From contig NC_031672.1 of NCBI RefSeq assembly GCF_001640025.1, forward strand, positions 930,001-994,000: DNA of 64,000 bases, written 5' to 3'. Under the pieces are notes generated by a model. That model made no database searches, was not told the origin of the DNA, and was given only the letters and a program-made list of their open reading frames with translations. The stretch is from Sugiyamaella lignohabitans. Taxonomy: Eukaryota; Ascomycota; Dipodascomycetes; Dipodascales; Trichomonascaceae. This document shows positions 1-64,000 of the stretch, piece by piece (the stretch's first letter is position 1; every line of letters begins with the position of its first letter). The translations under genes were made by a program, and so were the position numbers.

Positions 1-1241
1 TCCGACACCATCAGTGGGTCGTCAAAGTCCTCAGCATCCAGATCATCCCAGTCTTGTACGGGACTTGTGGTTGTAGTTGCTACCAAAGAATTAGAGCTGG
101 CTTCAGCAGTGCCATGGGTACTAGTGATGGTTTCCGATTCTTGTTTTGATGAGCTGGCTGACGAGGCAACTGATAAACGAGAAGTTGAAGTTTGAGCTAC
201 TTTTCCGAGCACCGAAGGACGAGCCATGGAGTTTCTCGATGGTACTGGCACCTCCAGCAATGGGATCTCTGCTAGAGGACGCGAGTGGTTTCTAGATGAC
301 AACGTGTTTGTGGACGAGCCGGTGCTGGTGCTGGTACTGGTGCTAGCAGCTGTGTCGGTGTTATTACGAGCAAGTCTCGAACTGTTAGTAGTACTGTCAT
401 TTGACAAAGACGAAGACGAAGAAGATACTAAACCGCTCATAGCACTAGTCTTGGGACGTTTGGATGCTCTTGAATTAGACGATTCGTCGAGCAAGTGAAT
501 GTTTTTGGTGGTGATTTGGTCGACTTCACCAGCATTGCTAGCAGTATTGGCAACAGTATTAGACGCAGCTCCGACTGAAGCAGATCTATATGCTGCTGCA
601 TTGCTGGCTCCATTGCTGGCTCCATTGCTGTGGATATTGGAATTATTCAAGCCATTGTTCAACGCGTGTCTGGCATGGTTACCGGCACCGGTACCAGCAC
701 CCGCCGAAGTCCAACTTGTAGTGCGGAGAGCGGTTCTTGTAGCAACACCTCCATCAGCACCAGTCTTGGTTAAACCGGGTCTGGCTGTTCCATTAGTGTT
801 GATATTACCCGTAGTCGACGCAACACCAGCAGCAGTAGCTGATGAATTACTAGTGACTCCATTGTTTCTGGATCTCAAAAGAGAAGCCCTTGTAGGATTG
901 GTTACAGTAGAACCTGCTCGGATACCGAGACCACCCTTGGTAGCAGCACCAGCAGCAGCTGGGTCGGTCTTTTTGCTGACATTACTAACATCACCCAATG
1001 CCGCTCTACGACGAGTCGTCATTCTCGTGACGTTGTCCTGAACACCACCAACTGCGATATTTCCATTAACATTATTATTGGCTGAAAGATTGCCAAGAGG
1101 TTTCTTATCCAATCGATTGATACCATTGCTATTAGAATCCAGTTCAACTGCCTTAGCACGGGCTCGAGCTACCAAACCAACGTTGTTATTCTCATCGTTC
1201 TCATTCCCAATACGGGTACGATTGCGGAGCTGGCGCGACAT
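1..1241 (-). CDS. B-type (G2/M) cyclin, N-terminal part, cut by window edge
   Basis: The minus strand is open from an ATG at 1241 to the left edge (413 codons). The N-terminus is a long, low-complexity Ser/Asn/Ala/Thr-rich region, as in the regulatory tails of mitotic cyclins. Residues 79-87 read RAALGDVSN, an exact match to the RxxLxxxxN destruction box recognised by the anaphase-promoting complex, in the context typical of Clb proteins. The last visible residues (396-413) read QDWDDLDAEDFDDPLMVS, the conserved segment just before the first cyclin fold of B-type cyclins. The cyclin boxes lie beyond the window. Expected role: cyclin-dependent kinase activation at mitosis, nuclear. In S. cerevisiae CLB3 neighbours CMR1, which lies at the other end of this window, so orthology to CLB3 is possible but not shown. 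Confidence 0.85.
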   Translation of the reverse strand, partial: MSRQLRNRTRIGNENDENNNVGLVARARAKAVELDSNSNGINRLDKKPLGNLSANNNVNGNIAVGGVQDNVTRMTTRRRAALGDVSNVSKKTDPAAAGAATKGGLGIRAGSTVTNPTRASLLRSRNNGVTSNSSATAAGVASTTGNINTNGTARPGLTKTGADGGVATRTALRTTSWTSAGAGTGAGNHARHALNNGLNNSNIHSNGASNGASNAAAYRSASVGAASNTVANTASNAGEVDQITTKNIHLLDESSNSRASKRPKTSAMSGLVSSSSSSLSNDSTTNSSRLARNNTDTAASTSTSTSTGSSTNTLSSRNHSRPLAEIPLLEVPVPSRNSMARPSVLGKVAQTSTSRLSVASSASSSKQESETITSTHGTAEASSNSLVATTTTSPVQDWDDLDAEDFDDPLMVS

Positions 1242-1607
1242 GCTATCACTGGTTGGTTATTTGTATTCAGAATCCTCGTTGCAATTGCAACTGCCTCTGC
1301 GATCGGACCGTGGATGTCAGGTATACCTTTGTCTACTGAGTAGAGCCAGTGCCTCGACAAGAAAAAAAATAACCTCGAAAAAGCCTGTCCTTCCGGTCGC
1401 GGGTTTATTCTCAGTATCGGTTTCCTATAACGTCAGCTTCAATTTTCTTTTCCTATCGAACAACTTCCAACTTCCAACTTCCAAGTCCAGTGCAGGTTTG
1501 TGTATGAGGTTTTCTAAGCTGCTGTCGCGTAAAAATCACCTCCACGCGTGTTCGAGAGTTCCCGGGTAAGGGTCAGCTCCCGCACGGCTGAGCGGACCGG
1601 GGACCTG

Positions 1608-1745
1608 CCTCCGGCGGCTGGGGCTCCGCCCCAGACCCCGCTGGCTCCTCTCGCTTCGCTCGAGTCGTTTTTGTCGGGTGTCCCAGTAAAATCTCCTGCG
1701 AAGCAGGAGCCACGGGGTCTGGGGCAGCGCCCCAGCCGCCGGAGG
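1608..1745. repeat. GC-rich inverted-repeat element, complete
   Basis: Left arm 1608-1667 begins CCTCCGGCGGCTGGGGC and ends in the CTCGAG-type hairpin. Right arm 1693-1745 holds the CTCCTGC-GAA-GCAGGAG hairpin and ends GCCGCCGGAGG. The arms are inverted copies around a short spacer, so this is a full unit of the family. Confidence 0.9.
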
Positions 1746-2892
1746 CCGGCCCCCGGTCCCCCAAGGTCCTGGGTATCACCCACCAGTGAGTTTGCTGTAG
1801 AGACAGGAGAGGTCCAAAAAGTCCAAAAACGGGTTTCTTCTCGGACTGGGTACTGGTTGGTAGAGAGTTGGATGGAGTGGGTACTTACTTTAGACGGGTG
1901 TTGTGGTTTTCCGTGCGTTGGAGTCGTACGTGCGAACGCGTTAGAATTGAACCACAAGAGATTGGTCCAGGTTCGTGGTTCAGTTATCTCGGATATTTCA
2001 CTGTCGTGAAATGATAGGTAGCCAGTGAGTGACTTGATTTGCTCGCTCTTGGATTTGACTGTATAGGTCAACTTTTCAGTGTCAGTTGGAGTTGGATGTT
2101 TCACCGTTGAAGTCGTGAACTGACTGTGGGCCTGACTGTATCAGCTGAAAAAATGCGAAACAAATGGGGTATATTTTGGCTGTTCGAGCTCGAATACTGC
2201 GAATCTTTTCTGTTGGTGTCGAGTGATGTTTGTATGTGACGTAGTAAGTGTGATCGTGAAATGATTATAAAAGTATTTGGCACCGTAATTTGGATCGTCC
2301 GTCTGCATATTTACTTATTTCCCAAAAAGGCACTGTTCACGAAGATCTCGAGCTTCGTTAGCTCCACACGTGACGTAAGAGAGCACCTCAGTCAAAGTTA
2401 TGAGCCGGCTTTTGTAGGTGGATTCACAATAGAATTGGATTTATTATTAACAAATAGAGTGAATTCACAATGAACTGGCTTTATTTTACTAAAAGTGAAA
2501 AGTGTCTACTTCATGGGTTACTGTATATGTAGCAAGTTCGTCTGCTCGCTATCAAACTACTGAACCTGTAAGTGTGTGTTCTGGCTCGATTTTATAAATT
2601 AAGCCTAATAAATTCTCAATTTCCTTGGACTGAAAGTCTGATGCTGCTAGTAGTGTCTAGTGACTAGTGACTGGAAGTGGCCAGCTTCTGGGTATGAATA
2701 GTACACTGCTGCAATTATCTATGTACATGCCACACGCTTCTACTACCTGGCAGCCTTTTCTAGAGGTTTGGAGCTCCAGCTTTTAACTAGTTCATCCATT
2801 GCCAATAATATATTAGGCCGATGACTATAAAGGGATCAGAAATACATCTGTTGCTCACCGCAATGGTCAGATACAGACGGAATGGAGGACTG

Positions 2893-2951
2893 CCTCCGGC
2901 GGCTGGGGCTGCGCCCCAGACCCCCCGGCTCCTCTCGCTCCGCTCGAGTCG
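2893..2951. repeat. GC-rich element, single arm
   Basis: One forward arm (CCTCCGGCGG start, GCCCCAGACCCC core, CTCGAGTCG end) with no inverted partner nearby. Confidence 0.88.
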
Positions 2952-4042
2952 GAAACAACCAGGCTGGGTCCGTGTTGAACGATGTTAGATCGTGATATTT
3001 GAGTCGAATGTCGTCTTTTCAATTAACGGGGGGTTAAAAAAATCAATTGATGAAATCAATACTTGGAATGATTAATAGAACGGATGCTGATTTGGAGGCA
3101 CGTTGCATGTTGTGTTGATCCGACAATGCTCCCTAAAAAAATTAGTGGTGACACAATGCAATGGATTTCCTATCCACCAGTGATTCCAAATAACAACAAG
3201 AATGAATGATAATACCAAGAACTGATGTTTTTTTGTTTAATGAGGGTCCAAGTTCGTGTTTAATATCACATCTCACCTATAGAAGGGTTATAACTAGTGT
3301 TGACCACATGACTAGCTATCTGAGTATGACTTGGGATGACATACTACTGGCTCAATTCAAGGATATCAAGCGCAAGATACTGCTTCTGGCATACCTAAAT
3401 CTGATACCAGCTTAAGATAATAGCCAATGCTTGTCGCTCGCAACCAGTGTTCTTCATGAAATAGCACGATTACTTAGGCCAGTTGACTGAATTAATGAAT
3501 GATTGAATGATTGAATGACAGTCAGATACCACCGTTTCTTCGAACCATAGATCCATACATGATGATTGATGAACTCTCGGTGCCAAACATCATTCAAGAA
3601 TGACAATTTTTGTTCTGTTGTACAGAGAGAGATGAGGAGAAAATCAGCAATGAATCGATATCAGCCGATAAAAATTGTGGGGTCGACGTTGCATGAAAAG
3701 GGACGGCCCTGCATGTAGCCACCCTGATCCGATGCGTCCGGTCGGCTCTGGATCACAACATCTTCGCATGTGACACGAGACGAACAAACCAGACCCATAA
3801 ATCAATCAAAGGTTGTTCTCATATTACAGAAACCGGTTGTTTGTTTCTGTTTGTTTGTTAGTTTCGGAATTGAACTTGTTAATAGATTGGAATCGATTCA
3901 ATTGATTGAGAATCAAAGGTGATGTATGCTGAATTGAATGTAAATCAGGGGGACCTGATAAGAGAAAGTTCATAGAGCTCATGGGTTTTAAGGATAACAA
4001 GTACACATGGACTCTATGAAACTTTATGCTGGCCCCCAGCAC

Positions 4043-4102
4043 CGACTCGAGCGAAGCGAGAGGAGCAACCAGGGTCTGGGGCGGAGCCCCAGCCGCCGGA
4101 GG
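4043..4102. repeat. GC-rich element, single reverse arm
   Basis: Reverse arm starting CGACTCGAGCGAAGCGAG and ending GCCGCCGGAGG, about 400 bp upstream of the LCAT-like gene. Confidence 0.88.
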
Positions 4103-4491
4103 CAGACCCCCAGGGAGAATCATTCTCGAATTGACCTGTGTCAACGGTTTTCCGGATTGACGGTCAACGAAGTAGAACTAGCAGATGATCTATTTTTGGT
4201 TGATCCTTCTTGGCGCGTTTGTGGGTCTGTGGAGGGACGATTCCAACGAAAATGAGAATAGTAGTGCGGTCTTGGCCGGTAATGCCCATGATTGGGAGAT
4301 TTAAACTCCGAATCCAGTCTAACTCGTTGTAGAGACCATTGAAGGTAATTTAAAGCTTGATTTGCATTAGTGTATCAGATACCGTGACTAGCAATTGGTA
4401 TTGGCTTTGGTATTGGAAATTGGCACTTGGCATACTTGTTAGCAATCGGCGAAGTTTTGTGGTGTCTGAGAAATTGACTGCATCGAGGCTG

Positions 4492-4500
4492 ATGCGATGA
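4492..4500 (+). promoter_or_regulatory. minimal uORF (ATG CGA TGA) overlapping the next start codon
   Basis: An ATG at 4492 opens a two-codon reading frame whose TGA (4498-4500) overlaps the ATG of the downstream gene (4497-4499). Ribosomes would have to skip it or reinitiate at the overlap, so it may reduce translation. The effect is inferred. Confidence 0.4.
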
Positions 4501-7007
4501 AGTCGCGAATTCCCAGTAGATTACGAACATTTGTGGGGAATACTGCTAGGAGTTTGAGTCCCGGACCATCTCGTGAACCAAGTTCAAAAGACGGACTTGA
4601 CCAAAGAAGACCGTTGTCAGTGCAAGAGGATGTGGAGGCGGATGTGGATGACGATGATGACGAGTCTAGTTTTTCAACCGAAGAAGAGGATGAAGATGAA
4701 GACGATCTGACAGAGGATCTACAAGATTTAAGAATCAAGCCGTCTACAAGTATCAGTTCGAAACAGTCGAGGCATTTTACAATTAATGATGCTGATTCGA
4801 TTATTGGTGGTCATTCTATTGGCGGTGGTAGTAGAATTGATAGTGATGAAGAATTGCTGCCTATTGATGATGAAGCATTGATTGAGGAGGCTGTAGAGGA
4901 AGAGGAGGATGATGGGCCTATTGAGGATGTGCTTGAAGATGATATGGTAGATGCTGAAGAGACTCGACAGAGAGAAAGAGAAGAGAAAGGGCTTCGTAGA
5001 TCGTACAGTGAAGGCAGTAGATCCGTGGATGTTGGCAGTAGCAACAATGATTCTAATGTTACGTTTGCTTCTACCAGTGTGGAGGGAGACGGATCAATCA
5101 ATAAAGAAGCAAGGCATGATAGTGTACTAGTTGCTGGGGTTGGTTCTGGGGTTGGTTCTGGGGTTGGTTCTGGGGCCCGAGCTGGTCCACGTAGTAATCT
5201 GGGTATTGATACAGCAGCTGCTAATTCAACTACCAAAGCCCGAGCTGCTCCAAAGTCAGCATCTCAAGCGGAACGGGGCAGCTTTGGAACCGGATATGGC
5301 GTTAATAAGGGTCGAAGTAGGTCAGGTACTTTTCAAGAGGCATATAGAGCGCGAGCACGGTCTTTCTCATCAAGCAAGTATATCAGTCATATCAAGCAAC
5401 AAAAGGTGTTTTCATTTTCACTCCCATTTAATAACCCGCTGGCCAATCTTGAAATGCCATCATTTACCTCATCACTAGATCTTCCAACTATTAATTTCCG
5501 TTCGATGATATTCAATTCCAATGCAGACAGTGGTTCCGATATTCATAAAGACAGTCTGTCGGAATACGCTGACCTTGATTCCGATGAAGAAGATCTCAAA
5601 TACAGTGCAATCAAGCGTCAAGATAATACTCGTGTGAGGGCAGTGAGACATACCCTTTCAAGGAACTTTTCATTACCCTTGTCACCAGCCCGACAAGACA
5701 CATTTCCCGATATTCAAGGTGATGTAGTTATTATGGGTGGTTATAGAGGTAGCATTCTACGAGATAGCAAGACTAAGAAACGAATCTGGATCCCTATAAA
5801 GGCAGGATTGAATATGAGAAAAATCGACCTGACGGTGGGAATTACTGACCAAGATGAATACGACATGCCAACCGAACACATCTATCCAGATGGCATGCTC
5901 ACTCACATTGGGCCAATAGATATATCCCGGAGGCTGATTCGTAAAATGACCGAACAACCAGGCTGTCGAGTTCACGAATTCGGTTATGATTGGAGATTAT
6001 CATCCGATATTAACTCACAACGACTTCGACAATTTCTGAAAAAGATCAAGCAAAAAAGTAAAAACCACAAACCCGCCATAGTTATTGCACATTCAATGGG
6101 CGGTCTTATTGCACACCATGCGATGCAGAACGAGCCTGAGTTGTTTCGCGGCTTGTTATATGCTGGAGTCCCCAGTTCATGTCCCAATATTCTGGGTCCA
6201 CTGAGATATGGAGATTCAGTTCTTCTCAGTTCACGGATCCTAACTGCCAAAGTCAACTTTCTGATGCGCAGCAGCTATGTGTTTCTGCCATTGAATGGAC
6301 GGTGTTTCGTGGATAAACATGACAAAACGAAAAGATATGATCTCGATTTCTTCGACGTGAACACCTGGGTTGAGTACGGACTAAGTCCCTGTGTGTCGCC
6401 TATAGCCGAGGTAAGAGCAAGTGCATGTCGACAATTACAACCATCATCATCGACTACTCCATCGAGTACAAGTGTGATTCAAGATAGGATTCAAGATAAG
6501 CTGCGAGCAGCTGCCAAAACGACGTTCCCGTCGTTGACCAACAGCCCCGACATGCCGATTCCGTTCGACGAGGCAAAAGAGTATCTCGACAGAACCCTCA
6601 AACGAACCAAGAAATTCATCAACGAGCTAACTGAAGTTCACCCCGACAAATCATACCCACCCCTGGCTGTTATTTACGGATGTACCCTCCCAACCCTTCG
6701 AGGAGCCCGTGTTGATGGACCCGAAGGTATTAAAGAAGGAGACTACGACCACCTCTTTTTCGGAGCTGGCGATGGAGTCGTTTACCGCAAAACTCTCATG
6801 CCCGACTACTACGGATTCCCTGTGGTCGTCAAAGTCCCGTCTGACGCCAGCCACGTCACATTACTCACCGATATCGACGGTGTCGGCCGAGCGCTCGCTG
6901 GCATCCTCGAAGAAGAGGCTCTCCGAAACAAAACAAACTCCACCACAAAGCACCGATCCGGAGCGCAACACGCTTCGACGATGCCTGTTCAGGCCACTAC
7001 CTATTAA
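4497..7007 (+). CDS. LCAT-like alpha/beta-hydrolase (putative phospholipase/acyltransferase family)
   Basis: 836 residues. The first about 380 are acidic and Ser-rich, with a Glu/Asp block (about residues 40-80) and a short Val-Gly-Ser-Gly repeat coded by 12-bp direct repeats near 5140-5172. The catalytic half starts near residue 400 (GDVVIMGGYRGSILRD, an oxyanion-type loop). It contains the LCAT-like motif GYDWR, and the nucleophile elbow AHSMGG has its Ser at residue 533. A conserved HVTLLTD segment near residue 800 may carry the acid/base histidine. This arrangement is that of the lecithin:cholesterol acyltransferase-like branch of fungal hydrolases. The substrate cannot be told from sequence. 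No signal peptide or clear transmembrane segment is visible, so it is probably cytosolic or peripheral. The start is chosen as the first in-frame ATG, although a two-codon uORF overlaps it. Confidence 0.75.
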   Translation: MKSRIPSRLRTFVGNTARSLSPGPSREPSSKDGLDQRRPLSVQEDVEADVDDDDDESSFSTEEEDEDEDDLTEDLQDLRIKPSTSISSKQSRHFTINDADSIIGGHSIGGGSRIDSDEELLPIDDEALIEEAVEEEEDDGPIEDVLEDDMVDAEETRQREREEKGLRRSYSEGSRSVDVGSSNNDSNVTFASTSVEGDGSINKEARHDSVLVAGVGSGVGSGVGSGARAGPRSNLGIDTAAANSTTKARAAPKSASQAERGSFGTGYGVNKGRSRSGTFQEAYRARARSFSSSKYISHIKQQKVFSFSLPFNNPLANLEMPSFTSSLDLPTINFRSMIFNSNADSGSDIHKDSLSEYADLDSDEEDLKYSAIKRQDNTRVRAVRHTLSRNFSLPLSPARQDTFPDIQGDVVIMGGYRGSILRDSKTKKRIWIPIKAGLNMRKIDLTVGITDQDEYDMPTEHIYPDGMLTHIGPIDISRRLIRKMTEQPGCRVHEFGYDWRLSSDINSQRLRQFLKKIKQKSKNHKPAIVIAHSMGGLIAHHAMQNEPELFRGLLYAGVPSSCPNILGPLRYGDSVLLSSRILTAKVNFLMRSSYVFLPLNGRCFVDKHDKTKRYDLDFFDVNTWVEYGLSPCVSPIAEVRASACRQLQPSSSTTPSSTSVIQDRIQDKLRAAAKTTFPSLTNSPDMPIPFDEAKEYLDRTLKRTKKFINELTEVHPDKSYPPLAVIYGCTLPTLRGARVDGPEGIKEGDYDHLFFGAGDGVVYRKTLMPDYYGFPVVVKVPSDASHVTLLTDIDGVGRALAGILEEEALRNKTNSTTKHRSGAQHASTMPVQATTY

Positions 7008-7035
7008 ATAAACAAACGAAGTTACGACCGTTCTG

Positions 7036-7186
7036 CCTCCGGCGACTGGGGCTCCGCTCCAGACCCCGTAGCTCCTTCGCAAGAGATGGCTGGGACCGTC
7101 AACAGAACCGACTCGAGCGCAGCGAGAGAAGCCGGGGGGTCTGGGGCGCAGCCCCAGCCGCCGGAGGCAGCACCAGCCGCCGGAGG
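7036..7186. repeat. GC-rich inverted-repeat element, diverged left arm
   Basis: It lies between two convergent genes. The left arm (from 7036) has mutations in the core (GCGACTGGGG, GCTCCAG). The right arm (7109-7167) is followed by an extra copy of its last 12 bases (7175-7186), a small terminal duplication. Confidence 0.85.
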
Positions 7187-7233
7187 CAGCACCGACCGGT
7201 ATATGTCATGAAAATTAATATAAATACAGGGGG

Positions 7234-7743
7234 CTACTCCTCGACAGAGTACTGGACCGTGATCCACAGGCTACAGCCGACACAGGGCACTTTGATCTCG
7301 TCGGCAGACCCGTTGTTGAGCAGGTCAGATTCCCAGACAACGTAGCCTTGAGAGTGGCCGCAACGGCAGGCTTTGGTCCATTTTGTGGTCGTTTCTCCGC
7401 TGCTGTTGAGAATGTCTTCGTGTATCGTCATATCGTCGAGGTCTACAGCGTCTCCAAGTTGCACGAATCCTCTTCCAGAGGGTGCTGTGCCATGGCTTCC
7501 GCTCTGAAGACGAATTAGATACTCTTTTCGTGCCACGGGATCTGATAATATGGTATATGCTTTTCGGATCTCTTCTATGGAGATTGTGCTGTGATCCTCG
7601 TTTCTCTGCTGACGTTTGTCAGGATGCGATTCGAGAAGTGCCTCCCGGTATGCTTGCTTGATTTCGTCATCGGAAATCTCGTTTTCGCGTCCGTGCCATT
7701 GTCGGATTCCCAGGATTTCATACAGGTTCAGTCCGGATGACAT
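7234..7743 (-). CDS. DPH4: Diphthamide biosynthesis protein 4, J-domain plus CSL zinc finger
   Basis: 169 residues, the usual size for Dph4/Jjj3. An N-terminal J domain (residues 4-80) contains the HPD tripeptide (SHPDK) needed to stimulate Hsp70. The C-terminal half holds a CSL-type zinc-binding module with CRCG and CVGCS, the four cysteines that bind iron or zinc in Dph3/Dph4. The protein supports the first step of diphthamide formation on elongation factor 2 as an electron-donor or chaperone partner of Dph1-Dph2, in the cytosol. The ATG at 7743 directly precedes the J-domain helix. The gene converges on the LCAT-like gene and is divergent from RPA49. Confidence 0.9.
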   Translation of the reverse strand: MSSGLNLYEILGIRQWHGRENEISDDEIKQAYREALLESHPDKRQQRNEDHSTISIEEIRKAYTILSDPVARKEYLIRLQSGSHGTAPSGRGFVQLGDAVDLDDMTIHEDILNSSGETTTKWTKACRCGHSQGYVVWESDLLNNGSADEIKVPCVGCSLWITVQYSVEE

Positions 7744-8458
7744 AATTGGAGATTTGAAAACTCAGGGGGAATCTGCATCTTTTCTTTGCATGTTTAGCCG
7801 TGTGCTGGACCCTGCCTCCAGGGTCTTTACTTCCGGGTGGGACATGCCTCCGGCGGCTGGGGCGGTGCCCCAGACCCCCTGGCTCCTCTCGCTTCGCTCG
7901 AGTCGTTTCCGTTTACGGTCCCTACTTGATTCTTGAAGTGGAGCACAGCCGGGGTAGGCCCTGAGAGTGCAAGGATTGCGAGTAGCGAATTTCAATGATT
8001 GAACTTTGATTATTAAATTCAAATTTCGAGTTTATAATTCGATGAAAATTGAAAATTGAGCCGTCGATTGAGTTACCGAATGTTAAAAAATTAATAGGAC
8101 CAGGAGACTGGACTTGAATGGAAGAGCACTTACTTCTCTACTCTCAGGAGAATCAATATCTCATTGGCACTTCTATGGTTCGTCAAATGTAATTCGATCA
8201 CAGGGGTGGCAGCAATAAAAATATATTGGGGTTTTTCAGCAACCACATAAGATAAAAAAAATTGTAAGTAAATCCAAGTAAAGTTCAGGCTCCTGGAGGT
8301 TCATGCGTGAACAGACGCAGGGACTGATAAGCGGCTGAAAAAAAAATTGAAATATCGATGATCGCCATGAAAAATGCAGCTTATTCTTTTAGTACTCCTC
8401 GAAGGATTCCTAATTTTTTAATCTCTAAACTCAAGACAGTGGCTAATAAGTAGACGTC
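7744..8458. other. divergent promoter region of DPH4 and RPA49
   Basis: This 715-bp stretch carries one GC-rich repeat arm (7847-7905). Close to RPA49 there is an A-rich tract (TGAAAAAAAAATTGA near 8336) followed by ATCGATGATCG near 8353. These resemble, without exactly matching, the RRPE and PAC elements of yeast ribosome-biogenesis promoters. Confidence 0.4.
7847..7905. repeat. GC-rich element, single arm
   Basis: Forward arm; the loop of its core hairpin is GGT instead of the usual TCC/TCT, while the stem CTGGGGC/GCCCCAG is intact. Confidence 0.88.
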
Positions 8459-9697
8459 ATGGCATCTACAAAGGCTACTGAAGTTGTTAAGCTTCAGACG
8501 AAGCTACTGATTGATGATGAACGCGAGTCATCGGCTATTCTGGGCCAATTTCCCGGCATCAATGTTTCAGAGACCGCTTCTTTCGAGCTATATAAGTCCA
8601 AGTCAGGCAAAGCCCTGGTTCATGGCCAATCTGACAAGTTAGAATATGACGGCGTTTCAGAAGGAAAAGACGGCAATAAATATTGTGTTGCTGTTTATGA
8701 TCCTCAAACAAAATCGCTACAGCTGGTACCAACTCCATTAGTGGCTTTGTCGACCATTGTCAAATCTAAGAAGAGAGTTAGAGGCCCTGATATTAAACAA
8801 TCCAATGTTAGAAACAGCATTCAAAGAACGGCTCTTGGTGAAGCTTTCGGTACTAAGAAAGCCAAGAAGGCCATTACCGACTTGGAAAGAAACAAAATCG
8901 ACGCTGATTTATTGCAAGACCTCGAAACCGCTATTGTGGACACTGTTAAGACATCTACCGAGAATCTGCCATCGCACGAAAAGATCCAAGAGGCTCTTTC
9001 CTCAGAACGTCCAATCCCACCATACAACTTGGAAGCTACTGACACTTCTCTTATTTATCCACTTATCGACGGTGTATTCAGCAAGCAAGAGTACGATGCC
9101 ATGAAAGTGGCTTCTATTATTCTCAAAGAGAAGGACGATGCTAAACGCATTGCCATGTTCCCACAAAAGACCTCGACATATATCCACACCCGAGTTCAGA
9201 ACACTATTCTGTCCGAGATCTCTTCGGTTGACAAAATCCACAAAATCAAACTTCTTTATTATGCATCCTTATTGATAGCTGTTTACGAGAACAGACGTAT
9301 TTCCAGCAAGACGGCGCTTCTCGCCAAGCTTGGCAACCCTCCAGAAATCCTCGTTCAAGGCGTTATCAATAAATTCACTGTTTCCAAGGCTGGTCGTTTC
9401 GGCAGATCCAAGGACATGAGCTTCGCCATCGACCCTGCTTGTGAGAACAAACTTCTCTGTTACTTCCTAGTCCTGGCTCTTCATTTAGACAACTTCTCAG
9501 TCGAGATTCCTCCTCTTGTCCACGAACTGTCGCTCAAACCATCCAAACTTGCTGACCTCTTCAAAGCCCTGGGATGTAACATCAAGGTCGTCGGTGCCTC
9601 CAAGTCAAACAACAACGCCGGTCTCAAGATTGCCGTCCTCAAAGCTCCACTACGACTACCAGAAGTAGCCAAAAGAAAGCGTGCTGGCGGCCGTTAG
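8459..9697 (+). CDS. RPA49: RNA polymerase I subunit A49
   Basis: 412 residues, close to the roughly 415 of S. cerevisiae Rpa49. The N-terminal part (about 1-110) is the dimerisation module that pairs with Rpa34 in a TFIIF-like lobe. A linker follows (about 110-190), and the C-terminal tandem winged-helix region spans about 195-400 (PLIDGVFSKQEYDAM; LLYYASLLIAVYENRR; a conserved IDPACENKLLCYFLVLALH helix). It ends in a basic tail. Role: initiation and elongation of rRNA transcription in the nucleolus. The start ATG at 8459 is preceded by an A-rich leader. The gene converges on the transporter gene, with repeat insertions between them. Confidence 0.92.
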   Translation: MASTKATEVVKLQTKLLIDDERESSAILGQFPGINVSETASFELYKSKSGKALVHGQSDKLEYDGVSEGKDGNKYCVAVYDPQTKSLQLVPTPLVALSTIVKSKKRVRGPDIKQSNVRNSIQRTALGEAFGTKKAKKAITDLERNKIDADLLQDLETAIVDTVKTSTENLPSHEKIQEALSSERPIPPYNLEATDTSLIYPLIDGVFSKQEYDAMKVASIILKEKDDAKRIAMFPQKTSTYIHTRVQNTILSEISSVDKIHKIKLLYYASLLIAVYENRRISSKTALLAKLGNPPEILVQGVINKFTVSKAGRFGRSKDMSFAIDPACENKLLCYFLVLALHLDNFSVEIPPLVHELSLKPSKLADLFKALGCNIKVVGASKSNNNAGLKIAVLKAPLRLPEVAKRKRAGGR

Positions 9698-9755
9698 ATA
9701 CTACCTACCTATTATATTATAAATTATTCTCTCCATATCTATTCTCGGGGGTTTG

Positions 9756-9889
9756 CCTCCGGCGGCTGGGGCTCCGCCCCAGACCCCGCGGCTCCTCTCG
9801 CTACGCTCGAGTCGTTTCGTCTACGGTCCCAGCCATCTCCTGCGAAGCAGGAGCTACGGGGTCTAGGGCAGAGCCCCAGTCGCCGGAGG
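9756..9889. repeat. GC-rich inverted-repeat element, complete (134 bp)
   Basis: Forward arm 9756-9814, spacer containing ACGGTCCCAGCCAT, reverse arm 9837-9889. This is one of the best-preserved full units. It marks the left border of the sugar cluster. Confidence 0.92.
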
Positions 9890-9931
9890 CAACACCCTAG
9901 AGAAGAGTCGTCAGTCCACGGTCGCAGCCAT

Positions 9932-9984
9932 CTCCTGCGAAGCAGGAGCTACGGGGTCTGGGGCAGAGCCCCAGCCGCCGGAGG
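9932..9984. repeat. GC-rich element, extra reverse arm
   Basis: A second reverse arm, directly repeated with the one at 9837-9889 and preceded by the same spacer motif (ACGGTC..CAGCCAT). It therefore looks like a local duplication of half a unit. Confidence 0.9.
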
Positions 9985-10053
9985 CAGCGTCCCCAGAAAG
10001 TGGTAAAACTAATTTTTCATCAAATTGCACTAAATAAAATCAAAACTATTATG

Positions 10054-11709
10054 TTAAGCATGCTCGACCATTTCAATGTCTTGTTGTTTTTCGTTAATCG
10101 TTCCGTCGGCAATTCCCTTTTGGTTGAATGCCTGCTCGGCCTTGACTTCGGCAGCGGTGATGTACTTCTTGAACTCTCTGGCAGGAACGTGGTTGGCAAA
10201 GAGCTCGTCCAGCTCTTCGAAGGTTCTGTGAGCAATCTCGGGAAGGAACAGGTACAGCAGAACGAGATTAATCATCGACAGGGCAAAGAAGATGAAACCG
10301 ACCTTGGGACCAAGGTTGCCCTCGTTGGGGTTGATAATGAAGGGAAGAACAAATGTCCACATGGTTCCAAAACCCTGATTCACCGACAATGCAATGGCTA
10401 CAGTCTTGGTTCGCAACACTGACGTGGGGATTTCTGAGGCAATAGCATAAGCAATGGCGCCGATACCTCCATTGTACCAGAAGTTGAACATGGTTAGGAA
10501 TGCTACACAGGCGGTACGAGCAGCAGCTGAATGTTGAGACTGAGTACCGGTGATACCAGTACAAAGAAGATTGATCATCAGAGCAGTAAGACCGCAAAGA
10601 ATCAGAGGACGTCTACCAAATCTGTCGATGATGAAGAAGGATGCGATAGTACCACCCATGGAGAGAACCTGAGCACCGATACCGATTCTGAAACTTTCTT
10701 GAGCACTAATTCCAATGAGTTGGTAAATAAATGGTCCATACGATGAGTTGAATGAAACTCCAGACATAGGGTGAGTGAAAAAGACCAAACCAGCAAGTAA
10801 AGTACGACGGAGATTGGTTCCCTTGAAACACTGGATATAACTGCCACCGTTGTATAATTGCTCGGCTTCATAAAGGGTGATCTTCAAAACGTTAAGCTGG
10901 TCTTCGGCGTCTTCTTCATTAGAACAAAGTCGTCGAAGTTGCTTTCTTGCTTTATCTTCTTTACCTTTCTTAAGATAAAAGGCAGGGGATTCAGGCATCC
11001 ATGGTTGAACAAGAATGGCAATACCTCCAAACAACCATTGAGCAACAAACAAACTCTTGTAACTCCAATCGTTGTTCTTGGTACCAACATAGTTGCCAAG
11101 AATACTACCAATGAAGGGACCGATAGTTTGAGACAAGTTACAACAACCAGTAGCAATACCACGGATTGAGAGTGGAGAAATCTCGGCGACATATGAGACA
11201 CAGAGAGCAGACATGATACCAAGAGCAAAACCATTTACCATCTTACCAGCAAAGAAAGTCTCAATGGTTTTACAAGAATATTCAACACCAATGGCAGCAA
11301 ATGAAATACAGATAGCAGCAAACAAAACGATCCTCTTTCCTAAGTGGTCGGCAGTATACGAGCCAACATAAAGTCCAACGACATTCATAGCAGTAGGACC
11401 AGCTTGAATGGCTGATTGCCACGAAGCAGATAACAAAAAGTTGCCGTCGACAAAAAGACCACCACCGAAGTTTTCTCTGAATTTTGGAATACTTAATACC
11501 TGACCACCGGCCGAATTATCAAAACCCATGAGAATCAACATCCATAACATGACACCGATCCAAAAAAAGATCTTGGGATACCGTTTGAAAGCAGCTCTAT
11601 ATCCATCTTTGTGAGCAGCCATTTGAGCAGCACGAGCATTGATCTCAGCCTCGGTGGCTGTCACACCTGGAACTTCAACTTCATCTTGAAATTCACCTTC
11701 TTTCGACAT
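10054..11709 (-). CDS. MFS sugar transporter of the maltose/alpha-glucoside permease group
   Basis: 551 residues with about 12 predicted membrane helices and a central cytoplasmic loop. Family signatures: DHLGKR between helices 2 and 3, PESPAFYLKKGKEDKARK after helix 6, DRFGRRP between helices 8 and 9, and a PE..RTFEELDELF stretch after helix 12. The long hydrophilic N-terminus and these motifs resemble Mal-type proton symporters for disaccharides or glycosides rather than Hxt hexose carriers. It is the first gene of the cluster and is divergent from the Gfo/Idh/MocA gene across a 1.2-kb promoter. Its likely job is import of the glycoside that the neighbouring intracellular glycosidase cleaves. 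The substrate is inferred from context, not seen. Confidence 0.85.
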   Translation of the reverse strand: MSKEGEFQDEVEVPGVTATEAEINARAAQMAAHKDGYRAAFKRYPKIFFWIGVMLWMLILMGFDNSAGGQVLSIPKFRENFGGGLFVDGNFLLSASWQSAIQAGPTAMNVVGLYVGSYTADHLGKRIVLFAAICISFAAIGVEYSCKTIETFFAGKMVNGFALGIMSALCVSYVAEISPLSIRGIATGCCNLSQTIGPFIGSILGNYVGTKNNDWSYKSLFVAQWLFGGIAILVQPWMPESPAFYLKKGKEDKARKQLRRLCSNEEDAEDQLNVLKITLYEAEQLYNGGSYIQCFKGTNLRRTLLAGLVFFTHPMSGVSFNSSYGPFIYQLIGISAQESFRIGIGAQVLSMGGTIASFFIIDRFGRRPLILCGLTALMINLLCTGITGTQSQHSAAARTACVAFLTMFNFWYNGGIGAIAYAIASEIPTSVLRTKTVAIALSVNQGFGTMWTFVLPFIINPNEGNLGPKVGFIFFALSMINLVLLYLFLPEIAHRTFEELDELFANHVPAREFKKYITAAEVKAEQAFNQKGIADGTINEKQQDIEMVEHA

Positions 11710-12925
11710 GGTTACCTAATGTGAATCACCCCTGAAAAAATAACTTGTCAATCTATGTCAGGAAAACCAAATGTGTGTAAACCAAAATAAAATATACGGA
11801 TTAAAGTTTGAATCTGACTGTTAGATCTTATCAGATCTCTATTGTCTTTAGTAAGAATGATACGAATAATAAAATACTTGTGAACCCCAGAAATCAATGC
11901 AATATATATACATGTTGATCCAGATCAGTTGCGAGGCTAAGCTCAGTAAACTCCAGAAAAACTGTGGGGAAGAGTCAATGTTCTGAGATAGGATCTTCGT
12001 GCATTTTGACGTGTGGGTAAAATCATGGTTAACGACTTTAACGCTAAGCAGGAATGATCCACCTTGGGTGCATATATACCCAGGCCTAATGATCGTCCGC
12101 GGTCATTTACAGAGGGTGTTTGGTTAATCTTTTCCTGCCGCCAGCCATCGGACGGATGATCTCGCGGCCATCTGCAGGTGGTTTTACAGTTAGAGTGTGC
12201 GGTAATGAAACACCGAGCATCTAGACCTTATTTTGTGCATATGCACATTGTGGAGAATATGTGGAGTAGCGCGGAAGAGGGGCGGTGCGTCATGTGGGGT
12301 TGTGGGGTTTTAAGCCTCCTTGATTAAGGGTGGCTGTCTGTCTGATCGCGCTTCGTATAAAACTTCGGGTCAATTTTATAACAGCAACTTCGGGTCTCGT
12401 TCAAATGTTGAAGTCTGGCCATGTGGTTCTACCGTTGACCACATCTCCGTCCGCATATTTTCAGCCGGACCCCACTCGGGAGTTCTAAGGATATTATTCT
12501 TCAAAACCAAGGTGCACTGCATATCCCTTTACAAGATATTTCATCAGGCCAACTCCCACTTAATAACCCAAGATACAACTAACTTGGCTATGTAGACAAA
12601 TTCGATCCATCTGACGAATAAAAAGTGTTGATGGATTCTTGGCTACACCCCACCCACGTTTATATCTGAGACACTGATATCGGCGGGTGGGATAAGATAT
12701 TAAGCTGTAAATGTGAGGTATACTGCCAAATACCGTTCAGGTGCCCCCACCTAAGTCTGGTTACCCCCACTATGCGTTATTCAGGGGACTTTGTGACCCC
12801 CAGATAGTGAAGTATATATATAGACAGAGGTAGCCAAGCTTGTTTCGTAGTTTATATGAGTAGATCGGGTGTAATCTGAAGTTCAAGTTTATTATTACTA
12901 AAACTCAATTTGATTCGTTTTTAAA
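11710..12925. promoter_or_regulatory. divergent promoter of transporter and oxidoreductase
   Basis: 1.2 kb without a credible gene. CCCCAC or its complement occurs at 12294-12299, 12302-12307, 12470-12475, 12648-12653, 12745-12750 and 12765-12770. This resembles the Mig1/CreA core, so carbon-catabolite repression is likely. CGG/CCG-containing sites near 12097, 12149 and 12449 (GTCCG, CGGACGG) could bind a Zn2Cys6 factor. A palindrome TGGGTGCATATATACCCA lies near 12074. A TATA run (12812-12822) is 104 bp before the oxidoreductase ATG. Confidence 0.5.
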
Positions 12926-14233
12926 ATGCCTTCACAGAACAAAACTCGTTATGCTTTGATTGGCACCGGTGGTCGTGCCATGTTTTTCTATGTGTCTCTT
13001 GTCAGGGATTATAGTCAAACTTCAGAATTGGTGGCCTTTTGTGACACTAATCAGACTCGTATGAACTATGCTAACAAGAAGGTAGAGGAACTTGGCGGAA
13101 AAGCTGTTCCTACCTACTTGGCTCATGATTTCGAGAAAATGATTGCAGAGGTCAAGCCCGATCATTTGATTGTGACTACCATGGATCGAACTCATCATAA
13201 GTACATTATTCGTGCAATGGAACTTGGCGTTGATGTCATTTCTGAGAAGCCAATGACCGTTGATGAAGTAAAATGTCAAGAAATTTTGGATGCTGTTGAA
13301 AGAACTGGAAGAAAGCTCCGGGTCACTTTTAACTACCGCTATGCCCCTCACAATACCAAGATTCGTGAACTCATTGCTGACGATACAATTGGTCAAGTAA
13401 ATGCAGTTCATTTTGAATGGTTCTTAAATACCAAGCATGGTGCCGATTATTTCCGCAGATGGCACAGAAACAAGAACAACAGTGGTGGCCTGCTTGTTCA
13501 CAAGTCTACTCATCACTTTGACTTGGTGAACTTCTGGATGAATACTAATCCTGTAACTGCATTTGCATTTGGTGATCTTAGATTCTACGGTAAAGAGAAT
13601 GCTGAGAAGAGAGGTGTCACTCAGTTTTATTCTCGTGCACATGGCAGCAAGGTCGCCAAGGATGATCCATTTGCCTTGCATCTTGAAGAAAACGAACAAT
13701 TGAAAGAGATGTATCTTGATGCTGAGCATGAAGATGACTATTTCCGTGATCAAAGTGTTTTCGGTGATGGCATTAGTATCGAGGATACCATGGCTGCTAC
13801 TGTCAAGTATGCCAACGGTGCGGTCTTGTCCTATGCATTGCACGCCTATTCGCCATTAGAAGGTTTCCGTGTTGTGTTCAATGGTTCCAAGGGTCGCATT
13901 GAACTTAATGTTATTGAATGTTCATATGTTAACTCGGGTGGTGAGCAAGCGAAGGAGGGTGCTATTGAGAAGTTAGAGATCACTGTATATCCCATGTTCG
14001 GCAAGTCGTACAATGTGGACATTGACTTCAAGGAAGGTGGCCATGGTGGTGGTGATCCAGTTCTCTTGAACGATATCTTTGGTGTTCCCGTTCCCGATCG
14101 CTTTAATCGTGCTGCTTCCCATGTCGATGGAGCCCTCTCTATCTTGACGGGTATCGCTTGTAACAAGTCTATTAGAACCGGTTTGCCAGTGCAAGTCATG
14201 GATTTGGTAGATTTCAGAGGAGCTAGAAAGTAA
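12926..14233 (+). CDS. Gfo/Idh/MocA-family sugar oxidoreductase
   Basis: 435 residues. An N-terminal Rossmann fold starts YALIGTGGRAMFF (residues 9-21), a GxGGR nucleotide-binding turn. The EKP tripeptide with the catalytic lysine is at residues 107-109. In the C-terminal alpha/beta domain, GGLLVHKSTHHFDLVNFW carries the usual catalytic His/Asp (H196/H197, D199). These enzymes oxidise or reduce sugars and sugar derivatives with NAD(P). There is no signal peptide, so it is cytosolic. Here it sits where an L-rhamnose dehydrogenase would be expected: the SDR-type LRA1 is absent, and the next two steps are coded nearby. It could oxidise the released sugar to its lactone, or act on the glycoside itself to assist cleavage as some family members do. 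Both are inference; the family call is firm. Confidence 0.85.
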   Translation: MPSQNKTRYALIGTGGRAMFFYVSLVRDYSQTSELVAFCDTNQTRMNYANKKVEELGGKAVPTYLAHDFEKMIAEVKPDHLIVTTMDRTHHKYIIRAMELGVDVISEKPMTVDEVKCQEILDAVERTGRKLRVTFNYRYAPHNTKIRELIADDTIGQVNAVHFEWFLNTKHGADYFRRWHRNKNNSGGLLVHKSTHHFDLVNFWMNTNPVTAFAFGDLRFYGKENAEKRGVTQFYSRAHGSKVAKDDPFALHLEENEQLKEMYLDAEHEDDYFRDQSVFGDGISIEDTMAATVKYANGAVLSYALHAYSPLEGFRVVFNGSKGRIELNVIECSYVNSGGEQAKEGAIEKLEITVYPMFGKSYNVDIDFKEGGHGGGDPVLLNDIFGVPVPDRFNRAASHVDGALSILTGIACNKSIRTGLPVQVMDLVDFRGARK

Positions 14234-14474
14234 TATGTAAACAAAAACATAATCATATATTACCATAAATAGAATTTTTACTCACTTTATTCGGCGAACG
14301 AGTCTTAAAGTTTAGAGAATAAAAGTCTTGAAGTGATCAGTGATCTGCACCAATTCCCAACAGTAGCTTCCACATTAGGGAAATATACCCCTGGTATTTC
14401 CAAAAACGGAAGGAATTCAAAATCTTAAATTATAAATTCTATAAATTCTATAAAATGTATATGATCTATATGAT

Positions 14475-16499
14475 CTATATGGCTTTATGCAATCCCTCAC
14501 AACTCACTTCCCATCCGGTAGGAAATCCGGGAGAGGGCTTTCCATTGTCATCGTCCCAACCGGCTGCCATAAATGCAACAGCAAGAAGAAGACTACCCGT
14601 AGCAGGAAGATAAGGAAAGGGGACTTGGGTACCACCTGGAGCTAGGCCAGCATCGTCGAACGGCATATTAGGATCTAAAAGAAAATCTATAGCTTTCTCC
14701 GGCTCTCCCAATCTTGCAGCGTTCATTGCCAGCATTCCAAAATCCCATCCCCAGCATTCATCAAAATGCCATGTCTCCCAAATTTTCTTCGAAGTCGCTT
14801 TCATGGTGTTGATATCAAGTGCATCATTAGATGGCAGCCAACCATACATTCCTACTAATGCAGGATGCTCCCATGTATATTTTGTCCACATGTCTTTGAT
14901 ACCAGGCCATATCACGTAGAGACCGTCTTCAATGTGAGGGGTGGCGAGATTGGTCAAGACCCTTTCCCATTGCTCATTTGGTGCAATTCCCAGTCTTTTA
15001 CGCCATTGTTGAGCCACTGACAGACCAAATCTCCAGTATTGCAACTCTAATGATGGGTTATATGTTTCTCTGGCATCTGTATTTTCAGACACAACGTGTA
15101 CCGGAGAACCTAGGTCATAGGTTTGGGTCTCTGGGTTCCAGTGGGCATAATCTTCTAAGAACTCTGCAGTCTCGAAAACAGCTTTCTTCCATTTCTCTAA
15201 AGTTTCTGATGTAGGATGTGCCCTATAATCGAGTTCGGCGAATAACATCACATGGGGATTCTGCCATATCAACAAAGCATTAATTTCGCCAGGAGATGGC
15301 CTTCCTGAAGGATCTACCATCTTTGGCCAACGGGCTCCTTTGTAACCCTGAGAACTTGCCAGTTTGAGTGCCTCAGGCAGTAGTTTATCGTATACGGATA
15401 ATGGACGTCTTAATACTGACCATTTGTTCAACAGAGCAAGGTACCCCAAGTGCCACCAGACCATTTCGGTGTGAAATTTGCCATACCATCCTGTATTAAC
15501 TAGTCCACTCTCCTGAGGAGGCTCTTTACCTGTAGCATTTATAGCCATTGCGTATTGGCCAACAACAAACCTTCTTTCTAGCTCCTTCCAGCGTGGATCT
15601 TTAGATCGAGACAAATCGATTGCACCACCCTCTTTCCAAAATGACTCCCAATGTGACTCTGCTTTTGCGAGTGAGCTCTGAAACGACCACTCATTTTTGG
15701 CATTACTCTCACTGAATGTAACACCGACTTCAAGAACAGACGAGCCTTCGTCCAGCTCCAGAGCAAACCGATGATCCTTTAATCTAACCAGTTTACCAGA
15801 TGAGTTCCAATTAGCAGTGACAAAATATTTCGTACCGTCAATATCTCTCACCAAACTCACATTAGATGCACTGGACTCCGAGACTTTGGTAGTATGTGCT
15901 GAAGGATTGTCCCAGTCTCCTACATAAGGAGCTTGAAACTTGGACTTTCCACAATTATACGGAAAGTCAAGAAATATAGAAAGCTTCTTCTTCTCAATTA
16001 AAGTAGATTGGATAGAAAAAGACACTGTATCGTTCTCAGGGTCGCAAATTGTCTGTATTTGGACTTTTTCGCCTTTATATTCAAAGCTGCTTCTGACAGA
16101 TCCTGTCCAGAGATCAAGTTCTTGATGACAATCTCGTAAATCGGACTCTGATACCGTGGCTTCTCCAAAATAAAGACCAATTCTGCCCAAATTCATCCTG
16201 TTAGGGTTTGAGATCAACCATTGAGATAATTCCTTTTGCTCATTAGGCATGAGATATTTCACATCTCTTCCATGAGTAGACCATGTCTGACCAGTGAAAT
16301 CAGACAATTTTTCAGATGGAAGTGGGTCACTCTTATAACCCCAATCAGACATAATGGAGAATGGTACAAACGTTTGCAACCCAGTTATATCAGCGCCGAA
16401 CGCCAGATGGCCATTACCCACCTGAAGGGGTGATATAGGGTTGCTACTAGTTCTCGTAGGATTGTGTCTCCGAACCAGCGAAAGTCGATCAATAGCCAT
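14475..16499 (-). CDS. Intracellular six-hairpin ((alpha/alpha)6) glycosidase-like protein
   Basis: 674 residues from the ATG at 16499; the reading frame extends two codons further but starts with TTG. The first about 270 residues form a beta-rich domain. The remainder has the look of an (alpha/alpha)6 barrel as in clans GH-L/GH-M: TGWYGKFHTEMVWWHLGY, GARWPKM, SENTDARETYNPSLELQYWRFG, and HFDECWGWDFGMLAMNAARLG near the end. Candidate acids are in the FHTEM and NPSLE segments. No signal peptide is present, so it should act in the cytosol on an imported substrate. Given the rhamnonate enzymes beside it, an alpha-L-rhamnosidase or a related deoxyhexosidase is a reasonable guess. The exact family cannot be fixed by eye. 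It is divergent from the dehydratase gene. Confidence 0.7.
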   Translation of the reverse strand: MAIDRLSLVRRHNPTRTSSNPISPLQVGNGHLAFGADITGLQTFVPFSIMSDWGYKSDPLPSEKLSDFTGQTWSTHGRDVKYLMPNEQKELSQWLISNPNRMNLGRIGLYFGEATVSESDLRDCHQELDLWTGSVRSSFEYKGEKVQIQTICDPENDTVSFSIQSTLIEKKKLSIFLDFPYNCGKSKFQAPYVGDWDNPSAHTTKVSESSASNVSLVRDIDGTKYFVTANWNSSGKLVRLKDHRFALELDEGSSVLEVGVTFSESNAKNEWSFQSSLAKAESHWESFWKEGGAIDLSRSKDPRWKELERRFVVGQYAMAINATGKEPPQESGLVNTGWYGKFHTEMVWWHLGYLALLNKWSVLRRPLSVYDKLLPEALKLASSQGYKGARWPKMVDPSGRPSPGEINALLIWQNPHVMLFAELDYRAHPTSETLEKWKKAVFETAEFLEDYAHWNPETQTYDLGSPVHVVSENTDARETYNPSLELQYWRFGLSVAQQWRKRLGIAPNEQWERVLTNLATPHIEDGLYVIWPGIKDMWTKYTWEHPALVGMYGWLPSNDALDINTMKATSKKIWETWHFDECWGWDFGMLAMNAARLGEPEKAIDFLLDPNMPFDDAGLAPGGTQVPFPYLPATGSLLLAVAFMAAGWDDDNGKPSPGFPTGWEVSCEGLHKAI

Positions 16500-17044
16500 T
16501 TTCAATTGATTCCAATTTTTAGTTCAATGACCCCTGGTTTCAAGATCCAGGCCGTCTTTTATTCAGTCAGATTGAATTCATAATAAAACGTAGTGGGGGA
16601 TAATGAGATCATATATTGCCCCACGCTCATGCGGCAGTGATGATTATCGCGAATTAGTATTAGCCGGAAGTGATCTCCGCAAAGTTTAACGTACAATGCC
16701 CGTTGCGTAGAGGGGTATTTGCATTGCATCCTGCAGATAAACTTTGACAGTCAAGTTCGGTAGATTGACAGACCGGAGCAGATTCGTGGATCAATGCTCC
16801 AAGCCGAGCAGGTTATCCAGAGGCGACTTAACAGATCCGGTTCGGCCAAATGATAGAATCATGCTACCCCCACCTGCTGATGGACTGCCTGGGTACTATC
16901 TGGGGTAGAGACCCCACTTAGTACTCGTTAAGGTTTATCGGAACAGACTAGTCAGTTGAGTAGAGTATATATATATTCTACAGGTCCCTCGTATTGAATA
17001 AAGTAATTCATATTAACAAAAAAGTGAGGAAGTTTGATTTCAAT
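16500..17044. promoter_or_regulatory. divergent promoter of glycosidase and rhamnonate dehydratase
   Basis: 545 bp. CCCCAC-type sites at 16593-16598 (complement), 16619-16624, 16868-16873 and 16912-16917 repeat the motif found in the other promoters of the cluster. CCGGTTCGG-type sites lie near 16838. A TATATATATA run begins at about 16965, 80 bp before the dehydratase ATG. Confidence 0.5.
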
Positions 17045-18394
17045 ATGGTAGACGACACAAAATCAGTCAGGCGATTCCCTAGAATCAAGGAAATTCGTAC
17101 CTTTATTCCGTCAGGACCTGGTATGGGTGATTACCACGATGTCGAGAGAGGACACTGGCTAATTGACGATAAATTTTCCACACCAATGTCAAAGTACCCT
17201 GATTACAGGAAATCTCGGGTTGATTGGGGTATCAATGTATTGGGATCATTTTTTGTGGAGATTGAGGCTGATGATGGAACAGTTGGATTTGCAACTGGAT
17301 TTGGTGGTCCTCCAGCTTGTTGGTTGGTGAAAAATCATTTTGAACGATTTCTTATCGGAGCAGACCCTAGAAATACCAATAAACTATGGGATCAAATGTT
17401 CAAATCGAGCATGTATTATGGTAGAAAGGGTCTTCCAGTTGCTGTGATCTCTGTTATTGATCTTGCATTGTGGGATTTATTAGGAAAGATCAGAAATGAG
17501 CCAGTTTATCAAATGATTGGAGGTTGTGTCTTGGATAAACTTAAATTTTACTGTACTGGATGTGATCCAGCTGCTGCAAAGGAGCTTGGTTTCTGGGGTG
17601 GTAAAGTCCCTCTTCCCTATGGACCTGATGAGGGTCATGAAGGATTGAAGCTCAATGTTGAATTTCTCCGCAAGCACAGAGAGGCAGTAGGACCAGATTT
17701 CCCGCTTATGGTGGACTGTTGGATGTCGCTTAATGTGCCTTACTTGATTGATCTGGTTAATGCTACTAGAGATCTCAATATCAACTGGTGGGAAGAAACT
17801 CTTCACCCTGATGACTATGATGGATATGCTCAGCTTAAACGAGCTCTGCCATTTATTAAACTGACTACTGGTGAACATGAATATACAAAGTATGGCTTCA
17901 GAAAGCTGATTGAAGGACGAAATGTTGATATTCTTCAACCGGATGTCATGTGGGTAGGTGGATTAACTGAGCTTCTGAGAGTCAATGCTCAGGCTCAAGC
18001 TTATGACATTCCTGTGGTTCCTCATGCATCTGGACCATATTCTTATCATTTCATGTTTTCTCAACCGAACACTCCATTCCAAGAATACCTTGCTAGTTCG
18101 CCAGATTCAAAGACTATTTTGCCTGTCTTTGGAAACCTGTTTGTTAATGAACCAATGCCACATGGAGGGTACATGGATATCAGCGCTCTTGACAAGCCAG
18201 GTTTCGGTTTGGAACTGAACCCTGCCGCTAATCTAATTCCTGCTGATTTCATTTTAACTCCTGCTCCTGCCAAGCCACTTTCAAATGGAACTAATGGACA
18301 TGTTCAAAAGTCCATTACAAACGGAAAATCCGCTGAGTTGGCACACATTGAGCTCAATGGAAATGCAGCAGTCATCAATGGACATGCCAAGTAA
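17045..18394 (+). CDS. LRA3: L-rhamnonate dehydratase (enolase superfamily)
   Basis: 449 residues from the ATG at 17045; the open frame begins earlier, but only with a TTG codon. It matches the RhmD branch closely: a N-terminal capping domain with HWLIDDKFSTPMSKYPDY and SRVDWGINVLGSFFVEIEA, then a TIM-barrel. Metal ligands are D224 (MVDCW), E250 (NWWEE) and E277 (TGEHE). The general base pair is D300 (QPDVMW) and H327 (VVPHAS), at almost the same positions as in bacterial RhmD. The enzyme removes water from L-rhamnonate to give 2-keto-3-deoxy-L-rhamnonate. The roughly 45 C-terminal residues (Asn/Gly/Ala-rich, ending HAK) are an extra tail. The lactonase gene follows 219 bp downstream on the same strand. 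Confidence 0.9.
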   Translation: MVDDTKSVRRFPRIKEIRTFIPSGPGMGDYHDVERGHWLIDDKFSTPMSKYPDYRKSRVDWGINVLGSFFVEIEADDGTVGFATGFGGPPACWLVKNHFERFLIGADPRNTNKLWDQMFKSSMYYGRKGLPVAVISVIDLALWDLLGKIRNEPVYQMIGGCVLDKLKFYCTGCDPAAAKELGFWGGKVPLPYGPDEGHEGLKLNVEFLRKHREAVGPDFPLMVDCWMSLNVPYLIDLVNATRDLNINWWEETLHPDDYDGYAQLKRALPFIKLTTGEHEYTKYGFRKLIEGRNVDILQPDVMWVGGLTELLRVNAQAQAYDIPVVPHASGPYSYHFMFSQPNTPFQEYLASSPDSKTILPVFGNLFVNEPMPHGGYMDISALDKPGFGLELNPAANLIPADFILTPAPAKPLSNGTNGHVQKSITNGKSAELAHIELNGNAAVINGHAK

Positions 18395-18569
18395 CAAGTC
18401 TATAATTTCAAACTTAAACATATATACAAGTATGAAGCGCTATTCACGAATAGATATTTTGCATGACCTAGTTAAACGTTTTTGAAAGGGGAATTAATAA
18501 AATGAAGGGAAAAAATACAGAAATACATCTGGTTAAAGATATCCCGAGCGTATATGCACAGTTTGATCC

Positions 18570-18617
18570 CCCCACTTACCCCACATTTTCAGGGGGAGGG
18601 GTAAAATGTACAGATGA
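18570..18617 (+). promoter_or_regulatory. CCCCAC sites and ATGA-overlapping uORF before the lactonase gene
   Basis: Two CCCCAC motifs (18570-18575, 18579-18584) lie just upstream of the lactonase gene. A three-codon uORF starts at 18606 and its TGA (18615-18617) overlaps the first candidate start ATG (18614-18616). Confidence 0.4.
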
Positions 18618-19742
18618 GATCCCTGAACTTCACCACACAATATAGAGTTGTTGGTAACAAAATGACGAGAAGGACTAGGAGAGTTATTGATAGCCATGTT
18701 CATTTATTCGATCGATCACATCTTGACAAGTTGGCATGGATGACAGCAGACAGTCCATTGAATGAAGGGAATGATTTGGTGCGATATGGCGAAGAATGTC
18801 ATGATAAGAAGCCGCGAAATCTGAATTATTCAATTACGGGCTTGATATTTATTGAAGCTGACAGAAAAGTATTGAAGCCAATTGACGATCCTAGTGGCTG
18901 GGACTTTGTTCTAGACGAATATAAATATGTGGATCGGATTCGGAGAAATGAGCTCCTATCTAGCGAAAATTCCGCACCTTTGCCAAGTATACCCGTGAAG
19001 GCAGTGATCCCATGGGCACCTGTGCCATCCGGGCGTAAAGTTCTCGAGAAATACATATCTGAGCTAAAGAAAGCTGGTGCGCAAAGTTCTACCAGTGTCA
19101 AAGGTTTCCGCTACCTGGTACAGGACAAGCCAAACGGCGTGATGCTGGAAGAGGGGTTTATTGAAGGAGTTAATTATTTGGGAGAGGAGGGATATATATT
19201 TGAATTGGGAATTGACATACGTTCCGGAGGGCTATGGCAGCTTGAAGAGGCGATTTCTTTGGTAAAGAAGATCCCTAATACGGTCATAATTATAGGTGAG
19301 TGATGTTTTTCTTTGGTGTAGGTGCGGAACTAACTGTGTAGATCACTTGACGAAGCCAAATCTTCGTACAAGACCGGATTTAATCGAATCCAGTGACGAG
19401 TTTAAGAGGTGGAAAGAACTTATGAAACAACTGTTTGTATCTTCAAAGTCATATGTTAAACTATCAGGAGCGTTTTCAGAACTTCCCCCCGATACATATC
19501 AAGATGTTCAGACTTGTGCCGAATATATACTTCCCTGGTTTCAGGTAATTCTAGATCTGTGGGGAACAGAGCGTATTTTATGGGGAAGTGACTGGCCGGT
19601 CTGTAAGATAGGAGGAAAGAGCTCAGCAATTCCCCTATGGGTTGATGTATGTGAAAAAGTACTTGATATCCTAGAGATAGAAGATCGTGCCATTGACCAC
19701 ATCTTCTATGAAAACTGCTTGAACGCATATAATATAGAGTAA
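18614..19742 (+). CDS. LRA2: Amidohydrolase-2 family L-rhamnono-gamma-lactonase type, one intron
   Basis: Two exons, 18614-19295 and 19342-19742. The 46-nt intron starts GTGAGT, has an ACTAAC branch site at about 19329 and ends TAG. Splicing restores a VIIIDHLTKP motif across the junction, which proves the model, and gives 360 residues. A metal-binding DSHVHLFD (HxH) is near the N-terminus and GSDWPV near the C-terminus, as in fungal sugar-lactone hydrolases of the amidohydrolase-2 family. Next to an LRA3-type dehydratase, the likely reaction is opening of L-rhamnono-1,4-lactone to L-rhamnonate in the cytosol. The true start may instead be the ATG at 18662, which has a better context (A at -3) and lies just before the core. 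The stop codon is 39 bp from the stop of the convergent regulator gene. Confidence 0.87.
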
Positions 19743-19781
19743 AATCCAATTCATAAATCATTTATTACATTACATTATATA

Positions 19782-22538
19782 TTACATTGACATCCAATCA
19801 GGACGGTCATTTGTGTTACTACTTTCTCCCTGGTACAAACCAATTTGCTCTTCTCTTGACAAGATATTCTTGTACTCACCTACAGAGTGTTGAACAGGAG
19901 TCTTTTGACCCATTTTGCCGCTCTGGCGTGGCCAATTGAACCAGTCAAATATGTCATTCATATTGGATCCATCCATTAGTTCAGACAGTTCAAATGATGA
20001 TATTATAGACTCCTGATCCATTTCATCAGATTTTATGCTTTCGTTGTCATTAGCTGGACTCGACTTGAGAACCGGTCCTTCACCACTTGTAGGTTTTTCT
20101 TTCTTTTGTTCTTTTTTCTGTTTTGACAACAAGAAATCTAGAGCATATGCATTTCTTCTCATATCGGACATAATTTGGGCACTTGATCCATTTCGTTTAT
20201 GCTCGCCAGTCATTGAATCAATCGGTGAATCGTCATCTCCTCTCGACAACGCGTTAGAACCCCTGGCCGTACTTCTCAGCGAAAGTTCTTCATCGATGAC
20301 CATTGTCAAAAGCCCATAGTAACGAGCGGCTACTTTCCAGACCCTACCAAGCTTTTTTAATCCTGTGAGAAGAATCTCTAAATCCTCTGGGAACGATTTG
20401 TAGTTTGTCACACAATCAACGACTAAAAGTCTCGCAGACACCCACAATGCCCAAGCATAGTGTGGCCCTACATATTTACCAAGACCAAATATTATAACAT
20501 GTTTTGCCAAAGCAACAACATTGGAAACAGCTAGCAAACATCTCTTGGCAGCACTGGGTGAATTTGTGAAAAACTCAGATTTCAGGCAAGAGTAGCCAGC
20601 AGCAGAATTAAGTCTGATAACAGTTGTTTGGTAAGTGGCTTGTAGCATAAGAACCATAGGATCCAGTTGGTCTTTGAGATCATCATTGATTACTTCAGAC
20701 GACAAATGTGGAGGTAGCGATTTATACCAGTTGTCTAGCTCGATATCGAGTTGTCGAAACTGTACTTGCCAATCAAGAACATCTTGCAGCGAGTATATGC
20801 TAATAGGCTTCTTCAGAAACACATGTATAGAACTGAGAATTTGTAAATTTTCAACCATGTATCCAAAAGTGTCGATGTTGGAAGGAAAATTTATCGAATA
20901 ATCTTTACGAATGATCGTCTTCAGCCACCTTGTACGGGTATCAACATGACTATGAAGCAAAGAGTCATCAGTCCAGAGATCAGCTCGAACTGGTAATAGT
21001 CGGTCGATTTCGAGACTATTAATTTTAAAGGAGAAAGCAGTGGCGACAGACGAAAATCTGTCAAGAGAGTATATGACCCAAAAAAGTCTGCGACGGGATT
21101 CTAGATCTTGCCAATTCTCAGCAGCAGGCAGTATATCAGCTGATTGGGCAGAGATTGATTCATTATTCGAATCGGATGCAACGTCAGAATTACTAAGGAA
21201 CAAAGCGGGCTCTCTACTCAATCCCAAATGTGTAGCAGCAGAGCAAATCAGAGGGATAATACTCCAAGTCTCAGGGCCATTTGAAATACCCACCAAATCA
21301 ATAGCAAGAATTACCAATGCTTGAAGACAATCGAGATCTGTAATTGCAAAAGACCTTAACATGACAGTCTCTTTACAAGAGCGATAGTATCGTTCTTTAT
21401 CGCGGTCATTCAACTTGAACTGGGGAACAAACCGAAGTGTCACTACCACTATAGAGTACAAAACAAGTGGATATTCTTTACGTTTGTCACTCAAGGGAGT
21501 ACTATGAGGGTTTGGCGAATCAGTTAAGTTTTGACTGATAATGTCATGAAGAGCTCCACTAGCCTTTACGGGGTGGAGAAATGGATAACAGGGATGAATT
21601 CTTTGAAAAAACAGATCAACCAGCTCCCGCAAAAGCGCTTTAGGTGGAAGCAGCGTAACCTTGATATCGCTAAGACTCGAAGCACTTCTGCTACCACTTG
21701 AATCAGATACACCCTCTATTAAGGACAACTCACCAGCCACCGAATTGCTTAACGAACCAGCTGCTGGTCTTGAAACAGTATTATTCCCCTGAGGATGTAA
21801 ACTCGAAGCAGAATTAGCATTGCCATTGCTATTACTAATTGTCGCACTCGCACGTCGCACGATTTCACCAGCCCCAGTACCAGGAGACGATTTACTGACT
21901 GCAGGATTACCTATACTCATAGCATTATGACCCATCAGATTAGAATTAGGACTGGATCGAATATGGTTGCGAGGGCTCATCGGTGACTGAGACATTAATT
22001 GATGCCGCAGATAATCCAGTTCGCGAGAAAGTTCCATGATAGCACTCGACTGGGACGATATTTCTGATTCCAGTTTATTCAAGCGATCTGGCTGTGTCGA
22101 CGAATGTAACTCTAACTGATTTAACTTTGACAGATCAGCTTCGACTTTCGACAGCCTCTCCGACATGCTCTTCCCATAGCCCTGTTTCAAACCAGGCTTC
22201 CTCTTTGCACGATATACACATTCTGATCCTGGGCAAACAAGTTAGCTACACAATCATCACCACTTTCAAACAGAAGACTTACCATGCTTGGAGCACCAAC
22301 CACAACTGGGTCTGGTGCGATCACAGCGCACCTTTCTCTTCTTACACAATTCGCATCTTCACAATTAGTTAGCAACGACCAAAAAAAATTATCCACACAA
22401 ACCAGACCAGCCCAGACCAGCCCTGACTTACGATCCTACTTCGCCATCGACGCCATCGTCGTCGATATTCTCCGGGCCATCGTCCCATTGTTGATCGCCA
22501 TTCTGACTTGTCGAATCTTCGCTCCTCTGCCGTTTCAT
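19782..22538 (-). CDS. Zn2Cys6 transcription factor of the sugar cluster, three exons
   Basis: Exons 22538-22432, 22356-22283 and 22228-19782; introns of 75 and 54 nt with GTAAGT donors and GCTAAC branch sites. Splicing gives 875 residues and assembles a complete zinc cluster from exons 2 and 3 with spacing CX2CX6CX6CX2CX6C (CELCKKRKVRC, then SC, GWC, and SEC after the second junction). A basic linker (KRKPGLKQGYGKS) and a coiled coil for dimerisation follow. The fungal transcription-factor middle homology region spans roughly residues 250-560. Poly-Ser/Asn regions lie between them. The gene sits at the end of the catabolic cluster and overlaps it by function, like TRC1 beside the L-rhamnose genes of Scheffersomyces stipitis, so it is the probable pathway activator (inference). 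An eight-codon uORF ends on the start ATG. Confidence 0.9.
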
Positions 22539-22946
22539 TGTTTCAGACGACTATCAGACATTTGGCTTCACTCAACAACCGGTTCACACACTCTCAAAAC
22601 CTAACAATTTCACCTAACGCACATGGCATGACATCCCTGGGCAATTCGAGGTGTGGGGTAAGAGTGGGGTCGCCTGGTGGGGGGTCAATTAGAGGGGCAC
22701 TGCATATGCACGCTTCCCCGCTAGTTCGCCAAAAGGGGTCCAGACTGCCTCCGGCGGCTGGGGCTCCGCCCCAGACCCCGCTGCTCCTCTCGCTCCGCTC
22801 GAGTCGTTTCGTCGACGGTCCCAGCAAACTCCTGCGAAGCAGGAGCTACGGGGTCTGGGGCGGAGCCCCAGCCGCCGGAGGCAAGAAACCCCCGTCGCAG
22901 TAGTACATGGTCATTAGTATAGCAATATATGGAGGGGAAGAGGAGT
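22539..22946. other. spacer between regulator promoter and SES1 3' end
   Basis: Holds the regulator's 5' leader and one complete GC-rich repeat unit (22748-22881). No gene seen. Confidence 0.6.
22748..22881. repeat. GC-rich inverted-repeat element, complete (134 bp)
   Basis: Forward arm 22748-22806, spacer GTCGACGGTCCCAGCAAA, reverse arm 22829-22881. Ends read TGCCTCC and GGAGGCA. Right-hand border of the repeat-free sugar cluster. Confidence 0.92.
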
Positions 22947-24305
22947 CTATTTTCTCTTGTTGGAGGTAGAGTCCTTGGGGAGGTCCTTGACGTAGGGGAG
23001 GAACTCGGGCTCGCCGGGGATGAATTTACGGAGCACTTCGGGCACGCGCAGGCCGTCGTCGGTTTGGTAGTTCTCGAGGACACAGCAGAGGGCACGTTGG
23101 GTGGCACACAGAGTGGAGTTGAGACAGTGGACGTATTTCTTTTCACGGTCGTTGAGTTTCTTGATTCCGCATCTGATCTCGAGGTTTCGGGATTGGTAGT
23201 CGGTACAGTTGGAACATGACACTAGCTCCTTGTATTCGCTTTGGAATGGGAACCACGCCTCCAGATCGTACTTCTTGGCAGCAGCGTTGTTGAGCTCTCC
23301 AGAAACAATGGCAACCAATCGGTAGGGGATGTTCAAAGACTTGTAGAAGTCTTCGGCAGCACCAGCCATTCTCTCAAACTCCTCCCAGGACTTCTCGGGC
23401 TCGGTGAGACAGAATTGCTCGATCTTATCGAATTGATGGATACGGAAGATACCCCATGCGTCCTTACCATGAGAACCGGCCTCACGACGGAAACAGTTGG
23501 AATAACCAGCGTATCTCTTGGGGAGCTGTTCAGAAGGCTGTTCAAACCATTCACCAGAGTGGTAAGCAGAAATAGGTTGCTCAGAGGTGGCAATCAAATA
23601 CTTCTCATCAGTACCGTCAATGATCTTATAAAGCTCCTCGTCGAATTGCGACAATTGGGCAGTCTTGGCCATGACATCCTTGTTCATCATAACAGGAGCT
23701 TGCAAAGGAGTGTATTCACGCTTGGCCAAGAAATCCAGACCGTAGTTAATCAAAGCTTGATTAAGAAAAAGACCGTTACCACGTAAAAAGTATCCACGGT
23801 GACCAGAAACCTTGACACCTCTGTCGGGATCATAACCGTCCAAACGAAGAAGAACCTCGTGATGAGACAATTTGGCCTTGACAGAAGCATCAACAACAAC
23901 ACCTTCAGGAGCCCAGGTTCTAATTAATTCGTTGTTGGCCTCGTCTTGACTGACAGGAACTGAAGGGTGGACAATGTTACCTACAAGGTTGACCTTGGCA
24001 CGCAATGCCTTGTCGGCCTCTTCTTCTTCAGCAATCAAGCTCTGTTTCTTGGCAACAATGGCATCCTTTTCCTTGACAAGTTCACTGGCATCTTCCTTGG
24101 CCTTGAATTTCAAGCCAATGGCCTTTTGAAGCTTGTTCTGTTCCTTGTTCAACTCATCCACTCGGAATCGGATCTTGGTCCATTCCTTGTAATCGGCAAT
24201 AATCTCGTCGACAATTTCAACAGGATCACCACGAGCAAGTTGAGACTTTCGGATCTCCTCGGGATTCCCGCCCTTTTCTTCCAGGAATTGAATAATATCA
24301 AGCAT
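22947..24305 (-). CDS. SES1: Cytosolic seryl-tRNA synthetase
   Basis: 452 residues from the ATG at 24305. The frame continues upstream only with a TTG; MLDIIQFLEEKGGNPE is the canonical yeast start. The N-terminal antiparallel coiled coil that binds the tRNA long variable arm covers about residues 30-105. The class II core follows, with motif 2 FRREAGSHGKDAWGIFR(IHQF) and motif 3 near LCCVLENYQ. A short Lys-rich tail ends the protein (STSNKRK). It charges serine tRNAs with serine in the cytosol. About 10 residues shorter than the S. cerevisiae enzyme, mostly at the C-terminal tail. Confidence 0.95.
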   Translation of the reverse strand: MLDIIQFLEEKGGNPEEIRKSQLARGDPVEIVDEIIADYKEWTKIRFRVDELNKEQNKLQKAIGLKFKAKEDASELVKEKDAIVAKKQSLIAEEEEADKALRAKVNLVGNIVHPSVPVSQDEANNELIRTWAPEGVVVDASVKAKLSHHEVLLRLDGYDPDRGVKVSGHRGYFLRGNGLFLNQALINYGLDFLAKREYTPLQAPVMMNKDVMAKTAQLSQFDEELYKIIDGTDEKYLIATSEQPISAYHSGEWFEQPSEQLPKRYAGYSNCFRREAGSHGKDAWGIFRIHQFDKIEQFCLTEPEKSWEEFERMAGAAEDFYKSLNIPYRLVAIVSGELNNAAAKKYDLEAWFPFQSEYKELVSCSNCTDYQSRNLEIRCGIKKLNDREKKYVHCLNSTLCATQRALCCVLENYQTDDGLRVPEVLRKFIPGEPEFLPYVKDLPKDSTSNKRK

Positions 24306-24442
24306 TGTATCTGATTTCTGTGATGCTCGTATGAGATGAAACGCGTCTGCTGGCTTCAAGTGACTCAAAAATTTCACCTCCGCCAACTTTATTGATCTGC
24401 CCTAACCCATGTCTGATCCAGGGTCCGTCCGGAGGGGGTGTG

Positions 24443-24576
24443 CCTTCGGCGGCTGGGGCTCTGCCCCAGACCCCGTGGCTCCTGCTTCGCAGGAGATTGC
24501 TGGGACCGTAGACGAAACGACTCGAGCGTAGCGAGAGGAGCAACGGGGTCTGGGGCAGAGCCCCAGCCGCCGGAGG
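24443..24576. repeat. GC-rich inverted-repeat element, complete, opposite orientation
   Basis: Left arm 24443-24495 ends in CTCCTGC-TTC-GCAGGAG, spacer with TGGGACCGTAGACGAAA, right arm 24518-24576 begins CGACTCGAG. Same 134-bp unit as at 22748, read from the other strand. Confidence 0.92.
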
Positions 24577-25506
24577 CAGAGTCCGCAGGTCACAGTAGTT
24601 GTCCAAATGAGAAATGAGATATGAGATATTATTGGATTCAACAGTCGTACGGAGACTTCCTACGTCAATTTTATAGAATTGACTTTAAGGCTGTAAAAAA
24701 AATATGTTTCGTGCTCTTGTATTTATATCTACTCGTTTTACAGAAGCCAGACCAATACACCCACAAATATAATACGAACATATAATATCTATACATATAC
24801 ATTTATTCATTTGAAGTTATACAAGTTACTCATTAAAAACAATCCATAGATTGTGTATTTGAAATGCTCTTGAGTCTGGAGTAGATAATTAGCTCTGCTC
24901 AAGATGGAGCAATGTAAACATGCAGAGATCTACAGGGTCACACGAAGTAATTCACAGATTCAACTACATGCGCTCGAGGCACAGTCTGTACATAATATCT
25001 CAGTAGTAATTAAAACCAATGGCTAAAGAGTCTAATTTTTTTCAGGTTCCAATTAATCAGTCTATTTATGCCCAGGTTTATAACTGTGAGACCCTAATAG
25101 TCCGAATGCATTACAGATTGATGATTTGTTGAGGGAAATAATAACCGCTTGCTATCACAACCCGACGTTGGGATCAGGTGCCTTTTGACAGCTGATAATT
25201 AAAACAAGCAAAAAGTATTCGTAGCCAAAATGTTTTTTTTTGAGTTTGGCCCACCGGAGGCCATTTCCGCCCAACACCCCTCAGCAGCCCCTCTCGACCC
25301 CGCGGTCATGCCACTTCGACCCCTCCATGACCCCTCCACAACCCCACACCATGGCCCCACTACCCCTGAATAATGTCTTCATTGGTACATAACTCAGGGG
25401 TCAGAGCTCCACCACGACCACCAGTCGCTGGCCCACAAACAAACAAATAACTCAGAAAGCACATGCCAAATTTATCAATCGCAGTAGACGGGACTGTAGA
25501 CGCAAC

Positions 25507-25564
25507 TCATCGAGCGAAGCTCGAGGAGCCAGGGGGTCTGGGGCACCGCCCCAGCCGCCGGAGG
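25507..25564. repeat. GC-rich element, single reverse arm
   Basis: Reverse arm with a slightly altered hairpin (ATCGAGCGAAGCTCGAGG). Confidence 0.85.
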
Positions 25565-26137
25565 CAAGATCCCGACCGCCACATCAGGCCATTTTCGGAC
25601 CATGAAAACCAAATCTGAAGACAGTCTGGGACGGGCATTGGCCCATTGTTATTGTGCGGAGCGGGCATACGGGGGTAAGGTGTCGGGTGCAACAAAAAGA
25701 CAGTGCTTCGGAAGGCGGACTTAACGCATTAGTTTTCGAGAAATAGGGTTTAAAGACGAGGGAGATTTTATTTTGTTGAATAGCAGATCACCAGAGTTCA
25801 ATTGACCAGCTTTCGTGGCCAAAATCCATCCTAGCTTCAACTTCAACACTGACAGACTGGGCCGAGTCCAGATCAGTCACCTGTAATTTTTAACCCCCAT
25901 ACCCCGAGCCACAGCCCGAGCCACAGCCCAAGCCCCAGCCCGAGACAGAGGCCAGCAGCGGTCTTTTATACCCCTGGAGCGGTTATTGAGTGCAGATGTA
26001 GCACATACAGCGAGCAATATCGGAGAGTTTCAACGGCCAGGCCGCTGCGGGGATAACAAGCCACTACGCCATTCAGGGGGTCGGCGATACAATAAAGTCC
26101 GATCGGGATCGCCAACCGAGCCTCCCCCACTACCCCG

Positions 26138-26321
26138 CCGGTGCCGGGGAGTGCCTCCGGCGGCTGGGGCTCTGCCCCAGACCCCGTAGCTCCTGCTTCG
26201 CAGGAGTTTGCTAGGACCGTGGATTGGCGGGGGAGGATGGGGAAACCGACTCGAGCGGAGCGAGAGGAGCCACGGGGTCTGGGGCAGAGCCCCAGCCGCC
26301 GGAGGCACTCCCCGGCACCGG
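26138..26321. repeat. GC-rich element with extended 57-bp inverted arms
   Basis: The usual arms (26154-26206 and 26247-26305) are flanked by an extra perfect inverted 16-mer, CCGGTGCCGGGGAGTG on the left (26138-26153) and its complement on the right (26306-26321). Total inverted arms are about 57 bp with one mismatch. Confidence 0.9.
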
Positions 26322-26717
26322 GTGTGCACGGCGCGCGGCAGCGGCTGGCGTTAGAGCAAGCGGACCATTCAGCCGTGGCAGACGGAGCGAGTCAGGCAGG
26401 CAGGCAGGCAGGCAGGTGAACCAAGGTAAGGTAATTTACCACAGCAGCCTCAGCATCAGCATCAGCATCAGCAGCGACGGACTTTGTCAACGGACCAGGG
26501 ACTCGAATCAGTGGATTCACACGCGATAGAACCCAGGACACCAGACACGGAATCTGCGTCAGTGATACCACCACCAGAGACAGCATCAGACTCACGCCCG
26601 TTCCCCAAAGACGAGTGAGCGAGCGAGCAAGCAGCGAACACAGACATTTCATTCATTCTTCGTCGTCGTTGACAAGGTCAACTGGCCATTGCAGTTGTGA
26701 GTTGGTTGGGCGCTGTG

Positions 26718-26854
26718 CCTCCGGCGGCTGGGGCTTCGCTCCAGACCCCGTAGCTCCTGCTTCGCAGGAGGGTTTTGGAACTGTTGATGGGAAAACGACT
26801 CGAGCGGAGCGAGAGGAGCAACGGGGTCTGGGGCAGAGCCCCAGCCGCCGGAGG
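26718..26854. repeat. GC-rich inverted-repeat element, complete
   Basis: Left arm 26718-26770, right arm 26796-26854. First of two adjacent units in the same orientation. Confidence 0.9.
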
Positions 26855-26874
26855 CAATTGTCGGGGAGGGTGTG

Positions 26875-27010
26875 CCTCCGGCGGCTGGGGCTTCGCCCCA
26901 GACCCCGTGGCTCCTGCTTCGCAGGAGTTTGCTGGGACCGCCGACGGAAAACGACTCGAGCGGAGCGAGAGGAGCAACGGGGTCTGGGGCGGAGCCCCAG
27001 CCGCCGGAGG
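26875..27010. repeat. GC-rich inverted-repeat element, complete, tandem neighbour
   Basis: Left arm 26875-26927, right arm 26952-27010. It follows the previous unit by 20 bp in the same orientation, which suggests tandem duplication or repeated insertion at one spot. Confidence 0.9.
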
Positions 27011-27316
27011 CAGAGCCCACAGAGCCCATGGTTGAGTTGATTCGGGAACTAACAGGGATTCAGGGGTTTATTCGTAAATGATAAGAGAGTGACCGGTTCG
27101 GAGAAGACATTCTTAAGCTGTGAAGGTGCAGGGCAGTCAGTTGATTCATTGATTGGTTGATTGTTTGGTTGTAGAAAACGCGGCTCGAGAAGTGTCATTT
27201 TCCGGTTGTTTTTAATTTGGTTTTTTTTATTTTCAGTTGGTTTTTCATAGAGGAACTGAAGACAGGTTTCTCGTGGCGTGTTTTATTGGTCAGACTGCTG
27301 GCACCGCGAGTTTTTG

Positions 27317-30300
27317 ATGGATCCCGGAGCTGGAGAGTCTCCGCTGAGGATAGGATCAACCCGGCGCGCGCGTGGAAGTAACCCTGATCCGGATTTCGAC
27401 CGTGGTCCTATTTCGAATAATGAGAAGAATCTAAGACTGTTTAATGCCCGGATCAGTGGCCGCAGTAGGGGGTTTGTTGGTTCTGGCAGTGCCACCAGTT
27501 CAGGTGCTGGCGGGCTCGAATCGTCGCCAAATCCGACGACGTACGGAGTGGCTGGCAGCATAGCTGGCGATGGGTCCCCGTATCATAAGGATCGTGTGGG
27601 AACAGAGTCTGATTCGCGACAGTATCAGGACCAGAATCAGCAGAATCAGCAGAATAATCAGCAACATCAACAGCATCACATGCAAATGCTTCATCAACAG
27701 CAGGCCCAGTTACAGCAGCAGCAACAGCAGCAACAACAGTATCAGCAGCAGCATCAGCAGCAACACCAGCTGCTTCTCCAACAGCAACAACAACAGCAAC
27801 AGCAACAACAGCAGCAAGGACAAGGACAAGGACAGGGACAGCAGTCGCAACAACAACAAAAGTCTGGTGGTGCTGGAACTGAACCTGCTCGTACTAACAC
27901 AGCTGGAGGAGGTGGCATGGAAAATGCTGCTGTTGGTTCAGGAGCTGGTAGTTCTACTAGAGAAACCAGTTCACGAGGTGGTCAGCAGCAGAATATGCCT
28001 CCTCAACAACAGCATTACCACCAGTCTCAGCCCCCATCTTCCTCTTCTCGACACCATGTACAGACTGCGTATGAGCTGGGAGTCAATCTTCCTACTGTGG
28101 AGAAGCTGATTGGTGAAATCCAGTCGGCATATTTCGATATCTCGCGATTAGAAGTCAAGTGTCTGATGCTCAGCAAACAGATTGAAGACAATCAGCATAT
28201 TATTCAACAGTCGAATTTAACAGGGTCTAATGGCAATTACGGTGATAACCCGACTTCATCAAGACTTCGAAACCTCGGCATCGACCTGTCGAACCCCTCG
28301 TCAACCGGTTCCTTTGACTCGTCTAAAATCCCGCCCGAATATTGGGCCGAATCGTACTTTCTCGAATTATACCAGAATCAGGCCAATTTGATTGACAAGT
28401 ATTTTGATTTCATGTTCCTTGCATATCATCCCTGTGGAAATAGTGTTACGAGAGGCCTGGTGAAAAAGTACAAGATTCCGATTCGCATGTGGAATAAGGG
28501 CATTTTCAAGTTTCTCGACATTCTGCGTGCTCATATGCCGAAATCCCAGGATCTTATTACCAAATTTATCTACCACTGTTTCTCGCTGCTGACAATGTTG
28601 GTGGATCCTCCTTATGAGTCTCGGTATATGTGGTTAGAAGCATTGGGCGACTTGGCTCGTTTTTCCATGGCTTTGGGAAATATATCTCATGGCGAATGGA
28701 GAGGCGTGTCTCAGTACTGGTATAGTCGAGCTGCTAATCGGTCGCCAGGTGTGGGTCGACTGTTTCACCATTGTGCAGTTGTATGTATATACCGACTGGA
28801 CTCGCTGTTTTACTTTTGTAAAAGTCTCACCACAACACAACAATTCGAACCCTCACGAGAAACTATTTTGTCATTATTTGAATCCAACCAAGAAGGAGAG
28901 GCTAATACACCTATTGCCCTATTTATAAAATTGCATCAAGTAAACTTCACCCAAACAAACATCTCGGACTTTCCTAAAATCCTGTCGGATGTCACTTCAT
29001 CAATAATGGCCCGTGACCGCGATTATAACGACCTCGATCTCAAAAACAGAGGCGCCATTTTAGCATATTGTAACATCACTTCGCTGCTTGGTTATGGGTC
29101 GTTAAAGAACCCTGCCTCGGCTTTTTTCTACGAGCTTGCTAAGGAACGAAGCGGTGCTGGAGCTGCTCTTGGTGCTGCCAGTTCCACTACTAACACTGCC
29201 AACACTGCCAACACCGCCAACACCACCAACACCACTGGTAATACCACTGGTTCCACTACCGGGTCCACTACCGGCTCAAATGCCAGTGGTAATAACGGGT
29301 CTGGCAATAATAACACCGCTGGCAGCGGTAACCACAGCACCAGCGCCAATTCGAGCTCGAACCCCACAACATCCAGTGTAACTGCATCTGCCGGGTCTCT
29401 TTTCATGGCTCAACAAATCTCTTTTGAGATGTTGAAACAGTTTTTGACTCTTCCGAGACACATTGCACTCCTTCACGTCATTGTATGGCTCCATTTCTTC
29501 AATGCTCTTACTGACAATCCAGACGTGTGTCACCATCTACTGCTCAGCGACTTTTTCCCTGCCAGCAAACTGGTAAGATTCCTCAATGAAGGACTCAAAA
29601 CAGTCGACCTGATTCTGAAAGACACAAACACCTCGAAACAACACTGGACCAGTACCACTAGCAATTCCACCAGCAATACTGCTTCTGGCAATGCTACTAA
29701 TAAATCCAACAGTGTCGGCAGTTTCCACAGTATACACGGGTCAGCAGCATCAGGCTCTGTCTCCGGATCAGGGGCTGCTCCCCCTGTTGGTACTAGTAGT
29801 GGTACTTCGGGATCTAACAAGTCTGACAATACATTTTCACCACCCGGATCTCCTTCGTTACAATGTCAACAATGTACTGAAAGCGAATCGTTAATTGACC
29901 GTATTGCCAGCTGGAAAAAGAGTTACAACAGCAGAAGTCCTGCTGCCGAAGACAGTATTGAACTTATCAGTTCGAAACTGCCGAACCCGGAAGAACGAGG
30001 TCATTTCCCCATGCTACGAGAACGACCATTGCCTGAAGAACTGTTGTTACTTGGATTCGTCTGGTCATACAAAACAGCCAAAACCGAGCTATATAACGAA
30101 TACGAATCCAGCACCACTGACGAGCCGTTCCCTGGACCTCCTGGCAAAGAAGTACTTCGACCCATTCGTGAAGTGCGTGCCATTGAACTGGCTCTGTCAC
30201 TCGCAGATAGCAACTCTTGGCTCGCGTATCACAACGGCTACTTCGAGCTACAAGGACCCCTCCGAGTCCACAGTGAAGACCACATGTCCGACAGCGAGTA

Positions 30301-30346
30301 TGTCCCCAGTCCCATGACCACTGCCAACACCGGCGTGCTAGACTAA
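27317..30346 (+). CDS. EST1/SMG7-like protein (Esl1/Esl2 group)
   Basis: 1009 residues from the ATG at 27317 (the frame starts earlier only with GTG). Residues about 120-185 are a Gln-rich tract coded by CAG/CAA runs, followed by Gly/Ser/Gln-rich sequence. The conserved part begins near residue 245 (ELGVNLPTVEKLIGEIQSAYFDIS). It runs through the TPR/14-3-3-like region with YKIPIRMWNKGIFKFLDILR, YMWLEALGDLARFSMAL and SQYWYSRAANRSPGVGRLFHHCAV. The Est1-type second half contains LPEELLLLGFVWSY and EVRAIELALSLA. Asn/Thr/Ser-rich inserts break the second half. The family acts in telomere, RNA-decay and transcription contexts; yeast Esl1/Esl2 have a PIN domain that I do not see here. Exact orthology is uncertain. 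Confidence 0.8.
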   Translation: MDPGAGESPLRIGSTRRARGSNPDPDFDRGPISNNEKNLRLFNARISGRSRGFVGSGSATSSGAGGLESSPNPTTYGVAGSIAGDGSPYHKDRVGTESDSRQYQDQNQQNQQNNQQHQQHHMQMLHQQQAQLQQQQQQQQQYQQQHQQQHQLLLQQQQQQQQQQQQQGQGQGQGQQSQQQQKSGGAGTEPARTNTAGGGGMENAAVGSGAGSSTRETSSRGGQQQNMPPQQQHYHQSQPPSSSSRHHVQTAYELGVNLPTVEKLIGEIQSAYFDISRLEVKCLMLSKQIEDNQHIIQQSNLTGSNGNYGDNPTSSRLRNLGIDLSNPSSTGSFDSSKIPPEYWAESYFLELYQNQANLIDKYFDFMFLAYHPCGNSVTRGLVKKYKIPIRMWNKGIFKFLDILRAHMPKSQDLITKFIYHCFSLLTMLVDPPYESRYMWLEALGDLARFSMALGNISHGEWRGVSQYWYSRAANRSPGVGRLFHHCAVVCIYRLDSLFYFCKSLTTTQQFEPSRETILSLFESNQEGEANTPIALFIKLHQVNFTQTNISDFPKILSDVTSSIMARDRDYNDLDLKNRGAILAYCNITSLLGYGSLKNPASAFFYELAKERSGAGAALGAASSTTNTANTANTANTTNTTGNTTGSTTGSTTGSNASGNNGSGNNNTAGSGNHSTSANSSSNPTTSSVTASAGSLFMAQQISFEMLKQFLTLPRHIALLHVIVWLHFFNALTDNPDVCHHLLLSDFFPASKLVRFLNEGLKTVDLILKDTNTSKQHWTSTTSNSTSNTASGNATNKSNSVGSFHSIHGSAASGSVSGSGAAPPVGTSSGTSGSNKSDNTFSPPGSPSLQCQQCTESESLIDRIASWKKSYNSRSPAAEDSIELISSKLPNPEERGHFPMLRERPLPEELLLLGFVWSYKTAKTELYNEYESSTTDEPFPGPPGKEVLRPIREVRAIELALSLADSNSWLAYHNGYFELQGPLRVHSEDHMSDSEYVPSPMTTANTGVLD

Positions 30347-30788
30347 CCACCACCACCACCACCATCATCATATTTTCTCATTCTCATCTCCTCATTGCCA
30401 TCTTCGTATCACGAACATTCAATAGATGTTATTGTATGTACTAATGAGCTCTCTTGTTCACTTCGCCGTGAGGCCTGTGCCTCCGGCGGCTGGGGCTCCG
30501 CCCCAGACCCCGTGGCTGGCTCGCTTCGCTCGTTTCGTCTTCGACGGGGTCTGAAGTTCACTTCTCCGAGAGGGGTTTGCCTCCGGCGGCTGGGGCTCTG
30601 CCCCAGACCCCGTGGCTCGCTTCGCTCGTTGCGCCTTCAACGGATTCAATTCGCGGTTCTGAGGTTCACGAGTTTACGGTAGAGCCTATAAGTGTCGGAT
30701 TTTGCACTTCACCAGATCCGGTTCCGATGTCGACGGAACTCTCAGCAACCCAATCCAACCGGCTAAATCTCGGCAATTGTTGGTGAAA
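30347..30788. other. intergenic spacer with two repeat arms
   Basis: 3' end of the EST1-like gene and upstream part of the carrier gene. It contains two direct repeat arms (30480-30630) and a CACCAC run right after the EST1-like stop. No gene seen. Confidence 0.55.
30480..30630. repeat. GC-rich element, two direct arms with shortened ends
   Basis: Two forward arms (30480-30532, 30580-30630) in the same direction. Both end in GGCTCGCTTCGCTCGTT, a shorter variant of the second hairpin. The intervening sequence has a partial direct copy of the core (GACGGGGTCTGAAG). Confidence 0.85.
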
Positions 30789-32311
30789 ATGTCTGGAAAC
30801 TCCGTTTCTGCTGTGGTAGGTTCTCTATAAAAGCGGCCGGCTCCCGCAGTTGGCACTTCTCTTCCCCCAAACTGCGATCCAGCACTCGTCCCCTGCGTCA
30901 GACCCATTCCCCATGGAAGCTCCGCGAAGCGGAGCACAACGGGGTCTGGGGCAGCGCCCCAGCCGCCGGAGGCACAAGACCACCGTACTAACATCCCAGA
31001 AACCCAACGAGGTAAGACTGCAAGTTCACCACTTTTCAAGTCAAGGGCTAACCAGACCAGACCCTGCTGAGCGCCTCGGTAGCCGGGGTGTCCGCGGCCG
31101 TCGTTGACTCGGTTCTCACGTATCCATTGGAGTATTTAAAGGTGCGCCAGCAGTTGTATATCCCGGCTGCTGGTAGTGGTAAACAGCTGATTATCCCCGA
31201 CTTCACCCGGGTCATGTTCAAGGGTTGTTCGGCCCTGATAGCTGGCAATGCCACCAAATCACTGTTGCGGTTCTCGGTGTATAATTGGGCCACTAAATTC
31301 ATGGCCGACAGTAGCGGCGAGTCCTCGGCTCCACAGATTATCGTTGCTGGAATGTTCACGGGCCTTTGCGAGTCGCTGCTTATAGTCCCTTTTGAGAGTA
31401 AGTGAAGGGGTGCTGCTGCTGCCTCCGGCGGCTGGGGCTGCGCCCCAGACCCCCCGGCTCCTCTCGCTTCGCTCGAGTCGTTGCTTGGGGGTCCCTGGGA
31501 TGACGGGTTTGAGGATGTGATTTGGATGGGTGTCTAACTTTTAGATATTAAAACGACAATGATTGAGCGAAGTGCCCTTCCTTCGAGTGCTGCTACTTCG
31601 GTTTCTTCATCGTCTGCAAGCTCGTTGTTGCCTAAACATTTGGCTCATCACAAACCGGGTCAGATCCCTGAAGTCACGACCTCAGGATCTGGTGCCGGTG
31701 CTGGTGCTGGTGCTGCTTCTGGTTCTGGCTCTGGTGCAACTGGTGAAGCAAAGAAAAGAGTTATTAGACCAAAAGCTTCACCATCTGCTGCTGTGAATCC
31801 TAGACCTTATGCTAATATGCTTTATGAGGTGAATCCGGCTGTTCATGGCTTTTTTGGTAATATTAAAGATATGTATGTGGTAAGAGGGCCACGAGCATTT
31901 GTTCAGGGATTCATGCCTACTATATTTCGCCAGGTGATGAATTCCACTGTGAGATTCACAACTTTCAACTTTCTTAAACAGTTCTTCCATCCTCACGACA
32001 ACGAACCGATGCCAGGGCTTATGGCGTTCGGAATTGGTTGTGTTGCTGGAGCTGTCGAGGTGTTGGCTACTCAGCCTATTGATGTGGTCAAGACTCGAAT
32101 GCAGACTGTTAATGGTATCAAATTGTATGGATCGAGTTTGATGTGCTCTTACAAGATATTTGTTCATGAAGGGCCCAAACATCTGTGGGCAGGTATGTTG
32201 CCACGGTTCGTCAAGGTTACATTCAGTGGTGGTATCGTGTTTGGAGTATATGAGTTTGCCAACAGTTTGGTCATGAGAGCCATGCAGGAAAACCCATTCT
32301 CCTGGGAATAA
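30789..32311 (+). CDS. Mitochondrial carrier (tricarboxylate-carrier-like), with introns
   Basis: Certain exons: 31061-31397 and 31545-32311. The 147-nt intron (GTAAGT; GTCTAAC; TTTTAG) rebuilds the carrier signature PFENIKT across the junction. The first carrier repeat has YPLEYLKVRQ, the second PFENIKT, the third QPIDVVKTRMQ; the protein ends SGGIVFGVYEF. A Gly/Ala/Ser-rich insert of about 60 residues follows the second signature. The 5' end is unsure. One model starts at 30789 (MSGNSVSAV) and splices from 30816 (GTAGGT) to 31061. Another starts at 30913 and uses the 49-nt intron 31012-31060, giving a repeat-coded basic N-terminus. A TATAAAA at about 30826 favours the latter; a perfect TACTAAC at 30986-30992 suggests a further intron variant. 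It resembles Ctp1 and YFR045W. Inner mitochondrial membrane; substrate unproven. Confidence 0.8.
30920..30972. repeat. GC-rich element, reverse arm in the 5' part of the carrier gene
   Basis: Reverse arm whose hairpin is GCTCCGC-GAA-GCGGAGC instead of CTCCTGC-GAA-GCAGGAG; both sides of the stem changed together. It is either intronic or coding, depending on the start of the carrier gene. Confidence 0.9.
31422..31480. repeat. GC-rich element inside a carrier-gene intron
   Basis: Forward arm that fills the middle of the 147-nt intron 31398-31544, leaving donor, branch site and acceptor untouched. Confidence 0.92.
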
Positions 32312-32810
32312 TAGAATTCGATGCTACTCCTGGATGTTGCTTTGTACATAATATTAATATATCGTGATGTTTATGATTTAAGATTTAAACACTATATTCA
32401 GACAAACTATTACTAGATAAGTTTAGACTATAGAGTGTAGACCGGCTTACTGATATTTATATATTTCCTATGGATGAATGATTCTGAAATTATATTGAGC
32501 TTTACTAATAGTGAGTTATCTATCACCTTATTGTTTGTTGTTCATACTTCACTATTTATTCTTTAGTTCATTTATAGGCCATTAATGTTAATATGGTTAT
32601 TATTTATATGAGTCTGTATAATGAACAATTCCTTTGGATGACTGAAAATCTGCTATTGATCCTGTAAATCTTCATGTAATGATAAGCGATGAGTATGCAG
32701 GGTCGGTGCATACTGTCATGCTGCTGCAAGGCTGATTTGTTTACTCCCTTTTCTACTCTCAATAAAGAACAACTGCAATTATTCAGATCGTTTAACCCGC
32801 ACCATCCAAG
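32312..32810. other. AT-rich intergenic spacer
   Basis: About 500 bp between the carrier gene and a small unknown gene on the same strand. AT-rich, no repeat arm, no gene seen. Confidence 0.5.
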
Positions 32811-33332
32811 ATGCCAATGTTTGTACACGACCCCTTCTCTCGTTCTCCTTGTAAATCAGAACGTCCTTATTGCACCACCGAGTACGACGGGTTCTCCTAT
32901 TATTCCTCTCGACCAGTCGAAGAGGAGTATGATTTTATTTCCTTACAAGAGCTTTCATTTCAAAGCCCCGAACCCTTGTCTCTACCGGATATTAGTCCTA
33001 TATTTCAGGCCAAAAGAACCCATTGGTTCAAAGCAGCTCTGTTTAATTTACCATTGTTCAATACACCAACCCGACGTCCTACTTACGTCCAAATAAATCC
33101 ATCTGCCGAAAGCTCTTTAATTTTTTCGAGTTCTTCAAGTAACTCAAACTATAGAACTCCCAACCATCCGAGATCAAGTCAGCCAGTTTCGCATATGGAT
33201 TCAAGCGATGATTCCCTGACTGAATTTCGACATAAACTTCTCTACTGGTGCCGATTTTTCAAACATGCACTTCGTCAAGCTCAATATAAACTTTTCCACC
33301 CCATCAATGAATCAAGAACACACACTCAGTAA
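32811..33332 (+). CDS. hypothetical protein, 173 aa
   Basis: Open from ATG 32811 to the stop at 33332, with an A at -3 of the start. The N-terminal half is Ser/Pro/Tyr-rich with acidic patches (RPVEEEYDFISLQEL). Residues about 100-130 are a Ser/Asn-rich run. The C-terminus is basic and aromatic (LLYWCRFFKHALRQAQYKLF), which could be an amphipathic or membrane-touching helix. No signal peptide, no known domain recognised. Length and codon use look gene-like, and no better frame overlaps, but a chance open frame is possible. Confidence 0.45.
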   Translation: MPMFVHDPFSRSPCKSERPYCTTEYDGFSYYSSRPVEEEYDFISLQELSFQSPEPLSLPDISPIFQAKRTHWFKAALFNLPLFNTPTRRPTYVQINPSAESSLIFSSSSSNSNYRTPNHPRSSQPVSHMDSSDDSLTEFRHKLLYWCRFFKHALRQAQYKLFHPINESRTHTQ

Positions 33333-33548
33333 ATAACTACCTGTTAGAACACCCGCTAATTCAACTACGAAGCGTTTCCAGCCCAATATAAATGGCCTAA
33401 TAAAATTATTTTTCTCGAGCAGGTTGGTGCTGGACTCAATTCTGGACCCAACACAGACCCAAACACGGACCTCCAACCCCTCTAACAACTCCAAATTCAC
33501 CAACCAACCCTCCCCAATCCCTCTGGAGCCTCTGGAACCCCCCAGGCC

Positions 33549-33600
33549 GCTTGCGAAGCAAGCACAACGGGGTCTGGGGCAGCGCCCCAGCCGCCGGAGG
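33549..33600. repeat. GC-rich element, reverse arm with GCTTGC/GCAAGC hairpin
   Basis: Reverse arm in which the second hairpin is GCTTGC-GAA-GCAAGC, a third stem sequence that keeps perfect pairing and the GAA loop. Confidence 0.9.
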
Positions 33601-33769
33601 CAATCCGCCGGGCCACTGGCATATCCAAATCAGAGATCGTCCGAGGTGCATGCATTATCGAGGAGATAAGGGCAGGGGTGTATGTGCAAAAAAAATTGTG
33701 GAAAAGAAAAAAAAAAGTCAGCCGTGCGGTGATAATAGTAGAAGCAGTGATCGTGGAGAGAGAGAGATA

Positions 33770-33775
33770 TGACTC
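33770..33775 (+). promoter_or_regulatory. TGACTC site (Bas1/Gcn4 type) upstream of ADE5,7
   Basis: TGACTC lies 112 bp before the ATG. Yeast ADE genes are induced by Bas1-Pho2 through this hexamer. A single 6-mer match is weak evidence alone, but position and gene fit. Confidence 0.4.
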
Positions 33776-33886
33776 GATCCGAATCAAGTCTGTAAGACCC
33801 CCCCCCGTTCAGTTTATTTCTTGAGATCCAAGGAATCAGCACTTGTGTGTACATCAGTGGCCTTGTTACGTCTTTGACAGTGAACC

Positions 33887-36256
33887 ATGGCTTCTTTGAA
33901 TATTCTTCTCATCGGTAATGGTGGCAGAGAACATGCTCTGGCATGGAAACTCAACCAATCCAAGCTTGTCAACAAGATCTATGTTGCTCCAGGAAATGGT
34001 GGTACTGGTAATGGCCAGCTTTCTAAGGTCGAGAACATTGCCATTGGATCGAGTAAACAGGATTTCGAGAAGCTGGTTGAGTTTGCTGTGAAGAATGACG
34101 TGAACCTCGTGGTTCCTGGTCCTGAACAGCCTTTGGTTGAAGGTATTGAGGGTTACTTCCGTAAAGTGGGTATTCCTGTATTTGGTCCTTCTGAAAAGGC
34201 TGCTCGTATGGAAGGTTCTAAGACGTTCTCCAAGGATTTTATGGCTAAACACAAGATTCCTACTGCTGAGTTCGAGAATTTCACTGATTTCGACAAAGCC
34301 AAGGCATATGTTGAGTCTGTTAACCACAATGTCGTTATCAAGGCTTCAGGTCTTGCTGCTGGTAAGGGTGTTCTTATGCCCACTACAAAAGAAGAGGCTT
34401 ATAAGGCTCTTGAACAAGTCATGAAGGACAAGGAATTTGGCGATGCTGGTGATGAAGTTGTTGTTGAGGAATGTCTGGAAGGAGACGAGTTGTCCATTTT
34501 GGCATTCAGTGATGGATATACAGTTATTGATTTACCAGCTGCTCAAGATCACAAGCGAATTGGTGAGGCCGATACTGGTTTAAACACTGGAGGTATGGGT
34601 GCTTACTCGCCCACTCCAATTGCTACTCCAGAGCTTATTGACGAGATCAGAGAGACCATTCTTAAACCTACCGTCACCGGCATGAGAAGAGATGGCATCC
34701 CATTTGTGGGTATGTTGTTCACTGGTATCATGCTTACCAAGACAGGACCCAAGGTTCTTGAGTATAATGTTCGATTCGGTGATCCAGAGACTCAAACTGT
34801 GTTACCATTACTTTCTGAAGATACTGATTTGGCAGAGGTATTCCTTGCCTGTGCTGAACACCGACTTGACTCGGTCACTTTAAAGGTTAATCCTGGATTT
34901 GCCACTACTGTTGTTCTTTCTGCTGGTGGATATCCATCTAGCTATGAAAAGGGTGATGAAATCACTGTTGGCGAGGTTGCGAAAGATACTTTTGTTTTCC
35001 ATGCTGGTACTTCTACCAAGGATGGTAAGATTGTTACTTCTGGAGGAAGAGTAATTGCCTCGTCTGCTGTTGCTCCTACCTTGAAAGAAGCTGTACAAAA
35101 GGCTTATGAAGGTGTTGAAAAGATCCAATTTAAGAACAGATACTTCCGTCGTGATATTGCTCATCGTGCTTTCCGCGATGCCAGCAAATCTTCTGCTGCT
35201 AATTCTACCAGTATCACTTATGAACAAGCTGGTGTGTCTGTTGACCAAGGAAACAAGTTTGTTGAAGAGATCAAAGCCAAGGTGAAGTCTACTCGTCGTC
35301 CTGGTGCTGATGCTGATATTGGTGGATTCGGCGGTTTATTCGACCTTAAGGCCACTGGGTTCCGTGACCCTCTATTGGTAGGAGCCACTGATGGTGTTGG
35401 TACCAAGCTCAAAATCGCTCAAACCTTGGGTATCCACGATACCGTTGGTATTGATCTTGTCGGTATGAACGTCAATGATTTGGTTGTTCAAGGAGCCGAA
35501 CCTTTGATCTTCTTGGACTACTTTGCCAGTGGAAAGCTCAACATTGAGACTGCTGCTGCTTTTGTCAGTGGTGTTGCCGAGGGATGTATTCAAGCCGGTT
35601 GTGCTCTTGTTGGTGGTGAGACTGCCGAGATGCCTGGTCTTTACCACGGAGACGATTATGACGTTAACGGTACTTCTATCGGTGCTGTTGAGCGTGATGC
35701 TATTCTTCCCCGTTTGGATGACCTCGCTGTTGGTGATGTTGTTCTTGGTATCGCTTCTCACGGTCCTCACTCGAATGGATTCTCGCTTATCAGAAAGATT
35801 CTCGAGGTTTCCAAACTCCAGTACACCGACAAGGCTCCTTGGGACCCCTCTACCACTGTCGGCAAGAGTTTGTTGACCCCCACCCGCATCTACGTTAAAT
35901 CTCTACTACCCATCATCAAGCAAAAGAAGATCATTGCTTTGGCTCACATCACTGGTGGTGGTCTCGTTGAGAACGTGCCCCGAGTTCTCCCTAAACACTT
36001 GAATGCCGAGATCGATGGTTCTTCTTGGGAAATTCCTGCTGTCTTCCAATGGCTTGGAAAGGCTGGTAACGTTCCTGTCTCGGACATCTCCAAGACCCTG
36101 AACATGGGTATTGGTATGGTCGTCATTGTCAAAAAGGAAGACGCCGCTTCTGTGCTTAGCCAGCTTAACGAGGCCGGTGAGAAGGCCTATAGCATCGGTT
36201 CCATCGTCTCTGGTGAACAAAAGTGTGTTCTCAAGAATACCTCCAACTGGTACTAA
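33887..36256 (+). CDS. ADE5,7: Bifunctional GAR synthetase / AIR synthetase
   Basis: 789 residues, the usual length of the fused yeast enzyme. Residues 1-430 are phosphoribosylamine-glycine ligase: N-terminal LLIGNGGREHALAWKL, the ATP-grasp region with VVIKASGLAAGKGV, and the NVRFGDPETQ active-site segment. Residues about 440-789 are phosphoribosylformylglycinamidine cyclo-ligase: DIGGFGGLFDL, ATDGVGTKLKIA, VGMNVNDLVVQGAEPLIFLDYF, LVGGETAEMPG, HITGGGLVENVPR. It catalyses steps two and five of purine synthesis in the cytosol. The ATG is in a strong context (ACCATGG). A single repeat arm lies in the 3' flank. Confidence 0.97.
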   Translation: MASLNILLIGNGGREHALAWKLNQSKLVNKIYVAPGNGGTGNGQLSKVENIAIGSSKQDFEKLVEFAVKNDVNLVVPGPEQPLVEGIEGYFRKVGIPVFGPSEKAARMEGSKTFSKDFMAKHKIPTAEFENFTDFDKAKAYVESVNHNVVIKASGLAAGKGVLMPTTKEEAYKALEQVMKDKEFGDAGDEVVVEECLEGDELSILAFSDGYTVIDLPAAQDHKRIGEADTGLNTGGMGAYSPTPIATPELIDEIRETILKPTVTGMRRDGIPFVGMLFTGIMLTKTGPKVLEYNVRFGDPETQTVLPLLSEDTDLAEVFLACAEHRLDSVTLKVNPGFATTVVLSAGGYPSSYEKGDEITVGEVAKDTFVFHAGTSTKDGKIVTSGGRVIASSAVAPTLKEAVQKAYEGVEKIQFKNRYFRRDIAHRAFRDASKSSAANSTSITYEQAGVSVDQGNKFVEEIKAKVKSTRRPGADADIGGFGGLFDLKATGFRDPLLVGATDGVGTKLKIAQTLGIHDTVGIDLVGMNVNDLVVQGAEPLIFLDYFASGKLNIETAAAFVSGVAEGCIQAGCALVGGETAEMPGLYHGDDYDVNGTSIGAVERDAILPRLDDLAVGDVVLGIASHGPHSNGFSLIRKILEVSKLQYTDKAPWDPSTTVGKSLLTPTRIYVKSLLPIIKQKKIIALAHITGGGLVENVPRVLPKHLNAEIDGSSWEIPAVFQWLGKAGNVPVSDISKTLNMGIGMVVIVKKEDAASVLSQLNEAGEKAYSIGSIVSGEQKCVLKNTSNWY

Positions 36257-37189
36257 ACCCGCAATATATGGTACATTATTTTATTAATAAACTACTCTAG
36301 ACTCTGTGGGAACCTGCTCGCCTCCGGCGGCTGGGGCTGCGCCCCAGACCCCACTGCTCCTCTCGCTTCGCTCGAGTCGTTTTGTCTACCGGTTGCTAGC
36401 TTTATTTTATCCTATAAGGAGTGTTAAATGCTGAAAACAAGGAACTGAATGAGCTGCTATCATTTGACGACCATTTGAAAGGGATATTCTCTTGAAACGA
36501 ACCGGCAAGTCAGGCTGTACAGGATATAGTTACTCGAACTGCTGAACCGTAACTGAACAGACCACTGTCCCTTGCTATTAATAGCATATGCCAAATTCTT
36601 TCCACGGAACCTGAGATAATGAAGACTGACGACCACCCATCCTGATTGCCTCAAAAATGGTATAATATTTAGCTATTCACATGGAAAACGGCGTTTCAAA
36701 TTGATGCTGAAATTCGGACCAGCTTAATAATGAGACACTTCACATACATGTCAAGGTAGTTGTGAAGAAATTCACTGATTTGACGCAATTCCTAAGCCAT
36801 CCATTGGTGGAAAATTTTTGTACTCTCCAAATTACTTATTCTTCATTTCCGGAGAAAAGACATTTTCACCTTTCAGTCAATTGGACGTTTTTAGAAATTT
36901 TTTTTCAGCACGAAGTCAAAGTATACCATACTACTTTCAATTTATTATCAATTGTTTCAAGGGTGCATCGCTCATACATTTAGAATGACAGTCATTTATT
37001 GTCTATGGATGAATGGAGTTGAACTACGGAAGATAATGATATAACTAGGAAATAGTCAAGTCTTTAAAAATCGTGCTTCTAAATGGGATATGAAGATGTA
37101 GATTGTTTATTTAAAAAAATTGAGGTACTTAAAGAAAGAAAAACTAGAGAAAAAAAACCTAGATAGGAACGGTTGCTCACTCAGAACGT
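36257..37189. other. convergent spacer between ADE5,7 and the secreted-protein gene
   Basis: 0.9 kb, AT-rich. One repeat arm lies 65 bp after the ADE5,7 stop (36321-36379). No gene supported. Confidence 0.55.
36321..36379. repeat. GC-rich element, single arm after ADE5,7
   Basis: Forward arm with core loop TGC and intact hairpins. Confidence 0.9.
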
Positions 37190-38017
37190 TTATTGCTGGG
37201 AACCGCCTGATTGGGTGTTGCCGGAAGCTGGAGCTGGTGCATTTTCAGAGGTACCGGTAAGAGCGTCGATGGGAGTGCCAACAAGGTGAGCAAGAGTGTC
37301 CCAAGTACCGTGACTGAGAGTCTGGAAAATTGGGCCATTCAAAAAGTTGGAGACATCTTCAGAAAGACCTCCGGTAATGGGAGCAAGTGCTGGACCAGCA
37401 GCTCCTGTAATCGAGTCGGCCATATGGTCAACAGCATCGAGTCCTTTGTAAACGCTTCCGGCGGCACTATTACTTTGCAACAAACCGTTGATGTTGTTAG
37501 CAAGGGGAGCAGCCATTTGAGCACCTTCGGAGTTTCCAAACATGCCAGTTTGGTCTGTTCGCAAACCGTCGTCCGATGGAGACGCTTGGTTTTGAGAAGG
37601 AGTGGCATTTTGGCGTGCCTGGAGAGTAGCAGAGCCAGGGCTCTTGTAAGTAGAGACATAGCTATTGAGAGTTTGAACAGCACTATCAAGTTGAGAAGGA
37701 ACAGCAGAAGGGCCCTTAGCCTGCTTAATTGCGTTGACACTATTGGTGACCGATGAAAGATAGCTTTGCAAGTTTTGAGTTTGGTCCTGGCTCGATTGCT
37801 TGGAAAGAGCGATGACTCCATTAATTCCACTAGTCAACACAGCCGAAAGAGCTGAGATGTCGGCTGGAGAAGCACTTTGAAGGCCACTGATCAACTGGTC
37901 ATTGGATAGTTGGCCAGAAGGAGCTGGGGCTGCAGGAGTAGACTGAGCTACAGGAGCAGCTTGAGAGAAGGTGGCCAAGACGATGGCGGCAGTCAAAACG
38001 ATGAACTTGGAGTACAT
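37190..38017 (-). CDS. secreted Ala/Ser/Gln-rich protein, unknown function
   Basis: 275 residues. A clear signal peptide (MYSKFIVLTAAIVLATFSQA, cleavage probably before APV) is followed by a Pro/Ala spacer. A helical region (about 40-105) rich in Ser, Asn and Gln comes next, then a linker containing LQARQNATPS, whose AR pair may be a Kex2-like site. A C-terminal half (about 165-255) reads like several amphipathic helices (NNINGLLQSNSAAGSVYKGLDAVDHMADSITGAAG). It ends in a Gly/Ser/Gln tail. No cysteine-rich pattern or GPI signal is seen. No family recognised; a cell-wall or extracellular role is suggested only by the signal peptide. Confidence 0.8.
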   Translation of the reverse strand: MYSKFIVLTAAIVLATFSQAAPVAQSTPAAPAPSGQLSNDQLISGLQSASPADISALSAVLTSGINGVIALSKQSSQDQTQNLQSYLSSVTNSVNAIKQAKGPSAVPSQLDSAVQTLNSYVSTYKSPGSATLQARQNATPSQNQASPSDDGLRTDQTGMFGNSEGAQMAAPLANNINGLLQSNSAAGSVYKGLDAVDHMADSITGAAGPALAPITGGLSEDVSNFLNGPIFQTLSHGTWDTLAHLVGTPIDALTGTSENAPAPASGNTQSGGSQQ

Positions 38018-39151
38018 TTTTGCAAGTGGTGACTGTTATTCTTAAAGAAAAGATTAGCTGAGTTGCTGGTAGAAATGATTGAATCTGAGAGACTAGAAAG
38101 AGATAGAGAGATGAGTGATGAGAAGAAGTAGATTATCTTGGACAAACGTCTCTTTATGTACTTATGAATTCTCTATATCACTAGCTTAGATGTCCTGTTT
38201 CAAGAATTGGCCTTGATATGGCCTGATCACTGGCCTCTCCGATGTTCATGAGACAATTACAGTGAACATTGAGTCTGGACTGTACTTCACAGTCAATAGT
38301 TGTTGATGATGATGAATAATTCATTTTCTTCTGGACAAGTGCGCCTGTATCAAGAGTAAATGTTAATCACTTGGCAGCGATATATTCGCTTGGCATGCGA
38401 TGCTAGAATTAACATAACTGTGTATTTGGGAGAGGAGTACCTGCTTTTATGGGCTACTTGCGCAGCAAGCTGAGACATTTTCATGTATCTGCCGCTACAC
38501 TCAACATTGTAGTTTAATTTATAGTATACGTCAATACCCATATTTCTTGGCCCTGTAAAGGAGTTTCAGAAGATCCACAAAACAACGACGAGTCCAGGGT
38601 CTGGACCACAAATACGAGCTGGACCCTGTCGAGCCCACCACCTGAGCACCACGTTAAAGGACGCGATTTCTATTGGTGGCCTGCCTCCGGCGGCTGGGGC
38701 TCTGCCCCAGACCCCGTGGCTCCTCTCGCTCCGCTCGAGTCGTTTGCGTCGAGGGTCCCAGCCATCTCCTGCGAAGCAGGAGCTACGGGGTCTGGGGCAG
38801 CGCCCCAGCCGCCGGAGGCACATCAGACAGTTCATATTTATAAAGCATGTTAGAGTATACACTAGCGACGAGCCAAAAAAAACACAGGTTCCTGGTCAGG
38901 AACATGCGAAAAAAAACCCGTCGAAAGCTCGTGTGATGTGGTGAAGCTATTAGGTGGAGGAGGTGGATTTAAGGGTAGAGGACGTCAATAAATAGCTCAT
39001 ACGTAACAACAGAAACAGACAGCAGCGGGTACACGCAGAAACGGAACAGGTGAAAGCAAAGAATAAACGGCAAACAATCAAAAAGCAAAGGTAGAATACT
39101 AGTAAAACAGAACATAAATCGTATCACATGGGGAACGTTAGCATGCTGTGT
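38018..39151. other. promoter of secreted-protein gene and DHH1 3' flank
   Basis: 1.1 kb. Contains the 5' region of the secreted-protein gene, a complete repeat unit (38684-38818) and an A-rich stretch before the DHH1 stop. No gene seen. Confidence 0.55.
38684..38818. repeat. GC-rich inverted-repeat element, complete (135 bp)
   Basis: Forward arm 38684-38742, spacer with GAGGGTCCCAGCCAT, reverse arm 38766-38818; ends TGCCTCC and GGAGGCA. Confidence 0.92.
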
Positions 39152-40762
39152 TTACTGGGGGAGAGCTGGAGGGGGTTGGGCATAAAACTGGCCGTTGGGT
39201 GGCACAGGTGGCTGTTGAGGGAATCCCTGAGGTGGATAGCCAGGTTGTGGGGGGTATCCTTGAGGAAATTGAGGATATCCTTGTGGAGGAACTCCTTGAG
39301 GAGGTTGCGGTTGACCAGAGAAGGCCTGGCTAGGGTGCTGGTTTTGGGTGGGAATCTGGTTTGGGTTTTGATTCTGATTTTGTTGTAGATGTTGTTGACC
39401 CTGTTGTTGCTGGTGGTGATGGTGTTGGTTGTGATGCTGGGGTCTTGGTTGGAAGTTCAAGTCAGTTTGTTGTTGGTACTTTTCGTGGCTACGTTGGTTG
39501 GATTTGGGCAACTCTTTCAGAGGGAAAGGCTTGGGAATAGCGTCAGTGTTTTGGGCAACATACAAAGACCTGTCGATATGCGAAGGAATGGGCTTGATTT
39601 CAGTACCCAACTCCTGTTCTATTTGGTACAAGTTGAAACGGTCGTTCCAGTTGATAAGGTTGATGGCCAGACCCAAGTGACCGAATCTACCAGATCTACC
39701 GATTCTATGCAGATATGTTTCGGCGTTTTTGGGGAAGTCAAAGTTGATAACCACGTTGACAGCTTGAATATCGATACCACGAGTAAGCAAATCTGAGCAC
39801 ACCAGGTTACGACAGGTTCCGTTACGGAACTCGTGGAAAACTCGGTTACGGTGGGCTTGGATCATCTTTGCGTGACTGTAGTAGCATGAATAGCCGAGCT
39901 CAGTGATTTTTCTAGCCAATAATTCAACACGGTTCGTCGAGTTACAGAAAATAATCGATTGGTTAATAGACAGTTTGGAAAATAGCGTGTTCAAACAGTG
40001 TAGTTTCTGCTTCTCCTCAACAAACGCGTAATATTGGGTAATACCTCTCAAAGTGAGCTCGTCCATTAAATTAATTTCATATGGCTTGTTAAGATGTTTA
40101 TCCATAAAACTCTTGACGAGCAATGGGAAAGTGGCTGAAAATAATAGGATCTGTCTGTCAGGAGGGAAATGGGCCAACAATTGTTCGATAATAGGAGTGA
40201 AATCCGGTGATAGCAGCTTATCGGCTTCGTCCATGATAAACATAGGACATTCCGAGAAATCCACAACGTTCTTACCAGCCAAATCAAGAACTCTACCAGG
40301 AGTACCCACTAATACATGAACACTCTCATTCAAACGAATAATATCGTCCTTTAGAGTGGTACCACCGGTAGTGACCATGACATTAATACCTAAGTGCTTG
40401 CCCAAAGTACGACATACTTGGGATGTTTGCAATGCTAATTCTCTTGTTGGCACTAGAATCAAAGCCTGGATCTTGCCTAGTTTAGGGTTGACTTGTTGTA
40501 ACGCTGGAATGGTGAAAGCAGCAGTCTTACCAGTACCATTCTTGGCTCTAGCAAGAATGTCTCTGCCTGCCAGGGCAATGGGAATGGCTTCTTCTTGAAT
40601 AGGTGAGGGTTTTTCAAAGCCGGCTTCAAAAATGCCCATTAGAAGCTCTCTCTTGAGATAGAAGTCTTCAAAGCCGTTACCTTTTGTAGCGGTCACGTCT
40701 TCAGTCTGAGGACGGTGGTCCTTTTCAGGAATATTTAATTGAGATTTCCAAGCGTCGGACAT
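39152..40762 (-). CDS. DHH1: DEAD-box RNA helicase Dhh1 (DDX6 family)
   Basis: 536 residues. Helicase core from about 30 to 410: Q motif [14 protein letters not shown], Walker [31 protein letters not shown] in MDEADKL, SAT in LFSATFP, and [10 protein letters not shown] near the end. The sequence is that of Dhh1 ([24 protein letters not shown]). The C-terminal 105 residues are Gln/Pro/His-rich and probably disordered. The protein represses translation and activates decapping in P-bodies. In S. cerevisiae it lies next to STE7, as here, but there in the same direction. Confidence 0.96.
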
Positions 40763-42229
40763 TGCGAATTAATGTGACAGGATGTAGATATGATCAAACG
40801 TGTAGAGTAAAGTCAACTCGAGCTATAAAGTAGCTGTAAATGTAGGTAGATGTAATGAGGATATGGTGGACCAATGGGCTTTCTTACAATTTGTGAGTCG
40901 AGCGGGGTCGAGTCCGAGGTCTTGGTGTACTTTCTTTCAAATATAACCGTGAAACTGTTTAGATTTTTAAAACAACAGCCAAAGCCAGTAGCTTAGAGTA
41001 AACCCGTGAATAATTAATTCGCTGATGTTCGATGATGTTCGCTGATGCTTTTACTGGTCAAGCTGGAACTGTGAAAATAACAGTGCGAAAGATGTGACTG
41101 ATTGATATAACAGATATGACAAATGTGAAAAAGTGATCCAGAGGCAACAACAATTACACTTGAAAAACACTAAATAAAACGGTCAAGAAACCCAGTGTAA
41201 TAAAAATAATATGAAAAAGAACCACAATACTGGAAGTGCAAGAGGCGTGATATAAATAACAAGTCACAGAAGCGGTAGTGAAAAAAACAATGGCAGTTCT
41301 TCAAGCGGACAGGAAAATTGTCTAATAAATAAACTGGCCGAAAATAAAAAACTCCGAGTTCGGTCGAAATAAGTGGAATACAGACGCCGGTTGGTGATGA
41401 GATGATGTTGTGTGTATGTGAGTGAGTGAGGAAGAACACACGGAACATTTCTGCGACAAAATATTACCTTGCCGCCGGTCGGCTCCTCCACACCCATCCG
41501 AAACTGCTGGGGTCGGCCATTCAGTGGCTCTAATTTTTACTCGCTGCTTCCACTCAGCCGCACACCAGGGTTGCGGCTTCTTTTAACTTTTCACCCGCGC
41601 CCGCGGCACGCTCTCCTGCGAAGCAGGAGCTACGGGGTCTGGGGCGGAGCCCCAGCCGCCGGAGGCAGTCAATCACCCCGGGGGTCCGCTCATGCCTCCG
41701 GCGGCTGGGGCTGCGCCCCAGACCCCCCGGCTCCTCTCGCTTCGCTCGAGTCGAGACGTCGGGGGTAGTCGGGTAGGGGTATGTGCCGCAATCGCGGGTA
41801 TGTGGGTTAGGGTGGGGTGTTTCAGGGGAACGGCAGATCAGGCAGCCAGCGGGTTAAGTGAGCTGGTGTGGATGTAATCAGCTGGCGGATCAGGGAGTCA
41901 GACTGCCGGGTCTATTGAGAAGTGAAAGTGTTTGAGATTGAGAAGACTGGACTGGAACTTGGAAGAGAAAGAAGAAAGACAGGTTTTATATTTTGCATTG
42001 GTTAAAGCATTGGATTTGTTTGGAGTGTCTTATTTTATTTTTGGTACTACGAGGAAGTCTGGAGGTCTGGTTTATGCTGGTGGTGCTGCTGCTGCTACTG
42101 CTCACGGTCTAGATTCGAGAGTCGGTTTTTTTGGATTTTGGGCTTTTGAGGCCATTGGCTTGCTTATAGCCAATTTAAGTACTTCTAGCACAGGTGTGCT
42201 ATTGGTCTGTGGGCTATTTCGAATGAAAA
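40763..42229. other. divergent region between DHH1 and STE7
   Basis: 1.5 kb with a reverse-forward pair of repeat arms (41613-41753) and the STE7-like leader. No other gene supported. Confidence 0.55.
41613..41753. repeat. two GC-rich arms in outward order
   Basis: Reverse arm 41613-41665 comes first and forward arm 41695-41753 second, the opposite order from a complete unit. They may be two independent single arms or an inverted product. Confidence 0.88.
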
Positions 42230-42246
42230 ATGTCAGGTTCTGCTGA
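42223..42246 (+). promoter_or_regulatory. overlapping uORF at the STE7-like start
   Basis: An ATG at 42223, seven bases before the main ATG, opens a seven-codon frame that ends inside the main frame (TGA 42244-42246). Scanning ribosomes must leak past it. Confidence 0.4.
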
Positions 42247-44227
42247 GTTCACAAGACAGAAGTTGTCCCTCGGGGACGACAGTGATACCAGCTCACGAGC
42301 CTCTATTCAGGTCGGTATTGGTAATGGCAGTTCTATTGTTAATAATGGACTTGGATCCGGTTCTGGTTCTGGTTCTAATACACTGGATACAGATTTAGGT
42401 GCTGGAACTGTTCCAGCTGCTGTAACTACCGCTGCTGGTGCCACTGCTACCACAGCAGTTTCTGCCATTGCTGATATTGTAAGCACTGCACCTGCTGCTG
42501 CTGACAGTCGACCTGTGACTGACAATTTTGCAAGTCCAATTGATACTGCCAGTTCAGTATTTGGTGCTGGGATTAGTACTGGTGTTGGATCAGTCGGTGG
42601 TATCGCTATTGCTCTTCCAGATAGTCAAGACTCGGTTCATAGTCCGGTTCGCAGCACAATTTCCAGTGCTAGTTCCAGTCCGTTGACTGCTAACACTGCT
42701 GATACTGCTACAGCCAGTCCAAATAGCTCGTTTAATTCTGTCAATTCGTCTTCTGTTGACGATGTGCCAAGAATACTTCCTGTAAAGACGCTGAAGAGGA
42801 AGAATTTCAAGGCTCTTTCCTTGCCAGTATCATCTCCAGGATCTGGAAACATCAACACAAATGGACTTGGCAATGGACTTGGCAATGGAGTAGGTAATGG
42901 CAACGGCAATGGCAATGGTACGTCGAATGATTTTATGTCAGCAGGCTCCAATGGCGGTCATGTTCCTAGTCTGCTGGCCCCTTCAACGGCTGCTAGTGCC
43001 AGACAATCAACCCAGAGAGTTGCACCAGTACCTCTGGGCAGCATCAATGGAAACAATAACAGCAATAACAACAACGGTAACCCAAATAATAGTAATAGTA
43101 GCATCAACAATAACAGCAATAGCATCAACAACTTCAATAATAATAGTAACAACAGCAACTCTAACGATAATATCAATAGCAATATCAGCAGTAATAGCAG
43201 CAACAACGGTAGCAACGGTTCTTATGACACATCATATGGAGCCAGCGGTCCTGTGGACTCATCTATAAATAACTATTCCAGTAACAGCATTGGTGTTTCG
43301 ACTTACACAGGAGGCGGTAACATTGTGACCCAGCTTGCATCTCTTGAACTGGGAGTCGAGTTCAAATTGGATCTTCGAGAAGAAGATTTCGAAAACATCA
43401 CAGATCTCGGCCATGGAAATGGAGGCACTGTCAGCAAAGTAGTGCATGTGCCTACAAAAACAGTCATGGCTAAGAAGGTCATTCATCTGGAAACTAAACC
43501 CGCTGTTCGTAAACAGATTGCTCGCGAGCTTCATATTATGCACGAATGCGAGTCCGACTACATTGTCGGATACTATGGCGGGTTTGTCACTGAAAGTAGT
43601 GTCATTATTTGCATGGAATACATGGACTGTGGTTCTCTAGACCGCATCTCCAAACTTAAAGGGTCTATCAATGAAGGAATCATATCCAAGATTACCTACG
43701 CTGTTGTCCAAGGGTTGACTTATTTGTACGACGAGCACCGGATTGTTCACCGAGACGTCAAACCATCGAATGTACTCGTCAACTCACGAGGCCAGGTCAA
43801 ATTATGCGATTTCGGTGTATCTGGCGAGCTTATTAACTCGCTTGCCGAAACTTTTGTAGGAACCTCGACGTACATGTCACCAGAACGCATCCAAGGAGCA
43901 GCATACTCTGTCAAAGGCGATGTATGGTCGCTTGGACTGACCGTTCTCGAGCTGGCAATTGGTAAATTCCCGTTCTCATCTAACAATGGAGGTAACCCTG
44001 GCAGTATTCTCGATCTTCTACAACGCATTGTCAACGAAGACCCACCTGCACTTCCCGACAACGGCCAATTTAGTCCCCAGTTCCGCAAATTCGTCGACAA
44101 ATGTCTCTACAAAGAGCCTCAACGCCCCACCCCCCACGAACTCCTCGACCACGACGCATTCATCCTCACCGCCAAACACTCGGCCATCTCCGTCGAAAAC
44201 TGGGCCTGCGACCTCTGTATCGACTAA
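42230..44227 (+). CDS. STE7: MAP kinase kinase of the Ste7 type
   Basis: 665 residues. The first about 375 are low complexity: Ser/Ala/Thr-rich, a Gly-Asn repeat (NGLGNGLGNGVGNG) and a long Asn/Ser tract. The kinase domain spans about 385-640: LGHGNGGTVSKVVH glycine loop, MAKKV lysine, HRDVKPSNVLV catalytic loop, CDFGVSGELINS, activation-loop SLAETFVGTSTYMSPE with the S-x-A-x-T phosphosites of MAPKKs, and GDVWSLGLTVLELAIG. A short FxxxAWxCDLC-like tail follows. Sequence around the activation loop matches the Ste7/Fuz7 branch rather than Pbs2 or Mkk1. Expected role: pheromone/filamentation MAPK cascade. It is the neighbour of DHH1 and the YDL157C homologue, as in S. cerevisiae. Confidence 0.9.
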   Translation: MSGSAEFTRQKLSLGDDSDTSSRASIQVGIGNGSSIVNNGLGSGSGSGSNTLDTDLGAGTVPAAVTTAAGATATTAVSAIADIVSTAPAAADSRPVTDNFASPIDTASSVFGAGISTGVGSVGGIAIALPDSQDSVHSPVRSTISSASSSPLTANTADTATASPNSSFNSVNSSSVDDVPRILPVKTLKRKNFKALSLPVSSPGSGNINTNGLGNGLGNGVGNGNGNGNGTSNDFMSAGSNGGHVPSLLAPSTAASARQSTQRVAPVPLGSINGNNNSNNNNGNPNNSNSSINNNSNSINNFNNNSNNSNSNDNINSNISSNSSNNGSNGSYDTSYGASGPVDSSINNYSSNSIGVSTYTGGGNIVTQLASLELGVEFKLDLREEDFENITDLGHGNGGTVSKVVHVPTKTVMAKKVIHLETKPAVRKQIARELHIMHECESDYIVGYYGGFVTESSVIICMEYMDCGSLDRISKLKGSINEGIISKITYAVVQGLTYLYDEHRIVHRDVKPSNVLVNSRGQVKLCDFGVSGELINSLAETFVGTSTYMSPERIQGAAYSVKGDVWSLGLTVLELAIGKFPFSSNNGGNPGSILDLLQRIVNEDPPALPDNGQFSPQFRKFVDKCLYKEPQRPTPHELLDHDAFILTAKHSAISVENWACDLCID

Positions 44228-44285
44228 TAATCTAGCAAATTCCCACCTGCCTCCGGCTCCGCCCTCGTTCGCGGAGTCGGTTGTG

Positions 44286-44421
44286 CCTCCGGCGGCTGGG
44301 GCGCTGCCCCAGACCCCGTGGCTCCTGCTTCGCAGGAGAACTGCTGCGATCCCCCACAAAAACGACTCGAGCGAAGCGAGAGGAGCAGCGGGGTCTGGGG
44401 CGGAGCCCCAGCCGCCGGAGG
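44286..44421. repeat. GC-rich inverted-repeat element, complete
   Basis: Left arm 44286-44338, right arm 44362-44421, in the convergent spacer of two genes. A partial terminal copy (GCCTCCGGCTCCGCC) lies just before it at about 44249. Confidence 0.9.
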
Positions 44422-44468
44422 CACACGCCCCCCTTTAAAAAGATAACAGAGTTGAATATGTACAGAAG

Positions 44469-44762
44469 TCAGTGGAGTTTTGAGTCGGCCTCTTTGGAGA
44501 GCATGAGAGTGTCGTAGGCTCGGTAGAGTCCGAGTGCGAGCACGCCGACACCGCCCAGACGGACCGTGGCCCGCCAGGCTGGAGTGGCGGCCTGGGGGAG
44601 TGGCTGGCCCTCTTTGGCCATGAACACTGCTCCAGATGCCATGTAACCACCTCCGGCAATCATGACAGCAGCCGACGTCAGCAGACAGGGAAAGCACGGT
44701 TCTTGTGGCTGCTGGCCGTTTGGTGGCGTTTTCGGGTTGAACACGTCCAGAATGTTCGACAT
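44469..44762 (-). CDS. small mitochondrial membrane protein, YDL157C/Dmo2-like (DMAC1 family)
   Basis: 97 residues. After a Pro-rich N-terminus comes PCFPCLLTSAAVMIAGGGYMASGAVF, with the paired cysteines and the Gly-rich membrane helix of the DUF4536/TMEM261 (DMAC1) family. A second hydrophobic stretch (VRLGGVGVLALGLYRAYDTLM) follows. It probably sits in the inner mitochondrial membrane and has been linked to respiratory assembly in relatives. Position supports the call: in S. cerevisiae YDL157C lies between STE7 and CMR1 and has the same orientation relative to STE7. Confidence 0.75.
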   Translation of the reverse strand: MSNILDVFNPKTPPNGQQPQEPCFPCLLTSAAVMIAGGGYMASGAVFMAKEGQPLPQAATPAWRATVRLGGVGVLALGLYRAYDTLMLSKEADSKLH

Positions 44763-44867
44763 TGTAGTGTGAATGTGGTTGGTGAAGATATCATCAGATC
44801 AGATCACCTTCCAAAATGACAGTGAAGTATTCGACTCCGTTATAGCGATATTCAGGGGGTGGCATGC

Positions 44868-45001
44868 CTCCGGCGGCTGGGGCTCTGCCCCAGACCCCGT
44901 GGCTCCTCTCGCTTCGCTCGAGTCGATTTCGTCCACGGTTTGGGCAGTCTCCTGCCAAGCAGGAGCTACGGGGTCTGGGACAGCGCCCCAGCCGCCGGAG
45001 G
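44868..45001. repeat. GC-rich inverted-repeat element, complete (134 bp)
   Basis: Forward arm 44868-44925 and reverse arm 44949-45001. The reverse arm has one unpaired change in the hairpin (CTCCTGC-CAA-GCAGGAG). Confidence 0.9.
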
Positions 45002-45295
45002 CACTGATCCCGACCCCTGTTATACGGTCTACTGCATGGGTTAAACTAGCGAGAAAAGCGTTCTGAAGGGAATAAAATGGGGATACCCAACAAAATCTAT
45101 AGCAAAGTAGCTGGGAGGAGCTGAATAGAGGCCTGGATATGACCTAAATCGACTGCTGTTTATAAAGTCGACTGGAAAATAGTTTTCTAGGCATTTCATC
45201 TTTGGACGGATCACTACCTGTGTCAGGCCCAATTGATTGGATATATCAGGCCGGGGGCCGGGAATTGCTTGCAAAGCGACATACTGGGCCCAATG

Positions 45296-45428
45296 TTTCC
45301 GGCGGCTGGGGCTCTGCCCCAGACCCCGTTGCTCCTGCTTCGCAGGAGTTACTGGGATCGCAGAAGAAACGACTCGAGCGTAGCGAGAGGAGCAGTGGGG
45401 TCTGGGGCGTAGCCCCAGCCGCCGGGGG
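45296..45428. repeat. GC-rich inverted-repeat element, complete, slightly degraded ends
   Basis: Left arm starts TTTCCGGCGG instead of CCTCCGGCGG; right arm ends GCCGCCGGGGG. Core and hairpins are intact. Confidence 0.88.
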
Positions 45429-46390
45429 CGAATGGCACTCTGTATCTCATGTGATGATCGATGTAATTGCGGTATAAATTATCCGAGTTATGTGCTACAG
45501 TAAAGTAAACTGGCTTTGTTTTCCGTAGTCCGATAAATATTCTTGCTCTAATAATGTTACCCGGAATTGACAGTCATACCCTAGCCCTCTACTTTCTCCA
45601 TTGGATCCATGAACCAAAATCCATGAGACCAGACTAATACTAGTTGAATGTAATCAGCTGGAGACTCTAGTTTGATAATAATTCTGTCGCTTAGAGACCA
45701 TTCCATGTGCTGATCCTGGAGTACCATCTGAGTTGGACTATCTGGAGGTATTGGTCGAGAGATGGCCCATTCTGTACATAAGGCCACATGAGTCAACCTT
45801 GGTGACTCTAGAAATATTAGTTAACTACAATTGGCTGGAGATATTGGTTTGTATATTCACCCTGGACATTTTATTCTGTGAACACACTGTGCTGTTCCCT
45901 GGATTTGCTAATATGAACGGTGGACTGGGGACCGTCGAGTGTTACCCGGTGTTGAGAGACCACCATACCGTGAATGTTCACCGCTGAGATAGTTCCTCTG
46001 TTTTTCGTTTTTTCCTTTTCGAATGTACTTATCCAAGTTTATTTTACTTGATATACCCACTATAGCAGCTTTTTTTTCCAGTACTATGACAATGTCTCCT
46101 GCTTTCAAAACTTTTAGTGTTACCCGGGAATGCATTGAATGCTCTCTCTATAGAAAATGGCATGGAATGTCGTGAGCCAGAAATAATAAAGTTTATATTG
46201 ACGAGTTTAACCACCGCTCATCGTCATAGGCATTGACAGCCTTTTTCTTTTATTATTATAACTTCGTTTGAATTCACCACAGAAAAGACATGTTCTTTTA
46301 GACTTCCTATCAGATACGACAGGAACGAGATAAGCGACAGCTGTGCAGGTGGCCGATATGCACCTGGAGCGACCTATTCTCCAAGCCAGG

Positions 46391-46618
46391 CCTGCCTCCA
46401 GCGGCGGCGGGGGCTTCGCCCCAGACCCCACTGCTGCTCTCGCTTCACTCGAGTCGGACGAGGGGGGTCAGTGCAGAATTTAAGTCTAGAGCCGGGTATT
46501 CCAGGCTTAGCCAGAGCGGTACCGAGAGAAAAAAAATAAATGGGAAGGGAACCCACACCCGACTCGAGCGAAGCGATACGAGCAGTGGAGTCTGGGGCGA
46601 AGTCCCAGCCGCCGGAGA
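46391..46618. repeat. decayed GC-rich element with insert
   Basis: Left arm 46391-46455 and right arm 46560-46618 carry several substitutions and small indels and are separated by about 100 bp of unrelated AT-rich DNA. Confidence 0.75.
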
Positions 46619-46869
46619 GCAGGTCTGGCTCAGCAACATGTTAAGGGGTCCCTGCATGAGATCTGACAGATGATCGGCGATGCGAAACGACGAACCCGAC
46701 AGCTCGTGTACAGATAAGATCTGACCACTGAGTTAGTATGCAGATCGAATCAACACTGAAATATAAATAGCAAAATGTTTTCAAGATTTTATGAGCAGCG
46801 AGAAACGTCTTTTAAGAACCGAGAAGACCGGATATAAAGCTACTGAGGAACAAGAGAGATTTCTGAATA

Positions 46870-47784
46870 ATGGAGTATGTACATTTTATTTATAGTAGTA
46901 GAGTCGACAGTGGTACTAACATGAAAACAGGACTAGTAATATCACTCTCACTCAGTTGGATACACTCCCTTCTTTCCAAAGTTTGAACTACTTTGAAAGG
47001 GCATGGGCTCGCTACTTCAGCTCGTTTGATAGCCCGCTAATTGCTACAGGACTATTACTCTTAATATCGCATGAGCTGGTATACTTTGGACGCTCCATAC
47101 CGTGGGCCATTATTGATATGATCCCATACTTCCGCAAATATAAAATCCAAGACACTAAAATACCAACTACCAAGGAATACTGAGAGTGTCTGAAATCAGT
47201 TCTACTATCTCACTTGTTTGTAGAAGCCATTCCTATTTTTGGATTTTATCCAGTTTGCGAGTATTTCAACATCAGCATTGGAGTGCCATTTCCTAGCTGG
47301 AAGGACTGGGCCATTCAGACAGCGACTTTTTTTGTTTTTAGAAGGCACTTGGCATTACTGGGGACATCGTCTTTTACACACTAAGTATCTGTATAAGAGA
47401 ATCCACAAACAGCATCACAAGTATGCCGCTCCATTTGGCTTAACGGCTGAGTATGCACATCCAGTTGAAGTAGCTTTTACTGGAACTGGTACAGTAGGCA
47501 GTCCACTACTATGGGCATATGTTTTTGGAAATTTACACTTAATTACTGTTCTTACATGGATTGTACTTCGCTTATTTCAAGCAATTGATTCCCATTCTGG
47601 ATATGAGTTCCCTTGGTCCCTGGATCATTTCTTACCAGTGTGGTCTGGTGCCGACCACCATGATGACCACCATCGCTATTTCACTGGCAACTACGCATCA
47701 TCGTTTAGATGGTGGGATTATTTCTTGGGAACAGAGACAAACTCCACTGTTAAAAAGAGACTTGAATCTAAGAAGAAGAAATAA
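46870..47784 (+). pseudogene. ERG25-like C-4 methylsterol oxidase, broken by a stop and a frameshift
   Basis: A five-base first exon (ATGGA, 46870-46874) is followed by a 56-nt intron (GTATGT donor, TACTAAC, ACAG) and then METSNITLTQLD and the ERG25 body (SPLIATGLLLLISHELVYFGRS). An in-frame TGA at 47181 falls inside the conserved KE..[10 protein letters not shown] segment. A one-base loss in the T-rich run near 47328-47341 shifts the frame before EGTWHYW. All histidine boxes are still readable after the shift: HRLLH, HKQHH, HHDDHH. Functional homologues oxidise the C-4 methyl groups of sterol intermediates in the endoplasmic reticulum. Intact splice signals and conserved motifs suggest a recent loss, probably of a second copy, or sequencing errors. 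Confidence 0.8.
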
Positions 47785-48513
47785 TCTCATTGCAGTATTA
47801 TAATTTATATACATGTATATATTGTCTATGTAACAGACCTAAGTAATAAAGTTATAATTTATCAAAATTGAAGTTGATGATCAATTTTTTTGCTAAGTAT
47901 TTCTGCCAAATATTTTGCCTGTGAATTAACATCGTGGATATATTATCTAATCTGAAACTATGTCAACGTATTTTGTACATGACGTACAGATCAACACAAT
48001 GCCGCTGCAGATACAGTTAGGATAACAATTAGCTACTCTGTATCTTGCATGTAAACGCATCAACCGCCCAACCCCTATGAAGAAACAAGAAGAACAAAGT
48101 CGCGCGTTTAGCTTAATTGGCAAAGCGACTATCTTAATAACTACTACTGCCCAAATAATATCTGACTAGCTGAGCTTCACAGATGTCAAAACGACGCTCG
48201 GCTATGCCACAAGTCACCTCACGAGAAGCTTGGGACACCTGAGATTCCAGGGGGTACTAGTACTAAGGCCTTAATATATCATAAAATATAAGTAAACCTA
48301 ATTGCGATATATATGGTCATTATCAGTTATTTCTTTATATCTGATGACTTTTAATTTACTAGATTCAACAAGCCTGACAGCTGCGGCTGGCCCTAATTAA
48401 GCTATGCACGAAGAAGCACCTCTTTAGAAACTAAATAATATCGATATTAATCCACACTACAGATCTGAAATATCTGCATACAATGGGGTTAGAAATTAAC
48501 CTTCATCCCACTC

Positions 48514-48567
48514 TGGCGAACCGCGAGGGACCACGGGGTCTGGGGCAAAGCCGCAGACCGCCTGAGG
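48514..48567. repeat. decayed GC-rich arm, duplicated with gene A
   Basis: A degraded reverse arm (CACGGGGTCTGGGGCAAAGC) in the flank of A1; its counterpart lies at 53445-53506 in the flank of A2. Confidence 0.65.
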
Positions 48568-48670
48568 CTTCTTATGTATCTAACTAGCTCAGATCTATTA
48601 AACAACTCAATTCACGTTCCTCGCCATTCCTCAGAAATTAATGACCCACCAATATACTGATTCTGAAAAC

Positions 48671-48671
<1 letters not shown>

Positions 48672-48728
<57 letters not shown>
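48672..48728. repeat. AAT trinucleotide microsatellite
   Basis: About 18 to 19 AAT units just after the stop codon of A1. The A2 flank has no such run, so it expanded after the duplication. Confidence 0.9.
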
Positions 48729-48738
48729 CCAACACTCT

Positions 48739-50976
48739 TTAATAAAAATATCTTCTTCTCTTTTTTCGACGCTTTTCCTTCGGGCAGTTCTCAAATTCCT
48801 TAAACAGCACTTTCAACTTTTTCCAGTCAACTGAAAAGTCAACATCTTTACTAACTTCTGTAAAACTATACTGGAAATTCGCGAGAACAACATCATTACC
48901 AGAACGAACCATAATACCATTCTTTTTACCATACTTATGGAATACGCCCAGTTCATGTATTTGTTGGTAGTTCTCTTTGACCGTTTTATACAAAAGTTGC
49001 AGATCTCGACGAACTTTGACCTCTTCTTCAACTGAGATATCTGGACGCTTGAGCTCACTTGCCAATCTTTCCATAAAATCGATGATAGGAATGTATTCAT
49101 TCATACTTTCGGTTACAATGATATTGATTTCGCCTTCTTTTAATACCTCGTAAATATGGGGAATAATACTTCCTTGAACACTGGCTAGCTTCTCAAATGC
49201 CAATTTTTCGGCAGAGAAAAGATGTTCCACACACTTCGGGTAACATCTAAGCGTGGCAAAAGTTCCATTCACTGTGGCGAACTCCTGAATAATAGGCATA
49301 TAACTTGTCATCACTTTAATCATCAATTGATCCCAATCAGCGTGGAATTGAAAGCGCCCTTGATCAGACTTTGGTCTAACCACCCGCTCCAGCCTTTGCA
49401 AATTCAAGTTGATTGCGGGCAACCGCTCATCTTCAGCGTGCCTGTCAGCTGTAAAGAACTCAGTGTGACGAATGATGTTAACCGGCGAAAATTCCATAGC
49501 ATCGGGGGTTGGAAGAATTGAAAACGGATTCGGCTCCATCTTTATTTCCATTGCAATGGACTTACCTCGTTTGACGGGATCTTTTTCGTTTGACCAGTAT
49601 GCTAAATAAGCAGCTATCGCGTGTCTGACAGTTGGTTCCGTAGAGTCGTAATTAAGGCGGAATATATCGTAATTCAGCCGACCATCCTTGTATCCAGTGA
49701 TATCAATGAAGAATGTTTCATAAAAACTGGATACTATGTAATGAATAAGATTGGATTTTATTAGATGGAAGCGAAGCTCATCCATTACCAAATACCAATG
49801 TGGACTACCATAGCATAAATTTAAATCGGAGCTAGACTGAAAATAAATTAATCCCACTATTGTCTGATCCTGATCATCCAATGACTCTATGTTCTTCATT
49901 GAGTGGATGGAATCAATCAAGATTACATCAACGAAAAAATATTCAGCCCCTTTGTCGATATGCCGATATTTGTCGACCTGGAACGACACATCATAACCGA
50001 GTTTGACATTACTACCTTCAGCAGATAACAATGGTGTTAAAACCAAGTTGCAGATGGCCAAAAATAAACATGGGAGTAATTCATCTGTGTCATAAGATTT
50101 GAACTCTGACGGAACTGAGGAGTCTCTCTCGTCCAGGCCATTTTCGGCATAATCTGAGCTAAGATCTTCCTCGTAGATTTCTTCACTGACTCTGTTCAAC
50201 CGAGAATTAAAACTATCAATAAACAAGCTCTTAAATTCATCTCTGCTTACTTCCCTTGCATTATATCCGTAGCCACCAACCGTCTCAATTCGAACCAAAC
50301 CATTACGGTGCCAATTGTGAATAACATCTTCTAGAGGTAGCTGAAGATAGACTTTGACTGCATGTGAAGACCAGCGACCACCCTTCCAGTCTTGTCCAGT
50401 ACATAGTAATTTCTCTGGGTTGAGGAATCGGTCAAAGTCTTTGTATGGGCCCTGATTTATGAACTTTTGATAGTCCGAAGCAGCGCGACTCTCAAGCAGA
50501 TATCGCTCACCCATTCTCGCATACTTTACATCATAGACATGCTTAGCAGTAGCCCACTGAGTGTGAAAGTCACGTCTTAATTGCTGTAAAACTGGGTTAC
50601 TGTCAGTGATTTGACTTATAACCTTTTTTTTACCCTTCTCCTGTTCCTCCTCCCATACCGCTACAGGGTCAATACAATTATCCAATTGGGGATAAATTGA
50701 GCCGTCAATGTATTCTTCGGTCGATGGCTTCCATGTATAACGGGTAAATTGCAGAGTACGGAGATCAGACTTGAGTTCGGCCTGGATGCGCCCAGATTGA
50801 GCCAAAAGACTGTCATCATCAGCTTTTACTTTGTAAAGCTGCAAATCATATTGATACTCAAGCTGGAAGGGAGTCAAGAAGGCCTCGCTGAGAATCGGCA
50901 CAACTTTGTACTCACCGTCAACACAATCATATATTCGGCGTGTAACCGGGGGACGAGAGGGGTTTTTTTCAGTCAT
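48739..50976 (-). CDS. Gene A1: degenerate nuclease-like plus pseudokinase protein
   Basis: 745 residues from the ATG at 50976, the start shared with A2; the frame runs 31 codons further upstream in this copy only. Residues about 330-470 recall the restriction-endonuclease-like domain that precedes kinases in fungal proteins. A VDVILID strand, then IVGLIYFQSSSDL where an active enzyme would have E-x-K, and SSFYETFFID..PTVRHAIAAYLAYW in place of the usual later strands are visible. The C-terminal third recalls FunK1-like kinases (FEKLASVQGSIIPHIYEV; INIIVTESM), but the catalytic loop reads HKYGKKN (680-686) without its Asp and the DFG site reads ANF (699-701). It ends in a Lys/Arg-rich tail. 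No signal peptide. Likely a binding protein, not an enzyme. The family call is by pattern only. Divergent from gene B1. Confidence 0.7.
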   Translation of the reverse strand: MTEKNPSRPPVTRRIYDCVDGEYKVVPILSEAFLTPFQLEYQYDLQLYKVKADDDSLLAQSGRIQAELKSDLRTLQFTRYTWKPSTEEYIDGSIYPQLDNCIDPVAVWEEEQEKGKKKVISQITDSNPVLQQLRRDFHTQWATAKHVYDVKYARMGERYLLESRAASDYQKFINQGPYKDFDRFLNPEKLLCTGQDWKGGRWSSHAVKVYLQLPLEDVIHNWHRNGLVRIETVGGYGYNAREVSRDEFKSLFIDSFNSRLNRVSEEIYEEDLSSDYAENGLDERDSSVPSEFKSYDTDELLPCLFLAICNLVLTPLLSAEGSNVKLGYDVSFQVDKYRHIDKGAEYFFVDVILIDSIHSMKNIESLDDQDQTIVGLIYFQSSSDLNLCYGSPHWYLVMDELRFHLIKSNLIHYIVSSFYETFFIDITGYKDGRLNYDIFRLNYDSTEPTVRHAIAAYLAYWSNEKDPVKRGKSIAMEIKMEPNPFSILPTPDAMEFSPVNIIRHTEFFTADRHAEDERLPAINLNLQRLERVVRPKSDQGRFQFHADWDQLMIKVMTSYMPIIQEFATVNGTFATLRCYPKCVEHLFSAEKLAFEKLASVQGSIIPHIYEVLKEGEINIIVTESMNEYIPIIDFMERLASELKRPDISVEEEVKVRRDLQLLYKTVKENYQQIHELGVFHKYGKKNGIMVRSGNDVVLANFQYSFTEVSKDVDFSVDWKKLKVLFKEFENCPKEKRRKKRRRYFY

Positions 50977-51652
50977 TGACTTGTTAAAATGTTCATTAGT
51001 GTGAAATCCCTGTTCTTTTATGGATGCTCCTGATATACATAACATGCGGCGATGGGTGGTATTATGCATATAACTTTCAAAATGAGGTACTGCTCGCTTG
51101 ACAGGTCAATTTTGCCTTGTCGCGCACCTTTAATCTATATTCCTTTTCGTTCCTGGATCATGCAATGTTTCTTTTAATAAACCGAAGGTTTGAGCATTGA
51201 ACATTGATCAGGAACTAATGACCGTAGACCGAGTTAAACATATACCAATGAGTACGCTTCCAAAATGAGTTACTTATAGCCATAGCCTCTAAATAGGAAA
51301 TAAGCTCGTCTCGAACCCACCAAACAAATATTAAGTGTAGCACAGAGAATGCTATCATAGAGAAGATTGTGAGGCCCAAGCGCCTGTTATTCTTAAGCGG
51401 GTCATAGCTCTTTAAACGTTCAAAAGCAAAGTGCTTCAAGGGCTACTAGGGGGCCTTGGAGGTTAGACGGCTAGCCACGACTTAATAATGTCGCATGATC
51501 TAGCGACGTGAACATGCAAGTATCACATCCCTGCATACCCCGGAAAGTTACATGCACAACAATGTTTTTCTCGTCTCTCTGCTGCTACAAGGAAGTAGTT
51601 ACCTGCAACACTCTTGTCTTCTACATACAAGCTGATATTCCCTCTCGTGACG
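50977..51652. promoter_or_regulatory. divergent promoter of A1 and B1
   Basis: 676 bp. The part next to A1 is similar to the sequence before A2. A frame of about 74 codons (51215-51439, minus) contains a hydrophobic stretch but has no ATG. No clear regulatory site recognised. Confidence 0.4.
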
Positions 51653-53070
51653 ATGAGTAGCAGTGAATCTCGTAAGTAGAGACAGTACAGCAAACTGGAG
51701 GAGTAATCTAACAGAGCTCAGCAGATATCATTGCTAACCTGCCCCCGGTAACAACCAGTTACATCATAGGCCTACTCGGCGAGTCAATTAAACCACCTAC
51801 ACCTGAAGAAGGCACTGAAATTTCCGCACAGAGCAGCATCATCAATCGCTTTTACGAGTACAATGGAAATATCATTTTCAAAAACAACAAAGAATTCTTC
51901 GATATGTTCCCAATTAAACAAATAAGGGAACTAATCAGTAGTCGTAAACCGTCAAGATTCCACAAGCTGAGAAGTGGCCACAATTTGTCAAACGATACGT
52001 CACTCCCTAAAAGCTTCAGGAGCGAATCAGAGGTGGAGGAATGGATCCAAGCCATCCTGAGAAACCTGATAGATGCGATGATTAATCCGCTCTTGGATGA
52101 TGAATATGACCCTGTCAAGAAACTTCTAAAAGATGAACTCAAAACCGTGATTTCTGAATTTCAAGAGAGATTTAAAAAAAGCCTTCGACATTTACAAAAC
52201 GCGATCAAAAGACTCCCGAGTTCAAAAGTGAAAGTACAGCTTAAGCTGGAAAAACACCAAGGCATTCTTAAATATATGCTGGAAAGATTTGCAATGAATT
52301 ATAAAGTGCTGCTAACTAGAGCATCCACCACCATCATAGGCACTACCACAGATTTCGACAATGTAGCAAAGCTACTCAAAAAAACTGTCAGAAACATGAA
52401 AGTCATCACTAAAGCATTTTTTCAGGACGCCATTCAAAGCTATCAAAGTAATAGACGGGTTAGTGGCCGCCGTCCCTTAGTCAAACAGACAAAAAACATG
52501 ATCAAGAAATTAGTGGATCTACTCAGCCATCTCAAAGATATACCCGCTCAACTAGTTCGTTGCGATTCCAACGGACTGTTTGATATCAAGAGACAGAACG
52601 CCGATCTCCGAGCTACCTTAGAGCCGGCACCCACTAATCGTAAACCCAAGGCTGATATTTATATCAGCAGGGGCGAAACTGTCACGGTTGTGGAGTGTAA
52701 AAGAAGATCGGCCCTTAGCCTAAAAGCAGTGTTTAAGGAAAACACAGCAAACTCCCGTCACCTACTCTCCCAGTTATCCAAGTACATGTATGGATACTGT
52801 AGTGGTCAGACAGTCCTGACTACATTGGGAGAATGGGGTTTTATAAGCTACGACGTAGCGCAAGACTATAACGTTACCATCAACGCACATTTTTCAAAAC
52901 TGCAAAAGGCAGGTGTGCATTCAGTGCGATGGAAATTAATCGCGTATATATTCGCGATGATGAAGGAAGACCCTGATATGATACGGAGAATTCGTAAGAT
53001 GCACCGTGCTGGATGCCGTCAATATAAGATGACAGGCTTGACCAACATTTTCGACGTGGAAATGACATGA
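51653..53070 (+). CDS. Gene B1: PD-(D/E)XK nuclease-like protein, one intron
   Basis: Exons 51653-51671 (ATGAGTAGCAGTGAATCTC) and 51722-53070, joined across a 50-nt intron (GTAAGT; ATCTAAC; acceptor CAGCAG, where either AG keeps the frame). Product 455 residues. Residues 75-290 are basic and helical (LLDDEYDPVKKLLKDELKTVI; long Lys/Arg-rich helices). The C-terminal part has an intact restriction-endonuclease core: KADIYI with D318, then VVECKRR with E331 and K333 (D-x12-E-x-K), then LSQLSKYMYGYCSGQTVLTT and WGFISYD, a layout typical of fungal nuclease domains. No signal peptide. It probably acts on nucleic acid inside the cell; activity is inferred. Divergent partner of A1. Confidence 0.72.
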
Positions 53071-53646
53071 CTCCAATATGAAATCCTTCTCTAAAAAGGT
53101 AAAACTTAATGCATTGTTCCGCCTATAATTGAAATGTCCAAATTATATCTATTCAACCATCTATGGACTGAGATTTCGTAATCAACCCATGACGAGCAAC
53201 CAGAGTAAATATCACAGCATCTGAGTCTCCCCGATCCATCAGCCAGCTTACCTGTTTGACATCGAGCTCATCCTTCTAATGGTCTTAAGTTATACTCACG
53301 TAGTACCTGCATTACAGCCTCAAATACTGAAATCTTTGTCACGTGACATAATTTCATCCTCTAATATATTAATCCAAACTATAAAGCTGATTATATACCA
53401 ATGATTTTAAAATGGACATTAAAACTTCCGTTCATCCTACTCTGGACTCGAGCGAAGCGCGAGGGTCCACGGGGTATGGGGCAAAGCCACAGAGCCCGCC
53501 GGAGAGAAGCTTCCTATCTATCTAACTAGCTCAGATCTATTGACAAACTCCGAATAAGAAACTCAATTCACGTTCGCCGCCATTCCTCAGAAATTAATGA
53601 TCCACCACAATATACTGATTCTTAAAAACAATCATACTCAACGCTC
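53071..53646. other. B1 3' flank and A2 3' flank
   Basis: No gene. TCACGTGA (53339-53346) recurs at 57051-57058 after the B2 relic in a similar context. The A2 flank with a decayed repeat arm begins at about 53425. Confidence 0.55.
53445..53506. repeat. decayed GC-rich arm, duplicated with gene A
   Basis: Keeps CTCGAGCGAAGCGCGAG and CACGGGGTATGGGGC. It occupies the same place relative to A2 as 48514-48567 does to A1, so it predates the duplication. Confidence 0.7.
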
Positions 53647-55884
53647 TTAATAAAAATATCTTCTTCTCTTTTTTCGACGCTTTTCCTTCGGGCAGTTCTC
53701 AAATTCCTTAAACAGCACTTTCAACTTTTTCCAGTCAACTGAAAAGTCAACATCTTTACTAACTTCTGTAAAACTATACTGGAAATTCGCGAGAACAACA
53801 TCATTACCAGAACGAACCATAATACCATTCTTTTTACCATACTTATGGAATACGCCCAGTTCATGTATTTGTTGGTAGTTCTCTTTGACCGTTTTATACA
53901 AAAGTTGCAGATCTCGACGAACTTTGACCTCTTCTTCAACTGAGATATCTGGACGCTTGAGCTCACTTGCCAATCTTTCCATAAAATCGATGATAGGAAT
54001 GTATTCATTCATACTTTCGGTTACAATGATATTGATTTCGCCTTCTTTTAATACCTCGTAAATATGGGGAATAATACTTCCTTGAACACTGGCTAGCTTC
54101 TCAAATGCCAATTTTTCGGCAGAGAAAAGATGTTCCACACACTTCGGGTAACATCTAAGCGTGGCAAAAGTTCCATTCACTGTGGCGAACTCCTGAATAA
54201 TAGGCAAATAACTTTTCATCACTTTGATCATCAATTGATCCCAATCAGCGGGGAATTGAAAGCGCCCTTGATCAGGCTTTGGTCTAACCACACGCTCCAG
54301 CCTTTGCAAATTCAAGTTGATTGGAGGCAGTCGTCTCTCCTTATCGTGTTCATCAGGTATAAAGAACTCAGTGTGACGAGTGATATTAACCAGGGAAAAC
54401 TCCATGGCATTGGCGGCTGGAAGAATTGAATACGGATTCGGCTCCATCTTTATTTCCATTGCAATGGACTTACCTCGTTTGACGGGATCTTTTTCGTTTG
54501 ACCAGTATGCTAAATAAGCAGCTATCGCGTGTCTGACAGTTGGTTCCGTAGAGTCGTAATTAAGGCGGAATATATCGTAATTCAGCCGACCATCCTTGTA
54601 TCCAGTGATATCAATGAAGAATGTTTCATAAAAACTGGATACTATGTAATGAATAAGATTGGATTTTATTAGATGGAAGCGAAGCTCATCCATTACCAAA
54701 TACCAATGTGGACTACCATAGCATAAATTTAAATCGGAGCTAGACTGAAAATAAATTAATCCCACTATTGTCTGATCCTGATCATCCAATGACTCTATGT
54801 TCTTCATTGAGTGGATGGAATCAATCAAGATTACATCAACGAAAAAATATTCAGCCCCTTTGTCGATATGCCGATATTTGTCGACCTGGAACGACACATC
54901 ATAACCGAGTTTGACATTACTACCTTCAGCAGATAACAATGGTGTTAAAACCAAGTTGCAGATGGCCAAAAATAAACATGGGAGTAATTCATCTGTGTCA
55001 TAAGATTTGAACTCTGACGGAACTGAGGAGTCTCTCTCGTCCAGGCCATTTTCGGCATAATCTGAGCTAAGATCTTCCTCGTAGATTTCTTCACTGACTC
55101 TGTTCAACCGAGAATTAAAACTATCAATAAACAAGCTCTTAAATTCATCTCTGCTTACTTCCCTTGCATTATATCCGTAGCCACCAACCGTCTCAATTCG
55201 AACCAAACCATTACGGTGCCAATTGTGAATAACATCTTCTAGAGGTAGCTGAAGATAGACTTTGACTGCATGTGAAGACCAGCGACCACCCTTCCAGTCT
55301 TGTCCAGTACATAGTAATTTCTCTGGGTTGAGGAATCGGTCAAAGTCTTTGTATGGGCCCTGATTTATGAACTTTTGATAGTCCGAAGCAGCGCGACTCT
55401 CAAGCAGATATCGCTCACCCATTCTCGCATACTTTACATCATAGACATGCTTAGCAGTAGCCCACTGAGTGTGAAAGTCACGTCTTAATTGCTGTAAAAC
55501 TGGGTTACTGTCAGTGATTTGACTTATAACCTTTTTTTTACCCTTCTCCTGTTCCTCCTCCCATACCGCTACAGGGTCAATACAATTATCCAATTGGGGA
55601 TAAATTGAGCCGTCAATGTATTCTTCGGTCGATGGCTTCCATGTATAACGGGTAAATTGCAGAGTACGGAGATCAGACTTGAGTTCGGCCTGGATGCGCC
55701 CAGATTGAGCCAAAAGACTGTCATCATCAGCTTTTACTTTGTAAAGCTGCAAATCATATTGATACTCAAGCTGGAAGGGAGTCAAGAAGGCCTCGCTGAG
55801 AATCGGCACATCTTTGTACTCACCGTCAACACAATCATATATTCGGCGTGTAACCGGGGGACGAGAGGGATTTTTGTCAGTCAT
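53647..55884 (-). CDS. Gene A2: second intact copy of the pseudokinase-like protein
   Basis: 745 residues, same length as A1 and the same domain picture (residues about 330-470 degenerate nuclease-like; 680-686 HKYGKKN; 699-701 ANF). By eye the two proteins differ at E3D, V25D and 18 positions between residues 485 and 560, where charge and proline content change (for example ADRHAEDE in A1, PDEHDKER in A2). The remainder is identical. At DNA level the differing window is 54207-54431 here and 49299-49523 in A1. Its former partner B2 is broken (56180-56815). That A2 stays open while B2 has decayed suggests that A is kept for its own sake or protects against B. Confidence 0.7.
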   Translation of the reverse strand: MTDKNPSRPPVTRRIYDCVDGEYKDVPILSEAFLTPFQLEYQYDLQLYKVKADDDSLLAQSGRIQAELKSDLRTLQFTRYTWKPSTEEYIDGSIYPQLDNCIDPVAVWEEEQEKGKKKVISQITDSNPVLQQLRRDFHTQWATAKHVYDVKYARMGERYLLESRAASDYQKFINQGPYKDFDRFLNPEKLLCTGQDWKGGRWSSHAVKVYLQLPLEDVIHNWHRNGLVRIETVGGYGYNAREVSRDEFKSLFIDSFNSRLNRVSEEIYEEDLSSDYAENGLDERDSSVPSEFKSYDTDELLPCLFLAICNLVLTPLLSAEGSNVKLGYDVSFQVDKYRHIDKGAEYFFVDVILIDSIHSMKNIESLDDQDQTIVGLIYFQSSSDLNLCYGSPHWYLVMDELRFHLIKSNLIHYIVSSFYETFFIDITGYKDGRLNYDIFRLNYDSTEPTVRHAIAAYLAYWSNEKDPVKRGKSIAMEIKMEPNPYSILPAANAMEFSLVNITRHTEFFIPDEHDKERRLPPINLNLQRLERVVRPKPDQGRFQFPADWDQLMIKVMKSYLPIIQEFATVNGTFATLRCYPKCVEHLFSAEKLAFEKLASVQGSIIPHIYEVLKEGEINIIVTESMNEYIPIIDFMERLASELKRPDISVEEEVKVRRDLQLLYKTVKENYQQIHELGVFHKYGKKNGIMVRSGNDVVLANFQYSFTEVSKDVDFSVDWKKLKVLFKEFENCPKEKRRKKRRRYFY

Positions 55885-56179
55885 TAGATTGTTGCAAAGT
55901 TCATAATTGTGAAGTACTAACTGTTGTTTATGGGCACAGGGCGAGATGCGAGTAGTGCATTAAACTTTCAATGAAATTGCTACATGGCAGGTAAATACTA
56001 TGATGTCCCACAACTTTATAATTTATTTTTATGCCGTTCTGTTTCTGAGTCTTGTCTATTACATTCATAACAAGTATTATGTTTGAACTTTAAACATCAG
56101 AACTATAGACCATAGACTAGACTAGTCAACAAACGTAATTTTTAACCAGCAAAATCAGTATACAAGTATAGATACTTAC

Positions 56180-56815
56180 TCACCTGCTCCAGGTTACGAT
56201 CCAAAACTACTCAGAGAGCCAGTTAAACGAGCAGCCGCTCAAAGCGAACCCGAAGTTTCACACGCAGGAGCAAGAAACCTTCTCATATCAGTACAGAAAA
56301 CACCATTGTCACCAAAATGAAGAATTCTTTACTATGTTCCCCCTGAAAAAAAGAAAACTAACCAAAGTCAGTGATCCGTCAAAATTCCACAGGGCTCATC
56401 GAAAAATGGGCCAGATTGTTACTCATGATACCACGCTACTTCAGACCCTCATGAGCTAATCAGATGTGGAGCAATGAGTCCAAGCCATATTGACAAACCT
56501 TATATGCTAATGAACTCACTTTTGGATGATAAATATGAAGCTGACAAGAAACTACTACAAGCTGGACTCAACATTGTGATCGATAAATTTCAAGATGAAT
56601 GCAACACAATCGAGTCACTACCGACACCACTAAAATTAGAAATAGAATGTCTTAAATAAGCACAAAGATAATACACTGCTCCTGAGACACTTTGATGTGG
56701 AATATGAAGTGCCTCTGACTGTTGCGTCAGGATGATTTCAATATTGTACATCTACTAAAAACACTGTCAGAGAAATGAGAAAAGCCTCTTAAACATTTTT
56801 GGAGTTACAATTAGA
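56180..56815 (+). pseudogene. Gene B2 relic, nuclease domain deleted
   Basis: The forward strand shows decayed similarity to B1: an LLREPVK.. stretch opposite LLGESIK.., MFPLKKRKLTK opposite MFPIKQIREL, and LLDDKYEADKKLLQAGLNIV opposite LLDDEYDPVKKLLKDELKTV. Several stops and shifts interrupt it. Similarity ends near the DNA that codes AKLLKKTVRNM in B1. The following roughly 630 bp, which hold the PD-(D/E)XK core in B1, are absent, and the shared downstream flank resumes near 56995. Confidence 0.75.
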
Positions 56816-57500
56816 AGGAAAAGATAGTTTATCAATTTACTCGTTTTCGGTCTATAACGGAAAACATGAGAAAAATTGGTTTTAGAATTATTGGTAAGTC
56901 CACCTTTAATAATTCTCGGAGAGCCTCTGATGTTTGAATTTAGAATGAGATTTCGTAAGAACAATCCATCGAATTTATCCTTCCAATGTTCCTAAGAAAT
57001 ACTCACGAAGTACCTGCCTGCGCTTAAGCCCTGAATATTGAAATCTCCCATCACGTGACAAATAATCTGCATCCCCCTTAACACCCCAGATATTATCCCG
57101 GTATAAAATCGAATTGGACATCCAGACTATATCAGATGTCTGATAAATAGGTGTCTATCTCGTTTGTGTGTGAGGTTGTGTATCTACAACCACTTTTTGC
57201 TACCAAATCTGGCGAGAATAATTTCCTCATACTTAAATAGCGAGTATTAAACAATTCACTTAACCGTAGATCCGATTGACAAAGACAGGTGATTATGAAA
57301 TTTCCTTCCTGAAAATGGAGCCAAACCACAAACATTAATCAACTACGACCAACTCGAGAAATCAGCCGGGAGTCACATCCTGCACATTTCAGAGCATGAG
57401 CTTCCATGGCCTAGAAAAATGAATTGAGCAAACAACCGATAAGCGGAAACTTGGCCATTACCGGTTCACACGAATCTTCTCCGCCAACGGTCCAAACAAT

Positions 57501-57552
57501 CTCCTGCGAAGCAGGAGCACGGGGTCTGGGGCAGAGCCCCAGCCGCCGGAGG
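57501..57552. repeat. GC-rich element, single reverse arm
   Basis: Well-preserved reverse arm in the CMR1 upstream region, the first intact copy right of the A/B island. Confidence 0.9.
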
Positions 57553-57740
57553 CAGTGTCCGTTATAGCGATACACGGAGGCAGCACCCCCGACCCCAGGG
57601 TCGAACCCTGCAGGAACCCCGGGAGAAGTGATATGCACGAGTTAATTGAAAAACGCGTGAGGAGCAAGTGGCACGAGTAAGGTTCGCGATTGACCGTAGA
57701 GTGGGTGAAAAGTGAAGAGAAGAGAAAACAAGGAGAGAAA

Positions 57741-59351
57741 ATGGCGGCCATGAGCGAGCTGGAGAAACAGCGGCTGGCGAATATCGCCAGGAACCAGCAG
57801 TTGTTGAAAGAGCTGGAACTGGCGGGGGCTGGAGATCAGATGTTTTCGGACGTGCGACAGAAGTCGGCGAAGACCGCCAGAAGCAGCAGCAACAGCAGCA
57901 GCAGGACCAGAAGGGCTCCTCGAGTTAAACAGGAGGTGGATCTGGGGCCACGACGAAAGTCTCGGCGTTTGGAAGGCAAAAAAGCCGAGTTCGATATCGA
58001 ACGAGAGACGGCCGAAAGATTGCTGGTTATCGAGAAACAGGCTGCTCAGGAAGACAAGGCTCGAAAAGAGGGCGAACTCAAACTGGCTGATGTGATCAAG
58101 AATGGCGAGTGGGACCAGGCTCTGGGACTGCTTTCGTCTTTGGGAAAAGTGTCTCAGGGTGATTATTTCGAGAAGATCAAGAAAGAAGAAGAACAAGAAG
58201 AAAATGATGGTGGTACACGAGACAGCGACAATAGCGGTTTAAGTTCAGGTAAAAAGAAAGAATTGGTATCTGCTCGCAAAGAACTGTCGAACCTGTCTCT
58301 TCATACGAAAATCAGTCCAAATGATATCAAAGTCACGTCGGAACGGATATTCAGTGTGGCATTCCATCCCTCAGAAACCAAGAGAATTGTTCTTGCGGGT
58401 GATAAAATGGGCGAGTTGGGTTTATGGGATATCGATTCTACCAATAAAATCAAAGATGAAGGTGATTATGAATATGAAACACCCAATATTCTATCGTTTA
58501 AGGTACACACACGGGCCATTGCCACGATTCTGATGCCTCAATTTGCACCGGACAAGGCATATACAGCATCATATGACGGATCAGTACGATGTTTAGACCT
58601 GGGCTCAGGAACTTCTACAGAAGCATTTGTATATGATAGTGATCCCAGAAACCCGGTAGGAGTGAGCGACTGTGCAATGCCAGATGCCAACACGCTATAT
58701 TATACGACATTAGAAGGAGAGTTTGGGATTCATGATCTTCGAGAGAACCAACGCAAACCTAAATCACAGTTGTTGAGATTACATGATAAGAAAATTGGTG
58801 GGTTCTCGTTTAATCCGAATGCTATTCATCAAATAGCCACTGGATCGTTAGACAGGACGTTAAAAGTATGGGATCTTCGAGCCACGTCCGTAATTGCCGA
58901 GTCCGAGGATAATGAAAAGGCACCTCACATGTATGGCGAGTATCAGAGCCGACTGAGTATCAGTGCGACCGACTGGAATTCAGCAGGACAGATTGTGTGT
59001 AACGGGTACGACGATACCATTAACGTGTTTGATCTTTCAACGAGCAAGTCATGGACCAAGTCCGAAACTCACGACATTGTGCCCTCAGTTCGACTCAAAC
59101 ACAACTGTCAAACCGGACGCTGGGTGTCGATTCTGAAATCCCGCTGGCAACCACGACCTGCCGACTCTGTCCAGAAATTCGTCATCGCCAACATGAAACG
59201 GTACCTCGACATTTACTCTGCCGACGGCCAGCAACTGGCCCATCTCGGCCACGAACTCATGTCCGCCGTCCCCGCCGTCGTCCAGTTCCACCCCTCCCAA
59301 AACTGGCTCGTCGGCGGCTCCGCCAGCGGCAAACTGTACTTATGGGAATGA
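57741..59351 (+). CDS. CMR1: Cmr1/WDR76-type WD40 damage-response protein
   Basis: 536 residues from the ATG at 57741; a second ATG three codons on (57750) gives MSELEKQRL and is also plausible, and the frame before 57741 starts with TTG. The N-terminal about 210 residues are basic and coiled (SELEKQRLANIARNQQLLKEL; RRKSRRLEG). The WD40 propeller follows: VAFHPSETKRIVLAGDKMGELGLWDI, YTASYDGSVRCLDL, IATGSLDRTLKVWDLR, and a final VQFHPSQNWLVGGSASGKLYLWE. The order basic tail then seven blades is that of Cmr1, which binds UV-damaged DNA and gathers in nuclear protein-quality foci. In S. cerevisiae it is next to YDL157C. Confidence 0.92.
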   Translation: MAAMSELEKQRLANIARNQQLLKELELAGAGDQMFSDVRQKSAKTARSSSNSSSRTRRAPRVKQEVDLGPRRKSRRLEGKKAEFDIERETAERLLVIEKQAAQEDKARKEGELKLADVIKNGEWDQALGLLSSLGKVSQGDYFEKIKKEEEQEENDGGTRDSDNSGLSSGKKKELVSARKELSNLSLHTKISPNDIKVTSERIFSVAFHPSETKRIVLAGDKMGELGLWDIDSTNKIKDEGDYEYETPNILSFKVHTRAIATILMPQFAPDKAYTASYDGSVRCLDLGSGTSTEAFVYDSDPRNPVGVSDCAMPDANTLYYTTLEGEFGIHDLRENQRKPKSQLLRLHDKKIGGFSFNPNAIHQIATGSLDRTLKVWDLRATSVIAESEDNEKAPHMYGEYQSRLSISATDWNSAGQIVCNGYDDTINVFDLSTSKSWTKSETHDIVPSVRLKHNCQTGRWVSILKSRWQPRPADSVQKFVIANMKRYLDIYSADGQQLAHLGHELMSAVPAVVQFHPSQNWLVGGSASGKLYLWE

Positions 59352-59398
59352 ATGAACTTTGACCACTTTTTCTGGGGCTCTCTGGAGGGGGGTCAATG

Positions 59399-59618
59399 CC
59401 TCCGGCGGCTGGGGCTCCGCCCCAGACCCCGTGGCTCCTGCTTCGCAGGAGATGGCCTGGACCGTCGACGGAGGGGTTCTTGCCTCCGGCGGCTGGGGCT
59501 CCGCCCCAGACCCCGTAGCTCCTGCTTCGCAGGAGTTTGTCGGGACCGTCGACGAAAACGACTCGAGCGAAGCGAGAGGAGCAGCGGGGTCTGGGGCGGA
59601 GCCCCAGCTGCCGGAGGC
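59399..59618. repeat. three GC-rich arms (forward, forward, reverse)
   Basis: Forward arms 59399-59451 and 59483-59535, then reverse arm 59559-59618. The second and third form a complete unit; the first is an extra copy. Starts 47 bp after the CMR1 stop. Confidence 0.9.
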
Positions 59619-60170
59619 AAACCTACCCCCCGGGAACCCCCGGGAAGCAGGGGCCCCCTGCCAGAACCGGTCCGTGATGCACCGAGGTGACTTGGCTTCG
59701 TGGCATCGGATAAACTTTAAAACGCCCCGCAGGGAAGGGTGAGGGATCTGCATGCCCTGTGGACTTCGAGGGAGGAGCGTGGGAGGTGTGTCGCGTGACC
59801 CTGATAGGAGTGCAGAGGTTGTTCGTGGCTGTGGGGGACGGGCAGGGAGGTTGCCGGGACCGTTGACGAAAACGACTCGAGCGAAGCGAGAGGAGCAGCG
59901 GGGTCTGGGGCGGAGCCCCAGCCGCCGGAGGCAAACTTGCCCCCAGAAACCGCCCGGGACCCCCTGCCGGAACCGGTCCGTGATGCACTGGGGTGACTTG
60001 GCTTCGTGGCATCGGATAAACTCTAAGCGTCCCGCAGGGAGGGGAGCGAAATCTGCATGCGCTGTGGGCTTCGAGGGAGGGGTGTGGTTGGTGTGTCGTG
60101 TGATCCAGGTAGGAATGCAGCAGGGGTTGTTTGTAGCTGTGAGGGAGGGGCAGGGAGAAGAGAGCGGGGA
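59560..60170. repeat. tandem duplication of about 0.3 kb
   Basis: Two diverged copies, each with one reverse GC-rich arm followed by AACCGGTCCGTGATGCA and GACTTGGCTTCGTGGCATCG. The first marker lies at 59665 and 59971, so the period is about 306 bp with small indels. Confidence 0.8.
59873..59931. repeat. GC-rich element, reverse arm in the second duplicated unit
   Basis: Reverse arm nearly identical to 59559-59618, carried along by the 0.3-kb duplication. Confidence 0.9.
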
Positions 60171-61149
60171 CGGAACGGCCGGTATCGAGATGTAGCTCGA
60201 TGGGGGGTGACGTTGGTCTGCGTGAACGATGCAGTAATCGTCGCTTTCGGTGTAGGGGCGTATGTTATATGCGACGCGCGACGCATGACAAGTATTTTAA
60301 GTTTATATACAAAAAAAAATGATCTCATAAAAGGGCGTACAAGGTTAATAAAAAATGTGTGGTATTGAGACTCCTGAACTCGATCGACTTTGATTGGCGC
60401 TTTTTCAGTCGGTATCAACCATCTGCCTTTGTTCTGTCAGTGGTAATCTGATAAGTCTAATGATAAGAGAGGTGAAAAGAGAGGTGAAAAGAGAGGGCTG
60501 AAAGTCTGCTGTATGCTGGCTCATCTGAAAAATCCACATCGGCAGTTACTGACATCCAGCCTTACTGGTGGGCATATGTCACTCTTATTCTAAATTTAGC
60601 CTTCATAGCGCCAGATCTTTGCGGTGATAGACCGCAGGATGTGCCTGAAACAGGCAAATGTGTTGCATGTTGAAAATATCCACACTGCTTCATCGTTGAA
60701 CGCACGTGGACCGATCCAGGTTTAGTCTCTCAAGCAGGCTGCTAACGGATATAGCCCAACATGGATTGGACGGGTGATATCGCTTACGCTTAAGCCAGGG
60801 TAGCACGACCAAAGTAGCACGACCCTGACGTGTATGTACGATTCCAGTCGGTGATAGCGCGATCAAGCAAGGGTGAAATTTTAATTTTTTCGGGCCGTGT
60901 CTGCTTCTTATTCGATTTCAGGCCTTATCTGGTTTTATATAAAATATTTTGAACTTAGGCTAACCAAAAACTGATAAGGTTCGGGGATATTGGTATGTAT
61001 TGGGATGTAGTACGAGGTGCTACTGGTGCTACTGGTGCTACTGGTGCTACTGTTGTTGAGGCTGCTTCTTCTGGGTGCTACTGCCTTTCTCGAGATTGTT
61101 TATTAACGTGCTAGTTCTTGTTTAATTCTGTCTGTTATTTTTGGTTGGT

Positions 61150-61303
61150 TTGACTGGATTAAGAGACTCGACTTGGATTGACTCGACTTCATTTGACTTG
61201 ATTTGACTGATTTGACTGATTCGACTTCATTTGACTGGATTTGACTTGATTTGACCGGGTTTGACTGGGGTTTTACTCGATTTGACTGGGTTTGATTCGA
61301 CTC
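61150..61303. repeat. degenerate TTTGACTGGAT-type tandem repeat
   Basis: About 14 imperfect 10-11-bp units of the form TTTGACT(G/T)GAT or TCGACTTCA. Located 570 bp before the GT31 gene. Confidence 0.8.
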
Positions 61304-61872
61304 GCTTATTCTTTATCACCTGTCATACGTCATCTGCATTAGTGTTTGATAATTGGTAATTAGCTTTTTTCTGGAACTTACGTGACTTGGGTTTCTTCAT
61401 TTCTCTTCTCTCGTTTGCTACTGGTGACTCGCTGGATTCTCGGGTAAATTTATTACTTTCAAGTGTGAATCATATCACACATTTATCGCTCTGCGCTCTC
61501 TTGCACTCGAACGTCTGGTGGGGTTGCCTGTATCGTATGATATAGACGTCATACCACGTATTTTTATAACTGAGAGCTTTCATTGAGCCTAACTGGTCCC
61601 AACTCAACTAACGTGCACTGACATTAGCGTGCACTGACATTGGTGCCGTCTGATATTTTTTGTCGTTTGATCGGATCTATAGAAAAATCAGTTATCTAGC
61701 TACTGGATAACTACTGATCGATCTCCCTACTCCTTATTGATTTGGATCTGGATTTTAATCTAAATCTAAATCTAAATCTTTCACTCATTCCTGATTCCTG
61801 CTAATTTGCATTTTTTTTTGATTTGTTTGTCTTGTTTCGAATCCTACTGATACCAGTAAAACCATCATAATA

Positions 61873-63621
61873 ATGCCTCGCGTCACTTTAAATCGACCCC
61901 AAGGCATTGTCCTGACCGCTTGCATTCTCTTGTTCGTCGGCTATGAACTATTTATCATTTACAACCGAAACGAAGTGGATCCTGCTTGGAGCAAAATATC
62001 ATCCCCTTTCTCGAAAACCCCTAAAACCCCTCAATACGTCACTGAATTTAAAGAACAAATGGATAAAGGTGGATATATCCCTTCGCTCGACTCGTATGAT
62101 CTGTATGAGTCGGTAGATGTATGGAGATCCCCCGAGTCCTTCAGTCATGCTTATGACGATAATCCCAATTCTAGACATAAATCTTCGATGCATTTTGACA
62201 ATGTTCATGGTAGACCCAAGAACCCCGATCCTGCTTCATACGGATCCACTGGCGAGTATCTCAAGATTCCTCTTGTCGCCGACTACCCTCCAAATGCTGA
62301 CAAGATCTTTTTGATGATCAAGACTGGTGCTTCCGTACTATGGGATCGTTTACCCGTGCATTTATTCACCACTCTAACTCGAGTACCTAATTTTGCTATC
62401 TACTCTGATGCTCCTGGATCAGTCGGTGGTTACGAGGTTATTGATGTGCTCGCTAACATGACTGCCAAGTCCCGTCTTCGTAACGAGTTTAAAATGTACC
62501 GTGACCAGCGAACTCTTCACGATACTCACGGAAACATGCCATTGACCGACGTCATGGGAAAAGATGGCTGGGTTTTGGACAAGTTCAAGAACATTCCTAT
62601 GCTTGCTCATGCATGGACTGTATCACCAGACTCGGACTGGTATGTATTTATGGATGCCGACTCTTTCTACTTTATCGACAATCTGGTCGAAGTTCTCAGT
62701 CATTTCGATCCTAATCAGCCACTTTATATGGGCTCTCCTGCCGGGGCTGGTAGATATACTTTTGCTCATGGTGGTAGTGGTGTTGTTTTGTCTCATAGAA
62801 CCATGCAAGATACCGTCGGTGTCGACCCTATACAAGTACCAAAAGACTACGAAGACCGTACTTTTAAAGAATGTTGTGGTGATTTGATGGTTGCCTATAT
62901 GGTTGTAGACAGAGCAAACACTCTAATCACCCCAAATCCTTCCTTCAAGGGTGAGCCTTACTATTCTATGGAACTGAAAGAATCGCTATGGTGTAAACCG
63001 CCTGTTTCATTCCATCACCTATTTCCCCATGACATCGAGGTACTATGGGAGTACGAAAGAATCAAGCGATTGCAAGGAAAGCAGATTCTATTTGCTGACA
63101 TGTACCGTGATTTCGTCATGCCATATATCGACCACCAGATTGAAGACTGGGATAACGAGTCTTGGACAACTATTGTCACTCTCGCCAAAGACAGACAGAA
63201 CAACATCCTACCCAGTACTGAAGGAGGTGATGAAGTGCGTCCTTACGAGTCGCTTGATGCATGTCTGAAATTCTGCGAGGGACTGCCTGACTGTTTGATG
63301 TACTCGTACCACAAAAAGAAGCAACAATGCGCTGTCGCACCCCTGGTCAAGCTCGGCAAACCTGCTCACGACTTCCAAAAATCCGCCATCAAGGATTCAA
63401 ACCAAGGTATGGTTTCGGGCTGGATGATCGAACGTATCCAGCAAATGCGCAACAGAACCGAGTGTGACGTCGCATATAAGTCATCTGACGCTGTTTATAA
63501 AACCGGTATTGATAGAACCGAGGGCTGGCTCCGTCGGGAAGATCGCACCATAATCACTGGCAAACCATACCTCGACCGCGATACTGATTACGCCAGCGAC
63601 ACTGATGCCGGAATTGCTTAA
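61873..63621 (+). CDS. Fringe-like glycosyltransferase (GT31-type), type II membrane protein
   Basis: 582 residues. A short cytosolic N-terminus and one membrane helix (about 10-29, GIVLTACILLFVGYELFIIY) give a type II, Golgi-like layout. The catalytic domain includes DKIFLMIKTGASVLWDRLP, WYVFMDADSFYF with the DAD metal/nucleotide-sugar motif, YMGSPAGAGRYTFAHGGSGVVLS and a CCGDLMVAYM segment, as in fungal fringe-like (DUF604/GT31) enzymes. Near the C-terminus CLKFCEGLPDCLMYSYHKKKQQCAV looks like a PAN/apple-type cysteine module. Donor and acceptor are unknown; protein or cell-wall glycan modification is likely. ATG 61873 is the first in frame and lies directly before the helix. Confidence 0.85.
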   Translation: MPRVTLNRPQGIVLTACILLFVGYELFIIYNRNEVDPAWSKISSPFSKTPKTPQYVTEFKEQMDKGGYIPSLDSYDLYESVDVWRSPESFSHAYDDNPNSRHKSSMHFDNVHGRPKNPDPASYGSTGEYLKIPLVADYPPNADKIFLMIKTGASVLWDRLPVHLFTTLTRVPNFAIYSDAPGSVGGYEVIDVLANMTAKSRLRNEFKMYRDQRTLHDTHGNMPLTDVMGKDGWVLDKFKNIPMLAHAWTVSPDSDWYVFMDADSFYFIDNLVEVLSHFDPNQPLYMGSPAGAGRYTFAHGGSGVVLSHRTMQDTVGVDPIQVPKDYEDRTFKECCGDLMVAYMVVDRANTLITPNPSFKGEPYYSMELKESLWCKPPVSFHHLFPHDIEVLWEYERIKRLQGKQILFADMYRDFVMPYIDHQIEDWDNESWTTIVTLAKDRQNNILPSTEGGDEVRPYESLDACLKFCEGLPDCLMYSYHKKKQQCAVAPLVKLGKPAHDFQKSAIKDSNQGMVSGWMIERIQQMRNRTECDVAYKSSDAVYKTGIDRTEGWLRREDRTIITGKPYLDRDTDYASDTDAGIA

Positions 63622-63677
63622 TTATTTGTACACTTTTTTTCATCCAGTAAACTCATGATACACATTATTGTTACCTG

Positions 63678-63736
63678 CCTCCGGCGGCTGGGGCTGCGCC
63701 CCAGACCCCCTGGCTCCTCTCGCTGCGCTCGAGTCG
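63678..63736. repeat. GC-rich element, single arm between convergent genes
   Basis: Forward arm with core loop TGC, in the 180-bp spacer of the GT31 gene and the carboxypeptidase gene. Confidence 0.9.
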
Positions 63737-63801
63737 TTGCGTCCTGGTCCCTTGCAATAGCCTTAACGTCTATTAGTGTTATTTTTATGTTCACTTCTGG
63801 C

Positions 63802-64000
63802 TTATCCTTGGAGACTGTAATCTCCTTGTAGCCACTGGTTAAGCATTGTGAGTGCAGCTTGGGGCTGGTCATGGGGTACCATATGACCGGCGTTGTAGAT
63901 TCTCAGGAAAGTGAAATGTTGGTAATTGGTAACGTCTCCAGCGTGAGTTTGACCTGACATCCAGGGAACTGATGAAGCATTGTTGTACTCGCTTTGGCCT
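63802..64000 (-). CDS. Serine carboxypeptidase (CPY-like), C-terminal end, cut by window edge
   Basis: The minus strand is open from the right edge to a TAA at 63802-63804 (65 full codons). It reads FTFLRIYNAGHMVPHDQPQAALTMLNQWL, with the GHMVP motif that carries the catalytic histidine of family S10 and the usual DQP..AL..W end of carboxypeptidase Y. The catalytic Ser and Asp lie outside the window. Probably a vacuolar or secreted exopeptidase. It converges on the GT31 gene. Confidence 0.9.
   Translation of the reverse strand, partial: GQSEYNNASSVPWMSGQTHAGDVTNYQHFTFLRIYNAGHMVPHDQPQAALTMLNQWLQGDYSLQG

Follow-up and report, generated by a model that had tools for sequence, protein, structure and literature searches.

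Introduction

The closest described systems with which the locus studied here may be compared are the SPOK proteins of Podospora and Fusarium, in which, according to the account in PMC6660238, a PD-(D/E)XK domain with a QxxxY motif and with HsdR as its best HHpred match is responsible for killing, while a kinase domain confers resistance in dependence on its catalytic Asp; in the same account the nuclease motif of SPOK3 spans 219-240. The killing by SPOK1 is described as an action on DNA, in E. coli as well as in S. cerevisiae (PMC9972908). The wtf genes of fission yeast are presented as a multicopy, recombining poison-antidote family (PMC13160552), for which antidote-only members are predicted (PMC12693581) and in which a single gene yields both toxin and antidote (PMC10721834). 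In Wolbachia the work is divided between two genes, cifB, which is reported to kill, and cifA, which counteracts it (PMC11342252), and among FunK1 (PF17667) or Crinkler-like proteins the joining of a nuclease to a kinase is described as a widespread architecture (PMC12693581).

The window, that is, the whole stretch of 64,000 nucleotides of Sugiyamaella lignohabitans DNA that was analysed, carries a two-gene unit, A and B, which resembles one or other feature of each of these systems. With SPOK, as described in PMC6660238, PMC9972908 and PMC12693581, it would share the PD-(D/E)XK and QxxxY motifs, the resemblance to HsdR, a kinase-like part and multiple copies per genome, and a SPOK allele that gives resistance without killing is also on record; with wtf it would share the multicopy, recombining character and the antidote-only members, and with CifA/CifB the division into two genes. 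However, SPOK is one polypeptide, whereas A and B are two divergently transcribed genes; the kinase Asp is essential for SPOK resistance in the published account, whereas A is without kinase catalytic residues; and the D-E spacing of the B motif is unlike the one published for SPOK3. The SPOK cluster C-x3-C-x13-C-x5-H-x7-H is absent from 10/10 A proteins, a lone C-x3-C being found in 9/10. Because there are two proteins and the kinase is dead, A/B is not counted as a SPOK member, and the likeness suggested rests on motifs and on published descriptions. Some CifB toxins are PD-(D/E)XK nucleases; to our knowledge CifA/CifB is bacterial, with an antidote that is not kinase-like, and we know of no nuclease or kinase likeness in wtf. 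In the open-licence literature no description of a split two-gene pair of this sort was found.

The A/B Unit and Its Copies

48739..50976, minus strand: A1, open frame of 745 aa when read from the start common to the family (alignment), candidate antidote with a pseudokinase tail
50977..51652, unstranded: shared divergent promoter region, in which, from about 51041 onward, the C1 unit and the C3:2180-2185 unit are 88-98% identical
53647..55884, minus strand: A2, open frame of 745 aa

Open A frames are found at ten loci of the 15.9-Mb, four-contig genome, in which A fragments are also present, and the window contains two of the ten: A1(-)/B1(+), followed by A2(-) with a relic of B, B2(+). The tandem duplication noticed in the first-pass annotation is borne out and forms a small part of this ten-locus family, and the spacing of 4908 bp then given matches the distance between the stop ends of A, at 48739 and 53647. 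Read from its first ATG upstream, A1 would extend over 48739-51069(-), with 776 aa, the start common to the paralogues being 50976; by window counts, the differences between A2 and A1 are confined to alignment columns 1-60 and 481-600. Four open B genes, from two lineages, stand beside A, and at the remaining six of the ten A loci a relic of B occupies this same divergent side. At the four open-B loci A and B are always separate genes, the nuclease and kinase parts never forming one polypeptide. Rfam gave no match in 46000-60500, and ARAGORN no tRNA within the window.

The divergent layout, repeated at ten loci genome-wide, lies far above the chance expectation, although the ten are descendants of one unit and not independent occurrences. 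This bears on a rather unlikely reading in which the two genes have unlinked functions, A being an amplified yeast gene with a job of its own and B a fast-evolving, mostly decaying chance neighbour: since all pairs go back to a single ancestral unit, the linkage of A and B is not independent evidence against it, and their co-occurrence is known from this genome alone. On the other hand, the common promoter region remains 88-98% alike, which argues against a chance neighbourhood.

Searches for relatives gave nothing at E <= 1e-3 for the A1 protein (query words from the first 500 residues) or for the 388-aa first-ATG frame of B1 as a single sequence, and nothing at E <= 10 for a two-sequence B alignment; viral contigs scanned with the B and the A alignments contained no relative.

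The dispersal of the A copies over several places on two contigs, together with the nuclease-like character of B, could also be explained by a mobile element, with B as a transposase of restriction-nuclease type and A as its accessory protein. But neither terminal inverted repeats nor target-site duplications were present at the junctions and flanks read, the copies differ in the ends of the unit, the C1/C3 copy includes an adjacent hydroxylase-like gene, and the C3 copies are tandem and inverted segmental ones, all of which makes such an element highly improbable.

Gene B

51653..51671, plus strand: B1 exon 1, 19 nt, with ATG and GTAAGT donor in 4/4 open B copies
51672..51721, plus strand: B1 intron, 50 nt, with CTAAC and CAG acceptor, predicted from sequence
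51722..53070, plus strand: B1 exon 2, open frame, giving 455 aa when spliced with exon 1; candidate nuclease poison
52654..52785, plus strand: B1 nuclease motif, with codons D318 at 52654, E331 at 52693, K333 at 52699, Q357 at 52771 and Y361 at 52783

B1 would thus be a gene of two exons with a 5′ intron, a structure backed by the three C3 copies of B, whose sole in-gene length difference is 1 nt and falls inside the intron. The residues D318-x12-E331-x-K333 named in the first reading are numbered exactly as in the spliced protein of 455 aa, where Q357xxxY361 is also present, and both D-x12-E-x-K and QxxxY are kept in the two open B lineages (55% identity between them). That B is PD-(D/E)XK-like, as had been proposed, finds support in the motif, which both lineages have, and in four weak matches at this site, each to a different PD-(D/E)XK family: HSDR_N_2 (E 7.9e-4, in a C3-type copy), YraN (E 0.09), PDDEXK_15 (E 0.11) and 1ob8, a Holliday-junction resolvase (E 0.15, its D, E and K aligned with those of B), the B family matches falling below the curated cut-offs where such exist. 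HSDR_N_2 did not match B1 itself, and over the whole genome this model gave no match at E <= 10, which marks the weakness of the match in B; in the PDB search with the whole B profile, keratin ranked above the resolvase. Unrelated models also match B1, and at similar levels, namely Sec8_N (E 0.0018), PDC-M23B (0.0057), AbiTi (0.0064) and Plethodontid PRF (E 0.014). The reversed-sequence controls cover PADLOC and Pfam, and in the latter, with two sequences, there was one unrelated match (E 0.094). The single-sequence structure model of exon 2 had a pLDDT of 36.8.

Gene A

48742..49479, minus strand: A1 kinase-like tail, matched by PADLOC PD-T4-6 (9/10 copies) and by the NCBIfam MAD6 kinase (E 0.008)

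The tail of A may be kinase-like and catalytically dead, a claim of the first-pass annotation that is weakly supported by the PD-T4-6 matches and by MAD6. One PD-T4-6 model matches nine of the ten tails, a second eight (best E 6.4e-4) and a third six, these A family matches, too, falling below curated cut-offs where such exist; PADLOC gave no match on three reversed A tails (five reversed sequences in all, 0 matches). By our own reading of the alignment, the positions of the catalytic residues would be occupied in A1 by R577 (49246-49248) for the lysine, Y682 (48931-48933) for the catalytic Asp and N700 (48877-48879) for the DFG Asp. Across the family HRD is replaced by HKY in 9/10 copies and by HDY in A_2159, and DFG by NFQ in 10/10. 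The Pfam kinase models did not match any of the ten tails, unrelated models appear at similar levels (cyclopropane synthase, 0.0034 in A1, NCBIfam; JetA2, 0.016, in 4/10 tails, PADLOC), and the single-sequence structure model of the A1 tail had a pLDDT of 34.7.

The other part of that claim, the shape of a nuclease domain in A, was not supported: the profile-profile comparison of A with B shows no homology, and Pfam gave no match in the middle region of A in four copies. On this result the idea that a single fusion gene, once duplicated, gave rise to A and B as its two halves was dropped. Nor is a link to Crinkler or FunK1 proteins supported by profile, since PF17667 matched neither A1, A2 nor any of the ten A tails, although genes with PF17667 are present elsewhere in the same genome; a PF17667 kinase stretch from that genome gave no notable alignment with A.

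Nuclease effectors are frequent in defence systems, and the tail of A resembles PD-T4-6 and MAD6, both models of kinases from phage defence. This would be compatible with a defence pair in which B, as a nuclease effector, attacks foreign elements of DNA or RNA and A, expressed from the conserved common promoter, serves as a regulator or sensor that restrains B until infection. We consider this unlikely, because the libraries matched are made up of prokaryotic systems and would indicate a kinase fold rather than defence, and because a working B is missing at 6/10 A loci, which would be strange if B were an effector under the control of A.

Decay of B and Constraint on A

56172..56851 (approximate), plus strand: B2 relic, N-terminal remnant with in-frame stops, joined at about 56851 by a large deletion
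46309..57201, unstranded: region with outer parts (46309-51023 and 53623-57201) that recur at C3:2331918-2337966, a locus without a B1-like gene
49838..50290, minus strand: divergent core of A, where DNA identity with the C3:2180-2185 unit is 75-81%, versus 83-98% in the remaining A

The deletion in the B2 relic removes everything past about residue 260, including the nuclease motif. The relics beside A2, A_2334 and A_587 carry one common deletion, with identical alignment edges (632 alignment columns, which hold 602 bases of the A_591 relic), and at these three loci the frame of A is open despite the loss of B. Under neutrality 4.3-4.7 stops would be expected in A_587 and A2, with a probability of an open frame of 0.012-0.013 for each. 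A_2334, on C3, is a crossover hybrid of A1 and A2 at a locus without B1, its left part being A1-like at 97/99 sites and its right part A2-like at 258/266. The pattern of an open A beside a decayed B favours a poison and its antidote, and a selfish or a defence pair is possible.

Over all 45 pairs of A copies dN/dS is 0.32-0.63, and the constraint on A in units without B could also be expected of an amplified gene unconnected with its neighbour. Against that reading, the two diverged lineages of open B both retain nuclease motif and frame, with dN/dS of about 0.5, and the divergence of the core of A parallels that of B. B and this core are the most diverged parts, the remaining unit being similar between copies; between A1 and A_2154 dN is 0.223 in columns 255-420, picked after looking, versus 0.074 elsewhere. 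In those columns dN/dS is 0.57-0.69 in four pairs, below 1. Positive selection on the core was considered and is not proven: in a narrower window, chosen post hoc, dN/dS exceeds 1 in 5/9 pairs (maximum 1.88), none significantly so (smallest p versus 1, 0.17). For A2/A_2334, a pair without live B, neutrality is not rejected (p 0.22). Reduced gene conversion in B could alone be enough to account for its divergence, and conversion from live A copies could have held the frames of A open.

Discussion

The reading that we prefer, and on which we are evenly divided between belief and doubt, is that A/B is a two-gene unit of poison (B) and antidote (A), split and SPOK-like, which is decaying into antidote-only copies. 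B would be a PD-(D/E)XK nuclease that damages DNA, and A, a large protein whose tail is a pseudokinase, would be expressed from the promoter it has in common with B and would neutralise B, binding being likelier than phosphorylation. The unit would have spread through segmental and tandem duplication, and B would then have disappeared through deletions, stop codons or crossover between adjacent copies of A. A would have been retained in units without B as a protection from copies of B present elsewhere in the genome or population. The sequence shows the open frames, the motifs, the numbers of copies, the common deletion in B, the hybrid A and the constraint on A; from it we infer the intron of B, the nuclease activity and toxicity of B, its neutralisation by A and a drive that could operate at meiosis or in vegetative cells.

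More tentatively, and with rather more doubt than belief, we suggest that these genes represent an undescribed killer family of budding yeasts, with divergent genes for a nuclease poison and for a dead-kinase antidote that acts as a binding decoy and not as an enzyme. Crossover between copies of the antidote would remove the poison, so that loci with the antidote alone, which protect themselves, are left. If this were true, nuclease-based killers of the SPOK type would extend to a budding yeast; a single protein for poison and antidote would be unnecessary, and resistance would be possible without kinase chemistry; and the intact, poison-deleted and recombined loci of one genome would constitute a natural series of the decay of a selfish element.

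Gene pairs and family

Each of the two pairs in the window joins a gene with a pseudokinase-like tail (A) to a divergently transcribed PD-(D/E)XK nuclease-like gene (B), which beside A2 persists as a relic.

Genes of the A1/B1 and A2/B2 pairs in the window
48739-50976, (-): A1, 745 aa from the family-wide start codon, 776 aa if from the upstream ATG at 51069
53647-55884, (-): A2, 745 aa
51653-51671, (+): B1 exon 1, a small first exon
between exons 1 and 2: B1 intron, 50 nt, predicted from the sequence alone
51722-53070, (+): B1 exon 2, giving a spliced protein of 455 aa
about 56172-56851: B2 relic, remains of B beside A2

The donor, CTAAC and acceptor of the intron are found in all four open B copies, and the sole within-gene length difference among the three on contig C3 is 1 nt, inside the intron. 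The spliced B1 protein carries D318-x12-E331-x-K333 and Q357xxxY361, in agreement with the residue numbers that the first-pass annotation had given to D, E and K.

The genome comprises 15.93 Mb in four contigs, the window being C1:930001-994000; four chromosomes each are mentioned for S. lignohabitans and S. novakii in PMC12232646. A genome search that scores the best candidates only, its counts being lower bounds, found at least ten open A loci (two on C1, eight on C3), nine of them full-length and one, at C3:2164, shortened at its start (705 aa), together with at least four open B copies, namely B1 and, on C3, three near-identical copies with 55% identity to it. B relics adjoin the six remaining open A loci; a B, open or relic, occupies the divergent side at 10/10, and all 11 B matches adjoin an A. 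As these loci descend from one unit, they are evidence of linkage rather than of independent co-occurrence. The family is represented here by a single genome, and protein homology searches and viral-contig scans returned no outside relatives of A or B. Broken A fragments also lie at C3:585745-587699 and C3:2120837-2122596, in both orientations, with no match beside either in the B genome search.

Nature of B and A

What persuades us that B would be a PD-(D/E)XK-like nuclease is that four nuclease families all point to the motif, no one match being proof of the fold. Pfam HSDR_N_2 matches a C3 copy below its curated cut-off, both in the last 181 residues (E 7.9e-4) and in the 455-residue exon-2 protein (E 0.008), with no match to B1 in the Pfam scans. 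The top PDB match of a nuclease-part profile of the two B lineages is 1ob8 (E 0.15), a Holliday-junction resolvase whose catalytic D, E and K line up with those of B at equal spacing; with the whole-B profile, a keratin (E 0.49) outranks it (0.59). YraN (E 0.09), a member of the same superfamily, and PDDEXK_15 (E 0.11) match at the motif stretch. Unrelated families reach similar levels, including, in the helical part, Sec8_N (E 0.0018) and IMD, and further PRF (0.014), AbiTi (0.0064) and PDC-M23B (0.0057). When two nuclease parts were scanned in reverse, neither matched in PADLOC, and Pfam gave a single, unrelated match.

The first-pass annotation had seen in A a nuclease-shaped domain plus a kinase tail, both devoid of catalytic residues. 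The tail is weakly supported; neither the comparison of A with B profiles nor Pfam on the middle region of A supports the nuclease shape. Three PADLOC models of PD-T4-6, a kinase, match 9/10, 8/10 and 6/10 A tails (best E 6.4e-4), JetA2 matches 4/10 at 0.016, and three reversed tails gave no PADLOC match. NCBIfam on the A1 tail gives MAD6 protein kinase (0.008) and an aminotransferase (0.028), and on whole A1 its best match is cyclopropane synthase (0.0034); Pfam gave no kinase match in the ten tails, and domain scans recognised no domain upstream of them. By our placement of the motifs, the kinase lysine is replaced by Arg (TLRC, or TIRC in three C3 copies), HRD by HKY (HDY in A_2159) and DFG by NFQ in all ten copies. 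A basic run ends most A copies and could be a nuclear signal. Elsewhere in the genome, stretches at C1:2676189, C1:4154409, C2:2879764 and C1:3221039 match PF17667 (fungal-type kinase; E below 1e-26), and additional weaker matches may be other kinases.

Loss of B and persistence of A

One and the same deletion is seen in the B relics that adjoin A2, A_2334 and A_587. It spans 632 alignment columns (equal to 602 bases of the A_591 relic), starts at about B residue 260 and removes the nuclease motif; its alignment edges being identical in all three, it arose once, before these loci split. The A2 and A_587 relics are now 90.8% alike, and A is open at all three loci: counting substitutions only and taking half the relic distance per branch, 4.7 (A2) and 4.3 (A_587) stops would be expected had A been unselected since, the chance of none being 0.012-0.013. 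Across all 45 pairs the dN/dS of A is 0.32-0.63, and between copies lacking a live B neutrality is rejected in four of the five pairs tested (A_591/A_587, p 0.0087; A_2164/A_2186, A_2164/A_587 and A_2186/A2, p 1e-4 or less), but not for A2/A_2334 (p 0.22). Gene conversion from other A copies may help to hold the frames open, A1 and A2 showing no difference over alignment columns 61-480 or from column 601 onwards.

The locus at C3:2331918-2337966 has one A and a B relic, and its flanks match the C1 tandem pair on either side. Up to C3:2335050 this A is A1-like at 97/99 sites that differ between A1 and A2, and from 2335082 on it is A2-like at 258/266, as expected from a single crossover between A1 and A2, which would leave a hybrid A still open and B1 lost. 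Possibly the same crossover ran in reverse, with gain of a unit.

Divergence and spread

When the C1 unit is compared with the C3:2180-2185 unit, identity is 88-98% in the promoter region and 83-98% over most of A; it is 75-81% in the A core (49838-50290) and 62-72% in B, with an abrupt change near 51800. In the core (alignment columns 255-420, a range picked with the data in view) nonsynonymous change is roughly three times that of the rest (0.223 vs 0.074 in A1/A_2154, p 1.8e-11). Synonymous change is raised to a lesser degree, the four pairs giving p 0.081, 0.081, 0.027 and 0.021. This would fit a surface of A obliged to match B; rarer conversion in B and weaker constraint on the A core may instead account for the divergence.

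As the mode of spread, segmental duplication fits better than transposition: the junctions read had neither terminal inverted repeats nor target-site duplications, the C1/C3 copy carries along a hydroxylase-like gene, and 5.56-kb copies that are 98-99% identical lie on C3 both in tandem and in inverted orientation. The hydroxylase-like copy at window 47118-47781 (the family name is our reading) has a stop and a frame break, with an open relative at C3:2332724-2333389. A short G+C-rich fold-back repeat of about 62 bp has its core at 59872-59935 and recurs at 46402-46457, 46559-46614 and numerous other places. It could be a miniature element or hairpin terminator, and has 115 blastn matches (E <= 1e-3; 56 plus-strand) in 194 kb of genome including the window.

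Comparison with poison-antidote systems

The motif of B would confer nuclease activity, by which B could kill, and A would protect against it, more likely by binding than by phosphorylation, because A lacks the kinase residues. In the SPOK spore killers, the sources describe a PD-(D/E)XK part with QxxxY that kills and a kinase part that protects (PMC6660238), and killing by SPOK1 that damages DNA, in E. coli as well as in S. cerevisiae (PMC9972908). A Spok2 allele is described as resistant yet non-killing (PMC6660238, PMC12693581), and antidote-only genes are predicted among the wtf drivers (PMC12693581). A nuclease-like B with a partner A on a shared divergent promoter, together with the more frequent loss of B than of A, fits the poison-antidote pattern, which is the most likely reading of A/B.
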